A stretch of 64,000 nt of DNA from Zhongshania aliphaticivorans (GCF_001586255.1 NZ_CP014544.1:3380501-3444500); one strand, 5' to 3'; shown: positions 1 through 64,000, counted from the first letter of the stretch. Notes: a model not told the origin generated them from the letters alone. Made by a program: numbers and translations.

Positions 1-1
1 G

Positions 2-1501
<1,500 letters not shown>

Positions 1502-1502
<1 letters not shown>

Positions 1503-2527
1503 TGAAGTTGCGCCCCGAACAATTAGCGGCACAGCTCAACAAAAATTTAGCATCGGTCTATTTGGTCTGCGGTGACGAACTGCTGATTACCCAGGAGTGC
1601 TGCGACACCATTCGCCAATATTGTCGTAAACAGGGGATTCACGAGCGCGAAGTACTCAATGTTGAACGCGGTTTTGACTGGGGACAGTTAATCGATTCAG
1701 GGCAGTCCATGTCGCTATTCGCCGATCGCAAGCTGATTGAGCTGCGCTTAGGTAGCAGCAAAATGGATCAAAAGAGCTCAGCTATTCTCCAAGAGTATTT
1801 GCAGCTCAGCGACGGCAGTAATATTTTGCTGGTGAGTTGTGGCAAGCTCGACAGCCGTAGCATGAACAGCAAATGGGTCAAAGCCCTAGATGCAGCGGGG
1901 GTTGTCATTCAAGTGTGGCCGGTTGAGCGCCAACACTTAGGCAACTGGATCATGCAGCGGATGCGCAGCATGAATCTCACGGCTGAGCCCGATGCCGTGC
2001 AATTATTGGCTGACCGCGTCGAGGGTAATTTACTGGCCGCAGATCAGGAAATTGCTAAACTCAAGATTTTGGTGGGCGACCAAGCCATCACCGCCGAATT
2101 GGTGGCCAGCGCGGTGGCCAGCAGCGCCCGCTACGATGTATTCAAACTGATCGATGCCGCCCTAGCTGGGCAAGCGGGCAATGCCCTGCAGATGCTCAAT
2201 AGCCTTCTTGCCGAAGGCGGCGAAGACATTGCCATGCTCGGTGCCATCGTCAGGGAAATTCGCGGCCTTTACGCCTGCGCGCAATTAGTTGAGCAAGGTC
2301 AAAATATCGACAAAGCTTTAGATAGCCAGCGAGTTTGGGACAAACGTAAAGGGCTCTACAAAAACACCCTAAGACGCTTAAAGACTCGGCAATTAGGCGC
2401 CTTACTGCAACTCGCCACGCGTATCGACGCCGCCCAAAAAGGCCAAAGTGACGAGAATGCTAAATTGCTGCTCAGCAACTTAGTATCGGCCTTGGCGGGC
2501 CAGCGGCTAATCACCCCAGCCACCTAA
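1502..2527 (+). CDS. holA: DNA polymerase III subunit delta
   Basis: Delta subunit of the clamp loader; it opens the beta sliding clamp during replication. 341 residues starting MKLRPEQLAAQLN, which matches the E. coli HolA amino terminus. I prefer the ATG at 1502 to an in-frame upstream start at 1472, because 1502 forms a TAATG overlap with the lptE stop and fits the family start. The protein has the degenerate AAA+ fold of delta with no Walker A motif, as expected for this subunit. It ends 7 bases from the stop of a convergent gene; a short hairpin (stem AGGCGG/CCGCCT, 2529-2545) spans the gap without a clear T tract. Confidence 0.94.
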
Positions 2528-2534
2528 CAGGCGG

Positions 2535-3365
2535 CTATTCCGCCTTAAAACCAAACCACTTTTTGAGTTTTCCCCGCACCAAAAACAAAGCTGTCGCGAA
2601 AATCAAAGCAAGCAAGCTTGCCCAAAACTCTAAAGCATTCTCCCAAAAAATAGCCCACAACTCTGTGAGTCGCCCCTGAAACCAGCCAACCACATTCACT
2701 TTCACCTGAACCTTTAGTTCAGTAGTGGTTTTCGGGACCGGCGGACCACTGCAATCGGGGGAGTCAAATAGATTGATTATTGCGCCTACCGCAAACTCTC
2801 CCGCGTGCTGAGGATACAATTTAAAGCGCACTTCCGAGCCGCTGGGATGAATCCGAATACATTTGCTTGCGTCTGGTTCAATTCGAAAAGCGGGGGCGTA
2901 GGCTTCAATTTGGGCTGAGTCGCCCAAGGCGGCGATTGAACCTTCAGCGCTACTCATCCCCGAAGAAAAATCCGGGGCAAAGCCGTCGTCGCCAATCCAT
3001 ATTCGCAAATTTGCTGGCTCGCCCGGCAGCGCGAGCTGCTCGTCAACACCAAGCACTACTTTATACATTTCAAAGGTCGGAGCGAGGAGCAGTGGCGCGG
3101 CTGTTAACTCTTCGGTAGTCGCCTCATCAGCATAAATCGGGCTACCGAGCATTGTGCGTGGCTCCTCAATATCACTAGCCTCATTAACCGGCCACGGCGC
3201 TAATTTCGGCGTATCCGCGGCGGCAAGCCCCTCTGGAGAAGCTGCCTGATCAATATGGCCGTCACCGCGACTGGAGGGCCTCACTTCTTGCAGACTTGGA
3301 ATCGCAAATACGACGATTAATACGATAATTAAGAGGAGTACTATCGAGATTGTTTTACTTTTCAT
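2535..3365 (-). CDS. unknown protein anchored in the inner membrane at both ends
   Basis: Not recognised. 276 residues from the ATG at 3365, chosen because AAGGA lies 10 bases upstream; an in-frame start at 3488 has no such site and would add an unlikely leader. A hydrophobic segment at about residues 6-24 is followed by some 200 residues with an acidic, Pro-rich linker and a beta-rich part (EMYKVVLGV, LALPGEPANLRIW). A second hydrophobic segment lies near the C-terminus (about 247-267), ending in a basic tail (RGKLKKWFG). The middle is probably periplasmic. It sits alone, convergent with holA and downstream of the lipA relic, so context gives no function. Confidence 0.7.
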   Translation of the reverse strand: MKSKTISIVLLLIIVLIVVFAIPSLQEVRPSSRGDGHIDQAASPEGLAAADTPKLAPWPVNEASDIEEPRTMLGSPIYADEATTEELTAAPLLLAPTFEMYKVVLGVDEQLALPGEPANLRIWIGDDGFAPDFSSGMSSAEGSIAALGDSAQIEAYAPAFRIEPDASKCIRIHPSGSEVRFKLYPQHAGEFAVGAIINLFDSPDCSGPPVPKTTTELKVQVKVNVVGWFQGRLTELWAIFWENALEFWASLLALIFATALFLVRGKLKKWFGFKAE

Positions 3366-3552
3366 TAGTGAAATATCCTTATTTACACCAAGCGCAAGTA
3401 CCAGCACCGCACGCCAACCACGAAGATACGAAATACAACCACTGCTAATGGCGTTATAGCAGCGAAAAAAGCCGTCAGCATGTAACAACTGGAATAATAA
3501 TTTTGTATACGAATTAACAATATACTAGGAATAAGCTCGCGACAAATCTGTT

Positions 3553-3676
3553 GAAGAGGCGGCGACCAATTCCCGCGGTTCATTTTCTACCAAGGCATTG
3601 GGACGACCGTGGCCGACATCGTAGAATGGGCGGCGACGGGCGCCGATTTCGCAATAATCTCGACGCCAGCCTGACT
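3553..3676 (-). pseudogene. lipA: decayed fragment of lipA (lipoyl synthase)
   Basis: Directly downstream of lipB, where lipA usually sits, one minus-strand frame reads RRRPFYDVGHGRPNAL followed by VENEPRELVA. Intact LipA carries RRCPFCDVGHGRPN and then an acidic xxEP segment, so this is the radical-SAM cluster region with both visible Cys of the CxxxCxxC motif changed (to Arg and Tyr). Only about 40 codons remain between a TAG at 3675-3677 and the point where similarity fades near 3553. It cannot code for an active enzyme. A working lipA must be elsewhere if lipoylation is retained. The match is by eye. Confidence 0.7.
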
Positions 3677-3693
3677 AGCGTCCCTTATTATAA

Positions 3694-4371
3694 TTACTCA
3701 GACATCTTCGGCAGCGTGTGTTCGCTCGCCTCGCGACAATTTGTGTAGCCCAAGCGCCCAGCTAATTCTGCGCTCAAAGCCTGAATGAGTTCAGCTTGTG
3801 ATGGCGGCGCAATATCGCGCTGACGCCGAATATCGCTCACTTCCATACCCTGATGACCACAGGGATTAATGCGTAAAAACACACTTAAATCCATATCGAT
3901 ATTTAGGCTCAAACCATGGAAGGTTGAGCCTCGGCGCACCCGTAAACCCAGCTGAGCAATTTTGGCGCCACTGTCCAAATATACCCCAGGCGCATCGGCA
4001 CGGGGATGCGCAGCAATGCCCAGCTTAGCCAATACCGCGACGATACTGGTTTCAATGGCCGTGACTAAATCGCGAATACCAATACCTAAGCGCCGCAGGT
4101 CAACTAACACATAGCCCACCAGCTGGCCGGGGCCGTGATATGTTACTTGCCCGCCGCGATCCACCTGTACCACCGGAATATCACCCGGCATCAAAATATG
4201 TTCGGCTTTGCCCGCCTGGCCCTGCGTAAATACCGCGTCGTGTTCTAAAAACCACAGCTCATCAGGGCTATTCCCGTCACGAATATCAGTGTACTGCTGC
4301 ATTGCACGCCACACTGGCTCGTACGACTGACGACCAAGTTTGCGTACATATATTGTTTCAGGGCGGCTCAT
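3694..4371 (-). CDS. lipB: lipoyl(octanoyl) transferase LipB
   Basis: Transfers octanoate from acyl carrier protein to lipoyl domains of 2-oxoacid dehydrogenases and the glycine cleavage H protein. 225 residues with the family landmarks: [12 protein letters not shown] (about 72-83), [11 protein letters not shown] with the catalytic Lys (about 137), FHGLSLN, and NPCGHQG with the catalytic Cys (about 171). The start overlaps the stop of the DUF493 gene upstream, the common ybeD-lipB arrangement. What should follow, lipA, survives only as a relic, so LipB here works with a lipoyl synthase encoded elsewhere. Confidence 0.96.
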
Positions 4372-4637
4372 TACAAAACCATTTTCACAATACCGGTCGC
4401 TTTTAAGTCCGCAAAAATACGGTCTAGCTGGGGCTTGCCCGTAGCGGTAATTGTAACGGTAACCGACACAAAGCGCCCCTCACTGCTGGCACGCTCGGTG
4501 ATAATGCTTTCGTCAAAATCACCGGCGTGGATGCGCATAACTTCGATTACGCGCTCGCGCAGCTCGGCGCCACCGTTGCCTATGACCTTGATCGGGTAGG
4601 CGCAGGGAAATTCTAATAACGGGGGGTGTTCACTCAT
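4371..4637 (-). CDS. ybeD: DUF493 family protein YbeD
   Basis: Small cytoplasmic ferredoxin-fold protein of unknown biochemical role, regularly encoded between dacA and lipB. The sequence has [14 protein letters not shown] near the N-terminus, a central strand SVTVTITA, and the typical end IVKMVL. I chose the ATG at 4637 (88 residues, close to the 87 of E. coli YbeD). An in-frame ATG at 4673 would add twelve residues, and neither start has a strong Shine-Dalgarno sequence. The stop overlaps the lipB start, so the pair is translationally coupled. Confidence 0.9.
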
Positions 4638-4695
4638 AAGGCCATCCGCGCCGCTGGGCGGCGCATTACTCATTCTATTAAACTGCGTGGGCGAT

Positions 4696-5859
4696 TTAAG
4701 ACACCAAATTTAGGAAGAACAACACAATGCTATCCCACAGGCGCTTGAAAATACCGCCCTCTTCTACTGCCTCAAGTGCCACCAAGGGTACACGTACCTT
4801 TTCAGCGCCGTCTAAGCTCACGACCAGCTCACCGTATTCTTCATCGGCGGCAATTGGCGCAGTCAGTACTTCGTCAACAATCAGCTGAGCGTCAAGGGCT
4901 TCACTCTTGCCCCGCGGTATGGTCATATAAACATCTTTCTGCACACCGAGAATGACGGTGTCGCTGTCACCCTTCCACACTTTACTACGAGTCAGCTCAC
5001 TGCCAGCGGCATAGAGGTGGTGTGTTTCAAAATAGCGGAAACCGTAAGACAGTAATTTTTGCGTTTCACGCTCTCTAGCACGCTCACCACTGGCACCCAT
5101 CACGACAGAAATCAAACGCATGCCATCACGCTTGGCTGAGGTCACCAAACAGTATCCCGCTTCCGCCGTATGGCCGGTTTTTAGACCATCAACACTCGGG
5201 TCACTCCACAGCAAACCGTTTCTGTTACTCTGACGAATTCCGTTAAAAATAAACTCTTTTTCGCTATACAGCGCATATTCTTGGGGAAAACCAATAATCG
5301 CCTTGGCAAGCAATGCCAAGTCTCGCGCCGACGTATAATGCTCTGGATCTGGCAGACCATGGGAGTTCACGAAATGACTATTGCTCATACCGAGCATACC
5401 CGCGTGCTGATTCATGATCCCCGCGAACGCATCTTCACTGCCGGCCACATGCTCCGCTACCGCGACACTGGCGTCGTTGCCGGAGGAAATCACCACACCT
5501 TTGTGTAGATCATGGAGCGCGACTTGCTTGCCAACCTCAATCCACATCAACGATGAACCATTAAATATCGGATTTTGTGCCCACGCATTTTTACTAATGG
5601 TGACCATATCGTCGTTGCTAACTTCACCGCGCTCCAACTCATATGACAACACATAGCTGGTCATCAACTTGGTCAAACTCGCTGGCGGTACACGCTCATC
5701 CGCATTATGTTCAATGAGCACCTGGCCACTATTCGCATCCATGAGCAAATACGCCGACGCCGCCACACTCGGCGCCGCCGGAATAAGGTTCGCCTGGGAC
5801 AAGGCACTGGAGGACACCAATACGCTCGCTGCAAATGCCAAAAATCGTTGTTTAAACAT
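4696..5859 (-). CDS. dacA: D-alanyl-D-alanine carboxypeptidase, PBP5/6 family
   Basis: Low-molecular-weight penicillin-binding protein that trims the terminal D-Ala from peptidoglycan stem peptides in the periplasm. 387 residues from the ATG at 5859, chosen because AAGGGA lies just upstream and the product then begins with a clean signal peptide ending near ALSQA. Active-site motifs are present: SLTK (61-64), SGN in SSGNDAS, and KTG in DGLKTGHTA. The C-terminus has the PBP5 beta-rich domain and an amphipathic membrane anchor (FKRLWDSIVLFFLNLVS). It follows rlpA in the elongation cluster, the classical order. Confidence 0.95.
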   Translation of the reverse strand: MFKQRFLAFAASVLVSSSALSQANLIPAAPSVAASAYLLMDANSGQVLIEHNADERVPPASLTKLMTSYVLSYELERGEVSNDDMVTISKNAWAQNPIFNGSSLMWIEVGKQVALHDLHKGVVISSGNDASVAVAEHVAGSEDAFAGIMNQHAGMLGMSNSHFVNSHGLPDPEHYTSARDLALLAKAIIGFPQEYALYSEKEFIFNGIRQSNRNGLLWSDPSVDGLKTGHTAEAGYCLVTSAKRDGMRLISVVMGASGERARERETQKLLSYGFRYFETHHLYAAGSELTRSKVWKGDSDTVILGVQKDVYMTIPRGKSEALDAQLIVDEVLTAPIAADEEYGELVVSLDGAEKVRVPLVALEAVEEGGIFKRLWDSIVLFFLNLVS

Positions 5860-5887
5860 AATTCCCTTTTCTACTTTCGTTAACAAT

Positions 5888-6748
5888 TTAGGAGTCATTG
5901 GTCTCAACCACCAAATGGGGTTCTCCCGACCAACGCTGCTTTAGTACTTTTTTGGCGGCTTGAGCCGAGGAATAGTCAACAAACGGGCCAACCCGCACGC
6001 GATGCAAATCATTGCCGCGTTTGCCACTGCCACTGGCAATCAACACGGGATAGCCTAATCCAGCGCTTAAATTGCGCTGTAATTCTGTTGCCGAAGACAG
6101 CTGTTTAAATGCGCCAACCTGCAAATAATACCGAGTCGCCTCTGTGCCGCTGACCACGTGGCTATTATCCGTGTCTATGATCTCAATTTCCACCGGTGCG
6201 GTACCCTGGTCAGAAAACCCCAGTTTTACCGCTGCCGCATAAGACAAATCCATGATGCGATCTGAGTGGAAGGGGCCACGATCATTGACCCGCACAACGG
6301 CGGTGCGGCCGTTGCGCAAATTAGTTACTTTGACATACACCGGTATCGGCAGTGTGCGGTGGGCCGCACTCATGTCATAAAGACTATAGGTTTCGCCATT
6401 CGAGGTCGCATGGCCGTCAAACTTAGTGCCATACCACGAGGCGATACCTCGCTCTTTATAGCGACGGTGATCGGCAAGCAAAGTATATTCCTTGCCGTTC
6501 ACCACATAGGGGCTAGTATTACCCGACGCCCTTATTGGTTCGTGCCGAGGCGTGGCATCGACAATGGTCGCCGGATCGAGACGAACCAACGGCGCACCAT
6601 CGTGCTGCTGTTGGTAGCGGCCGTGATTAGTGGGCTTTGGTGTTGCCGACACGGGCGTTTTCGAGCTGCTATCTGGCACCTGACTTAATGGCGCACAGGC
6701 CGCCAGTAGTAGGAGCATCGCAAAGGCAAAAACAAAGCGCAAACTCAA
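5888..6748 (-). CDS. rlpA: septal ring lytic transglycosylase RlpA (lipoprotein with SPOR domain)
   Basis: Outer-membrane lipoprotein; homologues cleave glycan strands lacking stem peptides and gather at the septum. 286 residues: signal peptide with lipobox LLAAC (Cys about 18), a double-psi beta-barrel domain starting GIASWYG (about 102) and containing RVNDRGPF, whose Asp is the catalytic residue in Pseudomonas RlpA, then a C-terminal SPOR domain (YYLQVGAFK to the end) that binds denuded glycan. The ATG overlaps the mltB stop (ATGA). Confidence 0.94.
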   Translation of the reverse strand: MSLRFVFAFAMLLLLAACAPLSQVPDSSSKTPVSATPKPTNHGRYQQQHDGAPLVRLDPATIVDATPRHEPIRASGNTSPYVVNGKEYTLLADHRRYKERGIASWYGTKFDGHATSNGETYSLYDMSAAHRTLPIPVYVKVTNLRNGRTAVVRVNDRGPFHSDRIMDLSYAAAVKLGFSDQGTAPVEIEIIDTDNSHVVSGTEATRYYLQVGAFKQLSSATELQRNLSAGLGYPVLIASGSGKRGNDLHRVRVGPFVDYSSAQAAKKVLKQRWSGEPHLVVETNDS

Positions 6749-7764
6749 GATCCAGCTACCCCATTCACCTTGGCCTCAATCAATTGACTGAGTTGATAGG
6801 CGGCCATCGCATACATCGCACTATGGTTATAACGCGTAATGACGTAAAAGTTTTTCAAGCCAATCCAGTACTCATCACCCTCGTCGCCGTCGAGCTTCAT
6901 CGCGGTGGCTTTCAGCTCGGGCGGCAATGCGCGATCACTACCAATGCCCGCCTTACTAAGCTCCAAAACGGTTTTCGTCGGCTTGAGACCCGCGTTAAAC
7001 AAACTGGTATCGGCATTTTCCTTCAAAACCGCACCACTGACCACAGGCTCGCCCGCACGCCAGCCGTGACGTTTGAAATAATTAGCCACGCTGCCAATCG
7101 CATCCACAGGGTTGTTTACAATATCAATTTTGCCGTCGCCATCAAAATCGACGGCATAGGCGCGGTAGCTGCTCGGTATAAACTGGCCAAAGCCCATGGC
7201 CCCAGCATACGAGCCCTTGAGATCAAAGGGATCAAAGCTCTGCTCTCGCACCATCAACATATATTCCTCGAGCTGACCAAGGAAAAAGCTACTGCGACGC
7301 GGGAAGTCAAACCCCAGAGTGGCCAAGGCATCAACCACGCGGTAACTGCCTTTATTACGGCCGTACCGAGTCTCTACCCCAATAATGCCGACGATCATTG
7401 AGGCCGGCACGCCATATTCGCGCTCCGCGCGCGCTAAAGTAGCGCGGTGCTCTCGCCAAAACTCAGCGCCTTGATCGACTCTGGAGTCTTGAATAAATAT
7501 TTTGCGGTAACGACCCCAAGTCATCACCGACTCCGCCGGACGTGACATTGCGTCTAAAATAGACTGCTTTGGCTCGGCCTGCTTAAGCACACCGATCACC
7601 CAATCACGGTCAAAATTATGCTTTTCGACCATGGTCTTAATAAACGCCTCGGAACCAGGATGAGCGCTATAATCGGCAATACTTGGGCTGGCGAGTAACA
7701 GCGCAGTGGCCACACCGCCGCACAACTGCTTTATCTTCGTTGTTAATTTATATTGGTTTTTCAC
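6745..7764 (-). CDS. mltB: membrane-bound lytic murein transglycosylase B
   Basis: Cleaves the MurNAc-GlcNAc bond of peptidoglycan to give 1,6-anhydro ends. 339 residues, starting at a GTG preceded by AGGA at a six-base spacing. An N-terminal signal segment (LLLASPSIADY) is followed by the SLT-like fold. The catalytic Glu is in IIGVETRYGRNKGSY; GAMGFGQFIPSSY and the DFDGDGKIDI loop are typical of MltB. No lipobox Cys is obvious, so it may be a soluble periplasmic form. It couples by overlap to rlpA and follows rodA. Confidence 0.94.
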   Translation of the reverse strand: MKNQYKLTTKIKQLCGGVATALLLASPSIADYSAHPGSEAFIKTMVEKHNFDRDWVIGVLKQAEPKQSILDAMSRPAESVMTWGRYRKIFIQDSRVDQGAEFWREHRATLARAEREYGVPASMIVGIIGVETRYGRNKGSYRVVDALATLGFDFPRRSSFFLGQLEEYMLMVREQSFDPFDLKGSYAGAMGFGQFIPSSYRAYAVDFDGDGKIDIVNNPVDAIGSVANYFKRHGWRAGEPVVSGAVLKENADTSLFNAGLKPTKTVLELSKAGIGSDRALPPELKATAMKLDGDEGDEYWIGLKNFYVITRYNHSAMYAMAAYQLSQLIEAKVNGVAGS

Positions 7765-7778
7765 AGTAAATCCTATTA

Positions 7779-8924
7779 TTACTGGTGTACTAAACGCTCA
7801 TCGGCGCAAATACCCATCAAAATCCCAAACCCCACTAATAGAGTCACCAGTGAAGTACCGCCTTGACTCACCAACGGTAGGGGTACACCCACCACTGGCA
7901 GCAAACCCGAGACCATGCCCATGTTCACAAAGACATAGACAAAGAAAGTGAGAATAATACTCCCGCCTAATAAGCGGCCGAAGCATTGTTTTGCCTGGCT
8001 AGCAATCCACAGACCGCGACTAACGATCAAGCCATAGAGTAACAATAACAGCAATACCCCACGCAGGCCGAATTCCTCAGCAAGTACCGCGATAATAAAA
8101 TCGGTGTGACTTTCTGGCAAAAAGTCCAAATGCGACTGGGTACCCAGCAGCCAGCCCTTGCCCTCAAAGCCGCCGGAGCCTATCGCGGTTTTTGACTGAA
8201 TGATATTCCAACCCGCGCCAAGCTTATCACTTTCGGGGTTGAGCATCGTCAGAATGCGCTGGCGCTGGTAGTCGTGGAGCACAAACTCCCACATTGGGTA
8301 AGCCATCATCGCCAGCAGGCCCAAGCAAGAAAATATAAAACCCCAGCTAATACCGGCTAAAAACAGCACAAAAATGCCCGAGGTTGCGATCAAAATCGAC
8401 GTGCCCAAATCAGGCTGAATAACGATCAACCCAGTTGGAATTAGTATCAAAACCAAACTGATAAAGGTGTGGCGAAAACTCGGCGGCAGCGGATGGGTCG
8501 ACAAATACCACGCGACGGCCATCGGCATCACCAATTTGGCAATCTCTGAAGGCTGAAAACGAAAACCACCAATGGCTAGCCAGCGCTGGGCACCCTTGGC
8601 CCCCACACCGACGAAATCCACCGCCAATAACAACATAACACAGCCAATATAGGCGAAAGGCGCCCAGCGCTGTAGCTGCTCAGGGTGGAGCTGGGCGACC
8701 AGCAGCATCACCACAAAGGCGACTGATAAGTAGCGCCCCTGGCGTATTACCGTGTCCATGCTGCCATCACTGGCACTGTATAGCACACCGAGACCAACGC
8801 CACTCAATATCAACAACAAAAGCAATAACGGAATATCAATACGCAAACGCTGACTGATGCTGCGCTGACTACTAATACTGCGGTTACTGCCGGGGAGCTG
8901 GCGTACAAAATCTGAATTATTCAT
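7779..8924 (-). CDS. rodA: peptidoglycan glycosyltransferase RodA (SEDS family)
   Basis: Polytopic membrane polymerase that makes glycan strands for side-wall elongation together with PBP2. 381 residues with about ten hydrophobic segments after a short cytoplasmic N-terminus; SEDS landmarks include RWLAIGGFRFQPSEIAKL, IQPDLGTS and LLPVVGVPLPLVSQGG near the end. The start overlaps the mrdA stop by 8 bases, so the polymerase and its transpeptidase are made together. Confidence 0.96.
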   Translation of the reverse strand: MNNSDFVRQLPGSNRSISSQRSISQRLRIDIPLLLLLLILSGVGLGVLYSASDGSMDTVIRQGRYLSVAFVVMLLVAQLHPEQLQRWAPFAYIGCVMLLLAVDFVGVGAKGAQRWLAIGGFRFQPSEIAKLVMPMAVAWYLSTHPLPPSFRHTFISLVLILIPTGLIVIQPDLGTSILIATSGIFVLFLAGISWGFIFSCLGLLAMMAYPMWEFVLHDYQRQRILTMLNPESDKLGAGWNIIQSKTAIGSGGFEGKGWLLGTQSHLDFLPESHTDFIIAVLAEEFGLRGVLLLLLLYGLIVSRGLWIASQAKQCFGRLLGGSIILTFFVYVFVNMGMVSGLLPVVGVPLPLVSQGGTSLVTLLVGFGILMGICADERLVHQ

Positions 8925-10800
8925 CTACCCATACCTCAGGCGTGATATCCATTGGCGTTGGTCCAGTTTTCGGTTCGCCGACCAAAAAAGCCTCAAATAC
9001 TTTTCGTGCCGCAGGGCCTGCAACGCTGCCGCCGTGCTCACCATTTTCAATAATCACCGACACGGCTATTTTAGGGTCCTCCGCTGGAGCAAAGGCCACA
9101 AATAAAGCGTGATCCCAATTACGCTTATGAAGCGTACTGGAGTCGTATTTTTCACCGGCCGCGATACCAACAACCTGTGCAGTACCGGTTTTCGCCGCCA
9201 TCCGATACGTCAACCCGGCTTTTAAGCCCCTCGCAGTACCCTGGGGGCCAGCCACCACCTGTTCCATCCCCTGGGTGATGGCGTCCCAATAAACATCGGG
9301 CACATCATCCATTCGACCTAGCAGCGGCGCAAGAACCTTTTCACCGTCAACCGACGCCAACAAGCGCGGAGCGCGCAACTCACCCCGCGACGCGATAACC
9401 GATGTCGCCACCGCCAATTGCAGCGGCGTAGCGAGCATAAAGCCCTGGCCAATGCCGACGCTAATGGTCTCACCTGGATACCAGTGACTATTGCGGACCT
9501 CTTCCTTCCACGCCCGTGATGGCAATAAACCACTGCGCTCATTGGTATTATCAATACCAGTGGGCACACCCAGACCAAAGCGCGCGCCAAAATCGTGAAG
9601 TCGATCAATCCCCAATCGGTACGCCAACTCATAAAAATAGACGTCGCAGGATTGCACAATGGCCTGCTCTAAATTCACCGAATAGCCGTGACCACCCCGC
9701 TTCCAATCTCGGTAACGGCGGCTGTCGTTGGGTAGCGTAAACCAACCCGGATCCGCAATACGCGTGGCTGTCGTCACCATGCCATACTGTAAACCCGCCA
9801 GGCCCCAAATCGGCTTAATGGTCGATGCCGGAGGATACTGCCCTTGTAAGGCGCGGTTATAGAGGGGGAGGTCTGGGTCATTTTGCAGGGCGTTGTAATC
9901 GGCGCTGCTAATACCGTTAACAAATAAATTGGCGTCATAGCTCGGGGTGCTCACCATCGCGATAATCCCCCCCGTGCTTGGGTCCATTGCCACTATCGCG
10001 CCGCGCTGACCCTTTAGCGCATCGAAGGCAACCTGCTGAACATAGGCGTCAACACTGAGATGAATATCGCCACCCGGCTGGGGGTCATGGCGCTCTAAAA
10101 CCCGCAATATACGGCCGTGGGCATTACTCTCAACGTTTTGATAGCCTACTGTGCCGTGCAGCAACTCTTCGTAATACTTTTCCAGACCAATTTTACCGAT
10201 ATGGTGGGTGCCGCTGTAATTAACGGGGTCGATCTCGTCAAGCTCACGCTCGCTGATCCGCCCAACATAACCCAGCACATGCGCAAATAGCTCGCCGTGG
10301 GGATAGTGCCGCACCAATTGCGCGTCAATTTCCACTCCGGGAATGCGGTAGCGATTAACTGCAATCTTGGCAATTTCCTCTTCGCTAACGCGAAATTTCA
10401 GCGGCACTGCTTCATAGGGTCTGCGCCGACTCAAGCGCTTGCGAAACTGCTCAATATCCTCGTCGGCAAGGGGAATTAGCTCACCGATAATAGCCAAGGT
10501 TTCATCCAGCGACGCAAGGCGCTCCTTAACGACGGTTAAGGTATAGCTGGGAATATTTTCAGCCAATAACACGCCATTGCGATCAAAAATCAAACCGCGC
10601 TTAGGTGCGATGGGCAACAGCTGAATACGATTGCGATCAGAGTGGGTTTTGTAAATATTGTAATCGGCGATTTGTAACTGCCCATAACGGGCAATCAAAA
10701 TCGATATCATTGTCACTACGAATATAATGGAAATCGCCACCCGATGGCGGTAAACCCGGCGTTCATAGTGCGTGTTTTTAAGCTGTTGGCGCCTAGTCAT
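8917..10800 (-). CDS. mrdA: peptidoglycan D,D-transpeptidase PBP2 (MrdA)
   Basis: Cross-links peptidoglycan during cylindrical growth as the partner of RodA. 627 residues from the ATG at 10800, near the 633 of E. coli PBP2; a longer frame starting at 10869 would run into rlmH. One N-terminal transmembrane helix (about 20-41) precedes the pedestal domain and the transpeptidase domain, with STIK (SxxK), SCD (SxN class) and KTGTAQ (KTG). It lies between rlmH and rodA in the conserved order. The Shine-Dalgarno before this ATG is weak, so translation may be coupled to rlmH, which stops 10 bases before the start codon. Confidence 0.95.
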   Translation of the reverse strand: MTRRQQLKNTHYERRVYRHRVAISIIFVVTMISILIARYGQLQIADYNIYKTHSDRNRIQLLPIAPKRGLIFDRNGVLLAENIPSYTLTVVKERLASLDETLAIIGELIPLADEDIEQFRKRLSRRRPYEAVPLKFRVSEEEIAKIAVNRYRIPGVEIDAQLVRHYPHGELFAHVLGYVGRISERELDEIDPVNYSGTHHIGKIGLEKYYEELLHGTVGYQNVESNAHGRILRVLERHDPQPGGDIHLSVDAYVQQVAFDALKGQRGAIVAMDPSTGGIIAMVSTPSYDANLFVNGISSADYNALQNDPDLPLYNRALQGQYPPASTIKPIWGLAGLQYGMVTTATRIADPGWFTLPNDSRRYRDWKRGGHGYSVNLEQAIVQSCDVYFYELAYRLGIDRLHDFGARFGLGVPTGIDNTNERSGLLPSRAWKEEVRNSHWYPGETISVGIGQGFMLATPLQLAVATSVIASRGELRAPRLLASVDGEKVLAPLLGRMDDVPDVYWDAITQGMEQVVAGPQGTARGLKAGLTYRMAAKTGTAQVVGIAAGEKYDSSTLHKRNWDHALFVAFAPAEDPKIAVSVIIENGEHGGSVAGPAARKVFEAFLVGEPKTGPTPMDITPEVWVDE

Positions 10801-10810
10801 GACACAGTCA

Positions 10811-11278
10811 TCAGCGGTGGTAGGGATGGTTATTATTAATTGTCCACGCCCGGTAGAGCTGCTCGGCAAACAATACCCTAACCAGTGGATGAGGCAGGGT
10901 CATGGCTGACAGCGACCATTTTTGCTTAGCTAAAGCCAAACACGCCGGACTGAGACCGTCGGGGCCACCAACCAAAATGCTGATATTGTCGCCGTCCATT
11001 TGCCAGTTTGCCAAGGCCTCAGCCAAGCTTTCTGTACTGACGGCCTTACCCAATACATCGAGGGCAATAACACGATCACCAGCGGAAATCGCCGCCGTCA
11101 TCGCGTCGCCTTCCTGGGCAATAGCGCGGCGAATATCGGTATTCTTGCCCCGCTTAGGCAGGGGCAATTCTTTAATATCAAACTGTATCTCGGCGGGCAG
11201 GCGCTTGCGGTATTCCGCAACCCCCTCCTCGACCCAAGCCGGCATTTTAGTGCCTATGCAGATTAAACTAACTCTCAT
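10811..11278 (-). CDS. rlmH: 23S rRNA pseudouridine-1915 N3-methyltransferase RlmH
   Basis: SPOUT-class enzyme that methylates pseudouridine 1915 of 23S rRNA in assembled ribosomes. 155 residues from the ATG at 11278, exactly the E. coli length; the frame extends upstream to 11320, but that part overlaps rsfS and is not family-like. The start [16 protein letters not shown], the SAM-binding loop GGPDGLSP, the segment TLPHPLVRV and the C-terminal HPYHR are all typical. The start overlaps the 3' end of rsfS by 11 bases. Confidence 0.97.
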
Positions 11279-11612
11279 CAGTTCCCGGCTCTGGCACTTG
11301 CCACAGGCGCTCAAGATCATAAAACAAGCGAGCTTCTGGCAACATCACGTGCACTACCACATCGCCTAAATCGACCAAAACCCATTCACCGGTATCTTGG
11401 CCTTCCATGCCGATCGGCACCACATTCTGCTTTTTGGTCTCAACCCATACATTGTCTGCCAAGGATTTTACATGACGATTCGAAGTGCCACTGCACACCA
11501 CCATATAGTCAGTAACGCCACTCATGCCACGCACATCTAGGGTCACAATATCTCGGCCTTTTACATCGTCAAGGGCTTTCTGCACCAGCTTTTGGAGTTG
11601 TTCAGCGTTCAT
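11268..11612 (-). CDS. rsfS: ribosome silencing factor RsfS
   Basis: Binds L14 on the large ribosomal subunit and blocks subunit joining when nutrients are short. 114 residues from the ATG at 11612 ([10 protein letters not shown]), chosen because it matches the E. coli start and has AGGA about 12 bases upstream. Family signatures are [36 protein letters not shown] and FYDLERLW. It lies between nadD (22-base gap) and rlmH (11-base overlap), the standard cluster. Confidence 0.96.
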
Positions 11613-11634
11613 CAAACGGGTATTCCTATGTATT

Positions 11635-12294
11635 TCACTGTGTATATAAACCGTGTTCAGCGATATAGTCCGCGACAACGTCGGGAACAAGGTAACGAAT
11701 TGACCTCCCAGAGGCCAGGCGCTGGCGGATATCAGTAGCCGAGATCGGCAACTGAATCAAACCTGTGTCATAAAACCCACCGGCACTGTGCGCTGTCAGT
11801 GCCGATGCTGAGCCAAGCTTGCGATCAACCACAAAATTCGCCACCTGCGCATCCATTGCTAAAGGATGTGCGGCGCGATGCAAAACCAATACATTAGCCA
11901 AACGAAACAGCGACGGCCAATCTCGCCAGCGCTGCAACTGATTAAACGCGTCACTGCCCATAATCACCGTAATCGATACCTCGGTGCCGCGTTCAGCACG
12001 TAACTCCCGCAAGGTATCAACGGTATACGACGGGGTTTCCCGCAATAATTCACGTCCGTCGACAGCCAAACCCGGCTCCCCGGCGACGGCAGCGCTAACC
12101 ATCGCCAAGCGCTGGGCGCTATCGGCACCGGGCTGCCCCCGCAATGGCGGTCGATGACTCGGCAATAACGCCAACTCATCAACACCCAATGCCTCTTTAA
12201 TTTCTATCGCCGACCGCAGATGACCGTGATGAATGGGATCAAAAGTGCCACCAAAAATCGCCAGCGATTCAATAGCCTTATGCGAATCGGTCAT
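11635..12294 (-). CDS. nadD: nicotinate-nucleotide adenylyltransferase NadD
   Basis: Makes nicotinic acid adenine dinucleotide from nicotinate mononucleotide and ATP, a late step of NAD synthesis. 219 residues with [12 protein letters not shown] (the HxGH nucleotidyl-transfer motif) at the N-terminus, VIMGSDAF in the middle, and the C-terminal [20 protein letters not shown] signature. The ATG is directly adjacent to the proA stop (12294/12295), so the genes are probably co-transcribed. Confidence 0.97.
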
Positions 12295-13551
12295 TTAACG
12301 ACGAATATGGCCATCGCCGAGTACCACGTACTTCTGCGAGGTCAAACCTTCCAGCCCTACTGGGCCACGAGCATGTATTTTGTCGGTGGAAATACCAATT
12401 TCCGCGCCCAAACCATATTCAAAACCGTCGGCAAACCGAGTCGAGGCATTAATCATTACCGAGCTAGAATCCACTTCGCGCAAAAAGCGGCGGCCAGTGG
12501 TGTAATTTTCAGTCACGATGGATTCGGTATGAGCAGAGCTGTAACGGGCGATATGATCCATAGCCTCATCGACATCAGCCACCACTTTAATAGACAGTAT
12601 TGCGGCCAAATACTCTGTACCCCAATCCTCCTCGCTAGCCTCTACCGCCCCCATCAAAATCTGCCGGGTGCGCGGGCAGCCGCGCAGCTCAACGCCCTTT
12701 GCCAACAATGCATCGGCAATGGCGGGCAGCAACTCTTCAGCACGACTCTCGGCTATCAACAAGGTTTCCATGGTATTGCAGGTACCATAGCGATGGGTTT
12801 TGGCGTTCACTGCAATTGCCAACGCTTTTTCAGCATCGGCGGCGTCATCAATATAAACATGACAAATGCCATCGAGGTGCTTAATCACGGTTACCGTGGC
12901 GTCTCGGGCAATACGCTCTATTAAGCCCTTGCCGCCTCGGGGCACAACCACGTCAACATACTCGGGCATGGTAATCAATTCACCGACCGCCGCGCGATCC
13001 GTGGTTTCCAGTACCTGAACAGCATGCTCAGGCAGGCCAGCCGCCACTAGGCCTTCGCGAATACACGCAGCGAGAGCTTGATTTGAGTGAATCGCTTCAG
13101 AGCCGCCACGCAGAATCGCCGCATTCCCTGACTTTAGGCACAAACTGGCTGCCTCAACGGTCACATTGGGGCGAGACTCATAAATAATGCCAATAACGCC
13201 CAACGGCACCCGCATTTTACCAACCTGAATACCACTGGGCCGGTAGTTTAAATCAGTGATGGCGCCAACCGGGTCAGCCAGCGCTGCAACTTGAGTCAAG
13301 CCTTCAATAATACCGGCAATACCAGCGGCATTGAGCGCCAAACGATCCAGCAATGCCGCGTCGAGACCAGAGGCCTCACCCGCCGCAACGTCTTTGGCAT
13401 TGGCGGCAAGAATATCGTCGCGCCTAGCGTCTACTGCCGCAGCGATCGCCAGCAGGGCGCGATTTTTAACACCGGTATCAGCCGCTGCCACCAGCCGCGC
13501 AGCAAGCCGCGCCTGACGCCCCAGCTGATTCATATACTGCTTAATATCCAT
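12295..13551 (-). CDS. proA: gamma-glutamyl phosphate reductase ProA
   Basis: NADPH-dependent reduction of gamma-glutamyl phosphate to glutamate semialdehyde in proline synthesis. 418 residues, the usual length, of aldehyde-dehydrogenase fold. The catalytic Cys is in [12 protein letters not shown]; other landmarks are [14 protein letters not shown] and the C-terminal [13 protein letters not shown]. It is the first gene of the proA-nadD-rsfS-rlmH-mrdA-rodA run. The 152 bases upstream, before the LON-domain gene, contain no further gene. Confidence 0.97.
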
Positions 13552-13703
13552 GAGCCTTCTAATCCTCTCACCTACGCGCTATCGCGAAGGTCAATACCTG
13601 CTAATTCCCACATAATAGGAGAACGAAAAATGACCGCTAGTATAACGGATTGGAAAAGGACTCACTATCGACAATATGTACAGAGTGCCGTCGGCTAGCT
13701 TTA

Positions 13704-14321
13704 CTAGCTCGACAGCGCATCCAAAATATCGTGAAGGGCATCTAAACGTGCCAGAGGCGCGTCGATACCAAGAATTTGGTAAGCGTCGGCGGCGGGCAAT
13801 GGCAGCAATTGCGCCAAACTGTTGGCCAAAGCACCCGCTGTCTCCACATTTAGCTGCATTCCTAAACGCTGAACATGGGGGTGGTCGCCCAACTGCTGCA
13901 ACAATTCATGTAACTCAGTACTGCGCGACGGCAACGCGACATCTTCCTGCTCGGTCAGCCAGCTGACCTCGCCTATATACAGACCAGTATCGTCCTGACG
14001 AGCCGACGCCAACTGAAAGCGACGACCGCCCTCAACCACAACCCCCAACAAGCCATCTGGGAGTTGGTCCCAGTCCGCAATATGCGCTTCAGTGCCGATT
14101 TGAGCCAAGGTCGCCTGCCGCTCTCCCGGCTTAAGCACCTCAGCGCCACCCTCGGCCAACCAAACAACACCAAAGCTCTGCTGATTGCGCATGGTATCGC
14201 GAATCAAGTCCAGGTAACGACGTTCAAAAATCCGCAAGCCCATGCGACCACCGGGCAGCAACACCGTGCTTAAGGGAAATAGCGGTAGCTCTGCTACCGC
14301 GCTCGAACCTAAGTCAGACAT
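13704..14321 (-). CDS. LON peptidase substrate-binding domain protein
   Basis: 205 residues resembling the N-terminal substrate-recognition domain of Lon without the ATPase or protease parts. Visible signature: LPLFPLSTVLLPGGRMGLRIFE near the N-terminus, followed by YLDLIRDTM and a helical C-terminal half. Stand-alone LON-domain proteins occur widely in gammaproteobacteria; their role is not established. It overlaps the end of the RND exporter gene upstream by 8 bases and is probably co-transcribed with it. Confidence 0.9.
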   Translation of the reverse strand: MSDLGSSAVAELPLFPLSTVLLPGGRMGLRIFERRYLDLIRDTMRNQQSFGVVWLAEGGAEVLKPGERQATLAQIGTEAHIADWDQLPDGLLGVVVEGGRRFQLASARQDDTGLYIGEVSWLTEQEDVALPSRSTELHELLQQLGDHPHVQRLGMQLNVETAGALANSLAQLLPLPAADAYQILGIDAPLARLDALHDILDALSS

Positions 14322-16866
14322 TCTTATCCGCAGCCTTTTCTATGGCTATTTCAGGGCCTAGAGGTTTAATCACCAACAGCAGCTTTGGCAGCAACAACAT
14401 GGCGCCCAGCAATGCCGCCAGCATCGCCAAGCCGGTTAACAAGCCAAAATAAATACTTGGCGTAAAATTAGACAAGGCCAGAATCGAGAAACCAAAAATA
14501 ATAATACTGGAGGTGTAATACATTGCCTTACCAATACTGGCGTGACAGCGGTACATGGTTGCCAAGTAATTGCGGTCAGTCGGAAATTCTTGCTTAAAGC
14601 GATGCACATAGTGAATGGTGTTATCCACACCAATACCCACGGTGATCGCCGCAATGGTGATCGTCATCATGTCCAGCGGAATACCCGCCAAACCCATGCC
14701 GCCCAATACCGCGCCAGCCGCCAATAAATTGGGCGCCAAGGCAATAAGCGCCAGGCTCAATGAGCGGAACAACACCATAAACATGGCCAGTATGGCTACA
14801 AATACCGCGCTCAAGGTCATAATCTGCGAGGTAAACAGGCTTTGCAGCATATTATTGTATAAAACTAACATACCGGTTAAGTGCACTTGCTCCGGCGCAA
14901 AGCCCAACTCATTCACCAAATGATCTTCAATATCAATCAATAGCTGATTGCGATTCAGGGTGCGACTGGTTTCTTTAACCCGCACGCTGATGCGCACTTG
15001 ATCGACTTCTGCCGACATATAGGGATCAATCAAAATGGACGAAATCGACTCCGGCAATGAGCGCTGAGCAAGCGCCAATTGCAGGTCGTCGACATTACCC
15101 ATAATAATCTGCATCAATTCATAAAAGGTCGACAGCGACAGCACCTTGCCGGTCTCTGGCAAACCATCAACATAATCGTGTACAGATTGAATTCGCTGCA
15201 AGCCGGCAACGGTGAACCACTCGCTCTGCGCAGCACCTGCGTCACCAAAATCACCGCCGAAATCATCGGCAAAGTCATTGGCGAAATCGTTACTGAAATC
15301 GTCAAAATCATCGCCGCCGCTATTTACAGCCTTCTCGGCGACGGGGTCTTCCTTAGGCAGGTCCAAAATAATATCGAGAGGAATAGTGCCCCCCAACTCA
15401 GCGTCAATCGTCTCCATACCCTGATAAATTTCAGTGGTATCGTGGAAGTAGTCAATAAAGCGGTTTTCGACTTTGAGCTGAGTAATGCCCCACACACTCA
15501 GCAGCAAGAGCCCTGTAGACACCACGACCACTGTGCGCCCAAAGCGCTCGGTAGCCACGGCAAAATACCGCGTAAATGCCGCGCTATCATCCGAGCTGCC
15601 CTTTTCATTGCGGCGCTTCATGAGCATCATTGCGCAGGGCATAACAATAAAGGTCAACACCAGTGCCGACACCACACCAATAGTCATCATCCAACCAAAA
15701 TCAATTACCGGACGAATACCGCTAACCACCAAGGAGGCAAACGCCACCAAGGTCGTTAACGTGGTGTACAAACACGGCATGGCCATAATCGCGGTGGTTT
15801 GCGAGACCAGGCTAAATTGATCCGCCTCTGGCTGAGCAGCAGAATACTCTCGGTAACGCACCACAAGATGGATGGTGACCGACAAGGTAATAATCAGCAG
15901 CAAAGCCACGAAATTCGCAGAGATAACCGTGAGTCGCCAGTCGAGAAAACTCAGCAGACCCAGCATAAAGACCACATTCAATACACAGGTCGACAGAGGG
16001 ATTAACACCCAGCGCAGACTACGGAAAATCACCGTCAACAACACCACAATAAACAGCAGTATGCCAGCGCCAAACACCCGCAAATCGCTTTTAACAAAGG
16101 CGATCATATCCACCGCGATCATCGGGACGCCGCCGAGAAACACCGTGGCATCGCCGCGATAATCCTTAACAATGTCCCGCGCCAAGGCAACTAACTTAGC
16201 CTGCCGCTCGTGGGCCTCGGCCGTGTAATCTGCAAAGGTTTTTTCTAAGTCATCCAACGCTGCCTGTTCGTCAGCGCTAATGGTTTCCGCCGCAGCCTTG
16301 ACGCGCAGCGCGTCGCGTTGATTTAGCAGTTCATAATAACGCTCGTCGCGCTGAATATTGACCTGAATTGCAGTGGTGCTGCCGTCGGTACTGGTCAGTA
16401 AAGATTTGTAAATCGGACTGGTCGCAAGCTCTTCGCGGACCATGTCCATATCAATACCCGGCGTACGCAGGGTCGGAATCTCTCCCGCCGTGACCTGACT
16501 CAGCGACACCCGCGGACTCTCCAGTAAAGGCACGTCCAGTATCGAGGTTACATTAGAGACATTAGGCAATTCCGCCAGACGGTCACGCAGTTCGCCAAGC
16601 GTCTGCAACTGCTCTGGGGCAAACAAATCGGCCTGCGGTTGATACGTCACCAACAGGAAATCTTCAGAACCGTAGCGCTTACTTATATCACGGTAATAGG
16701 CCAGCGACTCGTCGCCCTCTAGTACCAAGGCATCAGCGGAAGCGTCGAGCTGCAAGGTAGGAATATAGCTTCCCAACCAGCCGACTATGGCGAGCAATAT
16801 CGCCAAAACCCAAAATGCATTACGCAGTATTACGCGTTGGTAAATCGACAGCAGCATTCCACTCAT
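14314..16866 (-). CDS. RND superfamily exporter, MMPL-type
   Basis: Predicted proton-driven lipid or small-molecule exporter of the inner membrane. 850 residues with the RND pattern: one helix at the N-terminus, a large periplasmic domain, five helices (about 255-425), a second helix-loop repeat, and five helices at the C-terminus. Landmarks are DMMTITIAAITVGIGVDNTIHYVH and the equivalent VISANFVALLLIITLSVT in the first half. The second periplasmic domain carries an Asp-Phe repeat tract (about residues 518-543). No membrane-fusion or outer-membrane partner is adjacent, which suits HpnN/MMPL-like exporters better than tripartite pumps. Substrate unknown. Confidence 0.88.
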   Translation of the reverse strand: MSGMLLSIYQRVILRNAFWVLAILLAIVGWLGSYIPTLQLDASADALVLEGDESLAYYRDISKRYGSEDFLLVTYQPQADLFAPEQLQTLGELRDRLAELPNVSNVTSILDVPLLESPRVSLSQVTAGEIPTLRTPGIDMDMVREELATSPIYKSLLTSTDGSTTAIQVNIQRDERYYELLNQRDALRVKAAAETISADEQAALDDLEKTFADYTAEAHERQAKLVALARDIVKDYRGDATVFLGGVPMIAVDMIAFVKSDLRVFGAGILLFIVVLLTVIFRSLRWVLIPLSTCVLNVVFMLGLLSFLDWRLTVISANFVALLLIITLSVTIHLVVRYREYSAAQPEADQFSLVSQTTAIMAMPCLYTTLTTLVAFASLVVSGIRPVIDFGWMMTIGVVSALVLTFIVMPCAMMLMKRRNEKGSSDDSAAFTRYFAVATERFGRTVVVVSTGLLLLSVWGITQLKVENRFIDYFHDTTEIYQGMETIDAELGGTIPLDIILDLPKEDPVAEKAVNSGGDDFDDFSNDFANDFADDFGGDFGDAGAAQSEWFTVAGLQRIQSVHDYVDGLPETGKVLSLSTFYELMQIIMGNVDDLQLALAQRSLPESISSILIDPYMSAEVDQVRISVRVKETSRTLNRNQLLIDIEDHLVNELGFAPEQVHLTGMLVLYNNMLQSLFTSQIMTLSAVFVAILAMFMVLFRSLSLALIALAPNLLAAGAVLGGMGLAGIPLDMMTITIAAITVGIGVDNTIHYVHRFKQEFPTDRNYLATMYRCHASIGKAMYYTSSIIIFGFSILALSNFTPSIYFGLLTGLAMLAALLGAMLLLPKLLLVIKPLGPEIAIEKAADKNV

Positions 16867-16928
16867 ATTTAACCCTTAAGCTTGGTTAGTCGCCTCGCAG
16901 GCGCGTCCGATTTTTAAAACCTTATTCT

Positions 16929-17528
16929 TTATTCGCCCCAGCGCGGCACTAATTCCTGCGCCACGCCAAGGTGATCCAAAATTCTCGCCACCACAAAATC
17001 AATCACATCAGCCACGCTTTGGGGCTTGCGGTAGAAACCAGGCGACGCAGGCATCACCGTCGCCCCCATTTGCGTCAGACTGAGCATATGCTGCAAATGA
17101 ATCGCCGATAAGGGCATTTCTCTGGGCACCAAAATCAATTGGCGGCGCTCTTTGAGCGCGACATCGGCGGCGCGTTCAATTAAATTATTACTTGCTCCAC
17201 AGGCAATGGCAGACAGCGTACCGGTACTGGCCGGGCACACCACCATGGCGCTCGGCGCACCGCTGCCAGAAGCCACTGACGCCATCCAGTCTTCAGGGCC
17301 ATGCACCTTAAGTTGTTCCGGCGTACATTGAAAGCGCTCGCACAAATAGCGCGACAACGCCGCAGGCTTGGCCGGCAGGGTCTCCTCGGTTTCGGTCGCC
17401 ACAACTAATAGCGCCGCCTTGGAAATCATAAAATGTACCTCGCAGCCCGCTGCCAACAGACATTCCAGCAGCCGCAAACCATATTGCGCGCCAGAGGCGC
17501 CAGTCATCGCCAGCGTAACCGATTTCAT
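16929..17528 (-). CDS. ubiX: flavin prenyltransferase UbiX
   Basis: Makes the prenylated FMN cofactor used by the UbiD decarboxylase in ubiquinone synthesis. 199 residues of flavoprotein fold: [15 protein letters not shown] at the N-terminus, [27 protein letters not shown] split across the middle, and [17 protein letters not shown]. The ATG overlaps the mpl stop (ATGA), so the two genes are translationally coupled; this pairing is common in gammaproteobacteria. Confidence 0.96.
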
Positions 17529-18907
17529 TGCGACGCCTCCCAGCGCTTGCGCAGCGCCTTTATCAAGCGCTGATGTACACCACCAAAGCCGCCGTTACTC
17601 ATAATCACCACGTGATCTCCTGCCTTTAAGCTAGCACTGAGTTCGGCAATGGTTTGCTCAAGATCCACGCTCAACCGCGCCGGTGTTGCGCTGTCCGCAA
17701 TCACTGAGTCTAAGGACCAATTTAAGCCTGGTGGCTGATACCAAATCACTTCGTCTGCATATGCTACTGCAGGCGCCAAGCGATCTTTATAGATACCCAT
17801 ACGCATGGTATTGGAGCGCGGTTCTATCAAGGCAATAATTCTTCCCTCTGCCACCCGTCCCCGCAGGCCCTGCAAGGTTGTCGCAATCGCCGTGGGGTGG
17901 TGAGCAAAATCATCGTACACGGTAATCCCCGCCACCGTGGCAAGCACCTCCATACGCCGCTTAACACCCTGAAACTGGCATAAGGCGTCAATACCATCTT
18001 TAGGTTGAACACCAATATGGTGAGCGGCGGCCAAGGTCACCAGCGCATTATTGACATTGTGAGCGCCGGTGTGCGCCCAGTTCACCCGCCCTTGGACTAA
18101 GCCTTTATAAAGTACGTCGAACTGAGAAAAATCATCGCTGAGCACCTTAGCCTGCCAGTCTGCTGCCCGCCCCTTCTCGCTACTAACGCGCTCCACTTCA
18201 CTCCAGCACCCCATATCCAGCACATCATCCAAAGCGCTCTCACCGGACGGAATAACAATACGGCCAATGGCGGGCACAGTACGAACCAAATGATGGAACT
18301 GGCGCTGAATTGCCGCCAAGTCCGGGAAAATGTCGGCGTGATCAAATTCTAAATTATTCAAAATAGCGGTGTAGGGACGGTAATGGACGAATTTTGAGCG
18401 CTTATCAAAAAAGGCGCTATCGTATTCATCGGCCTCAATCACGAAGAAGTCAGTCTGACCAAGGCGCGCCGACAAACCAAAATCGGCGGGAACACCACCA
18501 ATTAAGAATCCCGGCTGAAAGCCGCAATCTTCCAGCACCCAGGCCAACATACTGCTGGTGGTGGTTTTACCGTGGGTACCGGCGCAGGCCAGCACCCAGC
18601 GACTTTGCAGCACATTGTCACTCAGCCATTGAGGGCCGGAGGTGTAGGGAATACCGCGATTTAATACATGTTCAACCGCCGGGTTACCCCGCGACATGGC
18701 GTTGCCAATAATCACCAAGTCTGGCTCGGGCGTTAGATGTGCCGCCTCATAGCCTTCCATCAAGGTAATACCTTGAGATTCCAGCTGGATACTCATGGGC
18801 GGGTAAACATTGGCATCGGAGCCGGTCACGGTGTGGCCAAGCTCGCGGGCGAGAATGGCTAAGCCACCCATAAAGGTGCCGCAAATTCCCAAAATATGAA
18901 GGTGCAT
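17525..18907 (-). CDS. mpl: UDP-N-acetylmuramate:L-alanyl-gamma-D-glutamyl-meso-diaminopimelate ligase
   Basis: Recycling ligase that joins salvaged murein tripeptide to UDP-MurNAc. 460 residues from the ATG at 18907 ([15 protein letters not shown]), which matches the E. coli start; motifs include the ATP loop [12 protein letters not shown] and [12 protein letters not shown]. There is no Shine-Dalgarno upstream: the ATG lies only four bases after the T tract of the porin terminator. An in-frame ATG at 18943 would place that hairpin inside the coding region, so 18907 is preferred, perhaps on a nearly leaderless transcript. Coupled to ubiX downstream. Confidence 0.94.
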
Positions 18908-18910
18908 AGA

Positions 18911-18941
18911 TAAAAACGCCACACAGAAAAGTCTGTGTGGC
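18911..18941 (-). terminator. intrinsic terminator downstream of the porin gene
   Basis: A perfect 9-bp stem (GCCACACAG/CTGTGTGGC, 18918-18926 and 18933-18941) with a six-base loop is followed on the minus strand by G and five T. It lies 67 bases after the porin stop and ends almost at the mpl start codon, so readthrough here would set how much porin transcript reaches mpl. Confidence 0.8.
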
Positions 18942-19007
18942 ATGGTATCACTGCTATCGCGCCAGCTCTACGCCAGCGCATCGCATTGCGTGATTAGGCA
19001 TTAACGT

Positions 19008-20261
19008 TTAGAAGTTAGCGCTCAAGGTCAGCCATACTTTCTCTGTGTCCGTTAAGCTCAGACCACCGCCGTTAAAGGCCGTGCTGTCTCCGGCACTATA
19101 GCTGGCATAGCGCAGTTCCGCAGAATATGGCCCCCAACTTTTGGTAACCATAGCGCCAAGTTCAGAACCTAAGTCGCTATCACCGGCGGCATTATTCTGC
19201 TCAGACTCAAAGCTGTGGTAGGCCAACAACCAATTCACACCCAGTGCCGCGCCACCAACAGTGAAGTAGGTGTCGTTAATACCTTCGCTGATATTACCCA
19301 AACCCTTGTTTAGGAACATATCGGTCCAACCTTGGAATTTAAACAAGGTCGCCAACGGCGTGATAAAGAAGCCATCTTTGTCAGCACCAAGCGCTTCATA
19401 GCCAAGACCTAAGGTCAGCGGCGCGAGTTTATAGCTAGCCTCAACCAACATATAGTCTGAGCTGTAGTCGGCGGGATTATTACCCGCGCTTTCTTGGCTC
19501 GCGTACTCAACATTATAGGCAAGATCACCCGCCTTACCCTGCCAGCGGATACCGTAGGTATCGGTATCCATACGCTTAAAACCGGCTAAATTATCATCGG
19601 TCTCAAGCAAATAGGCATAGCCGGTTACCGTACCGGCAGGCAGGGTGTAGCTGGCGTTCAATAGATGAGAATCCATTTCGGTGTCGCCCACCGCACTGGC
19701 TTCGCCAAATATCCGGTTTACATTGGCAATATGGGCGTAATTAAGTTTCAGGTTTTCGACACTGCTATTCGCCGCAGTAAACGCGTCGTAGGTCTGCTCG
19801 TTTTGACGCCAGCCAACGTGTCCAACAAAACGGTGATTGTCATAGGTCAGGCGCTGACGACCATATTTAAATTCGCTATTCCAATTGCTATAGCCAATAA
19901 AGGCTTGGTTAACTTCACTACCTACCGGATCGGCTATCAGCGATTCAGAAACCTGCCCATTCACGCTGTCGTTGGAATCACCGGCAAAATTGCTGACGTC
20001 GTCAAATTCAACAAAGCCACTAAAGCCCTTAAAGGCATCAGTTTTATAATTTACGCGGGTTTTTAGGGTAAGCGCGTCACCTGTTTTATTACCACCGGCG
20101 GCCACATCCTCGGCAACCGATTCGTAACGCAGACGCAAGTTCAAATGGGCCTCGCCCTGACTAAGCGCTTCGGTAATAGATTCTGCCGCAAACGTAGTTT
20201 GCGCTGCTGCAGCGAATAAACCGAGAGAAACAGCCGAGGATAATGATTTCTTTTTCAACAT
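19008..20261 (-). CDS. outer-membrane beta-barrel porin
   Basis: 417 residues from the ATG at 20261, which gives a clean signal peptide (LKKKSLSSAVSLGLFAAAAQTTFA). The mature part begins with strands such as LNLRLRYESV, alternates polar and hydrophobic residues throughout, and ends in TLSANF; the terminal Phe is the usual signal for barrel insertion. It resembles OprD/alginate-export-type channels (EFKYGRQRLTYDNHRFVGHV), but the substrate cannot be told. It stands alone between a 660-base non-coding stretch and mpl, with its own terminator. Confidence 0.88.
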   Translation of the reverse strand: MLKKKSLSSAVSLGLFAAAAQTTFAAESITEALSQGEAHLNLRLRYESVAEDVAAGGNKTGDALTLKTRVNYKTDAFKGFSGFVEFDDVSNFAGDSNDSVNGQVSESLIADPVGSEVNQAFIGYSNWNSEFKYGRQRLTYDNHRFVGHVGWRQNEQTYDAFTAANSSVENLKLNYAHIANVNRIFGEASAVGDTEMDSHLLNASYTLPAGTVTGYAYLLETDDNLAGFKRMDTDTYGIRWQGKAGDLAYNVEYASQESAGNNPADYSSDYMLVEASYKLAPLTLGLGYEALGADKDGFFITPLATLFKFQGWTDMFLNKGLGNISEGINDTYFTVGGAALGVNWLLAYHSFESEQNNAAGDSDLGSELGAMVTKSWGPYSAELRYASYSAGDSTAFNGGGLSLTDTEKVWLTLSANF

Positions 20262-20920
20262 AATGTGTCTCATTAAGATAAATGTTTGTTAGGCAGATGC
20301 ACACCGCAAACAATACTTGTCCCAATCAATTTGCGATGACTAGGATTTAGCAAACAACGAGCCACAATAAAAATTGAGCAGAAATTAATTTATAAACACT
20401 TTAAAATCATGGCATTACAAAAATAATCAACTATCACCACCTCCTCTTCGCCCCAAACACGAGCACAATAAATTTTAAATATTACTGCAACAATTCCAAT
20501 TTGGAGCCAAAACGCACCAATTAATACCACCCAGAAAATTGCGCTATTTTTGTGCCGCACCATAAAGAAGCAAGTCGACACAGCGCTTGCTCGGCAAATA
20601 AAGTCCGATTGTAAAAATACGAAAGTGGAAATTAGCCGAGCAATATCAGCGTAGACACCAGCGGAAAAAACTTGTCACTAGAATACAAACAACGCGCCTA
20701 AGGCAAAGACACCCAACGGCAAACGCAGCAATGCCACTTCCATTATGAGTAAGTGGCATATGCTTATATTGATATCTTAAGATTAGGTATTCACACGTTG
20801 CTAAGCAACATAGAAAAAAATCAATAAATTTAGGCGAAAGAAACGCACTGATTAATCAGCTAGATTTATCGTGGTGACCAAGACGCTAGGCTTATAGACA
20901 GCGAACCGAGCTTGCGTTTT
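20262..20920. other. AT-rich non-coding stretch between the TonB-like gene and the porin gene
   Basis: No convincing gene in either strand across about 660 bases. Its left end is the porin leader and its right end follows the stop of the TonB-like gene. Two short dyads are visible: GTTGC-TAA-GCAAC at 20797-20809 and the perfect palindrome CTGATTAATCAG at 20848-20859. The porin promoter should be here, but I could not pick a confident -35/-10 pair. Confidence 0.5.
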
Positions 20921-21961
20921 TTACGGCATATAACTAATAGGGTAGTTAGGATAGGTAAAAGCCGGAACTGCCTTCGCCTCAAACTTCAACATACTCACGC
21001 GCTGCAAAAGTTTTTCTTTTAAATCAGAATTAAAAAAGCTAGATGAAACTATTTTACAATCACTCACCGAACCGTCCGGCTGTATGGTAAGACTAACCAC
21101 CACCGTGCCAGCGTGAATGCTAGAGTCTTTGCGAGCGGCCCGATTAAAAATGCTATAGAAAGCCGTTTTACTGCGATCAAACGCTAGTTGAATTTCCTCC
21201 AAGCTCCGCGACGGTTTTATACTGCTAGGCTCGCCACCGCGATTATTGGTAGCCGCCGACCGCGACGGAATCGCAAGCAGCTGCTCTGTACTGTGCTGCC
21301 CCACGCCGGTACTAGCTTGCTGGCCACTAACGCTGCGCAGACCAATGTCACCATGACCAGCACTACTTTTACTTGCCGAGAGCTGCTTGGCGCTAAGGTC
21401 GATAGACTCCTTGCTGACTGCACCTCGGTCGCGCAGGTTTTGCTCGGCAACAAGCACCTTATCGCTGTTGTCGCGCAACTGCGCTAACTGCTGACTAAAA
21501 GCCATAACGCCCGCCTGCATTGCGGCTGCCTTTGCCGCCGCCTGCCGCCGCGTGGCTGCGGCGGCAGCATCCTGCTCGCGCTGTTTCATATTCACCGTCT
21601 TGGTTGGTGGCGCCACAACAGGCGCTGGCGCAAGTGGTTCTGGTTTTAATGCTTGGACGATGGTAGTCGGCTTTGGCTGCGGCTTAGCAACTGCCGGTTT
21701 TGCTAACGGTTTTGGCGTGGGTACCGGCAGCAGTTCTAAAGCATAATTCACTGTCGGCTTTACCGCCGTGAGCTCAGGGGCTTCAACGACCCAAAAAGGC
21801 AAGGCAAGTAAAAACACCAACAGCAGGCTAATAACATGACCGAGAATTCGCTTAAAATGCCGATCTGCGGCAAACATAATTCCCCAGTAATCGGCACCCA
21901 AGACGGAATGCCCACTCAGGCCTTGGCTCGATAAAAGTGGCCCCGAGATCACTGTGTTCAT
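20921..21961 (-). CDS. TonB-like energy transducer with AgmX/PglI-type C-terminal domain
   Basis: 346 residues: cytoplasmic N-terminus, one transmembrane helix (about 41-59), a Pro/Lys/Ala-rich stretch (78-121) typical of TonB-like periplasmic spanners, an Ala-rich coiled-coil part (128-160), a Ser-rich linker, and a C-terminal domain (about 265-346) with VVSLTIQPDGSVSDCKIVSS, the pattern of AgmX/PglI C-terminal domains in Myxococcus gliding proteins. Inference: it transmits force from the ExbB/ExbD-like motor encoded just upstream to an envelope partner. Its ATG overlaps the upstream exbD-like stop (ATGA). Last gene of an eight-gene operon. Confidence 0.82.
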   Translation of the reverse strand: MNTVISGPLLSSQGLSGHSVLGADYWGIMFAADRHFKRILGHVISLLLVFLLALPFWVVEAPELTAVKPTVNYALELLPVPTPKPLAKPAVAKPQPKPTTIVQALKPEPLAPAPVVAPPTKTVNMKQREQDAAAAATRRQAAAKAAAMQAGVMAFSQQLAQLRDNSDKVLVAEQNLRDRGAVSKESIDLSAKQLSASKSSAGHGDIGLRSVSGQQASTGVGQHSTEQLLAIPSRSAATNNRGGEPSSIKPSRSLEEIQLAFDRSKTAFYSIFNRAARKDSSIHAGTVVVSLTIQPDGSVSDCKIVSSSFFNSDLKEKLLQRVSMLKFEAKAVPAFTYPNYPISYMP

Positions 21962-22479
21962 GCCCCGCCTCCCTGAGTAATTTCCCGCACGGCAAGCGAC
22001 ACTCGTTCAAAATTCGCATCAACGCAGGTCGCTAAAATCTTTTTAAGCAGCCGATACGGTATGTCTCGGTCGGCAACAATATTCACGTCACCGGCACCGG
22101 GCGACTGCGCTGCGTCTAACTCCGTGGCGCCAGCAACACCCTCTGCACGCGCTAATGGCCGCAGCGCCGCCGCTAGTAAGCCGAGGACGCGCTGCTCCGA
22201 CTGGAGCGCTGCCTCAACACTCATTATTGGCTGCTCATCGAGCAAGATAGCTGTGGCGCTCACCGCGACGGTAACCGTGCGCTGGGCCTTTTCGGTGGCA
22301 ATGGAGCTGGGCAATATTAAATTCTGATACTCGGGAATAACCTCAACCACCAGGGCGTTAACCAATAAGTAAAAAACTAAGATGGCAAAGATATCAATTA
22401 ACGAGACCACATTAATCGCAACGTCACGGCCACCAAGTTTAATTTTTCGATTTAGCTTTCGCTCCTGGCGGCGGCTCAT
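21958..22479 (-). CDS. ExbD/TolR-family protein, second copy
   Basis: 173 residues: a basic N-terminus, one transmembrane helix (about 23-47) with an Asp near its start (SLIDIFAILVFYLL), as in the proton-conducting helix of ExbD/TolR, then a periplasmic domain. The segment VNIVADRDIPYRLLKKILATC matches the conserved ExbD C-terminal strand-helix. It overlaps both neighbours by four bases. Together with the preceding exbD-like gene and the ExbB homologue it makes a one-TolQ, two-TolR motor, as in the AglR-AglQ-AglS set of Myxococcus. Confidence 0.88.
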   Translation of the reverse strand: MSRRQERKLNRKIKLGGRDVAINVVSLIDIFAILVFYLLVNALVVEVIPEYQNLILPSSIATEKAQRTVTVAVSATAILLDEQPIMSVEAALQSEQRVLGLLAAALRPLARAEGVAGATELDAAQSPGAGDVNIVADRDIPYRLLKKILATCVDANFERVSLAVREITQGGGA

Positions 22480-23063
22480 GGCGACACGCCCGACTCAGCA
22501 CTAGCACTGCCCGGCGCAACATCTCCCATTGAAATCACTGGAAACAAGGCTGTGCTGCCATCCACACTAACACTGCCTACCGGGTACTCTCTACTGCTAT
22601 CCATTACCGCAACGATGTCGGCGTAGGCAATGTCTTCTGCAATCAACAGGCTTAGTTTTGTTTCACTGGGATGCGTGCTTTTTATGTCAATGAGTACCTG
22701 CGCGAGTCCTGCAGTGTCGTAGCCGGAATCACGCTTAGGCAATTTCTTTTGCACACCGTCGCTATTGGAAATCTCCAAATAATCTTCAAACAAACTTACC
22801 GCTAAATCGAGGCTAGGCGTCTCGCTCACCTGAGGCGAAGGCGACACCGACGGCAAGCTCAATTTCAGCGCGTGTAGCTTACTGGCAGAAACCGATGAGC
22901 CAACCAAGAGGAAAAATACCAGCACCGCAAACACATCAATCATCGACACAATATTCAGCTCGCCGTCGGCTCGCTGACGCAGGCGCCGTTTTAAACGACG
23001 TAAGCGCCGCGAGCTGCGCGGCCCCTCGTCAAAATCTGGCTCAATACCAAACATGGCGCTCAT
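22476..23063 (-). CDS. ExbD/TolR-family protein, first copy
   Basis: 195 residues: a long basic N-terminus (RRLRRLKRRLRQR), one transmembrane helix (about 39-60) with the key Asp in SMIDVFAVLVFFLLVGSS, and a periplasmic domain ending with ADIVAVMDSSRE. It is clearly divergent from the second copy encoded immediately downstream, so the pair is an old duplication and not an assembly repeat. Overlaps the next gene by four bases and lies 9 bases after the ExbB-like gene. Confidence 0.88.
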   Translation of the reverse strand: MSAMFGIEPDFDEGPRSSRRLRRLKRRLRQRADGELNIVSMIDVFAVLVFFLLVGSSVSASKLHALKLSLPSVSPSPQVSETPSLDLAVSLFEDYLEISNSDGVQKKLPKRDSGYDTAGLAQVLIDIKSTHPSETKLSLLIAEDIAYADIVAVMDSSREYPVGSVSVDGSTALFPVISMGDVAPGSASAESGVSP

Positions 23064-23072
23064 GATTACCCC

Positions 23073-23717
23073 TCAGTGTTGCAGTGATTTACTGCGACTA
23101 AGCGCGGTGACAAATCGCGAGCAAGCAGACTCCAGGGTGTCGACTAGCTCCCCGGCCTGACTTTGCAAATAGGCGTGGGCAAATAGCGAGGGAATCGCCA
23201 CCATCAAACCAAATGCTGTGCAGCTCATCGCCTCAGAAATACCCGCCGACAGCAAATTGGCTTTTTCCACGGGATCGGCATTGCCCAGTGCAGCAAAGGC
23301 GCCAATCAAACCCAGCACCGTGCCGAGCAGCCCCAGCAAGGTGGCTGCATTTGCAAACGTCGCGAGGTAATGGGTACGGCGCTCAATGACGGGCAACAAC
23401 GCCATCAAACCATCTTCGGTGGCGATCTCCACATCGCTGCGGCGACTATCAATACGAGCTTGCTCTAAACCACAATTCAAAATATGGGCGACCGCCAGCT
23501 TTGAACTGCCAATCAAGTTCTCCGCCTCGCCAAGTTTACCGGCACTTAACATGGGCCACACTTTTGCCCAAAACCGCCGATTATCCCTGAGAGATTTATT
23601 CAAGAAGATAAAGCGTTCAATACTGATGGCAACAGCAAAGGCAAGCACCAGAGCAATTGGGTACATGAAATGACCGCCATTGTTAAAAAACACGACGAAC
23701 GTCGATAAGGCTTCCAT
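23073..23717 (-). CDS. MotA/TolQ/ExbB-family proton channel protein
   Basis: 214 residues with three membrane segments: one at about 17-37 (MYPIALVLAFAVAISIERFIF) and two in the C-terminal half flanking ANAATLLGLLGTVLGLIGAF and ISEAMSCTAFGLMVAIPSLF, the ExbB/TolQ signatures. It would form the pentameric stator around the ExbD-like pair. A good Shine-Dalgarno (GAGGA, six-base spacing) precedes the ATG, and it is 51 bases from the small exported protein upstream. Confidence 0.93.
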   Translation of the reverse strand: MEALSTFVVFFNNGGHFMYPIALVLAFAVAISIERFIFLNKSLRDNRRFWAKVWPMLSAGKLGEAENLIGSSKLAVAHILNCGLEQARIDSRRSDVEIATEDGLMALLPVIERRTHYLATFANAATLLGLLGTVLGLIGAFAALGNADPVEKANLLSAGISEAMSCTAFGLMVAIPSLFAHAYLQSQAGELVDTLESACSRFVTALSRSKSLQH

Positions 23718-23768
23718 AATTATTCCTCAAAAATGTAATGTCTAATGAGCCTGAAGATAGCTTCTGCG

Positions 23769-24053
23769 CTACCAGTTATTCGACTGCAAACGCCAGTAGC
23801 GATAAGCGCGGTGGGCCTGCTGCCATTCGGCGTAACGCTGAAATTCGTCGGCGTTAATGGGCTTGGGGCTCTCGTCAATTAACTGCGGCGGCCGATCGAT
23901 ATCACTCACCGGCTCCTCCCCCCAAGGCATTAGATACAGTCCCACCGCTGCCTCATCGTCACCGCGAATCGTCACGCCCATCTCTTGCTCGGCAGCGGCA
24001 GGCAGCGCCGCGCCTAGCACCAATGCCACTGTTAAAATTTGCATACCCCTCAT
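23769..24053 (-). CDS. small exported protein of unknown function
   Basis: 94 residues: signal peptide (MRGMQILTVALVLGAALPAAAEQ) and an acidic mature part of about 70 residues containing VTIRGDDEAAVGLYLMPWGEEP and an aromatic end (AYRYWRLQSNNW). No family recognised. Its start overlaps the stop of the TPR lipoprotein gene by four bases and the ExbB-like gene follows, so it belongs to the motor operon and is probably a periplasmic accessory. Confidence 0.75.
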   Translation of the reverse strand: MRGMQILTVALVLGAALPAAAEQEMGVTIRGDDEAAVGLYLMPWGEEPVSDIDRPPQLIDESPKPINADEFQRYAEWQQAHRAYRYWRLQSNNW

Positions 24054-24652
24054 CTGCTCACCTGCGACACATTCGCCGCAACATAATCGCTTGCGGACTC
24101 CAGATTATGAATCCATGCACTGACCAGCATATTGTCACCGCCGGTTAACTCCTGATATCGGCGATAGTGCTCAAGTGCTTGGCTACCGCGTTTAAACACC
24201 GTTTCGTAAAGAATGCCCAGGTTTAAATGAGCCGGAGCGTAATCACCACGAACAGCCAAGGCCTTGTTATACCAATCTAAAGCACCATTAAAATTTCCAC
24301 TTTTGCTGGTAACAAAACCCATCCAATTTAACGCGGTGACATTTTTCGCGTCTCGCTGCAGCGCAGCCAAAAAGTACTTGGCCGCCGACTCATGTTGCTG
24401 CTGGCGCGCCGCGAGTATCCCTAAATTTGTCAGCGGCCCGGTGGCGCGGGGATAACGCTCACTCAATGCTAAAAATGCTTGTATGGCGCTTTCGCTATCA
24501 CCACTTTTCATTAGCGCTAGTGCATTATCGAATTCGCTCGAAACGGATCTAGAACCTGACTGACTCGATCTGCTTGGCGGCGGCCCGGCACTGCACGCAG
24601 CCACCGTAGCGATTATGAGTAGCACCGCAAAAATCCTAATTAAGCGAGTCAT
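24050..24652 (-). CDS. TPR lipoprotein
   Basis: 200 residues from the ATG at 24652, which begins a lipoprotein signal peptide (LIRIFAVLLIIATVAAC; Cys about 19). A longer in-frame start at 24862 would lie inside the preceding gene and lacks a signal peptide. The mature part is a run of TPR units, for example SAAKYFLAALQRDAKNVTAL and GALDWYNKALAVRGDYAPA. Architecture and neighbours recall GltE/AglT, the TPR lipoprotein of the Myxococcus Agl-Glt core. It overlaps the preceding gene by 17 bases. Confidence 0.85.
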   Translation of the reverse strand: MTRLIRIFAVLLIIATVAACSAGPPPSRSSQSGSRSVSSEFDNALALMKSGDSESAIQAFLALSERYPRATGPLTNLGILAARQQQHESAAKYFLAALQRDAKNVTALNWMGFVTSKSGNFNGALDWYNKALAVRGDYAPAHLNLGILYETVFKRGSQALEHYRRYQELTGGDNMLVSAWIHNLESASDYVAANVSQVSR

Positions 24653-27512
24653 AGCTATTCTCCAATTCAGGCTGTTTGCCATATTTAGCGGGGGCGAGTT
24701 CGGCCAAGGCCACAAGGCTCTTGCGCATACCGGCGGTCCACACGCCCTCGCGAACCCGCGCCAGATTGGTTTCAAAGGCGCTAATTGCTTTCTCTTCAAA
24801 TGGGTAGGCTTGTTCTTCCAAAAGCATGGTGTATTCCGCAAGGACATCACCGTGTAATTCACGGGGTACTTCCGATTTCATTAGGGCGGCCGCGAAGTGA
24901 CGATAAAGCTCGCCCAATTCGTGACCAGCAATAGTCGTAATATCAGCGAAGCCGTAGGCCGCTGCGCGGGCCAAGCTGTCGATGGCGGTTTGCATAGCGC
25001 GTTGACGCCGAGGCAAGCTGTTGGCGATAGGCAGCTTCAGCTCAACACTATTGGCACGCTTTACATCGACCATCGCCAATTGCAAACTGGCATCGGCGGC
25101 GAGTAGTTGCGATGCGGCAAGCGGCATCTCCGCAGCCTGATCCGCAGCGATAATTTCACGCAAATAATTCAAATGTTCGACGCTATTGGCCGCTGCCATC
25201 GTCGCCAAACGCTGACGAAACTGTTGAGCCTCCAACAGTGGCGCCGGAAATTGCGCAATATAATTTCTTATCGCAGTGCGTGCTGCCTCCGTCTGACCCG
25301 CTGAATCATAAAGCCTTGCTGCCAGTGCACTGGCCTGACGACGAGTTTCAAACGCCTCGTCACCGCGCTTGGCAATTTGAGCGTAAACCCCGGCGGCAAG
25401 TACCGGTTGCCCCGATTTCTGATAGGTTTCGGCAAGCAACTTCTCGCCCTCCGCCGCCATAGCATGGCGCGGGAATGCACCTAGAAAATCCTGCAGTACA
25501 CTGGCCGCTTCACGCCAGTTTTGACTCGCATAAAACTGCCCCGCCGCATCGAAACTGGCATTGGCCCGTAATTCCGCTGTTGGACTTAACTGCGCGGCGC
25601 GCATAAATAAATCTGCCGCCAAAACATTGTCACCGGCATCTCTCGCCACTTCCGCACGACGATATACCGATACCGACAAACGGTCTGCCGCCATTTTTTG
25701 CAGCGCCGACTCAGTATCGAGCATTGGCAATAGCTTGCTGTAGTAAATCTCAGCTTGTGCATAATTGTCTTGGGCGAAATAGGCGTCAGCAGTCACACTT
25801 AGTGCCTTTTTCGTCAGGCTCGACGTTGGCAAGGGCGCACCTGCCAACAGTGGCACACACAGCGCAAGGACTTCGTCATAGCGCTTTAGCGCGTACAAGT
25901 CCTCGGCGCTAGCCAGCAGTATGCGGCTGCGCTCCGGGTGCTGGGGAAATACGCTAGCCAATTGTGCGCTGGCGGCAATTACCGCTTGCTGGGCGGCATC
26001 GCGCTCTTGCGCTGGTGCGACCGCCAGCCATGCTCGATATGCTTTTACCGCCGCCAACGCCGCATCCCCAGCCTTGTCATCCGCGGGCAAATCGTAGGCT
26101 ACTAAGGTGTATTGCCGAGCGGCGGCATTGAGCTCGCCCGCATCAAATAGCGCGTCGGCATAGCGCATGCTTGTAGTCGCAAATGCCGGGTCATTGGGGA
26201 ACATGCCGAGCATTTCGCGGTAGGCTGCCGCCACCGCGACAAAACGTGCTTGGCGTAAATTGGCTTCGTTGTCCGGCGTCTGCTGTGCCTCGGCATGGCG
26301 AAAACGCAACACTTCAGCCATATAATCTCGAATTAAATCTAACTTGGCTGGGGCTATATCTGCTCCGGCCGCCGCGACGATGTCATTCGCATAACGCTTG
26401 ATATAAGCCTCTTGAGCAGCAATCATTAAGGCGGTAAATCCACCTTGTTTATAGGCCGAAATCGCTTTTTCACTGTAGCTAATGGCTAAGTCATGCTGAG
26501 GGTTTGCACTCGCAAAATCGTCAAATACGCTCGCCGCATCGGTGTAACGTTGCTTAGCCAAGAGGAGCTCGCCGAGACTGCTATATACCAAAGGAGAGAA
26601 TTGCTTGCCGGGGAGTGACGCAAAATAGGTGTTAATATTATGCCCTTCAGGCTTAGCGGCCAGCGCCAAACACAGCCCTCGCAAACTGTCAGTCAATAAT
26701 TCCGCCTTCGCTGCCGGTGCCCGCGCCGTTAACTCCGCCACGCTGCGCACCTCTCGACGAGGCTTCAATTGCATCAGAATCGCCGTAAAAGCATCGACGG
26801 CTAACTCAGGGCGACCAAGCTGATACTGGCTCCAGCCGTATTTATATTGCGCCATCTGCAAGTAAGGCATGGCAGCATCTTGGGTGATTAATTTACCGTA
26901 CTGGGCCGCAGCCTCGGCATAGCGCTTGCGCAAATAAAGCATTTCGGCGGACCGAAACAAGGCGTCATTTGCACGAGAAGACTGGGGAAAGTCCTCTGCT
27001 AAGCCCCGCAAGGTATCAATCGCAAGCTCCGCGCGACCCGACAATTCGTAGCCTCGTGCCAACTGATATATCACATGATCTTTATTTGGGTAGTCGGGAA
27101 ATTCAAGCAGAAGATCGCGATAAAGCCCGATGGCCAACGCGACCTCCTCCGCATTGATATCGAGACCTTGCCCCGCGGACTCAATACGCAAATCTGCGGA
27201 GCGACGCATTGCCTCAGCCCGCACACCGGGCGCTGAATCGAGCGTTAATATACGTTGGTAATGGTTTAAGGCCGCAGCCTCAACGCGCTGACTCTCAGCG
27301 TCAATGTCGGCTATTTTCTTGGGAGGCAGTTTTTCCATGAACAAGCGATCAGGCCCCTGACCATTCCGCTCTAGCATTCCACCAATGGTTTGCGACTCGC
27401 CACTTGGCTTTACGCTCTGCTGACAAGCGCTAAGCAGAGTACCGACGAGCAATAGCGTCGCGACAACCGGCAGGCCTCGGTGTTTTGATTGATACGTTGT
27501 GACGACTGTCAT
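24636..27512 (-). CDS. large TPR lipoprotein
   Basis: 958 residues from the ATG at 27512, chosen because it overlaps the preceding stop as ATGA; the in-frame ATG at 27533 gives only seven more residues. Lipoprotein signal peptide with LLSAC, then tandem helical TPR/Sel1-type repeats over nearly the whole length (for example LYRDLLLEFPDYPNKDHVIYQ split over 150-172, and YAEAAAQYGKLITQD). Size, repeats and operon position resemble GltD/AgmU of the Agl-Glt machinery. It probably scaffolds the periplasmic part of the complex. Function not demonstrated. Confidence 0.85.
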   Translation of the reverse strand: MTVVTTYQSKHRGLPVVATLLLVGTLLSACQQSVKPSGESQTIGGMLERNGQGPDRLFMEKLPPKKIADIDAESQRVEAAALNHYQRILTLDSAPGVRAEAMRRSADLRIESAGQGLDINAEEVALAIGLYRDLLLEFPDYPNKDHVIYQLARGYELSGRAELAIDTLRGLAEDFPQSSRANDALFRSAEMLYLRKRYAEAAAQYGKLITQDAAMPYLQMAQYKYGWSQYQLGRPELAVDAFTAILMQLKPRREVRSVAELTARAPAAKAELLTDSLRGLCLALAAKPEGHNINTYFASLPGKQFSPLVYSSLGELLLAKQRYTDAASVFDDFASANPQHDLAISYSEKAISAYKQGGFTALMIAAQEAYIKRYANDIVAAAGADIAPAKLDLIRDYMAEVLRFRHAEAQQTPDNEANLRQARFVAVAAAYREMLGMFPNDPAFATTSMRYADALFDAGELNAAARQYTLVAYDLPADDKAGDAALAAVKAYRAWLAVAPAQERDAAQQAVIAASAQLASVFPQHPERSRILLASAEDLYALKRYDEVLALCVPLLAGAPLPTSSLTKKALSVTADAYFAQDNYAQAEIYYSKLLPMLDTESALQKMAADRLSVSVYRRAEVARDAGDNVLAADLFMRAAQLSPTAELRANASFDAAGQFYASQNWREAASVLQDFLGAFPRHAMAAEGEKLLAETYQKSGQPVLAAGVYAQIAKRGDEAFETRRQASALAARLYDSAGQTEAARTAIRNYIAQFPAPLLEAQQFRQRLATMAAANSVEHLNYLREIIAADQAAEMPLAASQLLAADASLQLAMVDVKRANSVELKLPIANSLPRRQRAMQTAIDSLARAAAYGFADITTIAGHELGELYRHFAAALMKSEVPRELHGDVLAEYTMLLEEQAYPFEEKAISAFETNLARVREGVWTAGMRKSLVALAELAPAKYGKQPELENSYDSLN

Positions 27513-29380
27513 CGCATCATCTCCCCATCCCATACCACGCCGCTTAACTTGCGCCGGGTATTCTCATGGTTCCTTGCCAAGGCAAAGTTGGCCTCTGCTA
27601 AATACATTTCCGTACGCCGGTGATGACGATCTATTTCAGCCAGCGCCTCGCGGTCTAATAGCGCTGCCTGTCTTGCGATACTCGCCGTCAAGCGTGGCAA
27701 CAAGGCTTTAGGCTTAGCGTCAAGCCCTCCGCCATCCATCACGACTAAGGCGTCAGCCTGATATGTATCGAGTAAATTGCGAATGCGTACTAATTGCCGA
27801 TACTCACTCAGTGCATCGTGAAAGTCGGCGCTATCAAGCAGTAAATCGAGGTAAGCATCTTTATCGTCGTATAGCGCCGACAGCCAAATGTCCCAACCAC
27901 TGCGGCCGCGCTGATCAGCGAGGTCAATCGCTGCGCGCAATCCGCCATGTTGGATATCAGCGCTTGCGCCACGCAAGCTCTGCAATGCCGCTTGCAAGCG
28001 CTCGCTTGCCGCGACGTAATAGCGTTCAGCCCGTTGTGCCTGCCCCGCCCAATGAGACATCACATAGGGCAAGATCAACAAACCTTCCTGTACGGCGGGA
28101 TCTAGTGGGTCGCGATTTACCAACTCCATCCACGGCACCATCGCCGCCTGCAAATCCTCTTCCTTACCGCCAGAAGCGACCGCCCACGCTCGTCGAAACG
28201 GTGTATGTCGCCGTGCCCACGCTATTTCATCCTCTGAGCCTGACCACAAATAAGGGGTAGCGGTCGCTATTGCCTGGGAAGCATGGTCATCGCTCGCGAC
28301 CAACGGCGCAGCCTGACTCTGTCGCGGACTCAGCAAAGCCCAGCCAAGGCCAACCAGCGCCTTATTAGCATAGGGACTCAAGCGTCGCACTTGACTGAAA
28401 TAATTTACTGACTGCTCACTGTCGCCCTGCTTTAAAAAATGATAACCCAGCGCCAAATTAACTTTATCGCGAAGGAGTAACTCATCCGCCGCAAGCAACT
28501 CCCCTTCGCTCAGCACGGCGAGTAGGGCGACACCTTCGGCATATTTTCCTTGCTGAATGAGGGCGGCGCCGGTATTGAAATGACTAAACATACTACTGGG
28601 CTTGGATTCCTCACTTAGCCGATCAAGCTCGACAAGGCCCCGTAAGCTCACCGGAATATCCGCTAAGCCCAAGTCGCGAGCACTGCGACTTAAGGCGAGT
28701 TTTACTTGTTCAGAAAATTGCCCCGCACTGACACCACTCTTTATCATCACCATTGCATCAGCGAGGGCGTCGAAAGAAAAATGCCGTTTGGCATCGAAGT
28801 AAATTGATCTGAAACTGGGATGACTATCGCCACTACTCACGCTATTTTCGGGGCCACGATCATGCAATTGAATCGCGACTTTATCTTGCCATTTCATCCA
28901 GCCGCCGCGAATCAGCTCTAATTCCCACTGGGTATTTTCCGTAATCGAAATCGTTTTTTCGAAGCGCGGGTATAAGCGCTCGGCGTGGGGGCCCGCGCCC
29001 ACTTCTGTCACGGCAAATTTAACACTTATCGTATGATTTTCTTTGGGTAGCGCCAATTTACTTAAAAGATGTAAGCCACCGTCGAGCAAGGTTTGGGCTT
29101 CCAACTCACTGTAGCTATAACGTGCCGTTTCGCGACCATCAACACTTAGCTTTACCGACTGAATAGCAAAACGGTCATCTCTATTGGCGATATACAAAGC
29201 GATGGTGGGCATTTGACTTTGCGATCGCGCTTCAGCCAATTTTAAATCACTCAATACAGTTAATGCCTCAGCCTTTAAACTGGCACCATCACTTGCATTC
29301 ACCACTGCCGAGAGCAGAAGCAAAACACTGTAAAGCGCGCATTTAATTACACCAAGCAATGGAATTTTCACAAAGCACAC
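27509..29380 (-). CDS. exported protein of unknown function, first gene of the motor operon
   Basis: 623 residues with a signal peptide (KCALYSVLLLLSAVVNASDG). The N-terminal third is beta-rich (TIALYIANRDDRFAIQSVKLSV, split at about 60), and the middle has helical repeats resembling TPRs (GAALIQQGKYAEGVALLAVL, HFLKQGDSEQSVNYFSQVR). No family recognised; by position it may correspond to the GltC-like or another periplasmic component. Its stop overlaps the next start by four bases. The operon promoter must lie in the 350-base gap upstream. Confidence 0.8.
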   Translation of the reverse strand: MCFVKIPLLGVIKCALYSVLLLLSAVVNASDGASLKAEALTVLSDLKLAEARSQSQMPTIALYIANRDDRFAIQSVKLSVDGRETARYSYSELEAQTLLDGGLHLLSKLALPKENHTISVKFAVTEVGAGPHAERLYPRFEKTISITENTQWELELIRGGWMKWQDKVAIQLHDRGPENSVSSGDSHPSFRSIYFDAKRHFSFDALADAMVMIKSGVSAGQFSEQVKLALSRSARDLGLADIPVSLRGLVELDRLSEESKPSSMFSHFNTGAALIQQGKYAEGVALLAVLSEGELLAADELLLRDKVNLALGYHFLKQGDSEQSVNYFSQVRRLSPYANKALVGLGWALLSPRQSQAAPLVASDDHASQAIATATPYLWSGSEDEIAWARRHTPFRRAWAVASGGKEEDLQAAMVPWMELVNRDPLDPAVQEGLLILPYVMSHWAGQAQRAERYYVAASERLQAALQSLRGASADIQHGGLRAAIDLADQRGRSGWDIWLSALYDDKDAYLDLLLDSADFHDALSEYRQLVRIRNLLDTYQADALVVMDGGGLDAKPKALLPRLTASIARQAALLDREALAEIDRHHRRTEMYLAEANFALARNHENTRRKLSGVVWDGEMMR

Positions 29381-29731
29381 CGACGTATTTCCAGTCTTTT
29401 ACCGAACCGTGCAGAACCTAAAGTACTGCACTCCCTTGTTCACCAACGTGTTCAAGTTAGTAATAGCAAAAGCCGCGCCAACGGTATGAAAATTATTTGC
29501 GCACTGACGAATTTGCTAAGGCTTTCGATAGAATAGGTGGTGCTTCTGTGCACAAGGGCACAAAAATCAAGGACAAAGGGGATGTTTGCTCTACAACAAA
29601 AAATACGAAAGGCAGCTTTTGTAATTTCAATGCACCACTTTCACACACAGAAAAGCTGACATTTCAGCGTGCACTGCACCACATATGACCAAAAATAAAG
29701 AACATGAAATTATGACGTGCCAGCGCCGTCA
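29381..29731. other. intergenic region upstream of the motor operon
   Basis: About 350 bases without a credible gene. It should hold the promoter of the minus-strand motor operon and the 3' end of the phosphatase/kinase gene. An imperfect dyad CTTGTTCAC-caac-GTGTTCAAG (29435-29456; two mismatches per arm) lies 55-76 bases before the first start codon and is a possible operator. No clear -35/-10 pair was identified. Confidence 0.45.
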
Positions 29732-31450
29732 CTAATGACCCAAACTCCAGATCAGGCAAATGAGTAATATCAAGGATATCCCCTGCCAAACCATCAAGGG
29801 ATTACGGCTTAGCAATGGCTGGAAATTGTCCTTGCTATACACCGGGTTAGGAAACTGAAGGTCGTGAACAAACTCAGAAATGTCGTTATAGCGAAGTTCC
29901 GGACTAATGCTCAATGCACGGCAAAGGGCAGCGTCTAACCATAGTGGCACGTGAGGGTTGTAATGGCTTGCCGCAATATATTCAAGACGCGTAAACGCAG
30001 CAGTTGTTGCGCAATTCTCCAAACGACCTTGATAAGGCTTATGCGCCGTGAGCATTTCAAACACAATGGCGGCCAGCGAAAATTGATCGGCCTTGGTGCT
30101 AGGGCGTCGCCCCAACACATGTTCCGGCGCCGAGTACTGCGCCGTTCCCAGCACCCTGTCGCGAGTAATTGGGACCGCAATTTCGGCTAAACCGGCAACA
30201 TAGCAAGAGCCAAAATCGATTATTTTTACCTGGGCATTATCTCCTATCAAAATATTATCGGGTTTGACATCCTGATGAATTGTATCCCGGCGATGCATCG
30301 CCTGCAGGCCCTTAGCCGCAGGCAAAATAATATCTAACATTTGCTGTGTGGATGGCTGCGGATGCTCAGTCATCCACTGACCAAGGGTTTTCCCCGGCTC
30401 GAATGCCGACAAATAGTACAAGCAGCTTGGCGGCTGCGGCGGATCGATGACCTCGATGACGTATTCACTCTGAATACGCCGCCCCACCCAGCTCTCTAAA
30501 ATAAAGCGCTCGATGTAGGCTGGGTCGTCATTAAAATTTGCCGATGGCGTTTTCATCGCGTAATGCCGATCAGCCGTGGCATCGTATACTTTGTATAGTT
30601 GACTGCGAGGGCTGGCGTGAATCTCGTCCTCAATAACCAAACCATCCACCACCATGCCCGCAGACAGCGGCGGGGGAAACGGCAAGGCGGTCAATTTTCG
30701 ATAAACATCGCCCGCGTCTTCCAGCGGCAAGGCCTCAATTCGCAATAACTGACAGCTTAGATTATCGTCACTACCCGCAGCCAAGGCATCGTCGATCATT
30801 CGCTGGCAAGCCTGATCGAGATCATCGCCCGCATCACTAATAATGGCTTGCATACGGCTACTATTTAAAAAATCGTGAATACCATCAGTGCTCAATAGAA
30901 ATATATCAGCCACGGCCACATCGGCCGCGCGATAGTCCACATCCAAGTTAATGTCCAAGCCCATGGCGCGGGTTAAATACGACTTCCCCCGACTGATGGG
31001 CATGGCGTGATCGCGCGTTAACAGCTCAAGACAGCCATCGCGCAATCGATAAATTCGGCTGTCGCCAACATGGAATAAATGTGCAGTTTGCGATTTAAAA
31101 ACGGCAATACTCAGGGTCGACACATAGCCCTTTTCAGCCTGCAAATAATTTTGACCCTGACCATACAGCCAGCGGTTTAAGGCGTTTAGCACTTGCTGGG
31201 CGGAGCGCTTAACGGACCAAGAATCCGGCGTCGAAAAATAGTCGCTCAAAAAGCCGGTCACACAAGTTTCTGCAGCTTCTTTGCCAGCCTCGGCTGCCGA
31301 TACGCCATCGGCAATAACTGCTACCGCGCCCTTGGTGGTCAACTGCTCATCCTTAGGAACACAAATCCCCAAGCTGTCTTCATTAACGGACTTTTGCCCA
31401 GCGCTGCTGCGCTGGGCAATGGCCAATTTCAAACCGCCATCAAAGTGCAT
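29732..31450 (-). CDS. PP2C phosphatase - Ser/Thr kinase fusion (NarK-linked copy)
   Basis: 572 residues in one chain. Residues 1-240 are a PP2C-type phosphatase: NED (23-25), ADG (47-49), GDSR (129-132), TDG (188-190) and DDN (228-230) carry the metal-binding acids. Residues 270-530 are a Hanks-type kinase: Lys of YAMK (300), HQDVKPDN (392-399), DFG (412-414), APE (441-443). The glycine-rich loop is absent and the HRD Arg is Gln. A membrane helix closes the protein (about 547-568). It follows the NarK-family gene by 54 bases. Pseudomonas aeruginosa has a similar fusion by its assimilatory nitrate/nitrite genes, so a role in nitrogen-oxyanion uptake or reduction is inferred; targets unknown. 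Confidence 0.9.
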   Translation of the reverse strand: MHFDGGLKLAIAQRSSAGQKSVNEDSLGICVPKDEQLTTKGAVAVIADGVSAAEAGKEAAETCVTGFLSDYFSTPDSWSVKRSAQQVLNALNRWLYGQGQNYLQAEKGYVSTLSIAVFKSQTAHLFHVGDSRIYRLRDGCLELLTRDHAMPISRGKSYLTRAMGLDINLDVDYRAADVAVADIFLLSTDGIHDFLNSSRMQAIISDAGDDLDQACQRMIDDALAAGSDDNLSCQLLRIEALPLEDAGDVYRKLTALPFPPPLSAGMVVDGLVIEDEIHASPRSQLYKVYDATADRHYAMKTPSANFNDDPAYIERFILESWVGRRIQSEYVIEVIDPPQPPSCLYYLSAFEPGKTLGQWMTEHPQPSTQQMLDIILPAAKGLQAMHRRDTIHQDVKPDNILIGDNAQVKIIDFGSCYVAGLAEIAVPITRDRVLGTAQYSAPEHVLGRRPSTKADQFSLAAIVFEMLTAHKPYQGRLENCATTAAFTRLEYIAASHYNPHVPLWLDAALCRALSISPELRYNDISEFVHDLQFPNPVYSKDNFQPLLSRNPLMVWQGISLILLICLIWSLGH

Positions 31451-31504
31451 TAAAGCGTCCCAAAGTGAATCATCACAGAGTTAGTTCTGAACAACCCTAG
31501 CACT

Positions 31505-32977
31505 TTAGCTTACTTCGATCAGCGCGACACTGCCGTCGTCATTCACTTCGGCGGTATGACCTTGGGGCTCTTCCATAAATTGCACGGCAACAAAGATCAC
31601 CCCAGCGCAGGCAGCAATAACAAGGAAGAAGTTAGAAGCACTCACAAATGACAATACGGTTAAGAATATAACCGCGCCAACATTACCATAAGCGCCGGTC
31701 ATGCCCGCAATCTGACCGGTCATGCTCCGCTTCACTAACGGTACGATCGCAAAAACAGCACCCTCACCAGCTTGAACAAAAAAAGAACAACACATGGTTG
31801 CAAGCACCGCAACCCAGATTGTCCAGGTCGAATCGATATTGCTCAACACCATATAGCCAACAGCCAGACCACAAATCAAAATAGACAAGGATTTACGACG
31901 CCCGAATTTATCAGACAAGTAACCGCCGCCGGGGCGCGCCACCAAATTCATAAAAGCGAAACCTGAGGCCAACATGCCTGCCGCTACCGCACTCAACTCA
32001 AAGGTTTCCATAAAGAACAAGGGCAACATTGACACTACCGCCAACTCTGAACCAAAGGTCACAAAGTAAGCTACGTTCAAAATAGCAACCTGTTTAAACT
32101 TGTACTGCTGCATTTCCGGAATAGGAATATTGTTCAGCACATCACTATTAACGCGTAGTATTTGACTGATTTGCACAACAAACAAAACCACTAATACCAC
32201 ATACAAGGCTATTGAAGCCGCGTCATTTAGCAAACCTAAATTCGCTGGCGACAATTTCCAGGTTAAGGTGGCCAGCGCCAAATACATCGGCACGCACATA
32301 ATAATGTAGAAGATCAGATCACGTTTATTGCTAACAACCAAGCCACCGGATTTTTTAGGTTTAAAGTAGGTAGAGCCCTTGGGGGTGTTGCGTGCGCGCC
32401 AATAAAAGAACACACCGTAAATAGAGGCAACCACCCCTGTTGAAGCAATGGCGTAACGCCAGCCGTCTGGGCCACCAAAATACAGTGCCAATGTTGGCAG
32501 TGCCATCGCGGCAGCTGCCGAACCAAAATTGCCCCAGCCACCGTACACACCTTCAGCTAATCCTACCTGACGGGCCGGAAACCATTCACCCACCAAACGA
32601 ATGCCAATGACAAAACCAGCACCGATAAAGCCCATTAAAAATCGCAATAGGGCAATCGCTTCATAGCTATTGGCAAACGCAAAGGCCAAGCAGACCATAC
32701 CGCCGGTCACCAATAGCGCGCTGTACACTATTCGTGGGCCAAAACGGTCCACTAACATGCCAACCACCACCCGAGCCGGAATAGTTAACGCCACGTTCAA
32801 TATCATTAACGCTTTAACCTGTTGATTAGTGAGGTCAAAGGCTTCTTTAATTGAAGACAGCATCGGCGCAAAGTTAAACCACACAACAAAGCTGAGGAAA
32901 AACGCAAACCAACTGAGGTGAAGTAATCGAATTTTTTCTTGCTTGAGATCAAGCACGTTTAAGGTCGAGGAAGACAT
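31505..32977 (-). CDS. NarK/NasA-family nitrate/nitrite transporter (MFS)
   Basis: Twelve-helix inner-membrane transporter, 490 residues from the ATG at 32977, chosen for the strong CGGAG seven bases upstream. Family landmarks: an Arg-containing segment near [19 protein letters not shown] (split at residue 130), [12 protein letters not shown], and the second nitrate signature [13 protein letters not shown] sigma-54 promoter on the same strand (33020-33035) should start transcription about 30 bases upstream. Divergent from nirBD and followed by the phosphatase/kinase fusion, which points to assimilatory uptake. Nitrate versus nitrite preference cannot be told. Confidence 0.9.
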
Positions 32978-33019
32978 TAACAGCTCCGTTATGGCCATTT
33001 AAAAGTATTACTCCTGAAG

Positions 33020-33035
33020 AGCAAGGCCTGTGCCA
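33020..33035 (-). promoter_or_regulatory. sigma-54 promoter of the NarK-family gene
   Basis: On the minus strand this reads TGGCACAGGCCTTGCT, a full match to TGGCACR-N4-TTGCW with the GG and GC elements correctly spaced. It faces the transporter start at 32977, giving a leader of about 30 bases. Confidence 0.88.
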
Positions 33036-33121
33036 AACGTGCGCACGAACTTTGGGCGAAATCACTAAGACATTGTTTACAAAGGTTTAATTTTTATTTC
33101 GCGACGGCGATTAGTCTACAT

Positions 33122-33138
33122 TGCATTATTTTGGAGCA
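33122..33138. promoter_or_regulatory. NtrC-like enhancer site
   Basis: TGCATTATTTTGGAGCA differs at two positions from the dyad TGCAC-N7-GGTGCA bound by NtrC. It lies about 90 bases upstream of the transporter sigma-54 promoter and about 165 bases upstream of the nirB one, so one site could serve both directions. A poorer half-site (GCACCAAAATAGG) is at 33169-33181. Confidence 0.6.
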
Positions 33139-33300
33139 CACAACGATTAGGCTAAGTCGCACAATAACGCACCAAAATAGGCCTTAACGCCCCAGCAAAT
33201 TCCTCGACCAGCCTAACAAGACCGCTAAATTCGCCCCACAAAAGGGCGAAATTGAAACATACCTATTTAAAATCAATGACTTAATGCATGACCAAAACTG

Positions 33301-33316
33301 TGGCACAGCTTTTGCT
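33301..33316 (+). promoter_or_regulatory. sigma-54 promoter of nirBD
   Basis: TGGCACAGCTTTTGCT matches TGGCACR-N4-TTGCW completely. The expected start of transcription is about 65 bases before the nirB ATG at 33392. I see no terminator-like leader of the NasR/NasT type in that short stretch. Confidence 0.88.
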
Positions 33317-33391
33317 TTTCCTTATGCAATATCCATTAGCAGCACCGGCCGCCCACGCTAGCCATCGCCCAAAGTATTGAAGGAAGTAACC

Positions 33392-35944
<2,553 letters not shown>

Positions 35945-36011
35945 ACCATACCAAACGATTCATCGCGCTCAAGTCGCGGTAAATCAAACTGCTTTATAAG
36001 AGGAATACACC

Positions 36012-36335
36012 ATGTCTTGGACCACCGTTTGCCGCCTTGACGACATACTCCCCAATGCCGGCGTCGCCGCGCTAATAGATGAAACGCAAGTTGCTATTTT
36101 TCGGGTAGAAGACAAAGTCTACGCTCTGGCCAACAAAGACCCCTTTAGCAAGGCTAATGTCCTGTCGCGGGGCATTGTTGGCAGTGTAAAGGGGACACTG
36201 GTCGTGGCGTCGCCCGTTTACAAGCAGCATTTCAGCCTTGAGGCTGGCAACTGCTTAGAAGATGAAACCGTATCCATTCCATGCTACCAAGTTCGCACCG
36301 AGGGTGAATTGGTGCAAGTTCAAGTTAATTGCTAA
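36012..36335 (+). CDS. nirD: nitrite reductase small subunit
   Basis: 107 residues with a Rieske-like fold that lacks the Cys/His ligands, normal for NirD (LANKDPFSKANVLSRGIVGS). Needed with NirB for NADH-dependent nitrite reduction. The gene follows nirB by 67 bases with AAGAGGA before the ATG, and a terminator follows it. Confidence 0.95.
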   Translation: MSWTTVCRLDDILPNAGVAALIDETQVAIFRVEDKVYALANKDPFSKANVLSRGIVGSVKGTLVVASPVYKQHFSLEAGNCLEDETVSIPCYQVRTEGELVQVQVNC

Positions 36336-36381
36336 ACCGCCACACGGCGAATTTAGCGATGCCACTTAGTCTCCCCCCCTC

Positions 36382-36415
36382 GTCGGTTGCTACCTTGGTA
36401 GTAGCCGACCTTTTT
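36382..36415 (+). terminator. terminator of nirBD
   Basis: A 13-bp stem with two G-T wobbles (GTCGGTTGCTACC at 36382-36394, GGTAGTAGCCGAC at 36397-36409), two-base loop, then C and five T. It lies 47 bases after the nirD stop. Confidence 0.82.
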
Positions 36416-36421
36416 CGACCT

Positions 36422-36451
36422 TTGGTAATAAAGCCCCACACAGTTTATAAT
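36422..36451 (+). promoter_or_regulatory. probable sigma-70 promoter of ppa
   Basis: A perfect -10 TATAAT (36446-36451) with TTGGTA as a weaker -35, 18 bases apart. It is 46 bases before the ppa start codon and just downstream of the nirBD terminator. Confidence 0.6.
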
Positions 36452-36497
36452 CGGCCCAGATTTCAACCCTAACCACAATCTTATATGGAAGCCCGTC

Positions 36498-37025
36498 ATG
36501 AGCTACACGCAAATTCCGGCCGGTAAAGACCTGCCTAACGACATCTTCGTTGCCATTGAAATTCCTGCCAATAGCAGCCCCATCAAATACGAAATCGACA
36601 AAGACTACGATGCGCTGATGGTAGACCGCTTTATGGCCACGCCGATGTTCTACCCAGCGAACTATGGCTACATCCCCAACACCCTGTCAGAAGACGGCGA
36701 CGCGCTGGATGTATTGGTTGTGACCCCATACCCAGTGGTACCCGGCTCAGTGATTCGCGCTCGTCCTATCGGCATCCTCAATATGAGCGACGAAGCGGGT
36801 AAAGACGCCAAACTATTAGCCGTACCCCACGACAAACTCTCGGTTCTCTACAAAGATGTTAAAGAGCCTTCAGATCTTCCCCCGTTGCTAATCCAGCAAA
36901 TTGAGCATTTCTTTGAAAACTACAAAGATCTTGAGAAGGGCAAGTGGGTAAAAATTGACGGATGGGCGGGCAGTGAAGAAGCACGCGCTGAAGTAATGAA
37001 AGCAGCTGCAGCCTACAAAGGCTAA
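36498..37025 (+). CDS. ppa: inorganic pyrophosphatase
   Basis: Hydrolyses pyrophosphate to drive biosynthetic reactions forward. 175 residues, the E. coli Ppa length. Metal-binding signature [11 protein letters not shown] in the middle, preceded by [12 protein letters not shown] and followed by KVDGW-like [11 protein letters not shown] at the end. Single-gene unit with its own promoter and hairpin. Confidence 0.97.
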
Positions 37026-37032
37026 GTCTTGC

Positions 37033-37056
37033 TGCGGGGTCGCCCAAGGCCCCGCA
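37033..37056 (+). terminator. hairpin downstream of ppa
   Basis: Stem TGCGGGG/CCCCGCA (7 bp) with a ten-base loop, 8 bases after the ppa stop. The following sequence has only scattered T, so it is a weak or Rho-assisted terminator. Confidence 0.5.
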
Positions 37057-37171
37057 AACCCTCCTTGTTAAAGCTCATTTGATTCAATAAAAAATCCGAC
37101 CACGCCTTGCAATAGTGCAAGTCGACAACGCTTTACACCCGATTTTTTAGCAGGCAACTAAAATCCTAGGC

Positions 37172-37201
37172 AAAAAAAAGGACTCATAGAGCCCCTTTTT
37201 T
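37172..37201 (-). terminator. terminator after the 160-residue unknown gene
   Basis: Minus-strand stem AAAAAAGGGGCTC/GAGTCCTTTTTT with one mismatch and a short loop, ending in a run of eight T. It lies about 34 bases after the stop at 37235; the symmetric A/T tracts could let it work in both directions. Confidence 0.7.
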
Positions 37202-37234
37202 GCGCACACGCACTATTTCATAAAAAACCATCAA

Positions 37235-37717
37235 TCAGCCCACTTCTGGCATGGCTTTTAATAAGCGCTGGTATAACTTTGAATTTTTACGAATTGACTT
37301 GTGTTTAGAATAAGCTTCAACGGCTTTATGCCACGCATCATCACTGCCGTGGGCGTTGAGCGAAAAACTGGTACACACGGTTTTTTGCTCAAGCTTAGAT
37401 GCCACGCCAACCTGAAAAATTGGTGTTAAATTTCCGCTTTTTTCGGTTTTGAGTAAATAGCTAATTCCCCGCACCGTGCCATCACTTTTAAAGCAGCGAT
37501 CTTCTTTTGTTTCTTCAAGATAACGACGCTGCTCTGCTTCAAGAATCGCATCGCGCTCATTCGCTTGTTTCTCTACTTCATTTTTTAATTTGCCTTCCAG
37601 CCGCGCACCACCGTTCTTCAGCGAGAAATATTCCTGATACAGCTTCCCTGCTACCGTACGGCGCACCCGAAAGCCGTAAAACGCCTTATTATCTAATAGT
37701 TTAACGCTCACAAGCAC
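37235..37717 (-). CDS. unknown basic protein, 160 residues
   Basis: Not assigned to a family with confidence. Cytoplasmic, no signal peptide or membrane segment. The N-terminal half (FYGFRVRRTVAGKLYQEYFS then a Lys/Glu-rich helix at about 38-72) resembles small DNA-binding beta-sheet modules of the AP2/integrase-arm type; the C-terminal half has GISYLLKTEKSGNLTPIF and DAWHKAVEAYSKHKSI. Single-gene unit with its own terminator, between ppa and cysE. The DNA-binding idea is inference. Confidence 0.65.
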   Translation of the reverse strand: MLVSVKLLDNKAFYGFRVRRTVAGKLYQEYFSLKNGGARLEGKLKNEVEKQANERDAILEAEQRRYLEETKEDRCFKSDGTVRGISYLLKTEKSGNLTPIFQVGVASKLEQKTVCTSFSLNAHGSDDAWHKAVEAYSKHKSIRKNSKLYQRLLKAMPEVG

Positions 37718-37803
37718 CTCCCTTTATTTAGTTATGCGACATCTATATCTCACAATATAACAGATGTGACCTAATAATACTGAGCCAAAAATAAACGGTC
37801 ATG

Positions 37804-38595
37804 CTAGGCGTCATCGTTAATATATTGGTCCATGTTCAATGCAGGTAAATCAACAGATAATACCCCTACCTGCTTTGCTGGCACACCGGCTACTGTAGCA
37901 TGCGGCGCCACACTATTTAACACCACGCTACCCGCCGCAATTTTAGCGCCTTCACCAACAACAATATTTCCTAAAACTTTAGCACCAGCACTAATTAAAA
38001 CGCCATCGCGAATATGTGGATGACGGGGTCCAGGGCCACTGCCACAGCCACCCAAGGTCACCGAATGCAACATAGAAACATTGTTACCAACCACGGCGGT
38101 TTCACCAATGACCAAGCCGGTAGCATGATCAACCATCACCCCACAGCCTATTACTGCGGCTGGATGAATATCGACATCAAAGACACTGGCGATTCGATTT
38201 TGCAAAAACAATGCCAGTGACTCGCGATTCTGCGTCCACAACCAGTGTGCAATTCGATACGCCTGAATTGCCTGAAAACCTTTGAAATATAAAAATGGCA
38301 TGCCGTAGTGATCGCAGGCGGGGTCGCGATCATAGTGGGCGCGGATATCCATCGCTGCTGAGTTTACAATGCTAGGATCATTGACAAAAGCTTCACTGAA
38401 CACATCGCGAATCAGCATTGCCGGAACAGAATCGCAACCCACTTTAGATGCAATATGAAAACTGAGGGCATCGGCAAAATTCGCGTGATTTAAAATACTG
38501 GCGTGATAAAAGCTCGCCAGCACCGGTTCGTTGCGACCGTAGTCCCGCGCTTCATTGGTCATGGCAAGCCACAAATCATTTACTGCTGCATTCAT
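37804..38595 (-). CDS. cysE: serine O-acetyltransferase
   Basis: Acetylates L-serine with acetyl-CoA, the first step of cysteine synthesis. 263 residues: helical N-terminal domain (DPACDHYGMPFLYFKGFQAI) and the left-handed hexapeptide beta-helix. Diagnostic segments are DIHPAAVIGCGVMVDHATG, GETAVVGNN, SVTLGG and AGVPAKQVG, and the tail ends MDQYINDDA like E. coli CysE. Ten bases after the peptidase gene upstream, so probably one transcript. Confidence 0.95.
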   Translation of the reverse strand: MNAAVNDLWLAMTNEARDYGRNEPVLASFYHASILNHANFADALSFHIASKVGCDSVPAMLIRDVFSEAFVNDPSIVNSAAMDIRAHYDRDPACDHYGMPFLYFKGFQAIQAYRIAHWLWTQNRESLALFLQNRIASVFDVDIHPAAVIGCGVMVDHATGLVIGETAVVGNNVSMLHSVTLGGCGSGPGPRHPHIRDGVLISAGAKVLGNIVVGEGAKIAAGSVVLNSVAPHATVAGVPAKQVGVLSVDLPALNMDQYINDDA

Positions 38596-38605
38596 TACTC
38601 AAGCC

Positions 38606-39328
38606 TTATTTAAGCGCAACATAATTCACGGGATAGCAGGCCTTTGGCACCACCACATAACGTGAATAAAGCTTATTTAACTCCGCCAAAACACTTTCTC
38701 GCAAGTGTAAAGTTGGCACACTATTTAACACTTCACTTAGGAGCTTGGCGCTTACCAGTTCATCGCACTTTGCGGCTAAAGGCGCGTAACTTAAATGCCA
38801 ACGCTCCGGCGCAATACCGCCTCGATCAACATCATAGGGCCGGAAAAAACCATGACCGTGACCATTGGCAAACTGCCGATCTAACCACTTGTGCATCGGC
38901 CCAAAAACACCGCCATCAGCAACCTCAGCGGGGGTTAATTGCACAGAATAATCGGCAGGAACCGCCGCCGCATCGTAAACATCGATATCGCTCCCCCAGT
39001 GATGTCGCGACGCACCTGGCAAAGCTGACCAACGCATAATGGCATTGATCAACTCTGACTCACTTAGCGTATGGATATCGAGTACTTGGCCCGCACTGTC
39101 TAATACTGGGCGCCGCCCCTCGGCTTTAGCATTCCATATGGCCAACTGACGCTCAAAACTGCGGTAACCGCTCACCAAGCGCAAATCAAACCCCGCATTT
39201 TTGGCGTCAGCACACAAGGCCGTTAACGGTGCGATAATAGCCCGATGCACAGGAACGCCATTAAATAGCTCATTGGCCGAATCATCACGCCCTAAAGCCA
39301 AATCGGCACTTACGGTTAGATCCATCAT
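38606..39328 (-). CDS. M15-family (VanY-type) D-alanyl-D-alanine carboxypeptidase
   Basis: 240 residues with the metallopeptidase signature: RLVSGYRSFERQLAIWNAK, then SRHHWGSDIDVYD with the first zinc His and Asp, and PERWHLSYAP with the catalytic Glu and second zinc His. It would cleave the D-Ala-D-Ala end of peptidoglycan stem peptides. No signal peptide is evident, so either it is cytoplasmic and acts on precursors or turnover products, or the start is misplaced. The start at 39328 begins MMDL; the second ATG is equally possible. Confidence 0.88.
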   Translation of the reverse strand: MMDLTVSADLALGRDDSANELFNGVPVHRAIIAPLTALCADAKNAGFDLRLVSGYRSFERQLAIWNAKAEGRRPVLDSAGQVLDIHTLSESELINAIMRWSALPGASRHHWGSDIDVYDAAAVPADYSVQLTPAEVADGGVFGPMHKWLDRQFANGHGHGFFRPYDVDRGGIAPERWHLSYAPLAAKCDELVSAKLLSEVLNSVPTLHLRESVLAELNKLYSRYVVVPKACYPVNYVALK

Positions 39329-39422
39329 GGGTGCATACTATTCGCGCTGTTTAAGGTATTGAAGCTTCATGGCATCATACTACCGGCAAATGATCTGACT
39401 TGAAATTCTGGAGTAGGAATAC

Positions 39423-40466
39423 GTGAACGAGTCCACTGGACATGAAAAGAAAATTGCCCTTGCCCTCGGCAGCGGTTCAGCCCGCGGGATGGCTCATATC
39501 GGCGTTATTCAGCGCCTCGAAGAGCTAGGCATTCGCCCAGACATCCTCTGTGGCACTTCTGTTGGCTCAATTATCGCCGCCTGCTACCTCACCGGAAAAC
39601 TCGATCATTTTGAACACTGGATCCAATCCTTAAGTACAACCCAAGTACTCCACTATATGAGTGTTAGTCTCGGCGCCACCGGAGGCGTAGCCCATGCAAC
39701 CCGGCTGATCGACTTTTTTGCCCGCGAGTACGGCAACCCGAATATCGAAGATTTAGACCAACCCTTTGCCGCCGTCGCCACCGACCTAGTGCGCGGCCGC
39801 GAGGTTTGGCTACAGCGCGGCCCGCTTTGGGACGCGGTACGCGCCTCTATGGCGATTCCCGGCATACTAACCCCGGTACCCTTCCGCAATTCTTGGCTCG
39901 TTGACGGCGGCCTTGTAAACCCTGTGCCGGTATCCGTGTGTCGCGCCTTAGGCGCCGACATCATTATCGGCGTCGACCTCAATAGCGACCTCGTTGGCCG
40001 TCAGAAGGTCATCAGCAATGCGAAAGCGGCCAGCGCGGAAGAAATCGCGGAAGAGGAGGAGTCGGAGGAGGAGCTGCCCGTTTTCGAGGACAGCGAAGGT
40101 GACGAGGTAGATGGTCAAGACCCCTTTCTTGGGGCCGCATTTAGCCGCTTTGCCGCCTCGGTGAAAGAAGCGGCCAGTAATTTCCGCGGCAGTGAGGAAG
40201 ACAAAAAGCCAGAACCGCCCGGCACCATTGCGGTAATGATGAGCGCCATCAATATTATGCAAGATCGCATCACTCGTAGCCGACTCGCTGGCGAACCTGC
40301 CGATATCATGCTGTGGCCGCGCCTTGGGCATATCGGTTTAATGGAATTCAGCAGCGCCGCCGAAGCCATTCAGGAGGGCCGCGATGCCGTCGACCGTATG
40401 CTACCGGCCATTCGCCACGCCTTTAAAAGCGAAGGCGACGACCGCCTGATTGAGCCCAAGCTCTAA
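39423..40466 (+). CDS. patatin-like phospholipase, RssA family
   Basis: 347 residues from a GTG preceded by GGAG. Patatin landmarks: oxyanion loop GSGSARG (17-22), nucleophile Ser46 in GTSVGS, and catalytic Asp161 in DGGLVNPVPV, giving the Ser-Asp dyad. Between the catalytic domain and a C-terminal helical part is a strongly acidic insertion (about 206-231). Cytoplasmic, no membrane segment. Acts on lipid acyl esters; substrate not known. Confidence 0.9.
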   Translation: MNESTGHEKKIALALGSGSARGMAHIGVIQRLEELGIRPDILCGTSVGSIIAACYLTGKLDHFEHWIQSLSTTQVLHYMSVSLGATGGVAHATRLIDFFAREYGNPNIEDLDQPFAAVATDLVRGREVWLQRGPLWDAVRASMAIPGILTPVPFRNSWLVDGGLVNPVPVSVCRALGADIIIGVDLNSDLVGRQKVISNAKAASAEEIAEEEESEEELPVFEDSEGDEVDGQDPFLGAAFSRFAASVKEAASNFRGSEEDKKPEPPGTIAVMMSAINIMQDRITRSRLAGEPADIMLWPRLGHIGLMEFSSAAEAIQEGRDAVDRMLPAIRHAFKSEGDDRLIEPKL

Positions 40467-40546
40467 ATTCCCGGCCCTACGCCTCCACCAGCCAAGGTCG
40501 CTAGCGTATTACAGCGCTCGCGACCAAAAACGAAACAAGCCACTTT

Positions 40547-40870
40547 ATGCGCGCACTTTGCCACCTCAACGACATCCCCGACCCCGGTTCCAAGGGCTTT
40601 AAATCCGCAGAGCAAAGCCTATTTGCCGTTCGCCTGCACGGGCAGGTTTACGTCTACCGGAACAGCTGCCCGCACCTTGGCATTGAATTAAATTGGCAGG
40701 AGGATCAATTTTTAGATTACGACGACTCACTAATCCAATGCGCGACCCACGGCGCTTTATTCATTATTGAAAATGGCGAGTGCGTCGCTGGGCCGTGTAT
40801 AGGCAAAAGCCTAGAAGCCGTCGACTTTCGCATTGACCAGGGCATGATAAGCATCTGCGAACCCGATTAA
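40547..40870 (+). CDS. Rieske [2Fe-2S] protein
   Basis: 107 residues with a complete Rieske ligand set, CPHLG (Cys41, His43) and CATHGALF (Cys65, His68). A small soluble electron carrier or ferredoxin component, unlike NirD in this window, which lacks ligands. Its stop shares the bases TTAA with the stop of sfsA on the opposite strand, so the two genes are convergent with a four-base overlap. Confidence 0.9.
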   Translation: MRALCHLNDIPDPGSKGFKSAEQSLFAVRLHGQVYVYRNSCPHLGIELNWQEDQFLDYDDSLIQCATHGALFIIENGECVAGPCIGKSLEAVDFRIDQGMISICEPD

Positions 40871-41574
40871 AGACACACCGGTAGCGATGCCCCTAATACC
40901 ATCTGTTCAAGACTGATGTTTGCCTTATACGCCAAAACCTCCAAACCGGCGTCAACGGCCTCGCCTAAGGTACTCGCGTAGACAGGGTCAATATGACTTG
41001 CCGCCGTCACCCGCTGAATTCCCTCATGCAATACAGCAAACAGCAGCACCACCCGCGCTCCTTGTTGCCGCAGCTCCGCTAATTCCTCGATATGCTTACT
41101 CGCCCGTTTGCTCACTGCATCGGGAAAGGCGCCAAGGCCCTCGCCACAGTCCAAGGTCACCGACTTCACCTCAACATAACATTCAGGCAGGCCTTGGATA
41201 GGCGGCGCATAGAAGTCAATGCGGCTGCCCGAAGCCAACTTCCTCTCCCGCTGCCACCGAGCGTATCCAGCCAAGTCAGCGACGCGCCTAGCTAGCAGCC
41301 CCTCATGAACCAGACCATTAGCAAGCGCAGAATGAATACATACCGTCGCCCCAGCTTCGGTTTCAAGCAACTCCCAAGTCATACTGTATTTGCGTTTTAG
41401 ATTGGCACTCCGCGACAGCCACACTCGGCTGCCCGGCTCGGCGCAGCCAGTCATGGCCCCGGTATTTGGGCAGTGCACCGTGATTTCTTCGCCGCTGTCT
41501 AAGACCACGTCAGCTAAAAAGCGCTTATAGCGCCGCAGTAAATAGCCGCCCTGTAACTCCCCATGCCATTGCAC
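40867..41574 (-). CDS. sfsA: SfsA (sugar fermentation stimulation protein)
   Basis: 235 residues from the GTG at 41574, chosen because a perfect AGGAGG lies six bases upstream and the product then starts like E. coli SfsA (VQWHGELQGGYLLRRYKRF). Landmarks: HCPNTGAMTGCAEPG, KRKYSMTWELLE, YVEVKSVTL and AYKANISLEQM near the end. Nuclease-like fold; nucleic-acid binding is reported for the E. coli protein, physiological role unclear. Confidence 0.94.
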   Translation of the reverse strand: MQWHGELQGGYLLRRYKRFLADVVLDSGEEITVHCPNTGAMTGCAEPGSRVWLSRSANLKRKYSMTWELLETEAGATVCIHSALANGLVHEGLLARRVADLAGYARWQRERKLASGSRIDFYAPPIQGLPECYVEVKSVTLDCGEGLGAFPDAVSKRASKHIEELAELRQQGARVVLLFAVLHEGIQRVTAASHIDPVYASTLGEAVDAGLEVLAYKANISLEQMVLGASLPVCL

Positions 41575-41704
41575 GCCTACCCTCCTAGCAATCTGTAAAT
41601 AGTGTAAATCTGCTTGTTTAGCGCCCCGCGCAAGTCCCAGCAAGCCAGTTAAACATGGTATCGTAGATTTTCAGACATTTGCGTATGAGCTTTTAACCAA
41701 CACC

Positions 41705-44368
41705 ATGATGAAAAAAACGCTAATCGCCTTCGGCCTCCTGACTCTCATTATCCTCATCACCGTTGCCACCGTCTTAATTCAACCCCAACTACTGCGCGGC
41801 ATCATCAGCAGTGGCGCGCAGCGTTTTGCCGGTTTAGAGGTTGAGATCAGCGATATACGTTCGCGGCTAAACCCTCTGCGCCTCGAAGTAGACGGTTTGG
41901 CGATTCGCAACCCCCACTGGCCACGGCCCGCGCTATTAAGTTTGGCGAACATCAGTATTAGCCTCAACGAAAACCCCTTTGGCAAGGAGCCATTTTGGAC
42001 TCTTAACGCTGATTCACTGAATATTCGGCTAGAGCAAAATGAGGCGGGAGAATTCAATTGGATCAGCCCAGAACTACTCGCCAATAGCAACACCACCAGC
42101 CCAGAACCCGACGTCAGTACTGGGATGCCGACGCTACCCGGCGACTTCAACTTTAATCACATCAGCCTAAAGGACATCAACTTAGTATGGCGGGATAAAG
42201 CCGGTGTCGAGCGCAGCGTCCATCTTCCCAAGGTCAGCGGCGAACGCGTAGAAGCGGGCAACGGCGATTTTTATATTGGCCTGGATTACCAAAAACAGCA
42301 CTTTGAACTTAAGACCGACATCACTTTATTCGACCCCAAGAGCGGTGTACTCGTTTACGCATTAGCACTCAAACACCAAGACCTCGATTTCAGCAGCGAA
42401 GGGAAATTGGTGCTCACACCCAATTTGGCTGGCAGCGCGATCAAGCTCAAACTCAATTTACGCAGTGTCGAAAATTTAGCCGCGCTCGCCAACACCGACG
42501 CGCCAGTGATACCTAAAATACGTCTGGCGAGTACCCTCACCATAAACCCAAACTACGAGTTCACCGACATTGTATTAAAACTCAATGACGACGAAATTCG
42601 CGGCGCGCTTACTGTTGATGCAGGCAGTTCGGCAGTGCGCGGCAAATTAAGCGCCAAATCCATTAATGTCGACAAGCTACTGCCAGCGCCCGAAGTAAGT
42701 TCAGTACCTGCCACAAACGCCGCCGAGCCAAGCGAAGAAGTAGCCATCGACTGGGCATGGCTAGACACCACCCAACTTGCCCTCAAACTCAATATTGGCA
42801 AGCTCACCGCGTCGGGCTGGCAACTGCAAGACATCAGCAGCGATATCACCATAAAAGAGAACATCAAGGTCATACTCGCCGCTGCAAGTATCACCGAGTT
42901 AATCAATGGTCGTGAAATTGCCCAATTTAAGGCCGATGTCGATTTAAAGCCGCTCGCTAAAATCACCGACGCCGCAGACCTCGCCATGAGTTTAAAGCTG
43001 AGCATGGCCGGACTTGAGACCAGCGCTGATGGCAAGCTCAACGTCAACGGCATAGCGGGCACCGAACTGCAACTGCAGGCCGACGCCCCGCAGAGCGCAA
43101 CGCTCTGGAAACTCGCCCAACTGCCCTACCAAGAAGCGGGTGCGATAAGCGTAAATGCCAATATTCAAACCCAAGCAGATCGCTACTCCGCCAAAGGCAG
43201 CGCCAGCATGGGCGAGCAAAACACCGAACTCGATTTGCAGTTTACCCCCGCCGCCAAAGAACAGCTCGCTGAGCTCAGTGGCAGTATAAATTTGAAACGC
43301 ATTGATCTCGCCTTTCTCAGTGCGCCAAGCACAACGACCAGCCCGGCTGCTGCCCCGCCCCCAAAAAAGGGCAGCAAGCTCATTAGCAAAGACCCCTTCG
43401 ACTTGAGCGCACTGCAAGCAATGAATGCCAATGTAAGTATTGCGCTGGAAGACATCGACACTGGCTACGCGCTTATTCGCAAAGCCAATCTCAAACCCAG
43501 TCTGCAAGCTGGCGTTCTGCATTTAAAAAACACCACCATTAATTTCGCCGGTGGCGACGCCAAATTGCGGCTAAAACTCGACAGCTCCGAAAACCAAGCT
43601 CGTATGGACTTAAAACTCAGTATTGACGCTGACGACTACGGCAAACTTGGGCTGACCAAAGCCGCAGGCATCAATGGCGGTAACGGCGGCATTCGTTTAA
43701 ACATTAATAGCCAGGGCGCCAGTCCCCATCTGTTAGCCGCCAATATGAACGGTAAATTAGACGTAAAAATCACCGATCTAGTCGCCGAAGGTAATGCCCT
43801 GAATTTGATCGGCTCCGACGTACTCAGTGAAACTATTGATAAGCTCAATCCGTTTTCGGAGAAAAAAACCAGTACAGAAATTGAGTGCATCGCCGTTCAC
43901 TTTGACGGCAAGCGCGGTAAATTTATTAGTGACGACGGCATTGCCCTAGAGACCGCTCAAACCAAAATTATTGGCACCGGCAATGTCGACCTCGGCAAGG
44001 AACAGCTGCTCTTTGGGGTATCGCCCATCGCGCGCACCGGGGTCGGCATTAATGTCGGCGCCGCCGCGGGTTTGGTGCGGCTTGGCGGCACCTTTAGCAA
44101 GCCCAAAATAGTCGCCGACCCATCCGGGATGTTTACTTCTGGGCTGTCGACCGGCGCGGCAATCTACACCGGTGGCCTGTCTTTATTGGCGCAAGGTTTA
44201 CTCAAACGCGCAATTTACGCCGGTAGCGCCTGTGACGGCGCCATTGATGAAATTCCGACGGTAGAAGAATTGCCAGAAGAGCTGTTAAAACCGCGCTTAC
44301 CGGAGGCGATGCCGGACCCTGGCAGCACCGCCGTCGCCCCCACCACATCAGCAGCCCCGCAAAACTAA
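41705..44368 (+). CDS. AsmA-family envelope protein
   Basis: 887 residues: one N-terminal membrane helix (about 5-27), then a very long periplasmic part of repeated beta-strands typical of AsmA/TamB/YhdP-like lipid-transfer proteins. The N-terminal AsmA signature region includes FAGLEVEISDIRSRLNPLRL and the C-terminal AsmA_2 part includes GNVDLGKEQLLFGVSPIAR. The protein ends in a Pro/Ala-rich tail. Such proteins bridge inner and outer membranes and move phospholipid or affect outer-membrane assembly; the exact paralogue is not assigned. Confidence 0.88.
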   Translation: MMKKTLIAFGLLTLIILITVATVLIQPQLLRGIISSGAQRFAGLEVEISDIRSRLNPLRLEVDGLAIRNPHWPRPALLSLANISISLNENPFGKEPFWTLNADSLNIRLEQNEAGEFNWISPELLANSNTTSPEPDVSTGMPTLPGDFNFNHISLKDINLVWRDKAGVERSVHLPKVSGERVEAGNGDFYIGLDYQKQHFELKTDITLFDPKSGVLVYALALKHQDLDFSSEGKLVLTPNLAGSAIKLKLNLRSVENLAALANTDAPVIPKIRLASTLTINPNYEFTDIVLKLNDDEIRGALTVDAGSSAVRGKLSAKSINVDKLLPAPEVSSVPATNAAEPSEEVAIDWAWLDTTQLALKLNIGKLTASGWQLQDISSDITIKENIKVILAAASITELINGREIAQFKADVDLKPLAKITDAADLAMSLKLSMAGLETSADGKLNVNGIAGTELQLQADAPQSATLWKLAQLPYQEAGAISVNANIQTQADRYSAKGSASMGEQNTELDLQFTPAAKEQLAELSGSINLKRIDLAFLSAPSTTTSPAAAPPPKKGSKLISKDPFDLSALQAMNANVSIALEDIDTGYALIRKANLKPSLQAGVLHLKNTTINFAGGDAKLRLKLDSSENQARMDLKLSIDADDYGKLGLTKAAGINGGNGGIRLNINSQGASPHLLAANMNGKLDVKITDLVAEGNALNLIGSDVLSETIDKLNPFSEKKTSTEIECIAVHFDGKRGKFISDDGIALETAQTKIIGTGNVDLGKEQLLFGVSPIARTGVGINVGAAAGLVRLGGTFSKPKIVADPSGMFTSGLSTGAAIYTGGLSLLAQGLLKRAIYAGSACDGAIDEIPTVEELPEELLKPRLPEAMPDPGSTAVAPTTSAAPQN

Positions 44369-44388
44369 GGGCTGCCAGATAGTCACCG

Positions 44389-45450
44389 CTACTTGCTCAG
44401 GCAAACGACTTTAAAACCGTCCTGCTCAACAAGCACCTGGGCACTGGCAAACAGTGCCGCGGCTTTGCGCTCCAGCGGTATGAATTGATTCACCACGAAC
44501 AAAGCCCGACCTTTACGGCCCAACAGTCGGTGGGCTGCGCCAATAAATTGGTCGGTTAGCGACCCGGCAACGGCAAAGCCCTTATGAAACGGCGGGTTAC
44601 ACAACACCGCATCGTAGGGGCCGTTTAACCCTGACGCACAGTCGGCCAACTCAATTTGCGCGTTAATCCCACTCACCTCACAATTTTTGCGCGCAGCCAA
44701 TAACGCGGTGGCGTTATTATCTGTGAGCAGCCAGTTACTTGCAGGGAGCTGCGCCGCCGCCATCACCGTGATAAATCCATAGCCACAACCAAGATCCACC
44801 AAGCTCGCCGGGCGCTGAACAAAGCCAGCCCAAAATGCAGGTAATTGCTCAACCAACAAGGCGCTGCCACGATCAATTTTCTGCCAGCCAAACACTCCCG
44901 GCTTGCTATACAAGCTCGGCGACTGCGCTATTTCCTGTATTTGGGTATAGTCGCTGTCTGGCAGCAGGCCACTAGGCTCGGCGTATTTGCTAATGGTGGC
45001 GATATACGCGGCGCCGCCGTATTTTTTAATATCGGCCGTGCCACCCACCAGCGCAGCCGCTTTTTTCGCATAGTTGTGTAAGCCATCATTTTTATGACCG
45101 GCCAAATACAGGCTACCACCAACAGGCAAGGCAGCCAGTGCCTGATTAATTAAATAATTCACTAAGGCTTTTTCTTTAGACACCCGATAACACACTGTTT
45201 GCGGCCTAGGGATGTCGACCGGCACCACAAAATCAGCCAAGGTCACGGGGTAGCCCGCGCGCCGCAAGAGCCCAGCGATATCACAGCGATTACTATAGCT
45301 ATGCCAATCGGCACGCGCAGCAGGCAAAGGCATCGCCGCAACGTGCTCGTCGGCAAACCACCAAGCCGGTGTAGGCATACCTGAAAACTGCTGATACAGC
45401 GCCATTAAAGCGGTATCTGATGCGATGGAGTTTGACTGTTCACTGCTCAT
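44389..45450 (-). CDS. rRNA guanine-N2 methyltransferase, RsmC/RlmG type
   Basis: 353 residues from the ATG at 45450. N-terminal degenerate methylase-like domain followed by the catalytic domain: SAM motif LVDLGCGYGFITVMAA, TDNNATALLAARKN and the target-base motif NPPFHKGF. The two-domain layout is that of RsmC (16S G1207) and RlmG (23S G1835); I cannot separate the two by eye. Adjacent to rsuA, another 16S modification enzyme, 49 bases away on the same strand. Confidence 0.9.
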   Translation of the reverse strand: MSSEQSNSIASDTALMALYQQFSGMPTPAWWFADEHVAAMPLPAARADWHSYSNRCDIAGLLRRAGYPVTLADFVVPVDIPRPQTVCYRVSKEKALVNYLINQALAALPVGGSLYLAGHKNDGLHNYAKKAAALVGGTADIKKYGGAAYIATISKYAEPSGLLPDSDYTQIQEIAQSPSLYSKPGVFGWQKIDRGSALLVEQLPAFWAGFVQRPASLVDLGCGYGFITVMAAAQLPASNWLLTDNNATALLAARKNCEVSGINAQIELADCASGLNGPYDAVLCNPPFHKGFAVAGSLTDQFIGAAHRLLGRKGRALFVVNQFIPLERKAAALFASAQVLVEQDGFKVVCLSK

Positions 45451-45498
45451 TGCTATAGAAGTCTCTAGATAATTTACACCGACCAAAATACATCAATA

Positions 45499-46218
45499 CT
45501 ATTTTTGAACACTCGCAACCTCGGCCGCCGTTAAATAGCGATATTCACCTTCCGCTAGGTCGGCGTCCAAAACAATATCGCCTATTGCCTCGCGGTGCAG
45601 GCGGGTCACCAAATTACCCTCGGCACCAAACATTCGCTTAACCTGATGGTAGCGCCCTTCACAGATTTTTAAGCGCGCCACCCGCTCCCCTAAAATTTCC
45701 AGTTCGGCCGGCAGTGTGCGGGCCTTATCATCCTTTAGAAAAACGCCGCGACTAAAATGCAGCTGGGCTTGCTCGTTTATCACTTCAGCGGTTTCAACGT
45801 AATAGCGCTTCCAGCATTTCCGTTGAGGTGAGGTCACTGCGTGGGACCAGTTACCATCATCGGTAAGTAACACCAGGCCGGTTGTATCAATATCGAGACG
45901 ACCAGCCACATGCAAACGCTCGGGGTTATCTTCATCCATCAGGTCCAACACAGTTTGATGGCGACGATCTCGCGCCGCGCAGATATAACCCTGCGGCTTG
46001 TTCAACATAATATAGCGGGATCTGGCGGCCCGCAGCGAATGACCGTTTAAGGTAAGTTCGGCATTAGCCGCAACCCCCTGGGCAGGATCACGGACAACAA
46101 GGCCATCCACGGTAATTTCACCGGCTTTAATCAGTTTTTTGGCATCACTACGGGAATAATCGGTCACGCTGGCCAAATAACGGTCCAGGCGCAGAAGTTT
46201 ATTGCTGATGTTACTCAC
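45499..46218 (-). CDS. rsuA: 16S rRNA pseudouridine-516 synthase RsuA
   Basis: 239 residues: N-terminal S4 domain (RLDRYLASVTDYSRSDAKK) and the synthase domain with the catalytic Asp in GRLDIDTTGLVLLT. LNKPQGYICA and GRYHQVKRMF are further RsuA/RluB family landmarks. The single-domain length and the start-of-domain pattern favour RsuA over RluB/E/F. Confidence 0.9.
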   Translation of the reverse strand: MSNISNKLLRLDRYLASVTDYSRSDAKKLIKAGEITVDGLVVRDPAQGVAANAELTLNGHSLRAARSRYIMLNKPQGYICAARDRRHQTVLDLMDEDNPERLHVAGRLDIDTTGLVLLTDDGNWSHAVTSPQRKCWKRYYVETAEVINEQAQLHFSRGVFLKDDKARTLPAELEILGERVARLKICEGRYHQVKRMFGAEGNLVTRLHREAIGDIVLDADLAEGEYRYLTAAEVASVQK

Positions 46219-46310
46219 AAATCTGGCCGCTCTTATATTAAGCGGCTATTGTCGGCCATGGCAGCACTGGCAGCAAGCGGCCGATGACCACCGCGCTCAA
46301 TGTTCGTCCT

Positions 46311-47108
46311 TTAGGTATAGCGCTTTTCAAGCAACTGCACGCGAACGTCTTTGACAACGGGGCTTACCGGCGGGCCAAACTGATTATAAATAGCAACATC
46401 AGCCGCGTCTCGGCCATAACCAATAACCACATAGCCGCTGCGAAGCTCTGTCTGCGTCGCATCAAAGGTATACCAGCGGCCACCGACATAGGCTTCAAAC
46501 CAGGCATGTAAATCCATGGGTTCAAGGCCATACATATAGCCCACCACCAAGCGCGCGGGAATACTAAGGCTGCGGCACAGCGCAATCCCCAAGTGTGATA
46601 AGTCGCGGCAAACCCCCGACTGCCTGGCATGTACCTCTACCGCAGAAATAGGCACTTCACTATTACCGGGTTCAAAACGTATCGAGTTGCGCAGCCAATC
46701 CTCAATCGCTTTAACTTGGTCGTAGCCCAAGGTTTTCCCCGCCACAATGGCAGTAGCCATCTGCCCAAAGCGGTCGGATTCACAAAAGCGGCTGGGCAAA
46801 AGAAAACTGAGGACTTCATCTGGTAAATGCTCAATATCGACAAACGGCGCCCCTGGCGACTGATCCATGTAATCGGCCGTCATCACCTCGGCAGAGGTAT
46901 AGATAGTTAAAGGCCCAGGCTGAGCAACTAAGCGCTGGCAGAGGTTGCCATAGCCATCGGTAAACTCCATCACCGGAATCATTGGCGTGAGCATATATTC
47001 GTCACTGGCTACCCATTGCTGACGTCCACTGCGTAGGCGCAGCATTAAAATGAACGGGGTCGGCACTGAGATTTCAAAACTCATTTCACAGCTGGTGCGT
47101 AACCACAT
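46311..47108 (-). CDS. transglutaminase-like cysteine protease family protein
   Basis: 265 residues from the ATG at 47108, chosen for AGAGGA eight bases upstream; the longer frame to 47186 would run into a pseudogene. N-terminal beta domain, then a transglutaminase core with the triad Cys167 (SGVCRDLSHL), His201 (DLHAWFEAYV) and Asp216 (TFDATQ). Bacterial members are probable peptidases or amidases; no partner gene (alpha-E, circularly permuted ATP-grasp) is adjacent. Confidence 0.87.
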   Translation of the reverse strand: MWLRTSCEMSFEISVPTPFILMLRLRSGRQQWVASDEYMLTPMIPVMEFTDGYGNLCQRLVAQPGPLTIYTSAEVMTADYMDQSPGAPFVDIEHLPDEVLSFLLPSRFCESDRFGQMATAIVAGKTLGYDQVKAIEDWLRNSIRFEPGNSEVPISAVEVHARQSGVCRDLSHLGIALCRSLSIPARLVVGYMYGLEPMDLHAWFEAYVGGRWYTFDATQTELRSGYVVIGYGRDAADVAIYNQFGPPVSPVVKDVRVQLLEKRYT

Positions 47109-47185
47109 TCGAGGTATCCTCTCTGAGAAGTAGGTTGAGCAATATTGGCGACGCGGTATCAATAATCCGCCATACCAAGGAACCA

Positions 47186-47460
47186 TTACTCGCCGTTAGC
47201 AAAGTACTCTTTAGTTCCTTTCATCTTAAACACTTCTTGGAGATGCAGTAGCGCCTTTGCGTAAGCCGCCTGTCGAAAACTAAGGCCTTCTCTTTGTTGC
47301 CGAAACGGCCACATTTTTTCAAACGCCGCCGCCAGCTTTCCTTTCAAAGGACTTTGGACATCTAATAATGACTAGGGGTAAGCCCCGCAGTTGCGTCCCA
47401 TTCAAAGTAGCTAACTATACTTCCGTCGGCATTCGCTAAAACCTGGGGAAGAACTTCCTA
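47186..47460 (-). pseudogene. C-terminal remnant of a Glu/Leu/Phe/Val dehydrogenase
   Basis: Two minus-strand frames join into the end of a glutamate-dehydrogenase-type protein. Frame one (47375-47457) reads VLPQVLANADGSIVSYFEW, matching the VVPDILANAGGVTVSYFEW region of this family. After a frameshift near 47372, frame two reads LAAAFEKMWPFRQQREGLSF and RQAAYAKALLHLQEVF, the C-terminal helices, ending at the TAA at 47186-47188. In-frame stops bound both parts and the upstream catalytic portion is missing. It is a broken relic abutting the transglutaminase gene. Confidence 0.72.
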
Positions 47461-47546
47461 TTGAACATAACCCTCACGAGTTCTGATGTCCAACGCTGAA
47501 GATTGGAGTGAGCTTAAATCGCGACGGAGCAGTTTGGCGCATCCAC

Positions 47547-47576
47547 AAAAAAGGGGCTTTGAAGGCCCCTTTTTTT
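47547..47576 (-). terminator. terminator downstream of the Ala/Lys/Glu-rich protein gene
   Basis: Perfect 11-bp stem (AAAAAAGGGGC at 47547-47557, GCCCCTTTTTT at 47565-47575) with a seven-base loop. The flanking A and T tracts make it work in either direction; the nearest gene end is the minus-strand stop at 47598. Confidence 0.88.
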
Positions 47577-47597
47577 ACACGCTGATGTAACGCAGAT

Positions 47598-48074
47598 TTA
47601 TTCTGCTGCTGCACCGGCATTTACGCTAGCATCAACCTTGATATTCGTCAGGCTGCGCAGGGCGCTTTTCTTCTCTTCTACGGCCGCTTTTGCGTTCGCT
47701 TTAGTTTCGGCACGAGCTTCAGCACGGGCTTGTGCATCGGCCTCAGCTTGAGCTTCGCGCTCAGCTTTACGTGCTTTGGCAGCAGCTTTCGCTTCTTCAC
47801 GCTGGGCGTCAGCAGCTGCTTTCTTCTCGGCGGCGGCCGCTTTCATAGCCTCGCCTTTCGCTTCGCCGTCAGCCTTCATTTTGGCCGCTTTTTCATCAAT
47901 ATTGGTATCGACATTCACATTGGCTTCAACTTTTGCATCCGCTTTTGCGTCTGCTTTTTCTTCCGCTTTAGCGCTGCCACCAAAACCAAGTTTGCTGAAG
48001 AAACCGCCGTCAGCCAATACGCTGCCGCTCAATCCGATTAAGCTTACAGCCAGAACTAATTCTTTCATTTTCAT
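47598..48074 (-). CDS. exported Ala/Lys/Glu-rich coiled-coil protein
   Basis: 158 residues from the ATG at 48074, which has AAGGA eight bases upstream. Signal peptide (LVLAVSLIGLSGSVLADGG) followed by low-complexity sequence dominated by Ala, Lys and Glu (residues 33-140) with a heptad-like pattern, an interrupted VEANVNVDTNID stretch, and a Val/Asn-containing end. Predicted long periplasmic helix; no function recognised. Highly expressed-looking: strong ribosome site and strong terminator. The gene is isolated. Confidence 0.75.
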   Translation of the reverse strand: MKMKELVLAVSLIGLSGSVLADGGFFSKLGFGGSAKAEEKADAKADAKVEANVNVDTNIDEKAAKMKADGEAKGEAMKAAAAEKKAAADAQREEAKAAAKARKAEREAQAEADAQARAEARAETKANAKAAVEEKKSALRSLTNIKVDASVNAGAAAE

Positions 48075-48235
48075 TGTGATAATCCTTTGTTTTATCAAAA
48101 GTCATTATTGAACTCGTTTGGTGAGATCTATTGTAGGGCAGCACAGCGCTCAAACAAGACCTACATAGCGTAAATTTCACCGCAATTTCCAGCACCAATC
48201 CTAGTCGTCGTTCAGCTTATAGCAAGCTTGTGACA

Positions 48236-49822
48236 TTAATGCTCGCGCGTTGATCTAAAGCGTACCTCGGGATGGCGCTCTTCGGTCAACGCCAAATTTA
48301 CCCGCGTTGGTGCCAAATAAGTCAAGTGACCACCACCGTCAATAGCGAGATTTTCTGCACACTTGCGCTTAAATTCTTCAAACTTTTTAGGATCGTCACA
48401 ATCTACCCAGCGCGCGGTAAAAACGTTGATCGGCTCGTATATCGCCTCGACCTTATACTCGTCTTTAAGACGATAGCTCACCACTTCAAACTGCAGATTA
48501 CCCACGGCACCAACAATTAGGTCGCTATTGCGCTGGGGCATAAATACCTGAGTCGATCCCTCTTCAGACAACTGCTGCAAGCCTTTTTGTAATTGCTTTG
48601 CCTTCATCGGGTCTTTCAGGCGAATGCGGCGAAACAGCTCCGGCGCAAAATGAGGAATACCGGTAAATTTAAAATTTTCGCCCGAAGAAAAGGTATCGCC
48701 TATCTGAATGGTGCCGTGGTTGTGCAGGCCAATTATGTCACCCGACACCGCCTCTTCCACAAGCTCTCGATCACCCGCCAAAAAGCTCACTGCATCGACA
48801 ATCTTAACGTCTTTACCAAGACGCACATGACGCATTTTCATGCCCTTGGTATAGGTGCCCGAACAAATCCGCATAAAGGCAATGCGATCGCGGTGCTTTG
48901 GGTCCATATTGGCTTGAATTTTAAACACAAAGCCGGAGAACGTATCTTCTTTGGCGCTAACCTCACGGCTATCGGTAGGTCGATCCAGCGGCTCCGGCGA
49001 CCATTCCACGAATCCGTCGAGCATCTCGCGCACGCCGAAATTAGACAGCGCCGTTCCAAAAAATACTGGGGTCTGCTTGCCCGCCAAATAGGCCTCGCGG
49101 TCAAAGAAGTGGCTGGCGCCACGCACCAGCTCAATTTCCTCGAGGAAATTCTCATACTCATCGTCGAGCAAAGTTCGCGCAGCGTCACTCTCTAAGCCGT
49201 CTATGCGAATATCTTCAGCCACCACCGAGCCTTTACCGGGCTGAAACACGTGAATGGTGTCGGTGTACATATTGTAGACGCCCTTAAAATCGCGCCCCAT
49301 ACCAATCGGCCAGTTGATCGGCGCCGCAGCAATACCCAGTACGCTCTCGACTTCGTCTAACAGCTCAATGGGATCGCGAATATCGCGGTCCATTTTATTA
49401 ACAAAGCCCAAAATGGGCGTGTCGCGCAAACGGCAGACGTTCATCAGTTTAATAGTGCGGTCTTCGACACCCTTGGCGCCATCAATAATCATCAGTGCTG
49501 AATCCACCGCCGTCAGGGTGCGATAGGTGTCTTCCGAGAAGTCCTCGTGCCCCGGGGTATCCAGCAAGTTAACGATTCGGCCTTTATAGGGGAACTGCAT
49601 GACCGAGGAAGTCACCGAAATACCCCGTTCTTTCTCCAAGCTCATCCAGTCAGACGTCGCCGCGCGGTCATTCTTTTTACCTTTCACCGTACCGGCCACC
49701 TGAATTAGCTGGCCCAGTAGGATCAGTTTCTCGGTAATGGTGGTTTTACCGGCATCTGGGTGAGAGATGATGGCAAAGGTGCGGCGTTTGGCTACTTCCT
49801 GCTGAAAGCTAATATCTGACAT
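48236..49822 (-). CDS. prfC: peptide chain release factor 3
   Basis: GTPase that recycles RF1/RF2 from the ribosome after peptide release. 528 residues, the usual length. GTPase motifs: [13 protein letters not shown] (P-loop), [20 protein letters not shown]; then the EF-Tu-like domain II and the RF3-specific C-terminal domain ([20 protein letters not shown] split at about 400). Stand-alone gene. Confidence 0.97.
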
Positions 49823-49913
49823 TAAATTGGGTCTTCTGACTAAACAGGTTTGGGACGATACGCAGAATAAAATCTAGCTGCGTATATAAGAGGCGTGAGT
49901 TTAAAGGACTTGA

Positions 49914-49961
49914 GCAGGGCTTGCACTATTCGCCGCATCAATCACCGGCGAAATGCCCTGC
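49914..49961 (+). ncRNA. structured leader hairpin upstream of rhlE
   Basis: A 48-base two-part stem in the 309-base gap between prfC and rhlE: outer GCAGGGC/GCCCTGC (49914-49920, 49955-49961) and inner TTCGCCG/CGGCGAA (49929-49935, 49946-49952). A TATATA-containing candidate -10 is a few tens of bases upstream, so the hairpin would lie in the rhlE 5' leader. There is no T tract, so it is not a terminator. The rest of the gap shows nothing else. Confidence 0.45.
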
Positions 49962-50131
49962 CAATATATACCGCACATCGCCACCAAAACCCCGCCAGCT
50001 CTGGTATTCCGTCGCACTGAGGGTTTCTATCTATGGCGCAAATCTTGCTTTTCCCGTAAGCTGCACGCCCGCTGTCATCAGGACACCGGCCATCACGCCG
50101 CGACGCGCGACATTATGAGACGATAGATTTT

Positions 50132-51427
50132 ATGAGCTTTACCTCCCTGGGCTTATCCGCCCCGATACTTTCTGCGGTAACCGACAAAGGTTACGACACA
50201 CCCTCAGCAATCCAAGCCCAAGCCATTCCCGCCGTACTGGAAGGCAGAGATGTTATGGCCGCTGCACAAACCGGCACCGGCAAAACCGCAGGTTTCACCC
50301 TGCCAATACTGGAATTACTGTCTCGTGGCGAGCGCGCCAATGCCAACCAAGCCCGCGCCCTAATACTGACACCAACCCGCGAACTTGCCGCCCAAATTGG
50401 CGAAAACGTCGCCATGTATGGCAAAAACCTGCCACTGCGCTCCACCGTGGTATTTGGCGGCGTAAAAATTAACCCGCAAATGATCAAGCTGCGCCGTGGC
50501 GTCGACATTCTGGTTGCCACCCCAGGCCGCTTATTAGATTTATACAATCAGAATGCTGTGAAATTTAACCAGCTAGAAATTCTGGTACTCGACGAAGCCG
50601 ACCGCATGCTCGACATGGGCTTTATTCACGATATTCGCAAAATACTCGCGGTATTGCCAAAGCGCCGCCAGAACCTGATGTTTTCTGCGACCTTCTCCGG
50701 CGACATTCGCCAGCTCGCCAAGGGCTTGGTCAATAATCCAGTAGAAATATCCGTTAGCCCCGAAGTCACTACGGCAAAATCCGTCACCCAGTGCATATAC
50801 CCCGTTGATAAGAACCAGAAGCCCGCGCTCTTAACACACCTCATCAACAGTAATAACTGGCAGCAAGTGCTGATTTTCTCCAAGACCAAGCACGGCGCCA
50901 ACCGGCTAGCGACCCAGCTAGAGAACGCGGGCATTAAAGCCGCCGCCATCCACGGCAATAAAAGCCAAGGGGCGCGTACCCGCGCACTCGCCGAATTTAA
51001 AAATGGCGACGTAAGAGCGCTAGTGGCAACCGATATCGCCGCGCGAGGCTTAGACATCGATCAACTACCTCAAGTTGTTAACTTCGACCTGCCCAATGTG
51101 CCCGAAGACTATGTTCACCGCATTGGCCGTACCGGCCGTGCCGGTGCGACAGGCCACGCGGTATCATTGGTTTGTGCAGACGAGTTTAAGCTGCTGGCCG
51201 ACATCGAGCGGCTGATAAAGGAAATTCTGCCCCGCGAGATTCCCGAAGGCTTTACCCCAGTCAATCCATTGCCAGAATCTCGTCTGGGAGCGCCCAGCAA
51301 TAGTCGCCCCCATCGCCCTCGAGTTGAACACCGCGACGGGCAACGCCCAGCGGCAAACCTAGGTGCCCGTCGTGGTCGCCCAGGTGGCGGCAACCGTGGC
51401 CGCAGCTCAGCGCCAAAAGCCTCGTAA
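50132..51427 (+). CDS. rhlE: DEAD-box ATP-dependent RNA helicase RhlE
   Basis: 431 residues. Motifs in order: Q motif with F-x17[14 protein letters not shown], Walker [19 protein letters not shown] in [13 protein letters not shown] in FSATF, ARGLDID, and [10 protein letters not shown]. The basic, Gly/Arg-rich tail ([14 protein letters not shown]) and [12 protein letters not shown] start are typical of RhlE. Probable role in ribosome assembly or RNA decay. A strong terminator follows. Confidence 0.93.
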
Positions 51428-51435
51428 AACGAACA

Positions 51436-51461
51436 AAAGCCCGCTGCACGCAGCGGGCTTT
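51436..51461 (+). terminator. terminator of rhlE
   Basis: Arms AAAGCCCGCTG and CAGCGGGCTTT pair over 11 bp around CACG, followed by AT. It starts nine bases after the rhlE stop. Confidence 0.82.
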
Positions 51462-51617
51462 ATCAAGAAAACTCAGAATTAAACACCACGATCTCGCAAT
51501 ATGAGCCACCCGCGCTCAATAACACCGCTGCGGGTGCTATAAAACCTCTAAAGCGTTACCGTTTCAGCAATGTCATATTTGCGCCGCGAAGCTTCACCAT
51601 CAGCAACAAAACTCCCC

Positions 51618-51623
51618 TATAAT
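51618..51623 (+). promoter_or_regulatory. probable -10 element of the yqhA gene
   Basis: A perfect TATAAT 42 bases before the start codon. The best -35 candidate (TTCACC, 51593-51598) is weak and 19 bases away. Confidence 0.45.
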
Positions 51624-51664
51624 AGCGCGCTAAATTGTCCACTCGCCAACAAGGTTTTAGCCCG

Positions 51665-52162
51665 ATGTTAGAAAAGGTTTTTGAACGCATACTCTACTCT
51701 GCCCGCTGGTTATTGGCCCCAATTTACCTCGGTCTGAGCTTTGCGCTGCTGGCGCTAGCCATCAAATTCTTTCAAGAAATCGTTCACGTCTTACCCCATA
51801 TTTTTGAAACCTCAGAAATGGATTTGGTACTACTAGTCCTCTCGCTAATCGACATCTCCCTTGTCGGCGGACTACTGGTCATGGTGATGTTCTCTGGCTA
51901 CGAGAATTTCGTCTCGCAAATCGACCTCGACGACAACGACGACAAACTAAGCTGGCTAGGTAAACTCGACACCGGCAGCCTAAAGAATAAAGTTGCCGCC
52001 TCCATCGTCGCGATTTCGTCTATTCACTTACTTAAAATTTTTATGAATGCCGACAAAATCGACAACGACAAACTGCTTTGGTACGTGGCCATTCACCTGA
52101 CGTTTGTGCTCTCGGCTTTTGCGATGGGAATGCTGGATAAATTAACGCGGCATGACAAATAA
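51665..52162 (+). CDS. yqhA: YqhA / UPF0114 family membrane protein
   Basis: 165 residues from the ATG at 51665 ([21 protein letters not shown]), the usual family start; a TTG at 51635 would add ten unlikely residues. Four membrane segments and the conserved [25 protein letters not shown] (over 60-85) and [16 protein letters not shown]. Inner membrane; function unknown. Convergent with the GDCCVxC gene, with only a one-base step between the two ends. Confidence 0.92.
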
Positions 52163-52378
52163 TTATTGCCCGCAACACGAGCTGCCCGCCTGAATCGGTG
52201 GGCATTTCACTGTGCCGTAGGAGCAATAGACACAGCAGTCGCCCGCTTTAGGTTTAATTAACGTACCGCAGGAGTGGCACTCGTAAAACCACTGACAAAA
52301 ATCTGCGGGCATTACCTCACAATTTTCATGCCCACAAGATGGGCAACGTATTGTCGATTCCTGAACAATCTTATTCAT
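52163..52378 (-). CDS. GDCCVxC domain protein
   Basis: 71 residues from the ATG at 52378, with a purine-rich ribosome site upstream. Cys-rich: CPSCGHE, CQWFYECHSCG, the defining GDCCVYCSYG, and a C-terminal SSCCG. In some bacteria this family carries selenocysteine; here all positions are Cys. Two CxxC knuckles suggest zinc or soft-metal binding. It overlaps the end of merC by 8 bases, so it belongs to the metal module controlled by MerR. Confidence 0.88.
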   Translation of the reverse strand: MNKIVQESTIRCPSCGHENCEVMPADFCQWFYECHSCGTLIKPKAGDCCVYCSYGTVKCPPIQAGSSCCGQ

Positions 52379-52781
52379 TAATCCCCCTCGGCAGCACGCA
52401 ACGAGCCTGTACTGGTTTAACAAATTCCATCACCGACACCACCAACATTAAAGTGAGTGCACCATAAAACAATCCCCCGCTCCACGAGTATTGCCACAGT
52501 GGGTACAAGCTCGCCAGTATGGCAACCGGCCCAAGGACAGATAAAACCCCACGCCAGTGGCTCCGGTGTTGCCACCAAGCGTAGCCGTTGATAAACAACA
52601 CCAATACGGCGAGCAGTGGCAAAACGGTGTTTACCATCACACCCTCGAATTGGCCAAGAAAGCCCAACCCAAATGTCGCCGCAAGCGCACCCAGTGCAGG
52701 GAAACAGCCAGCACAACTCAATGCGGCGATCAAAATACCGCCACAGCCGACGTGATCTAATGCGCTTAATTTACGGCTCAT
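52371..52781 (-). CDS. merC: MerC-family mercury transport protein
   Basis: Inner-membrane protein that brings Hg(II) into the cytoplasm in mer operons. 136 residues from the ATG at 52781 (GGAG six bases upstream), four hydrophobic segments, with the MerC metal-binding stretch LSCAGCFPALGALAA at the first helix followed by FGLGFLGQFEG. First gene downstream of the MerR-type operator. No merA or merT is adjacent, so the resistance outcome is unclear. Confidence 0.88.
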   Translation of the reverse strand: MSRKLSALDHVGCGGILIAALSCAGCFPALGALAATFGLGFLGQFEGVMVNTVLPLLAVLVLFINGYAWWQHRSHWRGVLSVLGPVAILASLYPLWQYSWSGGLFYGALTLMLVVSVMEFVKPVQARCVLPRGINE

Positions 52782-52818
52782 ACTAAACTCCAAAGATTGA
52801 CATTTTTTGTACAAAAGG

Positions 52819-52849
52819 ACTATAAACCCTGTAGCAACTACAGGGTCAA
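52819..52849 (-). promoter_or_regulatory. MerR-type operator/promoter of merC
   Basis: Minus strand: -35 TTGACC (52844-52849), -10 TATAGT (52819-52824), spacer exactly 19 bases, and inside it the perfect dyad ACCCTGTAG-N3-CTACAGGGT (52826-52846 on the plus strand). The over-long spacer with a centred dyad is the hallmark of promoters that MerR-family activators untwist. It lies between merC and the divergent merR. Confidence 0.92.
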
Positions 52850-52856
52850 GTATTGT

Positions 52857-53264
52857 ATGAACAGTAAAATCTGCAGCTATTCCCGCGCACAGGCCGCCAA
52901 AGTTACCAACGTAAACGCCGAGACCATTCGCTATTACGAAACTTGCGGATTACTTCAGCCTCCGGCCAGGAGTGCTGGCGGGCAACGTATATACATTGAG
53001 GAACACCTGCAGCGTTTGATCTTTATCCGCCGCAGCCGCGAGCTCGGCTTTACACTCAAAGAAATAAAAGACCTAATTTCACTCAGTGACAGCAGCGACA
53101 GAAGCTGCAGCCAAGTACGGGGCTTATCAGCCGTTCACTTGCGGAGCATTAAAGCAAAGATTAGAGATTTGAAAAAAATGGAAAAGACCTTAGCTGATAT
53201 GATTAAACAGTGTGACGCCAATACAACACCTACTTGTCCAATAATTGGGGCGCTTACTTCTTAA
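52857..53264 (+). CDS. merR: MerR-family metal-responsive regulator
   Basis: 135 residues from the ATG at 52857. N-terminal winged helix (NAETIRYYETCGLLQPPARS), a dimerisation helix, and the three metal-binding Cys at 84, 119 and 127, spaced nearly as in Tn501 MerR (82, 117, 126), with CPIIGAL at the end. This favours Hg(II), though Pb- and Cd-responsive relatives share the pattern. The start lies 10 bases beyond the operator dyad and has no Shine-Dalgarno, so its mRNA may be leaderless and autoregulated. Confidence 0.9.
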   Translation: MNSKICSYSRAQAAKVTNVNAETIRYYETCGLLQPPARSAGGQRIYIEEHLQRLIFIRRSRELGFTLKEIKDLISLSDSSDRSCSQVRGLSAVHLRSIKAKIRDLKKMEKTLADMIKQCDANTTPTCPIIGALTS

Positions 53265-53302
53265 TGCCCCAGCCCCGTAAAAAAATTATCATGACTATTC
53301 CC

Positions 53303-54409
53303 TTACTTATTACACCGGCGTTTTGTACTTTTTCCTGCCTGCCGCAGCCGCTGCGGGCGACGTAGACGCCACATCGCCACGCCCATAGCGATTAACAATA
53401 TTGGACTAAAGCCTAGCACCACCCAAATCACGCGACTCCAATTACCGGCAAAATCACCAAAGTGCAGGCGGCGAAAGCTATTTTTTATTTGCTCAGCAGT
53501 CGCGGCCTCCGCCATATCGCGCATACCTACGAATACACCGTTTTGGGCGTCGTAACGAAGGGAATTTGCAAACTCGCTGAACAAGGGATTTTGCCCAGCA
53601 ACCTCACCGAAGATACTAATGCCGTAGCCGGGCTTGCTAGGCAACGAGATAAAACTAGGCGTAAAACCCGGCAGGCGCTGGCGGCTCTCGCCTAGCAGTG
53701 CATCGATAGAAATTGCCGAATGATACAGACGCTCACCAACAATATACGGGGTGACAACAGGCTTAACGAGACTATAACTTAGCTGACTGATATTCCAATA
53801 TGCCCCGGTAACCCCCAGCACCAGCAATACCGGCGCAGCAATGGCGCCGAGCAATTTGTGGCCGTCACCAAGGTAAATTATTGGCCGGGCGCGATAACGA
53901 AAAGTAAATAAAACTTTCCAGAATTTGCGGTGTAAAATCAAACCCACTATGACTTGCAAGCAAAGCAACACAGCGACGATTGCGCAGAGCAGCAAGCCCG
54001 CATCCCCCACCAAAAAGGTGTAGTGAAACTCACGTACAAGGTCGCTAAAGTAGTATTTTGGCGGCGTAGGCGCCGACAACATGTTCGCGCGGTATTGATC
54101 GACAAATATAGACGACCAGTCGCTGCCGCCATGGGCCATTACATAGACTAAATCGGCTCGACCAGGATCGGCGAATAACTGCCAGCCAGTAACTTCATAC
54201 TCAGAATAGCGCTGATTAAACGCAGCCAACAACACATCAAAGGGCAGCCGTTGTTGGCCGTGAAAATCTACGCGAACGCGCTCGGGCATGAGCAGCGCAT
54301 CTATTTCATGCTTAAACACCAGCACACTGCCGCTTAAACTAATCAGCAATAGCGGCACACACACCAAGAAGGCGAGTAGCCGGTGAATTTTAAAGAGGGT
54401 TTTATTCAT
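53303..54409 (-). CDS. PepSY-associated transmembrane protein
   Basis: 368 residues from the ATG at 54409, with four membrane segments: N-terminal HRLLAFLVCVPLLLISLSGS, then LLLCAIVAVLLCLQVIVGLI, IAAPVLLVLGVTGAYWN and a C-terminal VVLGFSPILLIAMGVAMW, plus periplasmic PepSY-like regions (REFHYTFLVG, GDGHKLLGA with a His). Relatives accompany TonB-dependent siderophore receptors and may act in ferric-siderophore reduction. None is adjacent here. Confidence 0.85.
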   Translation of the reverse strand: MNKTLFKIHRLLAFLVCVPLLLISLSGSVLVFKHEIDALLMPERVRVDFHGQQRLPFDVLLAAFNQRYSEYEVTGWQLFADPGRADLVYVMAHGGSDWSSIFVDQYRANMLSAPTPPKYYFSDLVREFHYTFLVGDAGLLLCAIVAVLLCLQVIVGLILHRKFWKVLFTFRYRARPIIYLGDGHKLLGAIAAPVLLVLGVTGAYWNISQLSYSLVKPVVTPYIVGERLYHSAISIDALLGESRQRLPGFTPSFISLPSKPGYGISIFGEVAGQNPLFSEFANSLRYDAQNGVFVGMRDMAEAATAEQIKNSFRRLHFGDFAGNWSRVIWVVLGFSPILLIAMGVAMWRLRRPQRLRQAGKSTKRRCNK

Positions 54410-54483
54410 TAAGAGGGGTTTGTATCGTCGGTTTACTTCGGGCGGCAAATATTCTGCTCCGCCGCCCGATGTCCGCCAAGCAA

Positions 54484-55872
54484 CTAGCCGCGAATACGAC
54501 GCACTCTAAAGTTACGCCCCTTGAGCTGACCTTCGCTTAGTTTACGCAGGGCGTCAGCCGCCACGTCGTTACGCACAGCAACATAGGCAGTATTGTCAAA
54601 AACGTGGATTTTGCCGACATCGGTGCCGGCAATGCCGTCGGCACCGGTTAGTGCACCAACAATATCACCGGGACGAATTTTCTGCTTCTTGCCGCCGTCA
54701 ATCTGCAGGCAAGCCATGGGCGGCTTAAAGGTAGGCTTATCTAAATAGTTAACCTCAGGCAGCGCCTCGGGCACCACTTTATTGCCGCGCATTTCTTCTA
54801 TACGGGCAATTTTGGCACTTTCACGCTCAGTATACAGGCTACAGGCAATACCTTTGCCGCCAGCACGACCGGTGCGACCGATGCGGTGAATATGCACTTC
54901 AGCGTCGCGGGCAATGTGGTAGTTAATCACCGCGTCGAGGGCGTCGATATCTAAGCCTCGCGCCGCAACATCAGTGGCAACCAACACCGACACGCTTTTA
55001 TTCGCAAAGCGCACCAAGGTCTGATCTCGCATTTTTTGATCTAGCTCGCCGTGCAGTGCCTGCACGCTAAAACCGGCTTCGCGAAGATCGTCACACACCT
55101 GCTGGGTTTCGTGGCGGGTATTACAAAATATAACGGTGGAATCTGGGCGGTAGCGCAGCAGCAATAATTTTACCGCAACAATACGCTGGGTGTTGTCGGC
55201 CACTTTATAGAAATGCTGGGCAATACTTTCGTTGTCGTGGGTAGATTCCACTTTAACCAGTAGCGGCCGCTGCATAATGCGGGTGGCAACATCCTGAATT
55301 TCGTCGGGGTATGTCGCGCTAAACAGCAGCGTCTGCCGCTCTTTGGGGATATAGCCAATGATGGTGTCGAGGGCGTCTTGAAAACCCATCTCCAACATAC
55401 GGTCGGCTTCGTCCAACACCAAGGTATTTACATTATCTAATTTGAGCGTGCCTTTGCGCACATGCTCTTCTATACGACCGGGGGTCCCAACCACAATATG
55501 AGCGCCATGCTCTAGGGAGCCAACCTGCGGACCAAAAGGCATGCCGCCACACAGCGTTAGAACCTTAATATTATGGATAGTACGCGCTAACTTACGCAGT
55601 TCTTTAGCGACCTGATCGGCTAATTCACGAGTCGGGCACAGAACCAAAGACTGCACATAAAACTTTTTTACATCTAATTTTTGTAACTGAGTAAGACCGA
55701 AAACAGCGGTTTTTCCCGAACCGGTTTTGCCCTGCGCAATAACATCTTTGCCGTGTAGTGTATGCGGCAACGCCTTGGCCTGAATGGGGGTCATCTCGGT
55801 ATAACCGAGCGAGCTCAGGTTTTGCAATAACGAGGGGTTGAGCGGAAGGGTAGAAAAATCTAGCTGACTCAC
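54484..55872 (-). CDS. dbpA: ATP-dependent RNA helicase DbpA
   Basis: 462 residues from a GTG preceded by AGGA at eight bases. Helicase motifs: AQGKTGSGKTAVF, PTRELADQ, DEADRMLEMGF, FSATYP, ARGLDIDALD and [13 protein letters not shown], then the DbpA RNA-binding domain (LQIDGGKKQKIRPGDIVGAL, split) that recognises hairpin 92 of 23S rRNA. Acts in late 50S assembly. Upstream is the cold-shock gene with a strong terminator between, so dbpA needs its own promoter or readthrough. Confidence 0.95.
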   Translation of the reverse strand: MSQLDFSTLPLNPSLLQNLSSLGYTEMTPIQAKALPHTLHGKDVIAQGKTGSGKTAVFGLTQLQKLDVKKFYVQSLVLCPTRELADQVAKELRKLARTIHNIKVLTLCGGMPFGPQVGSLEHGAHIVVGTPGRIEEHVRKGTLKLDNVNTLVLDEADRMLEMGFQDALDTIIGYIPKERQTLLFSATYPDEIQDVATRIMQRPLLVKVESTHDNESIAQHFYKVADNTQRIVAVKLLLLRYRPDSTVIFCNTRHETQQVCDDLREAGFSVQALHGELDQKMRDQTLVRFANKSVSVLVATDVAARGLDIDALDAVINYHIARDAEVHIHRIGRTGRAGGKGIACSLYTERESAKIARIEEMRGNKVVPEALPEVNYLDKPTFKPPMACLQIDGGKKQKIRPGDIVGALTGADGIAGTDVGKIHVFDNTAYVAVRNDVAADALRKLSEGQLKGRNFRVRRIRG

Positions 55873-55953
55873 GATGTGTATCCTGTAATACCGCCAGAAA
55901 AATGCGCGGCGGTGGCGCGATGGAACCGGATGTTAAATAGTGTTGCTGAAATG

Positions 55954-55983
55954 AAAAAAGGGCAAGACCCGTAGGTCCTGCCC
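55954..55983 (-). terminator. terminator of the cold-shock gene
   Basis: Minus-strand stem GGGCAGGACC/GGTCTTGCCC (10 bp, one G-T pair) with a four-base loop, then six T. It lies about 65 bases after the csp stop and 82 bases before the dbpA start codon. Confidence 0.88.
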
Positions 55984-56048
55984 CTTTAGCATTCAATCCA
56001 CAAGGGTTTGAAGCTGGCCGCTGCCCTAAGGCGCGGCCACATAGCAAA

Positions 56049-56255
56049 TTACAGTGCTACGATGTTCTCTGCCTGAGGACCTTTCTGGCCCTGAGTAACA
56101 GTGAACTGAACGCGCTGGCCTTCAACCAAAGTTTTGAAGCCTGAACCAGAGATAGCGCTGAAGTGAGCGAAAACGTCTGGGCCAGATTCTTGCTCGATGA
56201 AGCCAAAGCCTTTAGATTCGTTGAACCATTTTACTGTGCCAGTAGTAGTAGACAT
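56049..56255 (-). CDS. CspA-family cold-shock protein
   Basis: 68-residue OB-fold RNA chaperone. RNP motifs KGFGFI and VFAHF are both present; the ends ([29 protein letters not shown]) are typical. AGGAA is six bases upstream of the ATG. The upstream region to 56634 is probably in part a long structured 5' leader, as in other csp genes. Confidence 0.96.
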
Positions 56256-56634
56256 AATTTTTTCCTGAAATATTCAAAGGTAATTTTTGATCTGAAATCA
56301 GATCGATTAGGCTGGAAGTGATTCTATTACTTATGAAGTACAGGACGAAAACTACAGACAGGACTTCGAAATGGTGTACATAAATATAGGTCGAACTTTC
56401 TAGCTGCGATTGAGTATATAGAGATTTCAGGCCGTGTCTACCCCCTATTACCAGTTATTCACTAGGGAATAAACCTATAAGCTGCGGATATTCATCATTT
56501 TATCTATATCTCCAGCGCCTTAAACCCAGGCAACGCATCACTCGCGGCCAATCGCACCGTAAGATGCGAGAGGCAGCCCATAAAGCGCGCGGCCCCGGCG
56601 GCCAAGGGTCGCTCACAGCCGCCTCCTCAACACC
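56256..56634. other. cold-shock gene leader and promoter region
   Basis: No gene. A 16-base inverted repeat GATCTGA-AA-TCAGATC (56289-56304) lies about 35 bases before the csp start on the minus strand and would fold in its 5' leader. The remainder, down to the stop of the DUF2986 gene, is AT-rich without a motif I can name. Confidence 0.45.
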
Positions 56635-56772
56635 TTATTCGCTTTCACGCTCAGCGGCGGCGGCCCGCTCGGCTTTTGAAATATATCGTGGCTTATTATT
56701 AGGCTGGTTCTTAGCATTCGCCTTCTTAATTTTTTGATTTAACACTTTATTCATTTTCTTTTTGCGGTTCAT
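56635..56772 (-). CDS. DUF2986 family small basic protein
   Basis: 45 residues from the ATG at 56772 (MNRKKKMNKVLNQKIKKANAK split at 20), ending KPRYISKAERAAAAERESE. The MNRKKK start and the KPKYISKA-like segment are characteristic of DUF2986 proteins of marine gammaproteobacteria. A frame to 56817 adds 15 unlikely residues. Strongly basic and probably nucleic-acid-associated, but function is unknown. Confidence 0.75.
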   Translation of the reverse strand: MNRKKKMNKVLNQKIKKANAKNQPNNKPRYISKAERAAAAERESE

Positions 56773-57051
56773 TACAGCACCTGGACCTATGCAACAGAGA
56801 TAAAAACTCAAATTCATGACATCAGCTTAAAATGCTGGCCCCCAGCCATTGAATCATCGCGGTGATAGCGTGGGCGCCGCCATCATACGTTGAATTCAAG
56901 CCCGCCAAAAGCGGTTAAACCACCGTATTTTGGCACTTTCAGCCGCCCTACCACCCCAGCCCGGCGTTATCCCCCTCGTCTTTCTACCCGCCTAGTGAAT
57001 TGTAGTAAACTCAGCCAACGCACTACCGCTCTCAGCGTCAAGGACTCCAAA

Positions 57052-58188
57052 TTGAACAGTAAACTTCCCGATGTTGGCACCACCATATTTTCAGTAATGT
57101 CGGCCATGGCCAGCGAATGTGGCGCCATCAACTTGTCCCAAGGCTTTCCAGATTTTACGCCCAATGGCTACCTGCTAGACCGCCTCAGCCACCATGCCTA
57201 CAGCGGTAAAAACCAATACGCGCCAATGAACGGCATTCCAGAGCTGCGGCAAGCTATCGCTAGGCTTACTCAAGAATGCTACGGCCGTGCAATTAACTCA
57301 GACACAGAAGTCACCCTTGCCTCCGGTGCCACCGAAGCCTTGTTCGTTGCCATTCAAGCCGTCGTAAATCTCGGCGATGAAGTAATTCTGCTCGATCCCG
57401 CCTATGACAGCTACGCGCCAGCGGTGACCTTGGCGGGGGGCATCTGCAAGCACGTCAGCCTAATGCCGCCGCACTACCAGCCCGACTGGCAGCAGATTGA
57501 GGCCGCAGTGTCAGCCAAAACACGGCTCATTATCGTCAACAGCCCCCACAACCCGACAGCGACGGTATTTCGCGACAGCGACTGGCAAGCCCTCGCCAAC
57601 TTGGCTGAGCAGCACGACCTATTCGTGATCAGCGACGAGGTCTACGAACACATCGTCTTTGACCAAGCTCGCAACAGCGCCCATTGCTACCCGGCCCTAC
57701 ACGACCGCACGTTTGTCATTTCGTCCTTTGGTAAAACCTTTCACGCCACTGGCTGGAAACTGGGCTACTGCATTGCGCCGCCCGCGCTAAGCGCGGAGTT
57801 TCGCAAAATACACCAGTTCGTCACCTTCACAAGTTTTACACCGGCCCAATACGCGGTGGCGGATATGCTCAATAAGCACAGCGACGAAGTACACGGCCTT
57901 GGGGATTTTTATCGCAGCAAACGCGACTGCTTTATTAACGCCATGCAGACCTCGCGCTTTGCCATGCTGCCCAGCGCCGGTACCTATTTCGCCCTTGCCG
58001 ACTACAGCGCGATCAGCGACAAAAACGACGTCGACTTTTGCGAAGCGCTAACCCGGGAACACGGCGTAGCCGCCATTCCTTTATCGGTATTTTACAAAAC
58101 ACCGTCAGACAGCCGCATTATTCGCTTCTGTTTTGCCAAGCGCGAAGAAACATTATTAGACGCCGCTAGCAAACTCTGCGCCCTGTAA
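57052..58188 (+). CDS. ybdL: methionine aminotransferase YbdL (fold-type I PLP enzyme)
   Basis: 378 residues from a TTG at 57052, selected because AAGGA is seven bases upstream and the product starts as the family does (KLPDVGTTIFSVMSAMA); an ATG at 56890 would add 54 residues of low quality. PLP-binding Lys in SSFGKTFHATGWKLGY, and NSPHNPTATV and ISDEVYEHIVF. E. coli YbdL transaminates methionine and other hydrophobic amino acids. It forms a pair with the omega-amidase gene 29 bases downstream, consistent with salvage through 2-oxo acid amides. Confidence 0.92.
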   Translation: MNSKLPDVGTTIFSVMSAMASECGAINLSQGFPDFTPNGYLLDRLSHHAYSGKNQYAPMNGIPELRQAIARLTQECYGRAINSDTEVTLASGATEALFVAIQAVVNLGDEVILLDPAYDSYAPAVTLAGGICKHVSLMPPHYQPDWQQIEAAVSAKTRLIIVNSPHNPTATVFRDSDWQALANLAEQHDLFVISDEVYEHIVFDQARNSAHCYPALHDRTFVISSFGKTFHATGWKLGYCIAPPALSAEFRKIHQFVTFTSFTPAQYAVADMLNKHSDEVHGLGDFYRSKRDCFINAMQTSRFAMLPSAGTYFALADYSAISDKNDVDFCEALTREHGVAAIPLSVFYKTPSDSRIIRFCFAKREETLLDAASKLCAL

Positions 58189-58217
58189 TTAAACGACTAT
58201 AGTAAAGAAGCACTAAG

Positions 58218-58979
58218 ATGAAAATAGCCGCGCTACAATCGCCCCTGTACTGGCAAGACCGCGAAGCCAACCTCGCCTACTTCAGCGACCTTATTGACAG
58301 TCTTGGGGAAGTTGACCTACTTGTCTTACCTGAAATGTTCACCACCGGCTTCTCTATGGCGCCAGAGCAGATTGCAGAACCAGCCGACGGCCCAAGCCTG
58401 CGGTGGTTGCGGGATATGAGCCAGCAACACAATATGGCCATTACCGGCTCTGTTGCCGTTGAAGAGAATGGCAACTACTACAACCGCCTTTACTGGGTAA
58501 GCCCAGAGAGCGAAAACCACTACGACAAACACCACCTATTCCGCATGGCCGGTGAACACAAGCACTACGCCGCCGGTAGCGAGCGCAAAATAGTCGAATA
58601 CCAAGGCTTTAGACTGTGCCTACAAGTCTGCTACGACTTGCGCTTTCCAGTGTACTGCCGCAACCGCAACGACTACGACGTATTAATCTTTGTTGCCAAC
58701 TGGCCAGAACCCCGCCGCCACGCGTGGTCGTCCTTACTCACCGCACGCGCTATCGAAAACCAAAGCTATGTCATTGGCGTAAACCGTGTCGGTGAAGACG
58801 GCAATGGGATCAGCTACAGCGGCGACAGCGTCATCCTCGACTACCTCGGCCAGCCACTCGCGCAAACCACCGCCAACACCCCCGCCATACTGACAGCGGA
58901 AATCTCCCTGACCGACTTGCAAGGATTTAGAGAAAAGTTTCCGGCGCATTTGGATGCAGATGAGTTTGAGTTGCGCTAG
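58218..58979 (+). CDS. yafV: omega-amidase / 2-oxoglutaramate amidase YafV
   Basis: Nitrilase-superfamily amidase, 253 residues. Catalytic triad Glu39 (LPEMF), Lys104 (YDKHHLF) and Cys138 (QVCYDLRFP). Hydrolyses 2-oxoglutaramate-type amides produced when glutamine serves as amino donor, pulling the YbdL-type transamination forward. Same strand, 29 bases after ybdL, with AAGAAG upstream of the ATG. Confidence 0.92.
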   Translation: MKIAALQSPLYWQDREANLAYFSDLIDSLGEVDLLVLPEMFTTGFSMAPEQIAEPADGPSLRWLRDMSQQHNMAITGSVAVEENGNYYNRLYWVSPESENHYDKHHLFRMAGEHKHYAAGSERKIVEYQGFRLCLQVCYDLRFPVYCRNRNDYDVLIFVANWPEPRRHAWSSLLTARAIENQSYVIGVNRVGEDGNGISYSGDSVILDYLGQPLAQTTANTPAILTAEISLTDLQGFREKFPAHLDADEFELR

Positions 58980-59455
58980 GGATTGTCGGACGACGGATGT
59001 CGGGTGTCTGACGTAAAAGCATTCACTACGTTCACATGGATGCCTGCCTGCGCGGGCATAACGAGCTATAACTCTTAATCACTCCTGCGAAGGCCGAGCA
59101 CCGCCCCTGCGAAGGCAGGGGTCCATCCCAGCAACGAAGTGTTATCCGCCAAATTCATCGTGTTTCCGAAAGGTGATAACTTAGCCCTTGCGTATAGTCC
59201 AATCCTCGTAAGGAAGCCAAGTGGACGCCTAAAAGTAGTTTTTCACGCCCCAATTAGTTCGTGCCTCATTAGATGGCCAGCAAGAAACGGTGAAGTAATT
59301 AGAACAAGAATTCTCCTTCACGACTATAGAGTTACTAGCATAACTGGCATCTGCATACTAAGCACAAAAACTCAGGTATTATCCAAAAACCTGTACTGCT
59401 TGGCATACATCTTGAATGATTTACATACCTAAAATAAACCAACAAAGGTATGCAC
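58980..59455. other. intergenic region with REP-like repeats upstream of cynS
   Basis: About 475 bases without a credible gene. The left part holds REP-like hairpin units (see the repeat entry). The right part is AT-rich and should contain the cynS promoter. TGGCATACATCTTGAA at 59401-59416 resembles a sigma-54 site but has G-A where the essential GC of the -12 element should be, so I do not call it a promoter. Confidence 0.5.
59041..59128. repeat. REP-like palindromic units
   Basis: Two or three degenerate units of the type CCTGCGAAGGCAGG followed by GTCCATCC. The clearest is a perfect hairpin CCCCTGC-gaag-GCAGGGG at 59104-59121; another copy, inverted, lies at about 59041-59058 (GCCTGCCTGCGCGGGC). 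Such elements are common extragenic repeats in proteobacteria. No transposase is nearby. Confidence 0.6.
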
Positions 59456-59896
59456 ATGAACCGAGAGGAATTAACCGAAATTATTGTGCTTGCGAAGCAA
59501 GCAAAAAGCCTAACATGGCAAGCGATTGCTGATGATCTTGGTGTTGGCAAGGTATGGCTAACATCCGCTTGCTTAGGTATGAACAGCATGCCAGAAGCTC
59601 CAGCAGATAAGTTGTGCGCATTACTCGAATTACCGCCCGAGGCCAAGGCGACCTTAATGAGCTATCCGACTAAAACTTGGGGCTGGGATGTGCCGCAAGA
59701 TCCGCTTATTTATCGCCTTTATGAAATCGTTGGCGTTTATGGCGATACTTTGAAAGAGGTTATTCAAGAGCAGTTCGGTGACGGAATTATGAGCGCCATT
59801 GATTTTTCGATGGATGTTGATAAAGAAGAGAACCCCAAAGGCGACAGGGTTGTAATCACAATGAATGGAAAATTTTTGCCCTACAAAAGTTGGTAA
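59456..59896 (+). CDS. cynS: cyanate hydratase (cyanase)
   Basis: Decomposes cyanate with bicarbonate into ammonia and CO2, a nitrogen source and detoxification route. 146 residues from the second ATG at 59456, because AAAGG is seven bases upstream of it but only one base from the ATG at 59450. The N-terminal helical domain resembles a phage-type HTH (TWQAIADDLGVGKVWL). Active-site residues Arg87, Glu90 and Ser113 (IYRLYEIVGVYG, GDGIMSAIDF) correspond to E. coli Arg96, Glu99 and Ser122. No cynT carbonic anhydrase or cynX transporter is adjacent. Confidence 0.95.
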   Translation: MNREELTEIIVLAKQAKSLTWQAIADDLGVGKVWLTSACLGMNSMPEAPADKLCALLELPPEAKATLMSYPTKTWGWDVPQDPLIYRLYEIVGVYGDTLKEVIQEQFGDGIMSAIDFSMDVDKEENPKGDRVVITMNGKFLPYKSW

Positions 59897-59967
59897 AGCT
59901 GCTGCACTGCGTAAAGTGGCGTCAGCCATTTTACGCTCTCACACCCTCGATCAATCTCCCGGTATTA

Positions 59968-61686
59968 CTAGCGTATATTTTGAATCACAATCACGGCCAG
60001 TAAGGCCGCCGATATAACTTGCCAAAATAATACGGGGCTGCGCTCGATAATTGGCGGTTTAGCCCTATTTAAATAGCGACTATTGGGATTTTGTAAATCG
60101 TAAACAAATTCCGAGACTTCTTGGTAACGCTTTTCGGGCTGAATCTGAAGCGCTTGGGAAATTGCGTAGTCTACCCAGCCGGGTAAATCGGCGCGCACTA
60201 AGGCCAAGGGCTTATATGCCAATCTTGTCTGCGCCTGCAGAGTACTCGCACGGCAGACTTCGTTGCCGTAGGGCAATTCGCCGCAGAGCATTTGGTAGAC
60301 AATTACCCCCAGTGAAAATATGTCTGAGCGGCTACTGCCGTCAAAATCTAAAAAATACTCTGGCGCGGAATACTGCATAGTGCCGACCACCCCGAGATTA
60401 CGGCGGCAGGTTTCGGCAAGTCCCGCGACTTTAGCCGCGCCAAAATCGATGATTTTTACGGTGCCCGCACTGTCGATCATAATGTTCTGGGGGCGCAAAT
60501 CCTGATGTACTATTTCAAGGCGGTGCAAAGCCCGAAGGCCGTTGGCGATTTGTTCAACAATACCGCGCACCTCATTTATGGCGGGCGTAGGATTGTCTAG
60601 CATCCATTGGAAAAGGCTTTTACCGTCGACAAATTCCGTTACCGTATAAATATAGCGCTGACTGGAATGGGGAGCTATGGAGCGCAACACATTAACGCTG
60701 TCAATACGCCGCCCTATCCAATCTTCCAACAACATGGTTTCTAGGTGTTCGCGATTGTCCCGGGTTTCGGCTGCAGGAGTTTTAATAACCACGTTCTCGC
60801 CGCTCAGGGTATCTGCAGCTAAAAACACATGACTTCGACTGCTAATATGCAGTTCACGGATTATGGTGTAACCCTCAAAGTTCTGCCGTGGTGACAATAT
60901 TGGCGGCGGACTCAAATTTTCTAATAATTGGCGAACCTCATCGCGCTGCTTATCTGGCACCTCCTCTATACGCACAATTTGCATCGTTAAGTTATCTGGG
61001 CTGTTGGCTTTTAATGCCTCATCCAGCAGTTGGGCGGCGAGGGCGTCTAAATCTCCCTCATGGGTATTTATCGCGTGAGCAATCGCTTTGTCGGATATGT
61101 ATTCGTACACGCCATCGGTCGCCAAGACATAGGTATCGCCTGGCTCTATCGGGAGTTCGAGGTGATCCATTTCAAGTCGCGACTGCATGCCCAGCGCGCG
61201 GGACAAATAACTCACCTCCTCAGACACCACCCGTCGGTGATCCTGAGTTAATAATTCTAGGCTGTCGCCAAGCACTCGGTATACCCGAGTATCACCGCAG
61301 TGAAAAACATAGGCGGTATTTGATTTAAAAATCACCGCGCTAAAGGTGCAGATATAGCCTTTGTCTTTGTTTAGACGGTAGGGACTGTTTTGGGTTTGGG
61401 CATAAAGCCAGGCGTTGCAGGCCGCCAAGACTTTTAAGGCCGAGGTTTTAACTGACCAGGCGTCGCTGGTGCAGTAATAGTCACTTAAAAAGGTTTTTAC
61501 CGCGGTCTCACTCGCCACTTGGCTTACTTGACTGCTGCTAATGCCATCGGCAATCGCGACCGCAATACCCTTGGCACTAAGTTGCGCGTCAGTAGGGATC
61601 AGCAGGCCGTGAAAATCCTGATTCACTTGCTTTCGCCCAGCAGCGGAACACTGGCCCACAGAAACTTTTAGCAACTTAGCTTTCAT
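59968..61686 (-). CDS. PP2C phosphatase - Ser/Thr kinase fusion (formate/nitrite-channel-linked copy)
   Basis: 572 residues, the same length and plan as the copy at 29732-31450. Phosphatase half: Asp24, ADG (46-48), GDTR (131-134), TDG (190-192), PDN (230-232). Kinase half: Lys302 (VVIKTP), HQDLRPQN (394-401), DFG (414-416), APE (441-443). A C-terminal membrane helix is at about 547-568. The catalytic-loop Lys is Arg398, the glycine-rich loop is missing and the HRD Arg is Gln, so kinase activity may be weak or unusual. It follows the channel gene in the same direction, with a hairpin of terminator type just before its ATG. Confidence 0.9.
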   Translation of the reverse strand: MKAKLLKVSVGQCSAAGRKQVNQDFHGLLIPTDAQLSAKGIAVAIADGISSSQVSQVASETAVKTFLSDYYCTSDAWSVKTSALKVLAACNAWLYAQTQNSPYRLNKDKGYICTFSAVIFKSNTAYVFHCGDTRVYRVLGDSLELLTQDHRRVVSEEVSYLSRALGMQSRLEMDHLELPIEPGDTYVLATDGVYEYISDKAIAHAINTHEGDLDALAAQLLDEALKANSPDNLTMQIVRIEEVPDKQRDEVRQLLENLSPPPILSPRQNFEGYTIIRELHISSRSHVFLAADTLSGENVVIKTPAAETRDNREHLETMLLEDWIGRRIDSVNVLRSIAPHSSQRYIYTVTEFVDGKSLFQWMLDNPTPAINEVRGIVEQIANGLRALHRLEIVHQDLRPQNIMIDSAGTVKIIDFGAAKVAGLAETCRRNLGVVGTMQYSAPEYFLDFDGSSRSDIFSLGVIVYQMLCGELPYGNEVCRASTLQAQTRLAYKPLALVRADLPGWVDYAISQALQIQPEKRYQEVSEFVYDLQNPNSRYLNRAKPPIIERSPVLFWQVISAALLAVIVIQNIR

Positions 61687-61688
61687 AG

Positions 61689-61715
61689 AAAAGCCCCGCG
61701 TTGTTAGACGCGGGG
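61689..61715 (-). terminator. attenuator-like hairpin between the channel gene and the kinase gene
   Basis: Minus-strand stem CCCCGCG/CGCGGGG (7 bp, all G-C; 61694-61700 and 61709-61715) with an eight-base loop, then CTTTT. The kinase ATG is only three bases beyond, so the hairpin may both end most channel transcripts and hide the purine-rich sequence that would serve as ribosome site. Confidence 0.65.
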
Positions 61716-61740
61716 AGCTCCAGTTAATAAATGGTGGTGG

Positions 61741-62553
61741 TTAAACCAGTTTACGCTCTGGACTAGTTCTAACATGAGTCAGGTAAAGCGGTAAACCAAC
61801 CAGCAAGAAACCACCAGCCAGATTCCCTAATACCGTAGGAATTTCATTCCAGAACAAATAGTCAGCAATAGTAAATTCGCCACCCATAATCATCGAGAAG
61901 GGGAACAGGAACATATTCACAATTGAGTGCTCAAAGCCCATATAAAAGAACAACATAATTGGCATCCACATCGCCGCCATTTTGCTAGAGGCAGAGGTGG
62001 AGATCATTGCGCCAACGACGCCCATAGACACCATCCAGTTACAGAGCATGCCGCGAATAAAGATCGTAAACCAGCCACCCTCGCCATGGGCCTTGTAACC
62101 AAGGGTCCGCGACTCACCAATACTGCCAACCTTAGCGGCCAAAGCGCCGCCGTCAGTGTTATAACCATAGGTCAGAATAAAGGAAGCAAAGAAGGCAACT
62201 GACAAGGCCCCAGCGAAATTGCCAATAAACACCAGCCCCCAATTACGCAACATTTGCTTTACGGTACAGCCCGCGCGCTTATCAATAATAGCTAAAGGCA
62301 CAAGGGTAAATACACCGGTGAGTAGATCGAATTTCATTAGGTACAGCATGATGAAACCAACCGGGAAGAGCAGCGCGCCTACCAACGGGTTCCCCGTTTT
62401 AACGGTTACAGTTATCGCAAAGAAGGCGGCAAGCGCCAAAATAGCACCCGCCATATAGGCCCTTACCAAAGTATCTCTGGCCGACATGAAGATCTTAGAT
62501 TCTCCAGCGTCAACCATCTTTGTCGCAAATTCATTGGGTTCGATATAAGCCAC
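61741..62553 (-). CDS. formate/nitrite transporter family channel (FNT)
   Basis: 270 residues with six membrane segments. FNT landmarks: NPLVGALLFPVGFIMLY, FIGNFAGALSVAFFAS, the MLCNWMVSMGVVGAMIS segment with the second Asn-x-x signature, and GFEHSIVNMFLFP with the conserved gating His. Family members carry formate (FocA) or nitrite (NirC). The neighbouring cyanase and kinase fusion, the shared NtrC-like sites and the NirB of this window favour nitrite (or another small nitrogen anion). Confidence 0.9.
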   Translation of the reverse strand: MAYIEPNEFATKMVDAGESKIFMSARDTLVRAYMAGAILALAAFFAITVTVKTGNPLVGALLFPVGFIMLYLMKFDLLTGVFTLVPLAIIDKRAGCTVKQMLRNWGLVFIGNFAGALSVAFFASFILTYGYNTDGGALAAKVGSIGESRTLGYKAHGEGGWFTIFIRGMLCNWMVSMGVVGAMISTSASSKMAAMWMPIMLFFYMGFEHSIVNMFLFPFSMIMGGEFTIADYLFWNEIPTVLGNLAGGFLLVGLPLYLTHVRTSPERKLV

Positions 62554-62593
62554 TGCGTACTTCCTCTCACAAGTTTTTTGTTACAAGTGATAC

Positions 62594-62609
62594 AGCAAAT
62601 AACGAACCA
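62594..62609 (-). promoter_or_regulatory. possible sigma-54 promoter of the FNT channel gene
   Basis: Minus strand TGGTTCGTTATTTGCT: the essential GG and GC and their spacing are kept, but CA of TGGCAC is TT. It is 41 bases from the start codon. Confidence 0.5.
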
Positions 62610-62681
62610 ACTCACACACAAAACACTAAGCTATTGTTTTAAAATAAGAAATTTGAAATAAAACAAAAAGCCCAAGCTAGA

Positions 62682-62698
62682 AGCACCAAAAAATTGCA
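62682..62698. promoter_or_regulatory. NtrC-like enhancer site upstream of the FNT channel gene
   Basis: AGCACCAAAAAATTGCA keeps the two GCACC/TGCA-type half-sites of the NtrC dyad and resembles the site at 33122-33138 read on the other strand (TGCTCCAAAATAATGCA). It lies about 75-90 bases upstream of the possible sigma-54 promoter, a normal enhancer distance. Confidence 0.45.
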
Positions 62699-62954
62699 TT
62701 ACTGCCCTCGGTAAAAAAATAAGGCTTACATCGACACGCACAATTAAAGTGCGCCAACAATACCCAGTGAGTACTTAGGGTGCGGTGCGGCGGCAACTGC
62801 GCTACTCGCACCAAGCCCGCAGACCGGTGGCATGTAAATACGACAGGGCCTCTGCTCGGTCTATAGCGCGCAAACGAGTTCAATATTGAACGCAGAGCCA
62901 AAATTGAATCTCTACGCCAACACCGTCACCCTAGCGAACGCGGGGGCCTTATCC

Positions 62955-64000
62955 TTAATTTGCTACCGCTCTAAGCAAACGTCCCATCGGCTTTTTACCA
63001 AACTGACCAGAGAATTCATCATTTTCCCAGGCGACATTGCCCGCAATCATGACCAGCGGCACAACACCATCAGAGCGATTCACTAACTGCTCGTGATTGT
63101 ATTCAGCGCGGAACTGGCGAATAACGTGGGCTTCACCGTCGTAATTCGCGAGGGCCTGTGGGTCGACCAAAATTAAATCTGCAACATCGCCTTCGTGGAT
63201 CGTGCCGCCTTTAACACCAAAGAGATCGGCGGCGTCTTTCGTTAGTCGCTTCACCATATACGAGACGTCTTTATCGCCACCGCTGGAAGCAAGTTTGAGG
63301 CTGCGCAAATTAACATCGTAGAACGCCATATTGGTCAGATGTGCGCCGCAGTCGTTAAAGCCCGGCATAAGCAGCGGGTTCATTATTAATTCTCTGATGG
63401 TCTCCGGGTTGCGGTTAGCGGTGACCGTGCTCCAGCTGAGGTCAAGGTCAAAGCTACGCAATAACTGCAGCATAAAGTCGGCTTCGTCGCTGATCCAAAA
63501 GAAGTCACGGTTAATAAGCTCCTTTTCTGCTTCGTTGCAGCCACTGGGCGTCTCACCGCGTTTGATCGCGATGATCCGGTCGAGCAGGTGCTGCATATTC
63601 AAACCCACCCAGTTCTCAATCGGGCAGCCTTCGATGGTCATATCACTTAAGTTGCGGTTGAAGGCATAATCTTCCAAATTGAGAATACGTTTTAGCCTCG
63701 CCACGCTCCAGCCATGCTTACCCTTTAGCCACATCGCCCTAAACGCTTTAATGTAATCGGCGTCATTCAGGATACGCAGCCGCGCGCCGCGATCTTCCAT
63801 ATCAGTTTCATTTAATTTTCGCAGTTCGGGAATTTCTTCTGAAAGCGGCGTTACTGCACCATCTGACCAAACTTTAAACGGTGCACCCAAGGCTTGTAGA
63901 TGAAAATCGCCGCGGAGAAATTTAGAATTTAAAACTTTACTAAGCAACTTCGCTAAGCGTAGAAGTTTCCGGTTGTTCGCCACATCTAAGGCAGCGACTA
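62955..64000 (-). CDS. N-acyl-D-amino-acid deacylase-like amidohydrolase, C-terminal part (cut by the window edge)
   Basis: About 348 C-terminal residues; the frame is open to base 64000, so the GTG at 63983 is internal. The amidohydrolase-superfamily C-terminal pattern is clear: MPGFNDCGAHLTNMAFYD (a metal-ligand Asp/His region), VKRLTKDAADLFGVKGGTI, HEGDVADLILVDP and a late beta strand VPLVMIAGNVAWEND. This is the layout of D-aminoacylase/N-acyl-D-amino-acid deacylases of about 570 residues. Substrate unknown; metal ligands in the missing N-terminal half cannot be checked. Confidence 0.85.
   Translation of the reverse strand, partial: VAALDVANNRKLLRLAKLLSKVLNSKFLRGDFHLQALGAPFKVWSDGAVTPLSEEIPELRKLNETDMEDRGARLRILNDADYIKAFRAMWLKGKHGWSVARLKRILNLEDYAFNRNLSDMTIEGCPIENWVGLNMQHLLDRIIAIKRGETPSGCNEAEKELINRDFFWISDEADFMLQLLRSFDLDLSWSTVTANRNPETIRELIMNPLLMPGFNDCGAHLTNMAFYDVNLRSLKLASSGGDKDVSYMVKRLTKDAADLFGVKGGTIHEGDVADLILVDPQALANYDGEAHVIRQFRAEYNHEQLVNRSDGVVPLVMIAGNVAWENDEFSGQFGKKPMGRLLRAVAN

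Follow-up and report, generated by a model that had tools for sequence, protein, structure and literature searches.

An Agl-Glt-type core operon in Zhongshania aliphaticivorans and its association with a DUF3034 flavin module

A previous comparative study of the Myxococcus gliding machinery recognised a "Group B" core made up of GltC, GltD, GltE and GltG together with AglR, AglQ and AglS (Luciano et al. 2011; PMC3169522). In gammaproteobacteria, the genes of this group lie clustered in one region, with function unassigned, and are joined there by one extra gene that has no homologues in Myxococcales and Bdellovibrionales (PMC3169522). The same study argued that the Group B core is insufficient for gliding (PMC3169522), and a later one regarded it as a possible basal transport machine (Wartel 2013; PMC3858216). 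In Myxococcus itself, gltB-gltA precede gltC, with GltA being OmpA-like, and gltF, which encodes an 89-aa protein with a signal peptide, is found between gltE and gltG (PMC3169522). Since carriers of the core do not glide, its ancestral function has been a standing question since 2011. We describe herein the content and order of an operon in Zhongshania (Pseudomonadales), the conservation of its core, and its co-occurrence and frequent adjacency within the genus with a flavin module. Sequence comparison supports its identification as a stand-alone Agl-Glt "Group B core complex".

The window, a stretch of 64,000 nucleotides from Z. aliphaticivorans, carries at 20921-29380 eight minus-strand genes that form one tight operon. 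The original prediction of eight genes on a single strand, mostly overlapping by a few bases, was borne out when the ORFs were checked, starts included. The first gene encodes a 623-aa protein, and is followed, with a 4 bp overlap (27512/27509), by that of a GltD-like giant TPR lipoprotein (24636..27512; 958 aa from an ATG at 27512), which overlaps by 17 bp the gene of a GltE-like TPR lipoprotein (24050..24652; 200 aa). A further overlap of 4 bp leads to S94, a small exported protein of 94 aa (23769..24053). Beyond a gap of 51 bp lies an ExbB/TolQ/AglR-like motor subunit (23073..23717), separated by 9 bp from the AglQ/S-like ExbD1 (22476..23063); ExbD1 overlaps the likewise AglQ/S-like ExbD2 (21958..22479) by 4 bp, and ExbD2 overlaps by another 4 bp a TonB-like force transducer (20921..21961) with an AgmX/PglI (GltG/GltJ-type) C-terminal domain. 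Pfam matched these proteins to MotA_ExbB (1.2e-25), ExbD (1.7e-14 and 5.7e-15) and TonB_C (1.2e-5), and found TPRs in three of them, all exported. The NCBIfam model of the AgmX/PglI C-terminal domain, NF033768, placed the TonB-like protein above its curated cut-off; this was the sole such match in the 4.2 Mb window genome (43.2 bits, the next being 13.6), and none of 14 control genomes contained one. Pfam and NCBIfam thereby confirmed the predicted set of one ExbB, two ExbDs and a TonB-like protein with an AgmX/PglI tail, while TPR matches and lipoboxes (LLSAC in the GltD-like and TVAAC in the GltE-like protein) agreed with the two predicted TPR lipoproteins. Promoter and terminator scans stayed at chance level, and a plasmid search gave no match.

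The usual order in relatives is N (~180-200 aa), C (~625), D (~940), E (~210), S (~95), ExbB, ExbD1, ExbD2 and TonB, and a survey of related genomes found this order to recur in many families and orders, including unrelated gammaproteobacteria; the operon is therefore not a product of chance. Most relatives, Z. aquimaris and Z. marina among them, have N and C as separate genes; the two are a single ORF in the window genome, G206, G377, Spongiibacter thalassae and G384. The 623-residue exported protein of the original prediction is thus a real ORF, but one that fuses two genes (~180 + 460 aa) rather than representing a single one, so that the full core has nine parts. Its N part (28856..29380, minus strand; ~residues 1-175), a gene of its own of ~180-200 aa in most relatives, comprises a signal peptide, a long helix and an Ig-like beta-sandwich. 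The GltC-like C part (27509..28855, minus strand), elsewhere likewise a gene of its own (~460 aa in Zhongshania, ~625 aa in other taxa), consists of a TPR solenoid and then a long coiled coil. An AlphaFold model of the fusion (pLDDT 84.5) displays the helix, an Ig-like-looking beta-sandwich, the TPR solenoid and the coiled coil in turn, and that of the GltD-like protein (pLDDT 85.0), the lipobox of which is seen in the sequence, is a TPR superhelix. Fold searches with both models returned generic TPR matches only (9hmf_K, a chain of the Campylobacter flagellar periplasmic scaffold, was 13th among the GltD-like matches listed), as did a PDB sequence search with a GltD-like profile, which returned generic TPR, BamD and CpoB matches only. 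A GltE model matched the GltE-like protein (4.9e-8), yet other TPR models scored higher. S94 belongs to a family with the motif GN.ELPK.LYIVPWK....RP..sLldE.L.P.Dr..F.R, conserved over 67 loci, of which the window copy is a loose match; its likeness to gltF of Myxococcus is one of position only.

The putative orthology with GltC/D/E and AglR/Q/S was assigned from family models, gene order and the published description (PMC3169522) rather than from a direct tree with Myxococcus; on these grounds, the types, sizes and order of the GltC-, GltD- and GltE-type proteins fit. The predicted resemblance to the Agl-Glt core is supported, since the operon agrees with the published gammaproteobacterial core in composition, gene order and its AgmX/PglI tail (PMC3169522), so that the operon as such does not represent a new system. 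Given its homology to the gliding-machine core, it could also be a true gliding-motility machine. Nevertheless, the motility-specific Group A genes of M. xanthus (gltA,B,F,H,I,J,K) were not recognised in the window genome, where a search found no TIGR04565 barrel above cut-off and, for gltF, the positional match of S94 only; moreover, a literature search found no report of gliding in Zhongshania. Because the core genes alone are published as insufficient for motility (PMC3169522), we disfavour gliding and give it scarcely any credence.

Some genomes (G137, G128 and G077) contain three to five GltD-like matches, which suggests that, as in Myxococcus, one cell has more than one core system. At another locus (L058), N-C-D has an ATPase and a secreted vWA-resembling protein before it and opposite-strand Pal/CpoB-like Tol genes after it; no ExbB or ExbD of its own was recognised nearby, and this core is possibly borrowing the Tol motor. 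At L059 and L140 (Zhongshania MAG), the TonB-like gene is split into ORFs of 149 and 195 aa, by a frameshift or an assembly error.

While the motor residues of ExbB are conserved, the two ExbDs have fared differently. ExbD2 carries its membrane Asp (Asp29 in the window) at 59 of 59 loci; the membrane residue of ExbD1 is Asp at 22 and Asn at 35 of 57 loci, and in the Pseudomonadales set nearly all members outside Zhongshania have Asn. The window genome has kept both Asps, that of ExbD1 being Asp43. In an ExbD tree, the Asn-type ExbD1 rows make up one clade (99/95), which fits a single Asp-to-Asn change after which Asn became nearly fixed. Since a homodimer of Asn-type ExbD1 would have no proton-carrying residue, a heterodimeric ExbD1-ExbD2 motor is the simplest reading, and these residue patterns argue for it. 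An Asp-to-Asn change in one ExbD bears on the question of an AglQ/AglS-type heterodimer (PMC9389320). Several loci of Steroidobacteraceae and related taxa (L079-L100) keep the ExbD1 Asp and carry HZS_alpha/LamG modules; the change to Asn therefore does not follow redox-module type.

Within the genus, the core is accompanied by a five-gene module, DUF3034-globin-FMN_bind-PepSY_TM-cupredoxin. Among representatives of 18 Zhongshania species, core (GltD-like) and DUF3034 are both present in 12 and both absent in 6 (Fisher p=5e-5, with species treated as independent and phylogeny uncorrected), and the joint losses behind this pattern could be few. Core and module adjoin in 8 of the 12 species, with the module before or after the operon, and all eight cases occupy one site, between kinase and porin/Mpl genes. 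In the window, the edges of this site are marked upstream by a PP2C-Ser/Thr kinase fusion (29732..31450, minus strand) and downstream by an Alginate_exp-type porin (19008..20273, minus strand). The kinase fusion has a NarK-type transporter on one side and the operon on the other, NirB being divergent (29732-31450, 31505-35944), and this kinase/NarK-type/NirB block is conserved in the genus. The remaining four of the 12 species keep core and module unlinked; one of them is the window genome, in which the module (L139:6039-10007; C1:3,642 kb) lies ~238 kb from the operon. Outside the genus, Hydrocarboniphaga effusa, of another order, has the core followed by DUF3034-globin-FMN_bind-PepSY-ApbE, with ApbE in place of cupredoxin. 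In a tree with weak support at this point, its GltD-like protein comes out as one of the nearest neighbours of the genus clade; arrangement and nearness together suggest that the pair may have moved as one. Their divergent GltD-like proteins had raised the suspicion that G374 and G384 had replaced the core in place. This was rejected, as both fall inside the genus clade (94/86), and rapid evolution under vertical descent is the simpler account.

The TonB-like and ExbB/ExbD-type parts of the operon suggest another explanation, in which the TonB-like protein would open a DUF3034 barrel for energised import of a metal chelate or an organic substrate, with periplasmic flavin, haem and copper redox. 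PepSY systems have been tied to iron reduction, and some of their clusters to TonB proteins (PMC8238504). On the other hand, the operon's ExbD pair did not group with the ordinary TolR/ExbDs of the window genome, but fell into two clades apart from them (99/98, with three outgroups and long branches), and the TolR model gave the two proteins 25.6 and 23.9 bits against a cut-off of 127.3. A TonB-dependent receptor, whose consistent linkage, like a grouping of the ExbD pair with ordinary TonB-ExbBD systems, had been named beforehand as speaking against the original prediction, was encoded by 1 of 30 long flanking ORFs and by none in the window neighbourhood. Furthermore, the window genome has separate Tol and TonB-type systems of its own elsewhere, and a giant TPR scaffold is absent from known uptake systems. 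Ordinary TonB uptake is disfavoured by the inconsistent receptor, the separate ExbD clades and the separate Tol and TonB systems; energised uptake through DUF3034, a special case of the redox reading that we favour below, appears improbable. One of the separate TonB-type systems (L005, C1:3,654,607) has its ExbB followed by an IS30-like transposase; at the equivalent place in G377 (L182), ExbB is followed by two small genes of ExbD-like size (146 and 142 aa) and a TonB-like gene.

Associations with redox proteins extend beyond the genus. The class was sampled with 185 genomes, for the most part a single one from each family, and these were scored for the core by the GltD-like gene; 43 were positive. 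The core was present in 23 of the 24 genomes with HZS_alpha (p=1.6e-16 against the base of 43/185), in 34 of 44 with DUF3570 (p=5e-20), and in all 28 with a myxobacterial-type TIGR04565 barrel above cut-off (p=1.3e-22). HZS_alpha and core mostly share a contig, and are then 7-23 kb apart. A typical block upstream of the core reads HZS_alpha-SH3 barrel-TIGR04565 barrel-TlpA-DUF3570-ApbE; in an alternative block, the encoded proteins are of mono-haem DUF1585, di-haem LamG and Tat types. The window genome contains none of HZS_alpha, DUF3570 and above-cut-off TIGR04565. DUF3034 showed no association with the core across the class (core in 1 of 9 DUF3034 genomes, p=0.69), and the core-DUF3034 partnership is therefore lineage-specific. 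DUF3570 is a proven substrate of ApbE flavinylation, and PepSY and FMN_bind are parts of electron transfer (PMC8238504); of 12 core-adjacent DUF3570 proteins, only 3 had the exact flavinylation motif. The consulted passages of PMC8238504 held no link of the flavinylation clusters to the Agl-Glt core, and the open-access literature yielded none between flavin/outer-membrane modules and the core. The co-occurrence with the DUF3034 module in the genus, the class-wide redox/outer-membrane link and the Asp-to-Asn change of ExbD1 are new here.

Such associations might be mere co-siting, with the core alone performing a general envelope task such as the movement of lipids, polymers or lipoproteins, or outer-membrane tethering. 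This would suit the variation of core neighbours by lineage, the four genus members in which core and module lie apart, and the nine of 43 core-bearing class genomes with neither HZS_alpha nor DUF3570. It is harder to reconcile with the 12/12 and 6/6 concordance, which holds even where core and module are unlinked, and with the very strong tendency of the core, across the class, to occur together with several outer-membrane/redox families, and we consider it unlikely. A machine for polysaccharide or coat transport, like Agl-Nfs of Myxococcus spores, draws on the fact that the core is common to Glt and Nfs machines (PMC3858216) and on the Alginate_exp match of the adjoining porin; yet no family of polysaccharide genes occurred among the recurrent neighbours, part of which were individually annotated, in the clustered loci, which leaves this possibility rather remote.

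Because the neighbours of the core include outer-membrane proteins as well as redox proteins of flavin, haem or thiol type, drawn from different families in different lineages, we favour a force-generating machine, driven by protons, in the service of an outer-membrane redox module (in the genus, the DUF3034 module) rather than gliding; we would give this reading an even chance. Its inner-membrane motor would have five ExbB subunits surrounding a single ExbD1 and a single ExbD2, and would act through the TonB-like transducer with its AgmX/PglI tail, the GltC-, GltD- and GltE-like TPR scaffold, of which the GltD- and GltE-like members are probably outer-membrane lipoproteins, and the small exported subunit. 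The partner in the Zhongshania lineage, presumably in physical contact, is most likely the module of DUF3034, globin-like, FMN_bind, PepSY_TM and cupredoxin proteins, which would provide a probable outer-membrane protein, carriers of flavin, haem-fold and copper type in the periplasm, and PepSY as the electron carrier of the inner membrane. By pulling or moving the outer-membrane side of the module, for gating, assembly or positioning, the motor may link the proton gradient with electron transfer outside the cytosol or with redox-linked uptake. A bolder proposal, possible although we lean against it, is that the ancestor of gliding was a proton motor serving outer-membrane flavin/haem electron transfer, and that most gammaproteobacteria have an obligate 5:1:1 ExbD heterodimer with a single Asp. 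If true, this would define outer-membrane redox machines coupled to force as a new class, from which gliding arose. The function of the core, in question since 2011, becomes testable through its co-occurrence with the module in culturable Zhongshania, and the class-wide link to ApbE, DUF3570 and TIGR04565 likewise renders it accessible to experiment.

Among known systems, TonB-ExbBD and Tol-Pal share with the operon the ExbB/TolQ, ExbD/TolR and TonB/TolA classes and the conserved motor residues; the operon differs in having two ExbDs in clades of their own and giant TPR lipoproteins, and in having no linked receptor, TolB or Pal. The DUF3570-ApbE-thioredoxin and PepSY-FMN_bind flavinylation clusters (PMC8238504) contain the same partner families, thioredoxin-like proteins included. 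The Agl-Glt and Agl-Nfs machines of M. xanthus resemble the operon in motor type, TPR scaffold and TonB-like transducer with an AgmX/PglI tail, and the Myxococcus order gltD-gltE-small exported gene resembles D-E-S94. Unlike in M. xanthus, the core genes are all in one operon, GltF/H/I/J/K/A/B were not identified here by sequence, and gliding is not known for the organism. In relatives, though not in the window genome, TIGR04565 barrels lie close to the GltC-like gene, and this barrel block upstream of the core resembles the gltB-gltA-gltC layout of Myxococcus. The operon also resembles the Group B core, which likewise combines GltC-, GltD-, GltE- and GltG-type proteins with one ExbB, two ExbDs and an extra gene in one region. 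From it the operon of the window differs by the N-C fusion, by a second extra part (N or S94), by the link to the DUF3034 flavin module, and by an ExbD1 that retains the Asp where most relatives have Asn.
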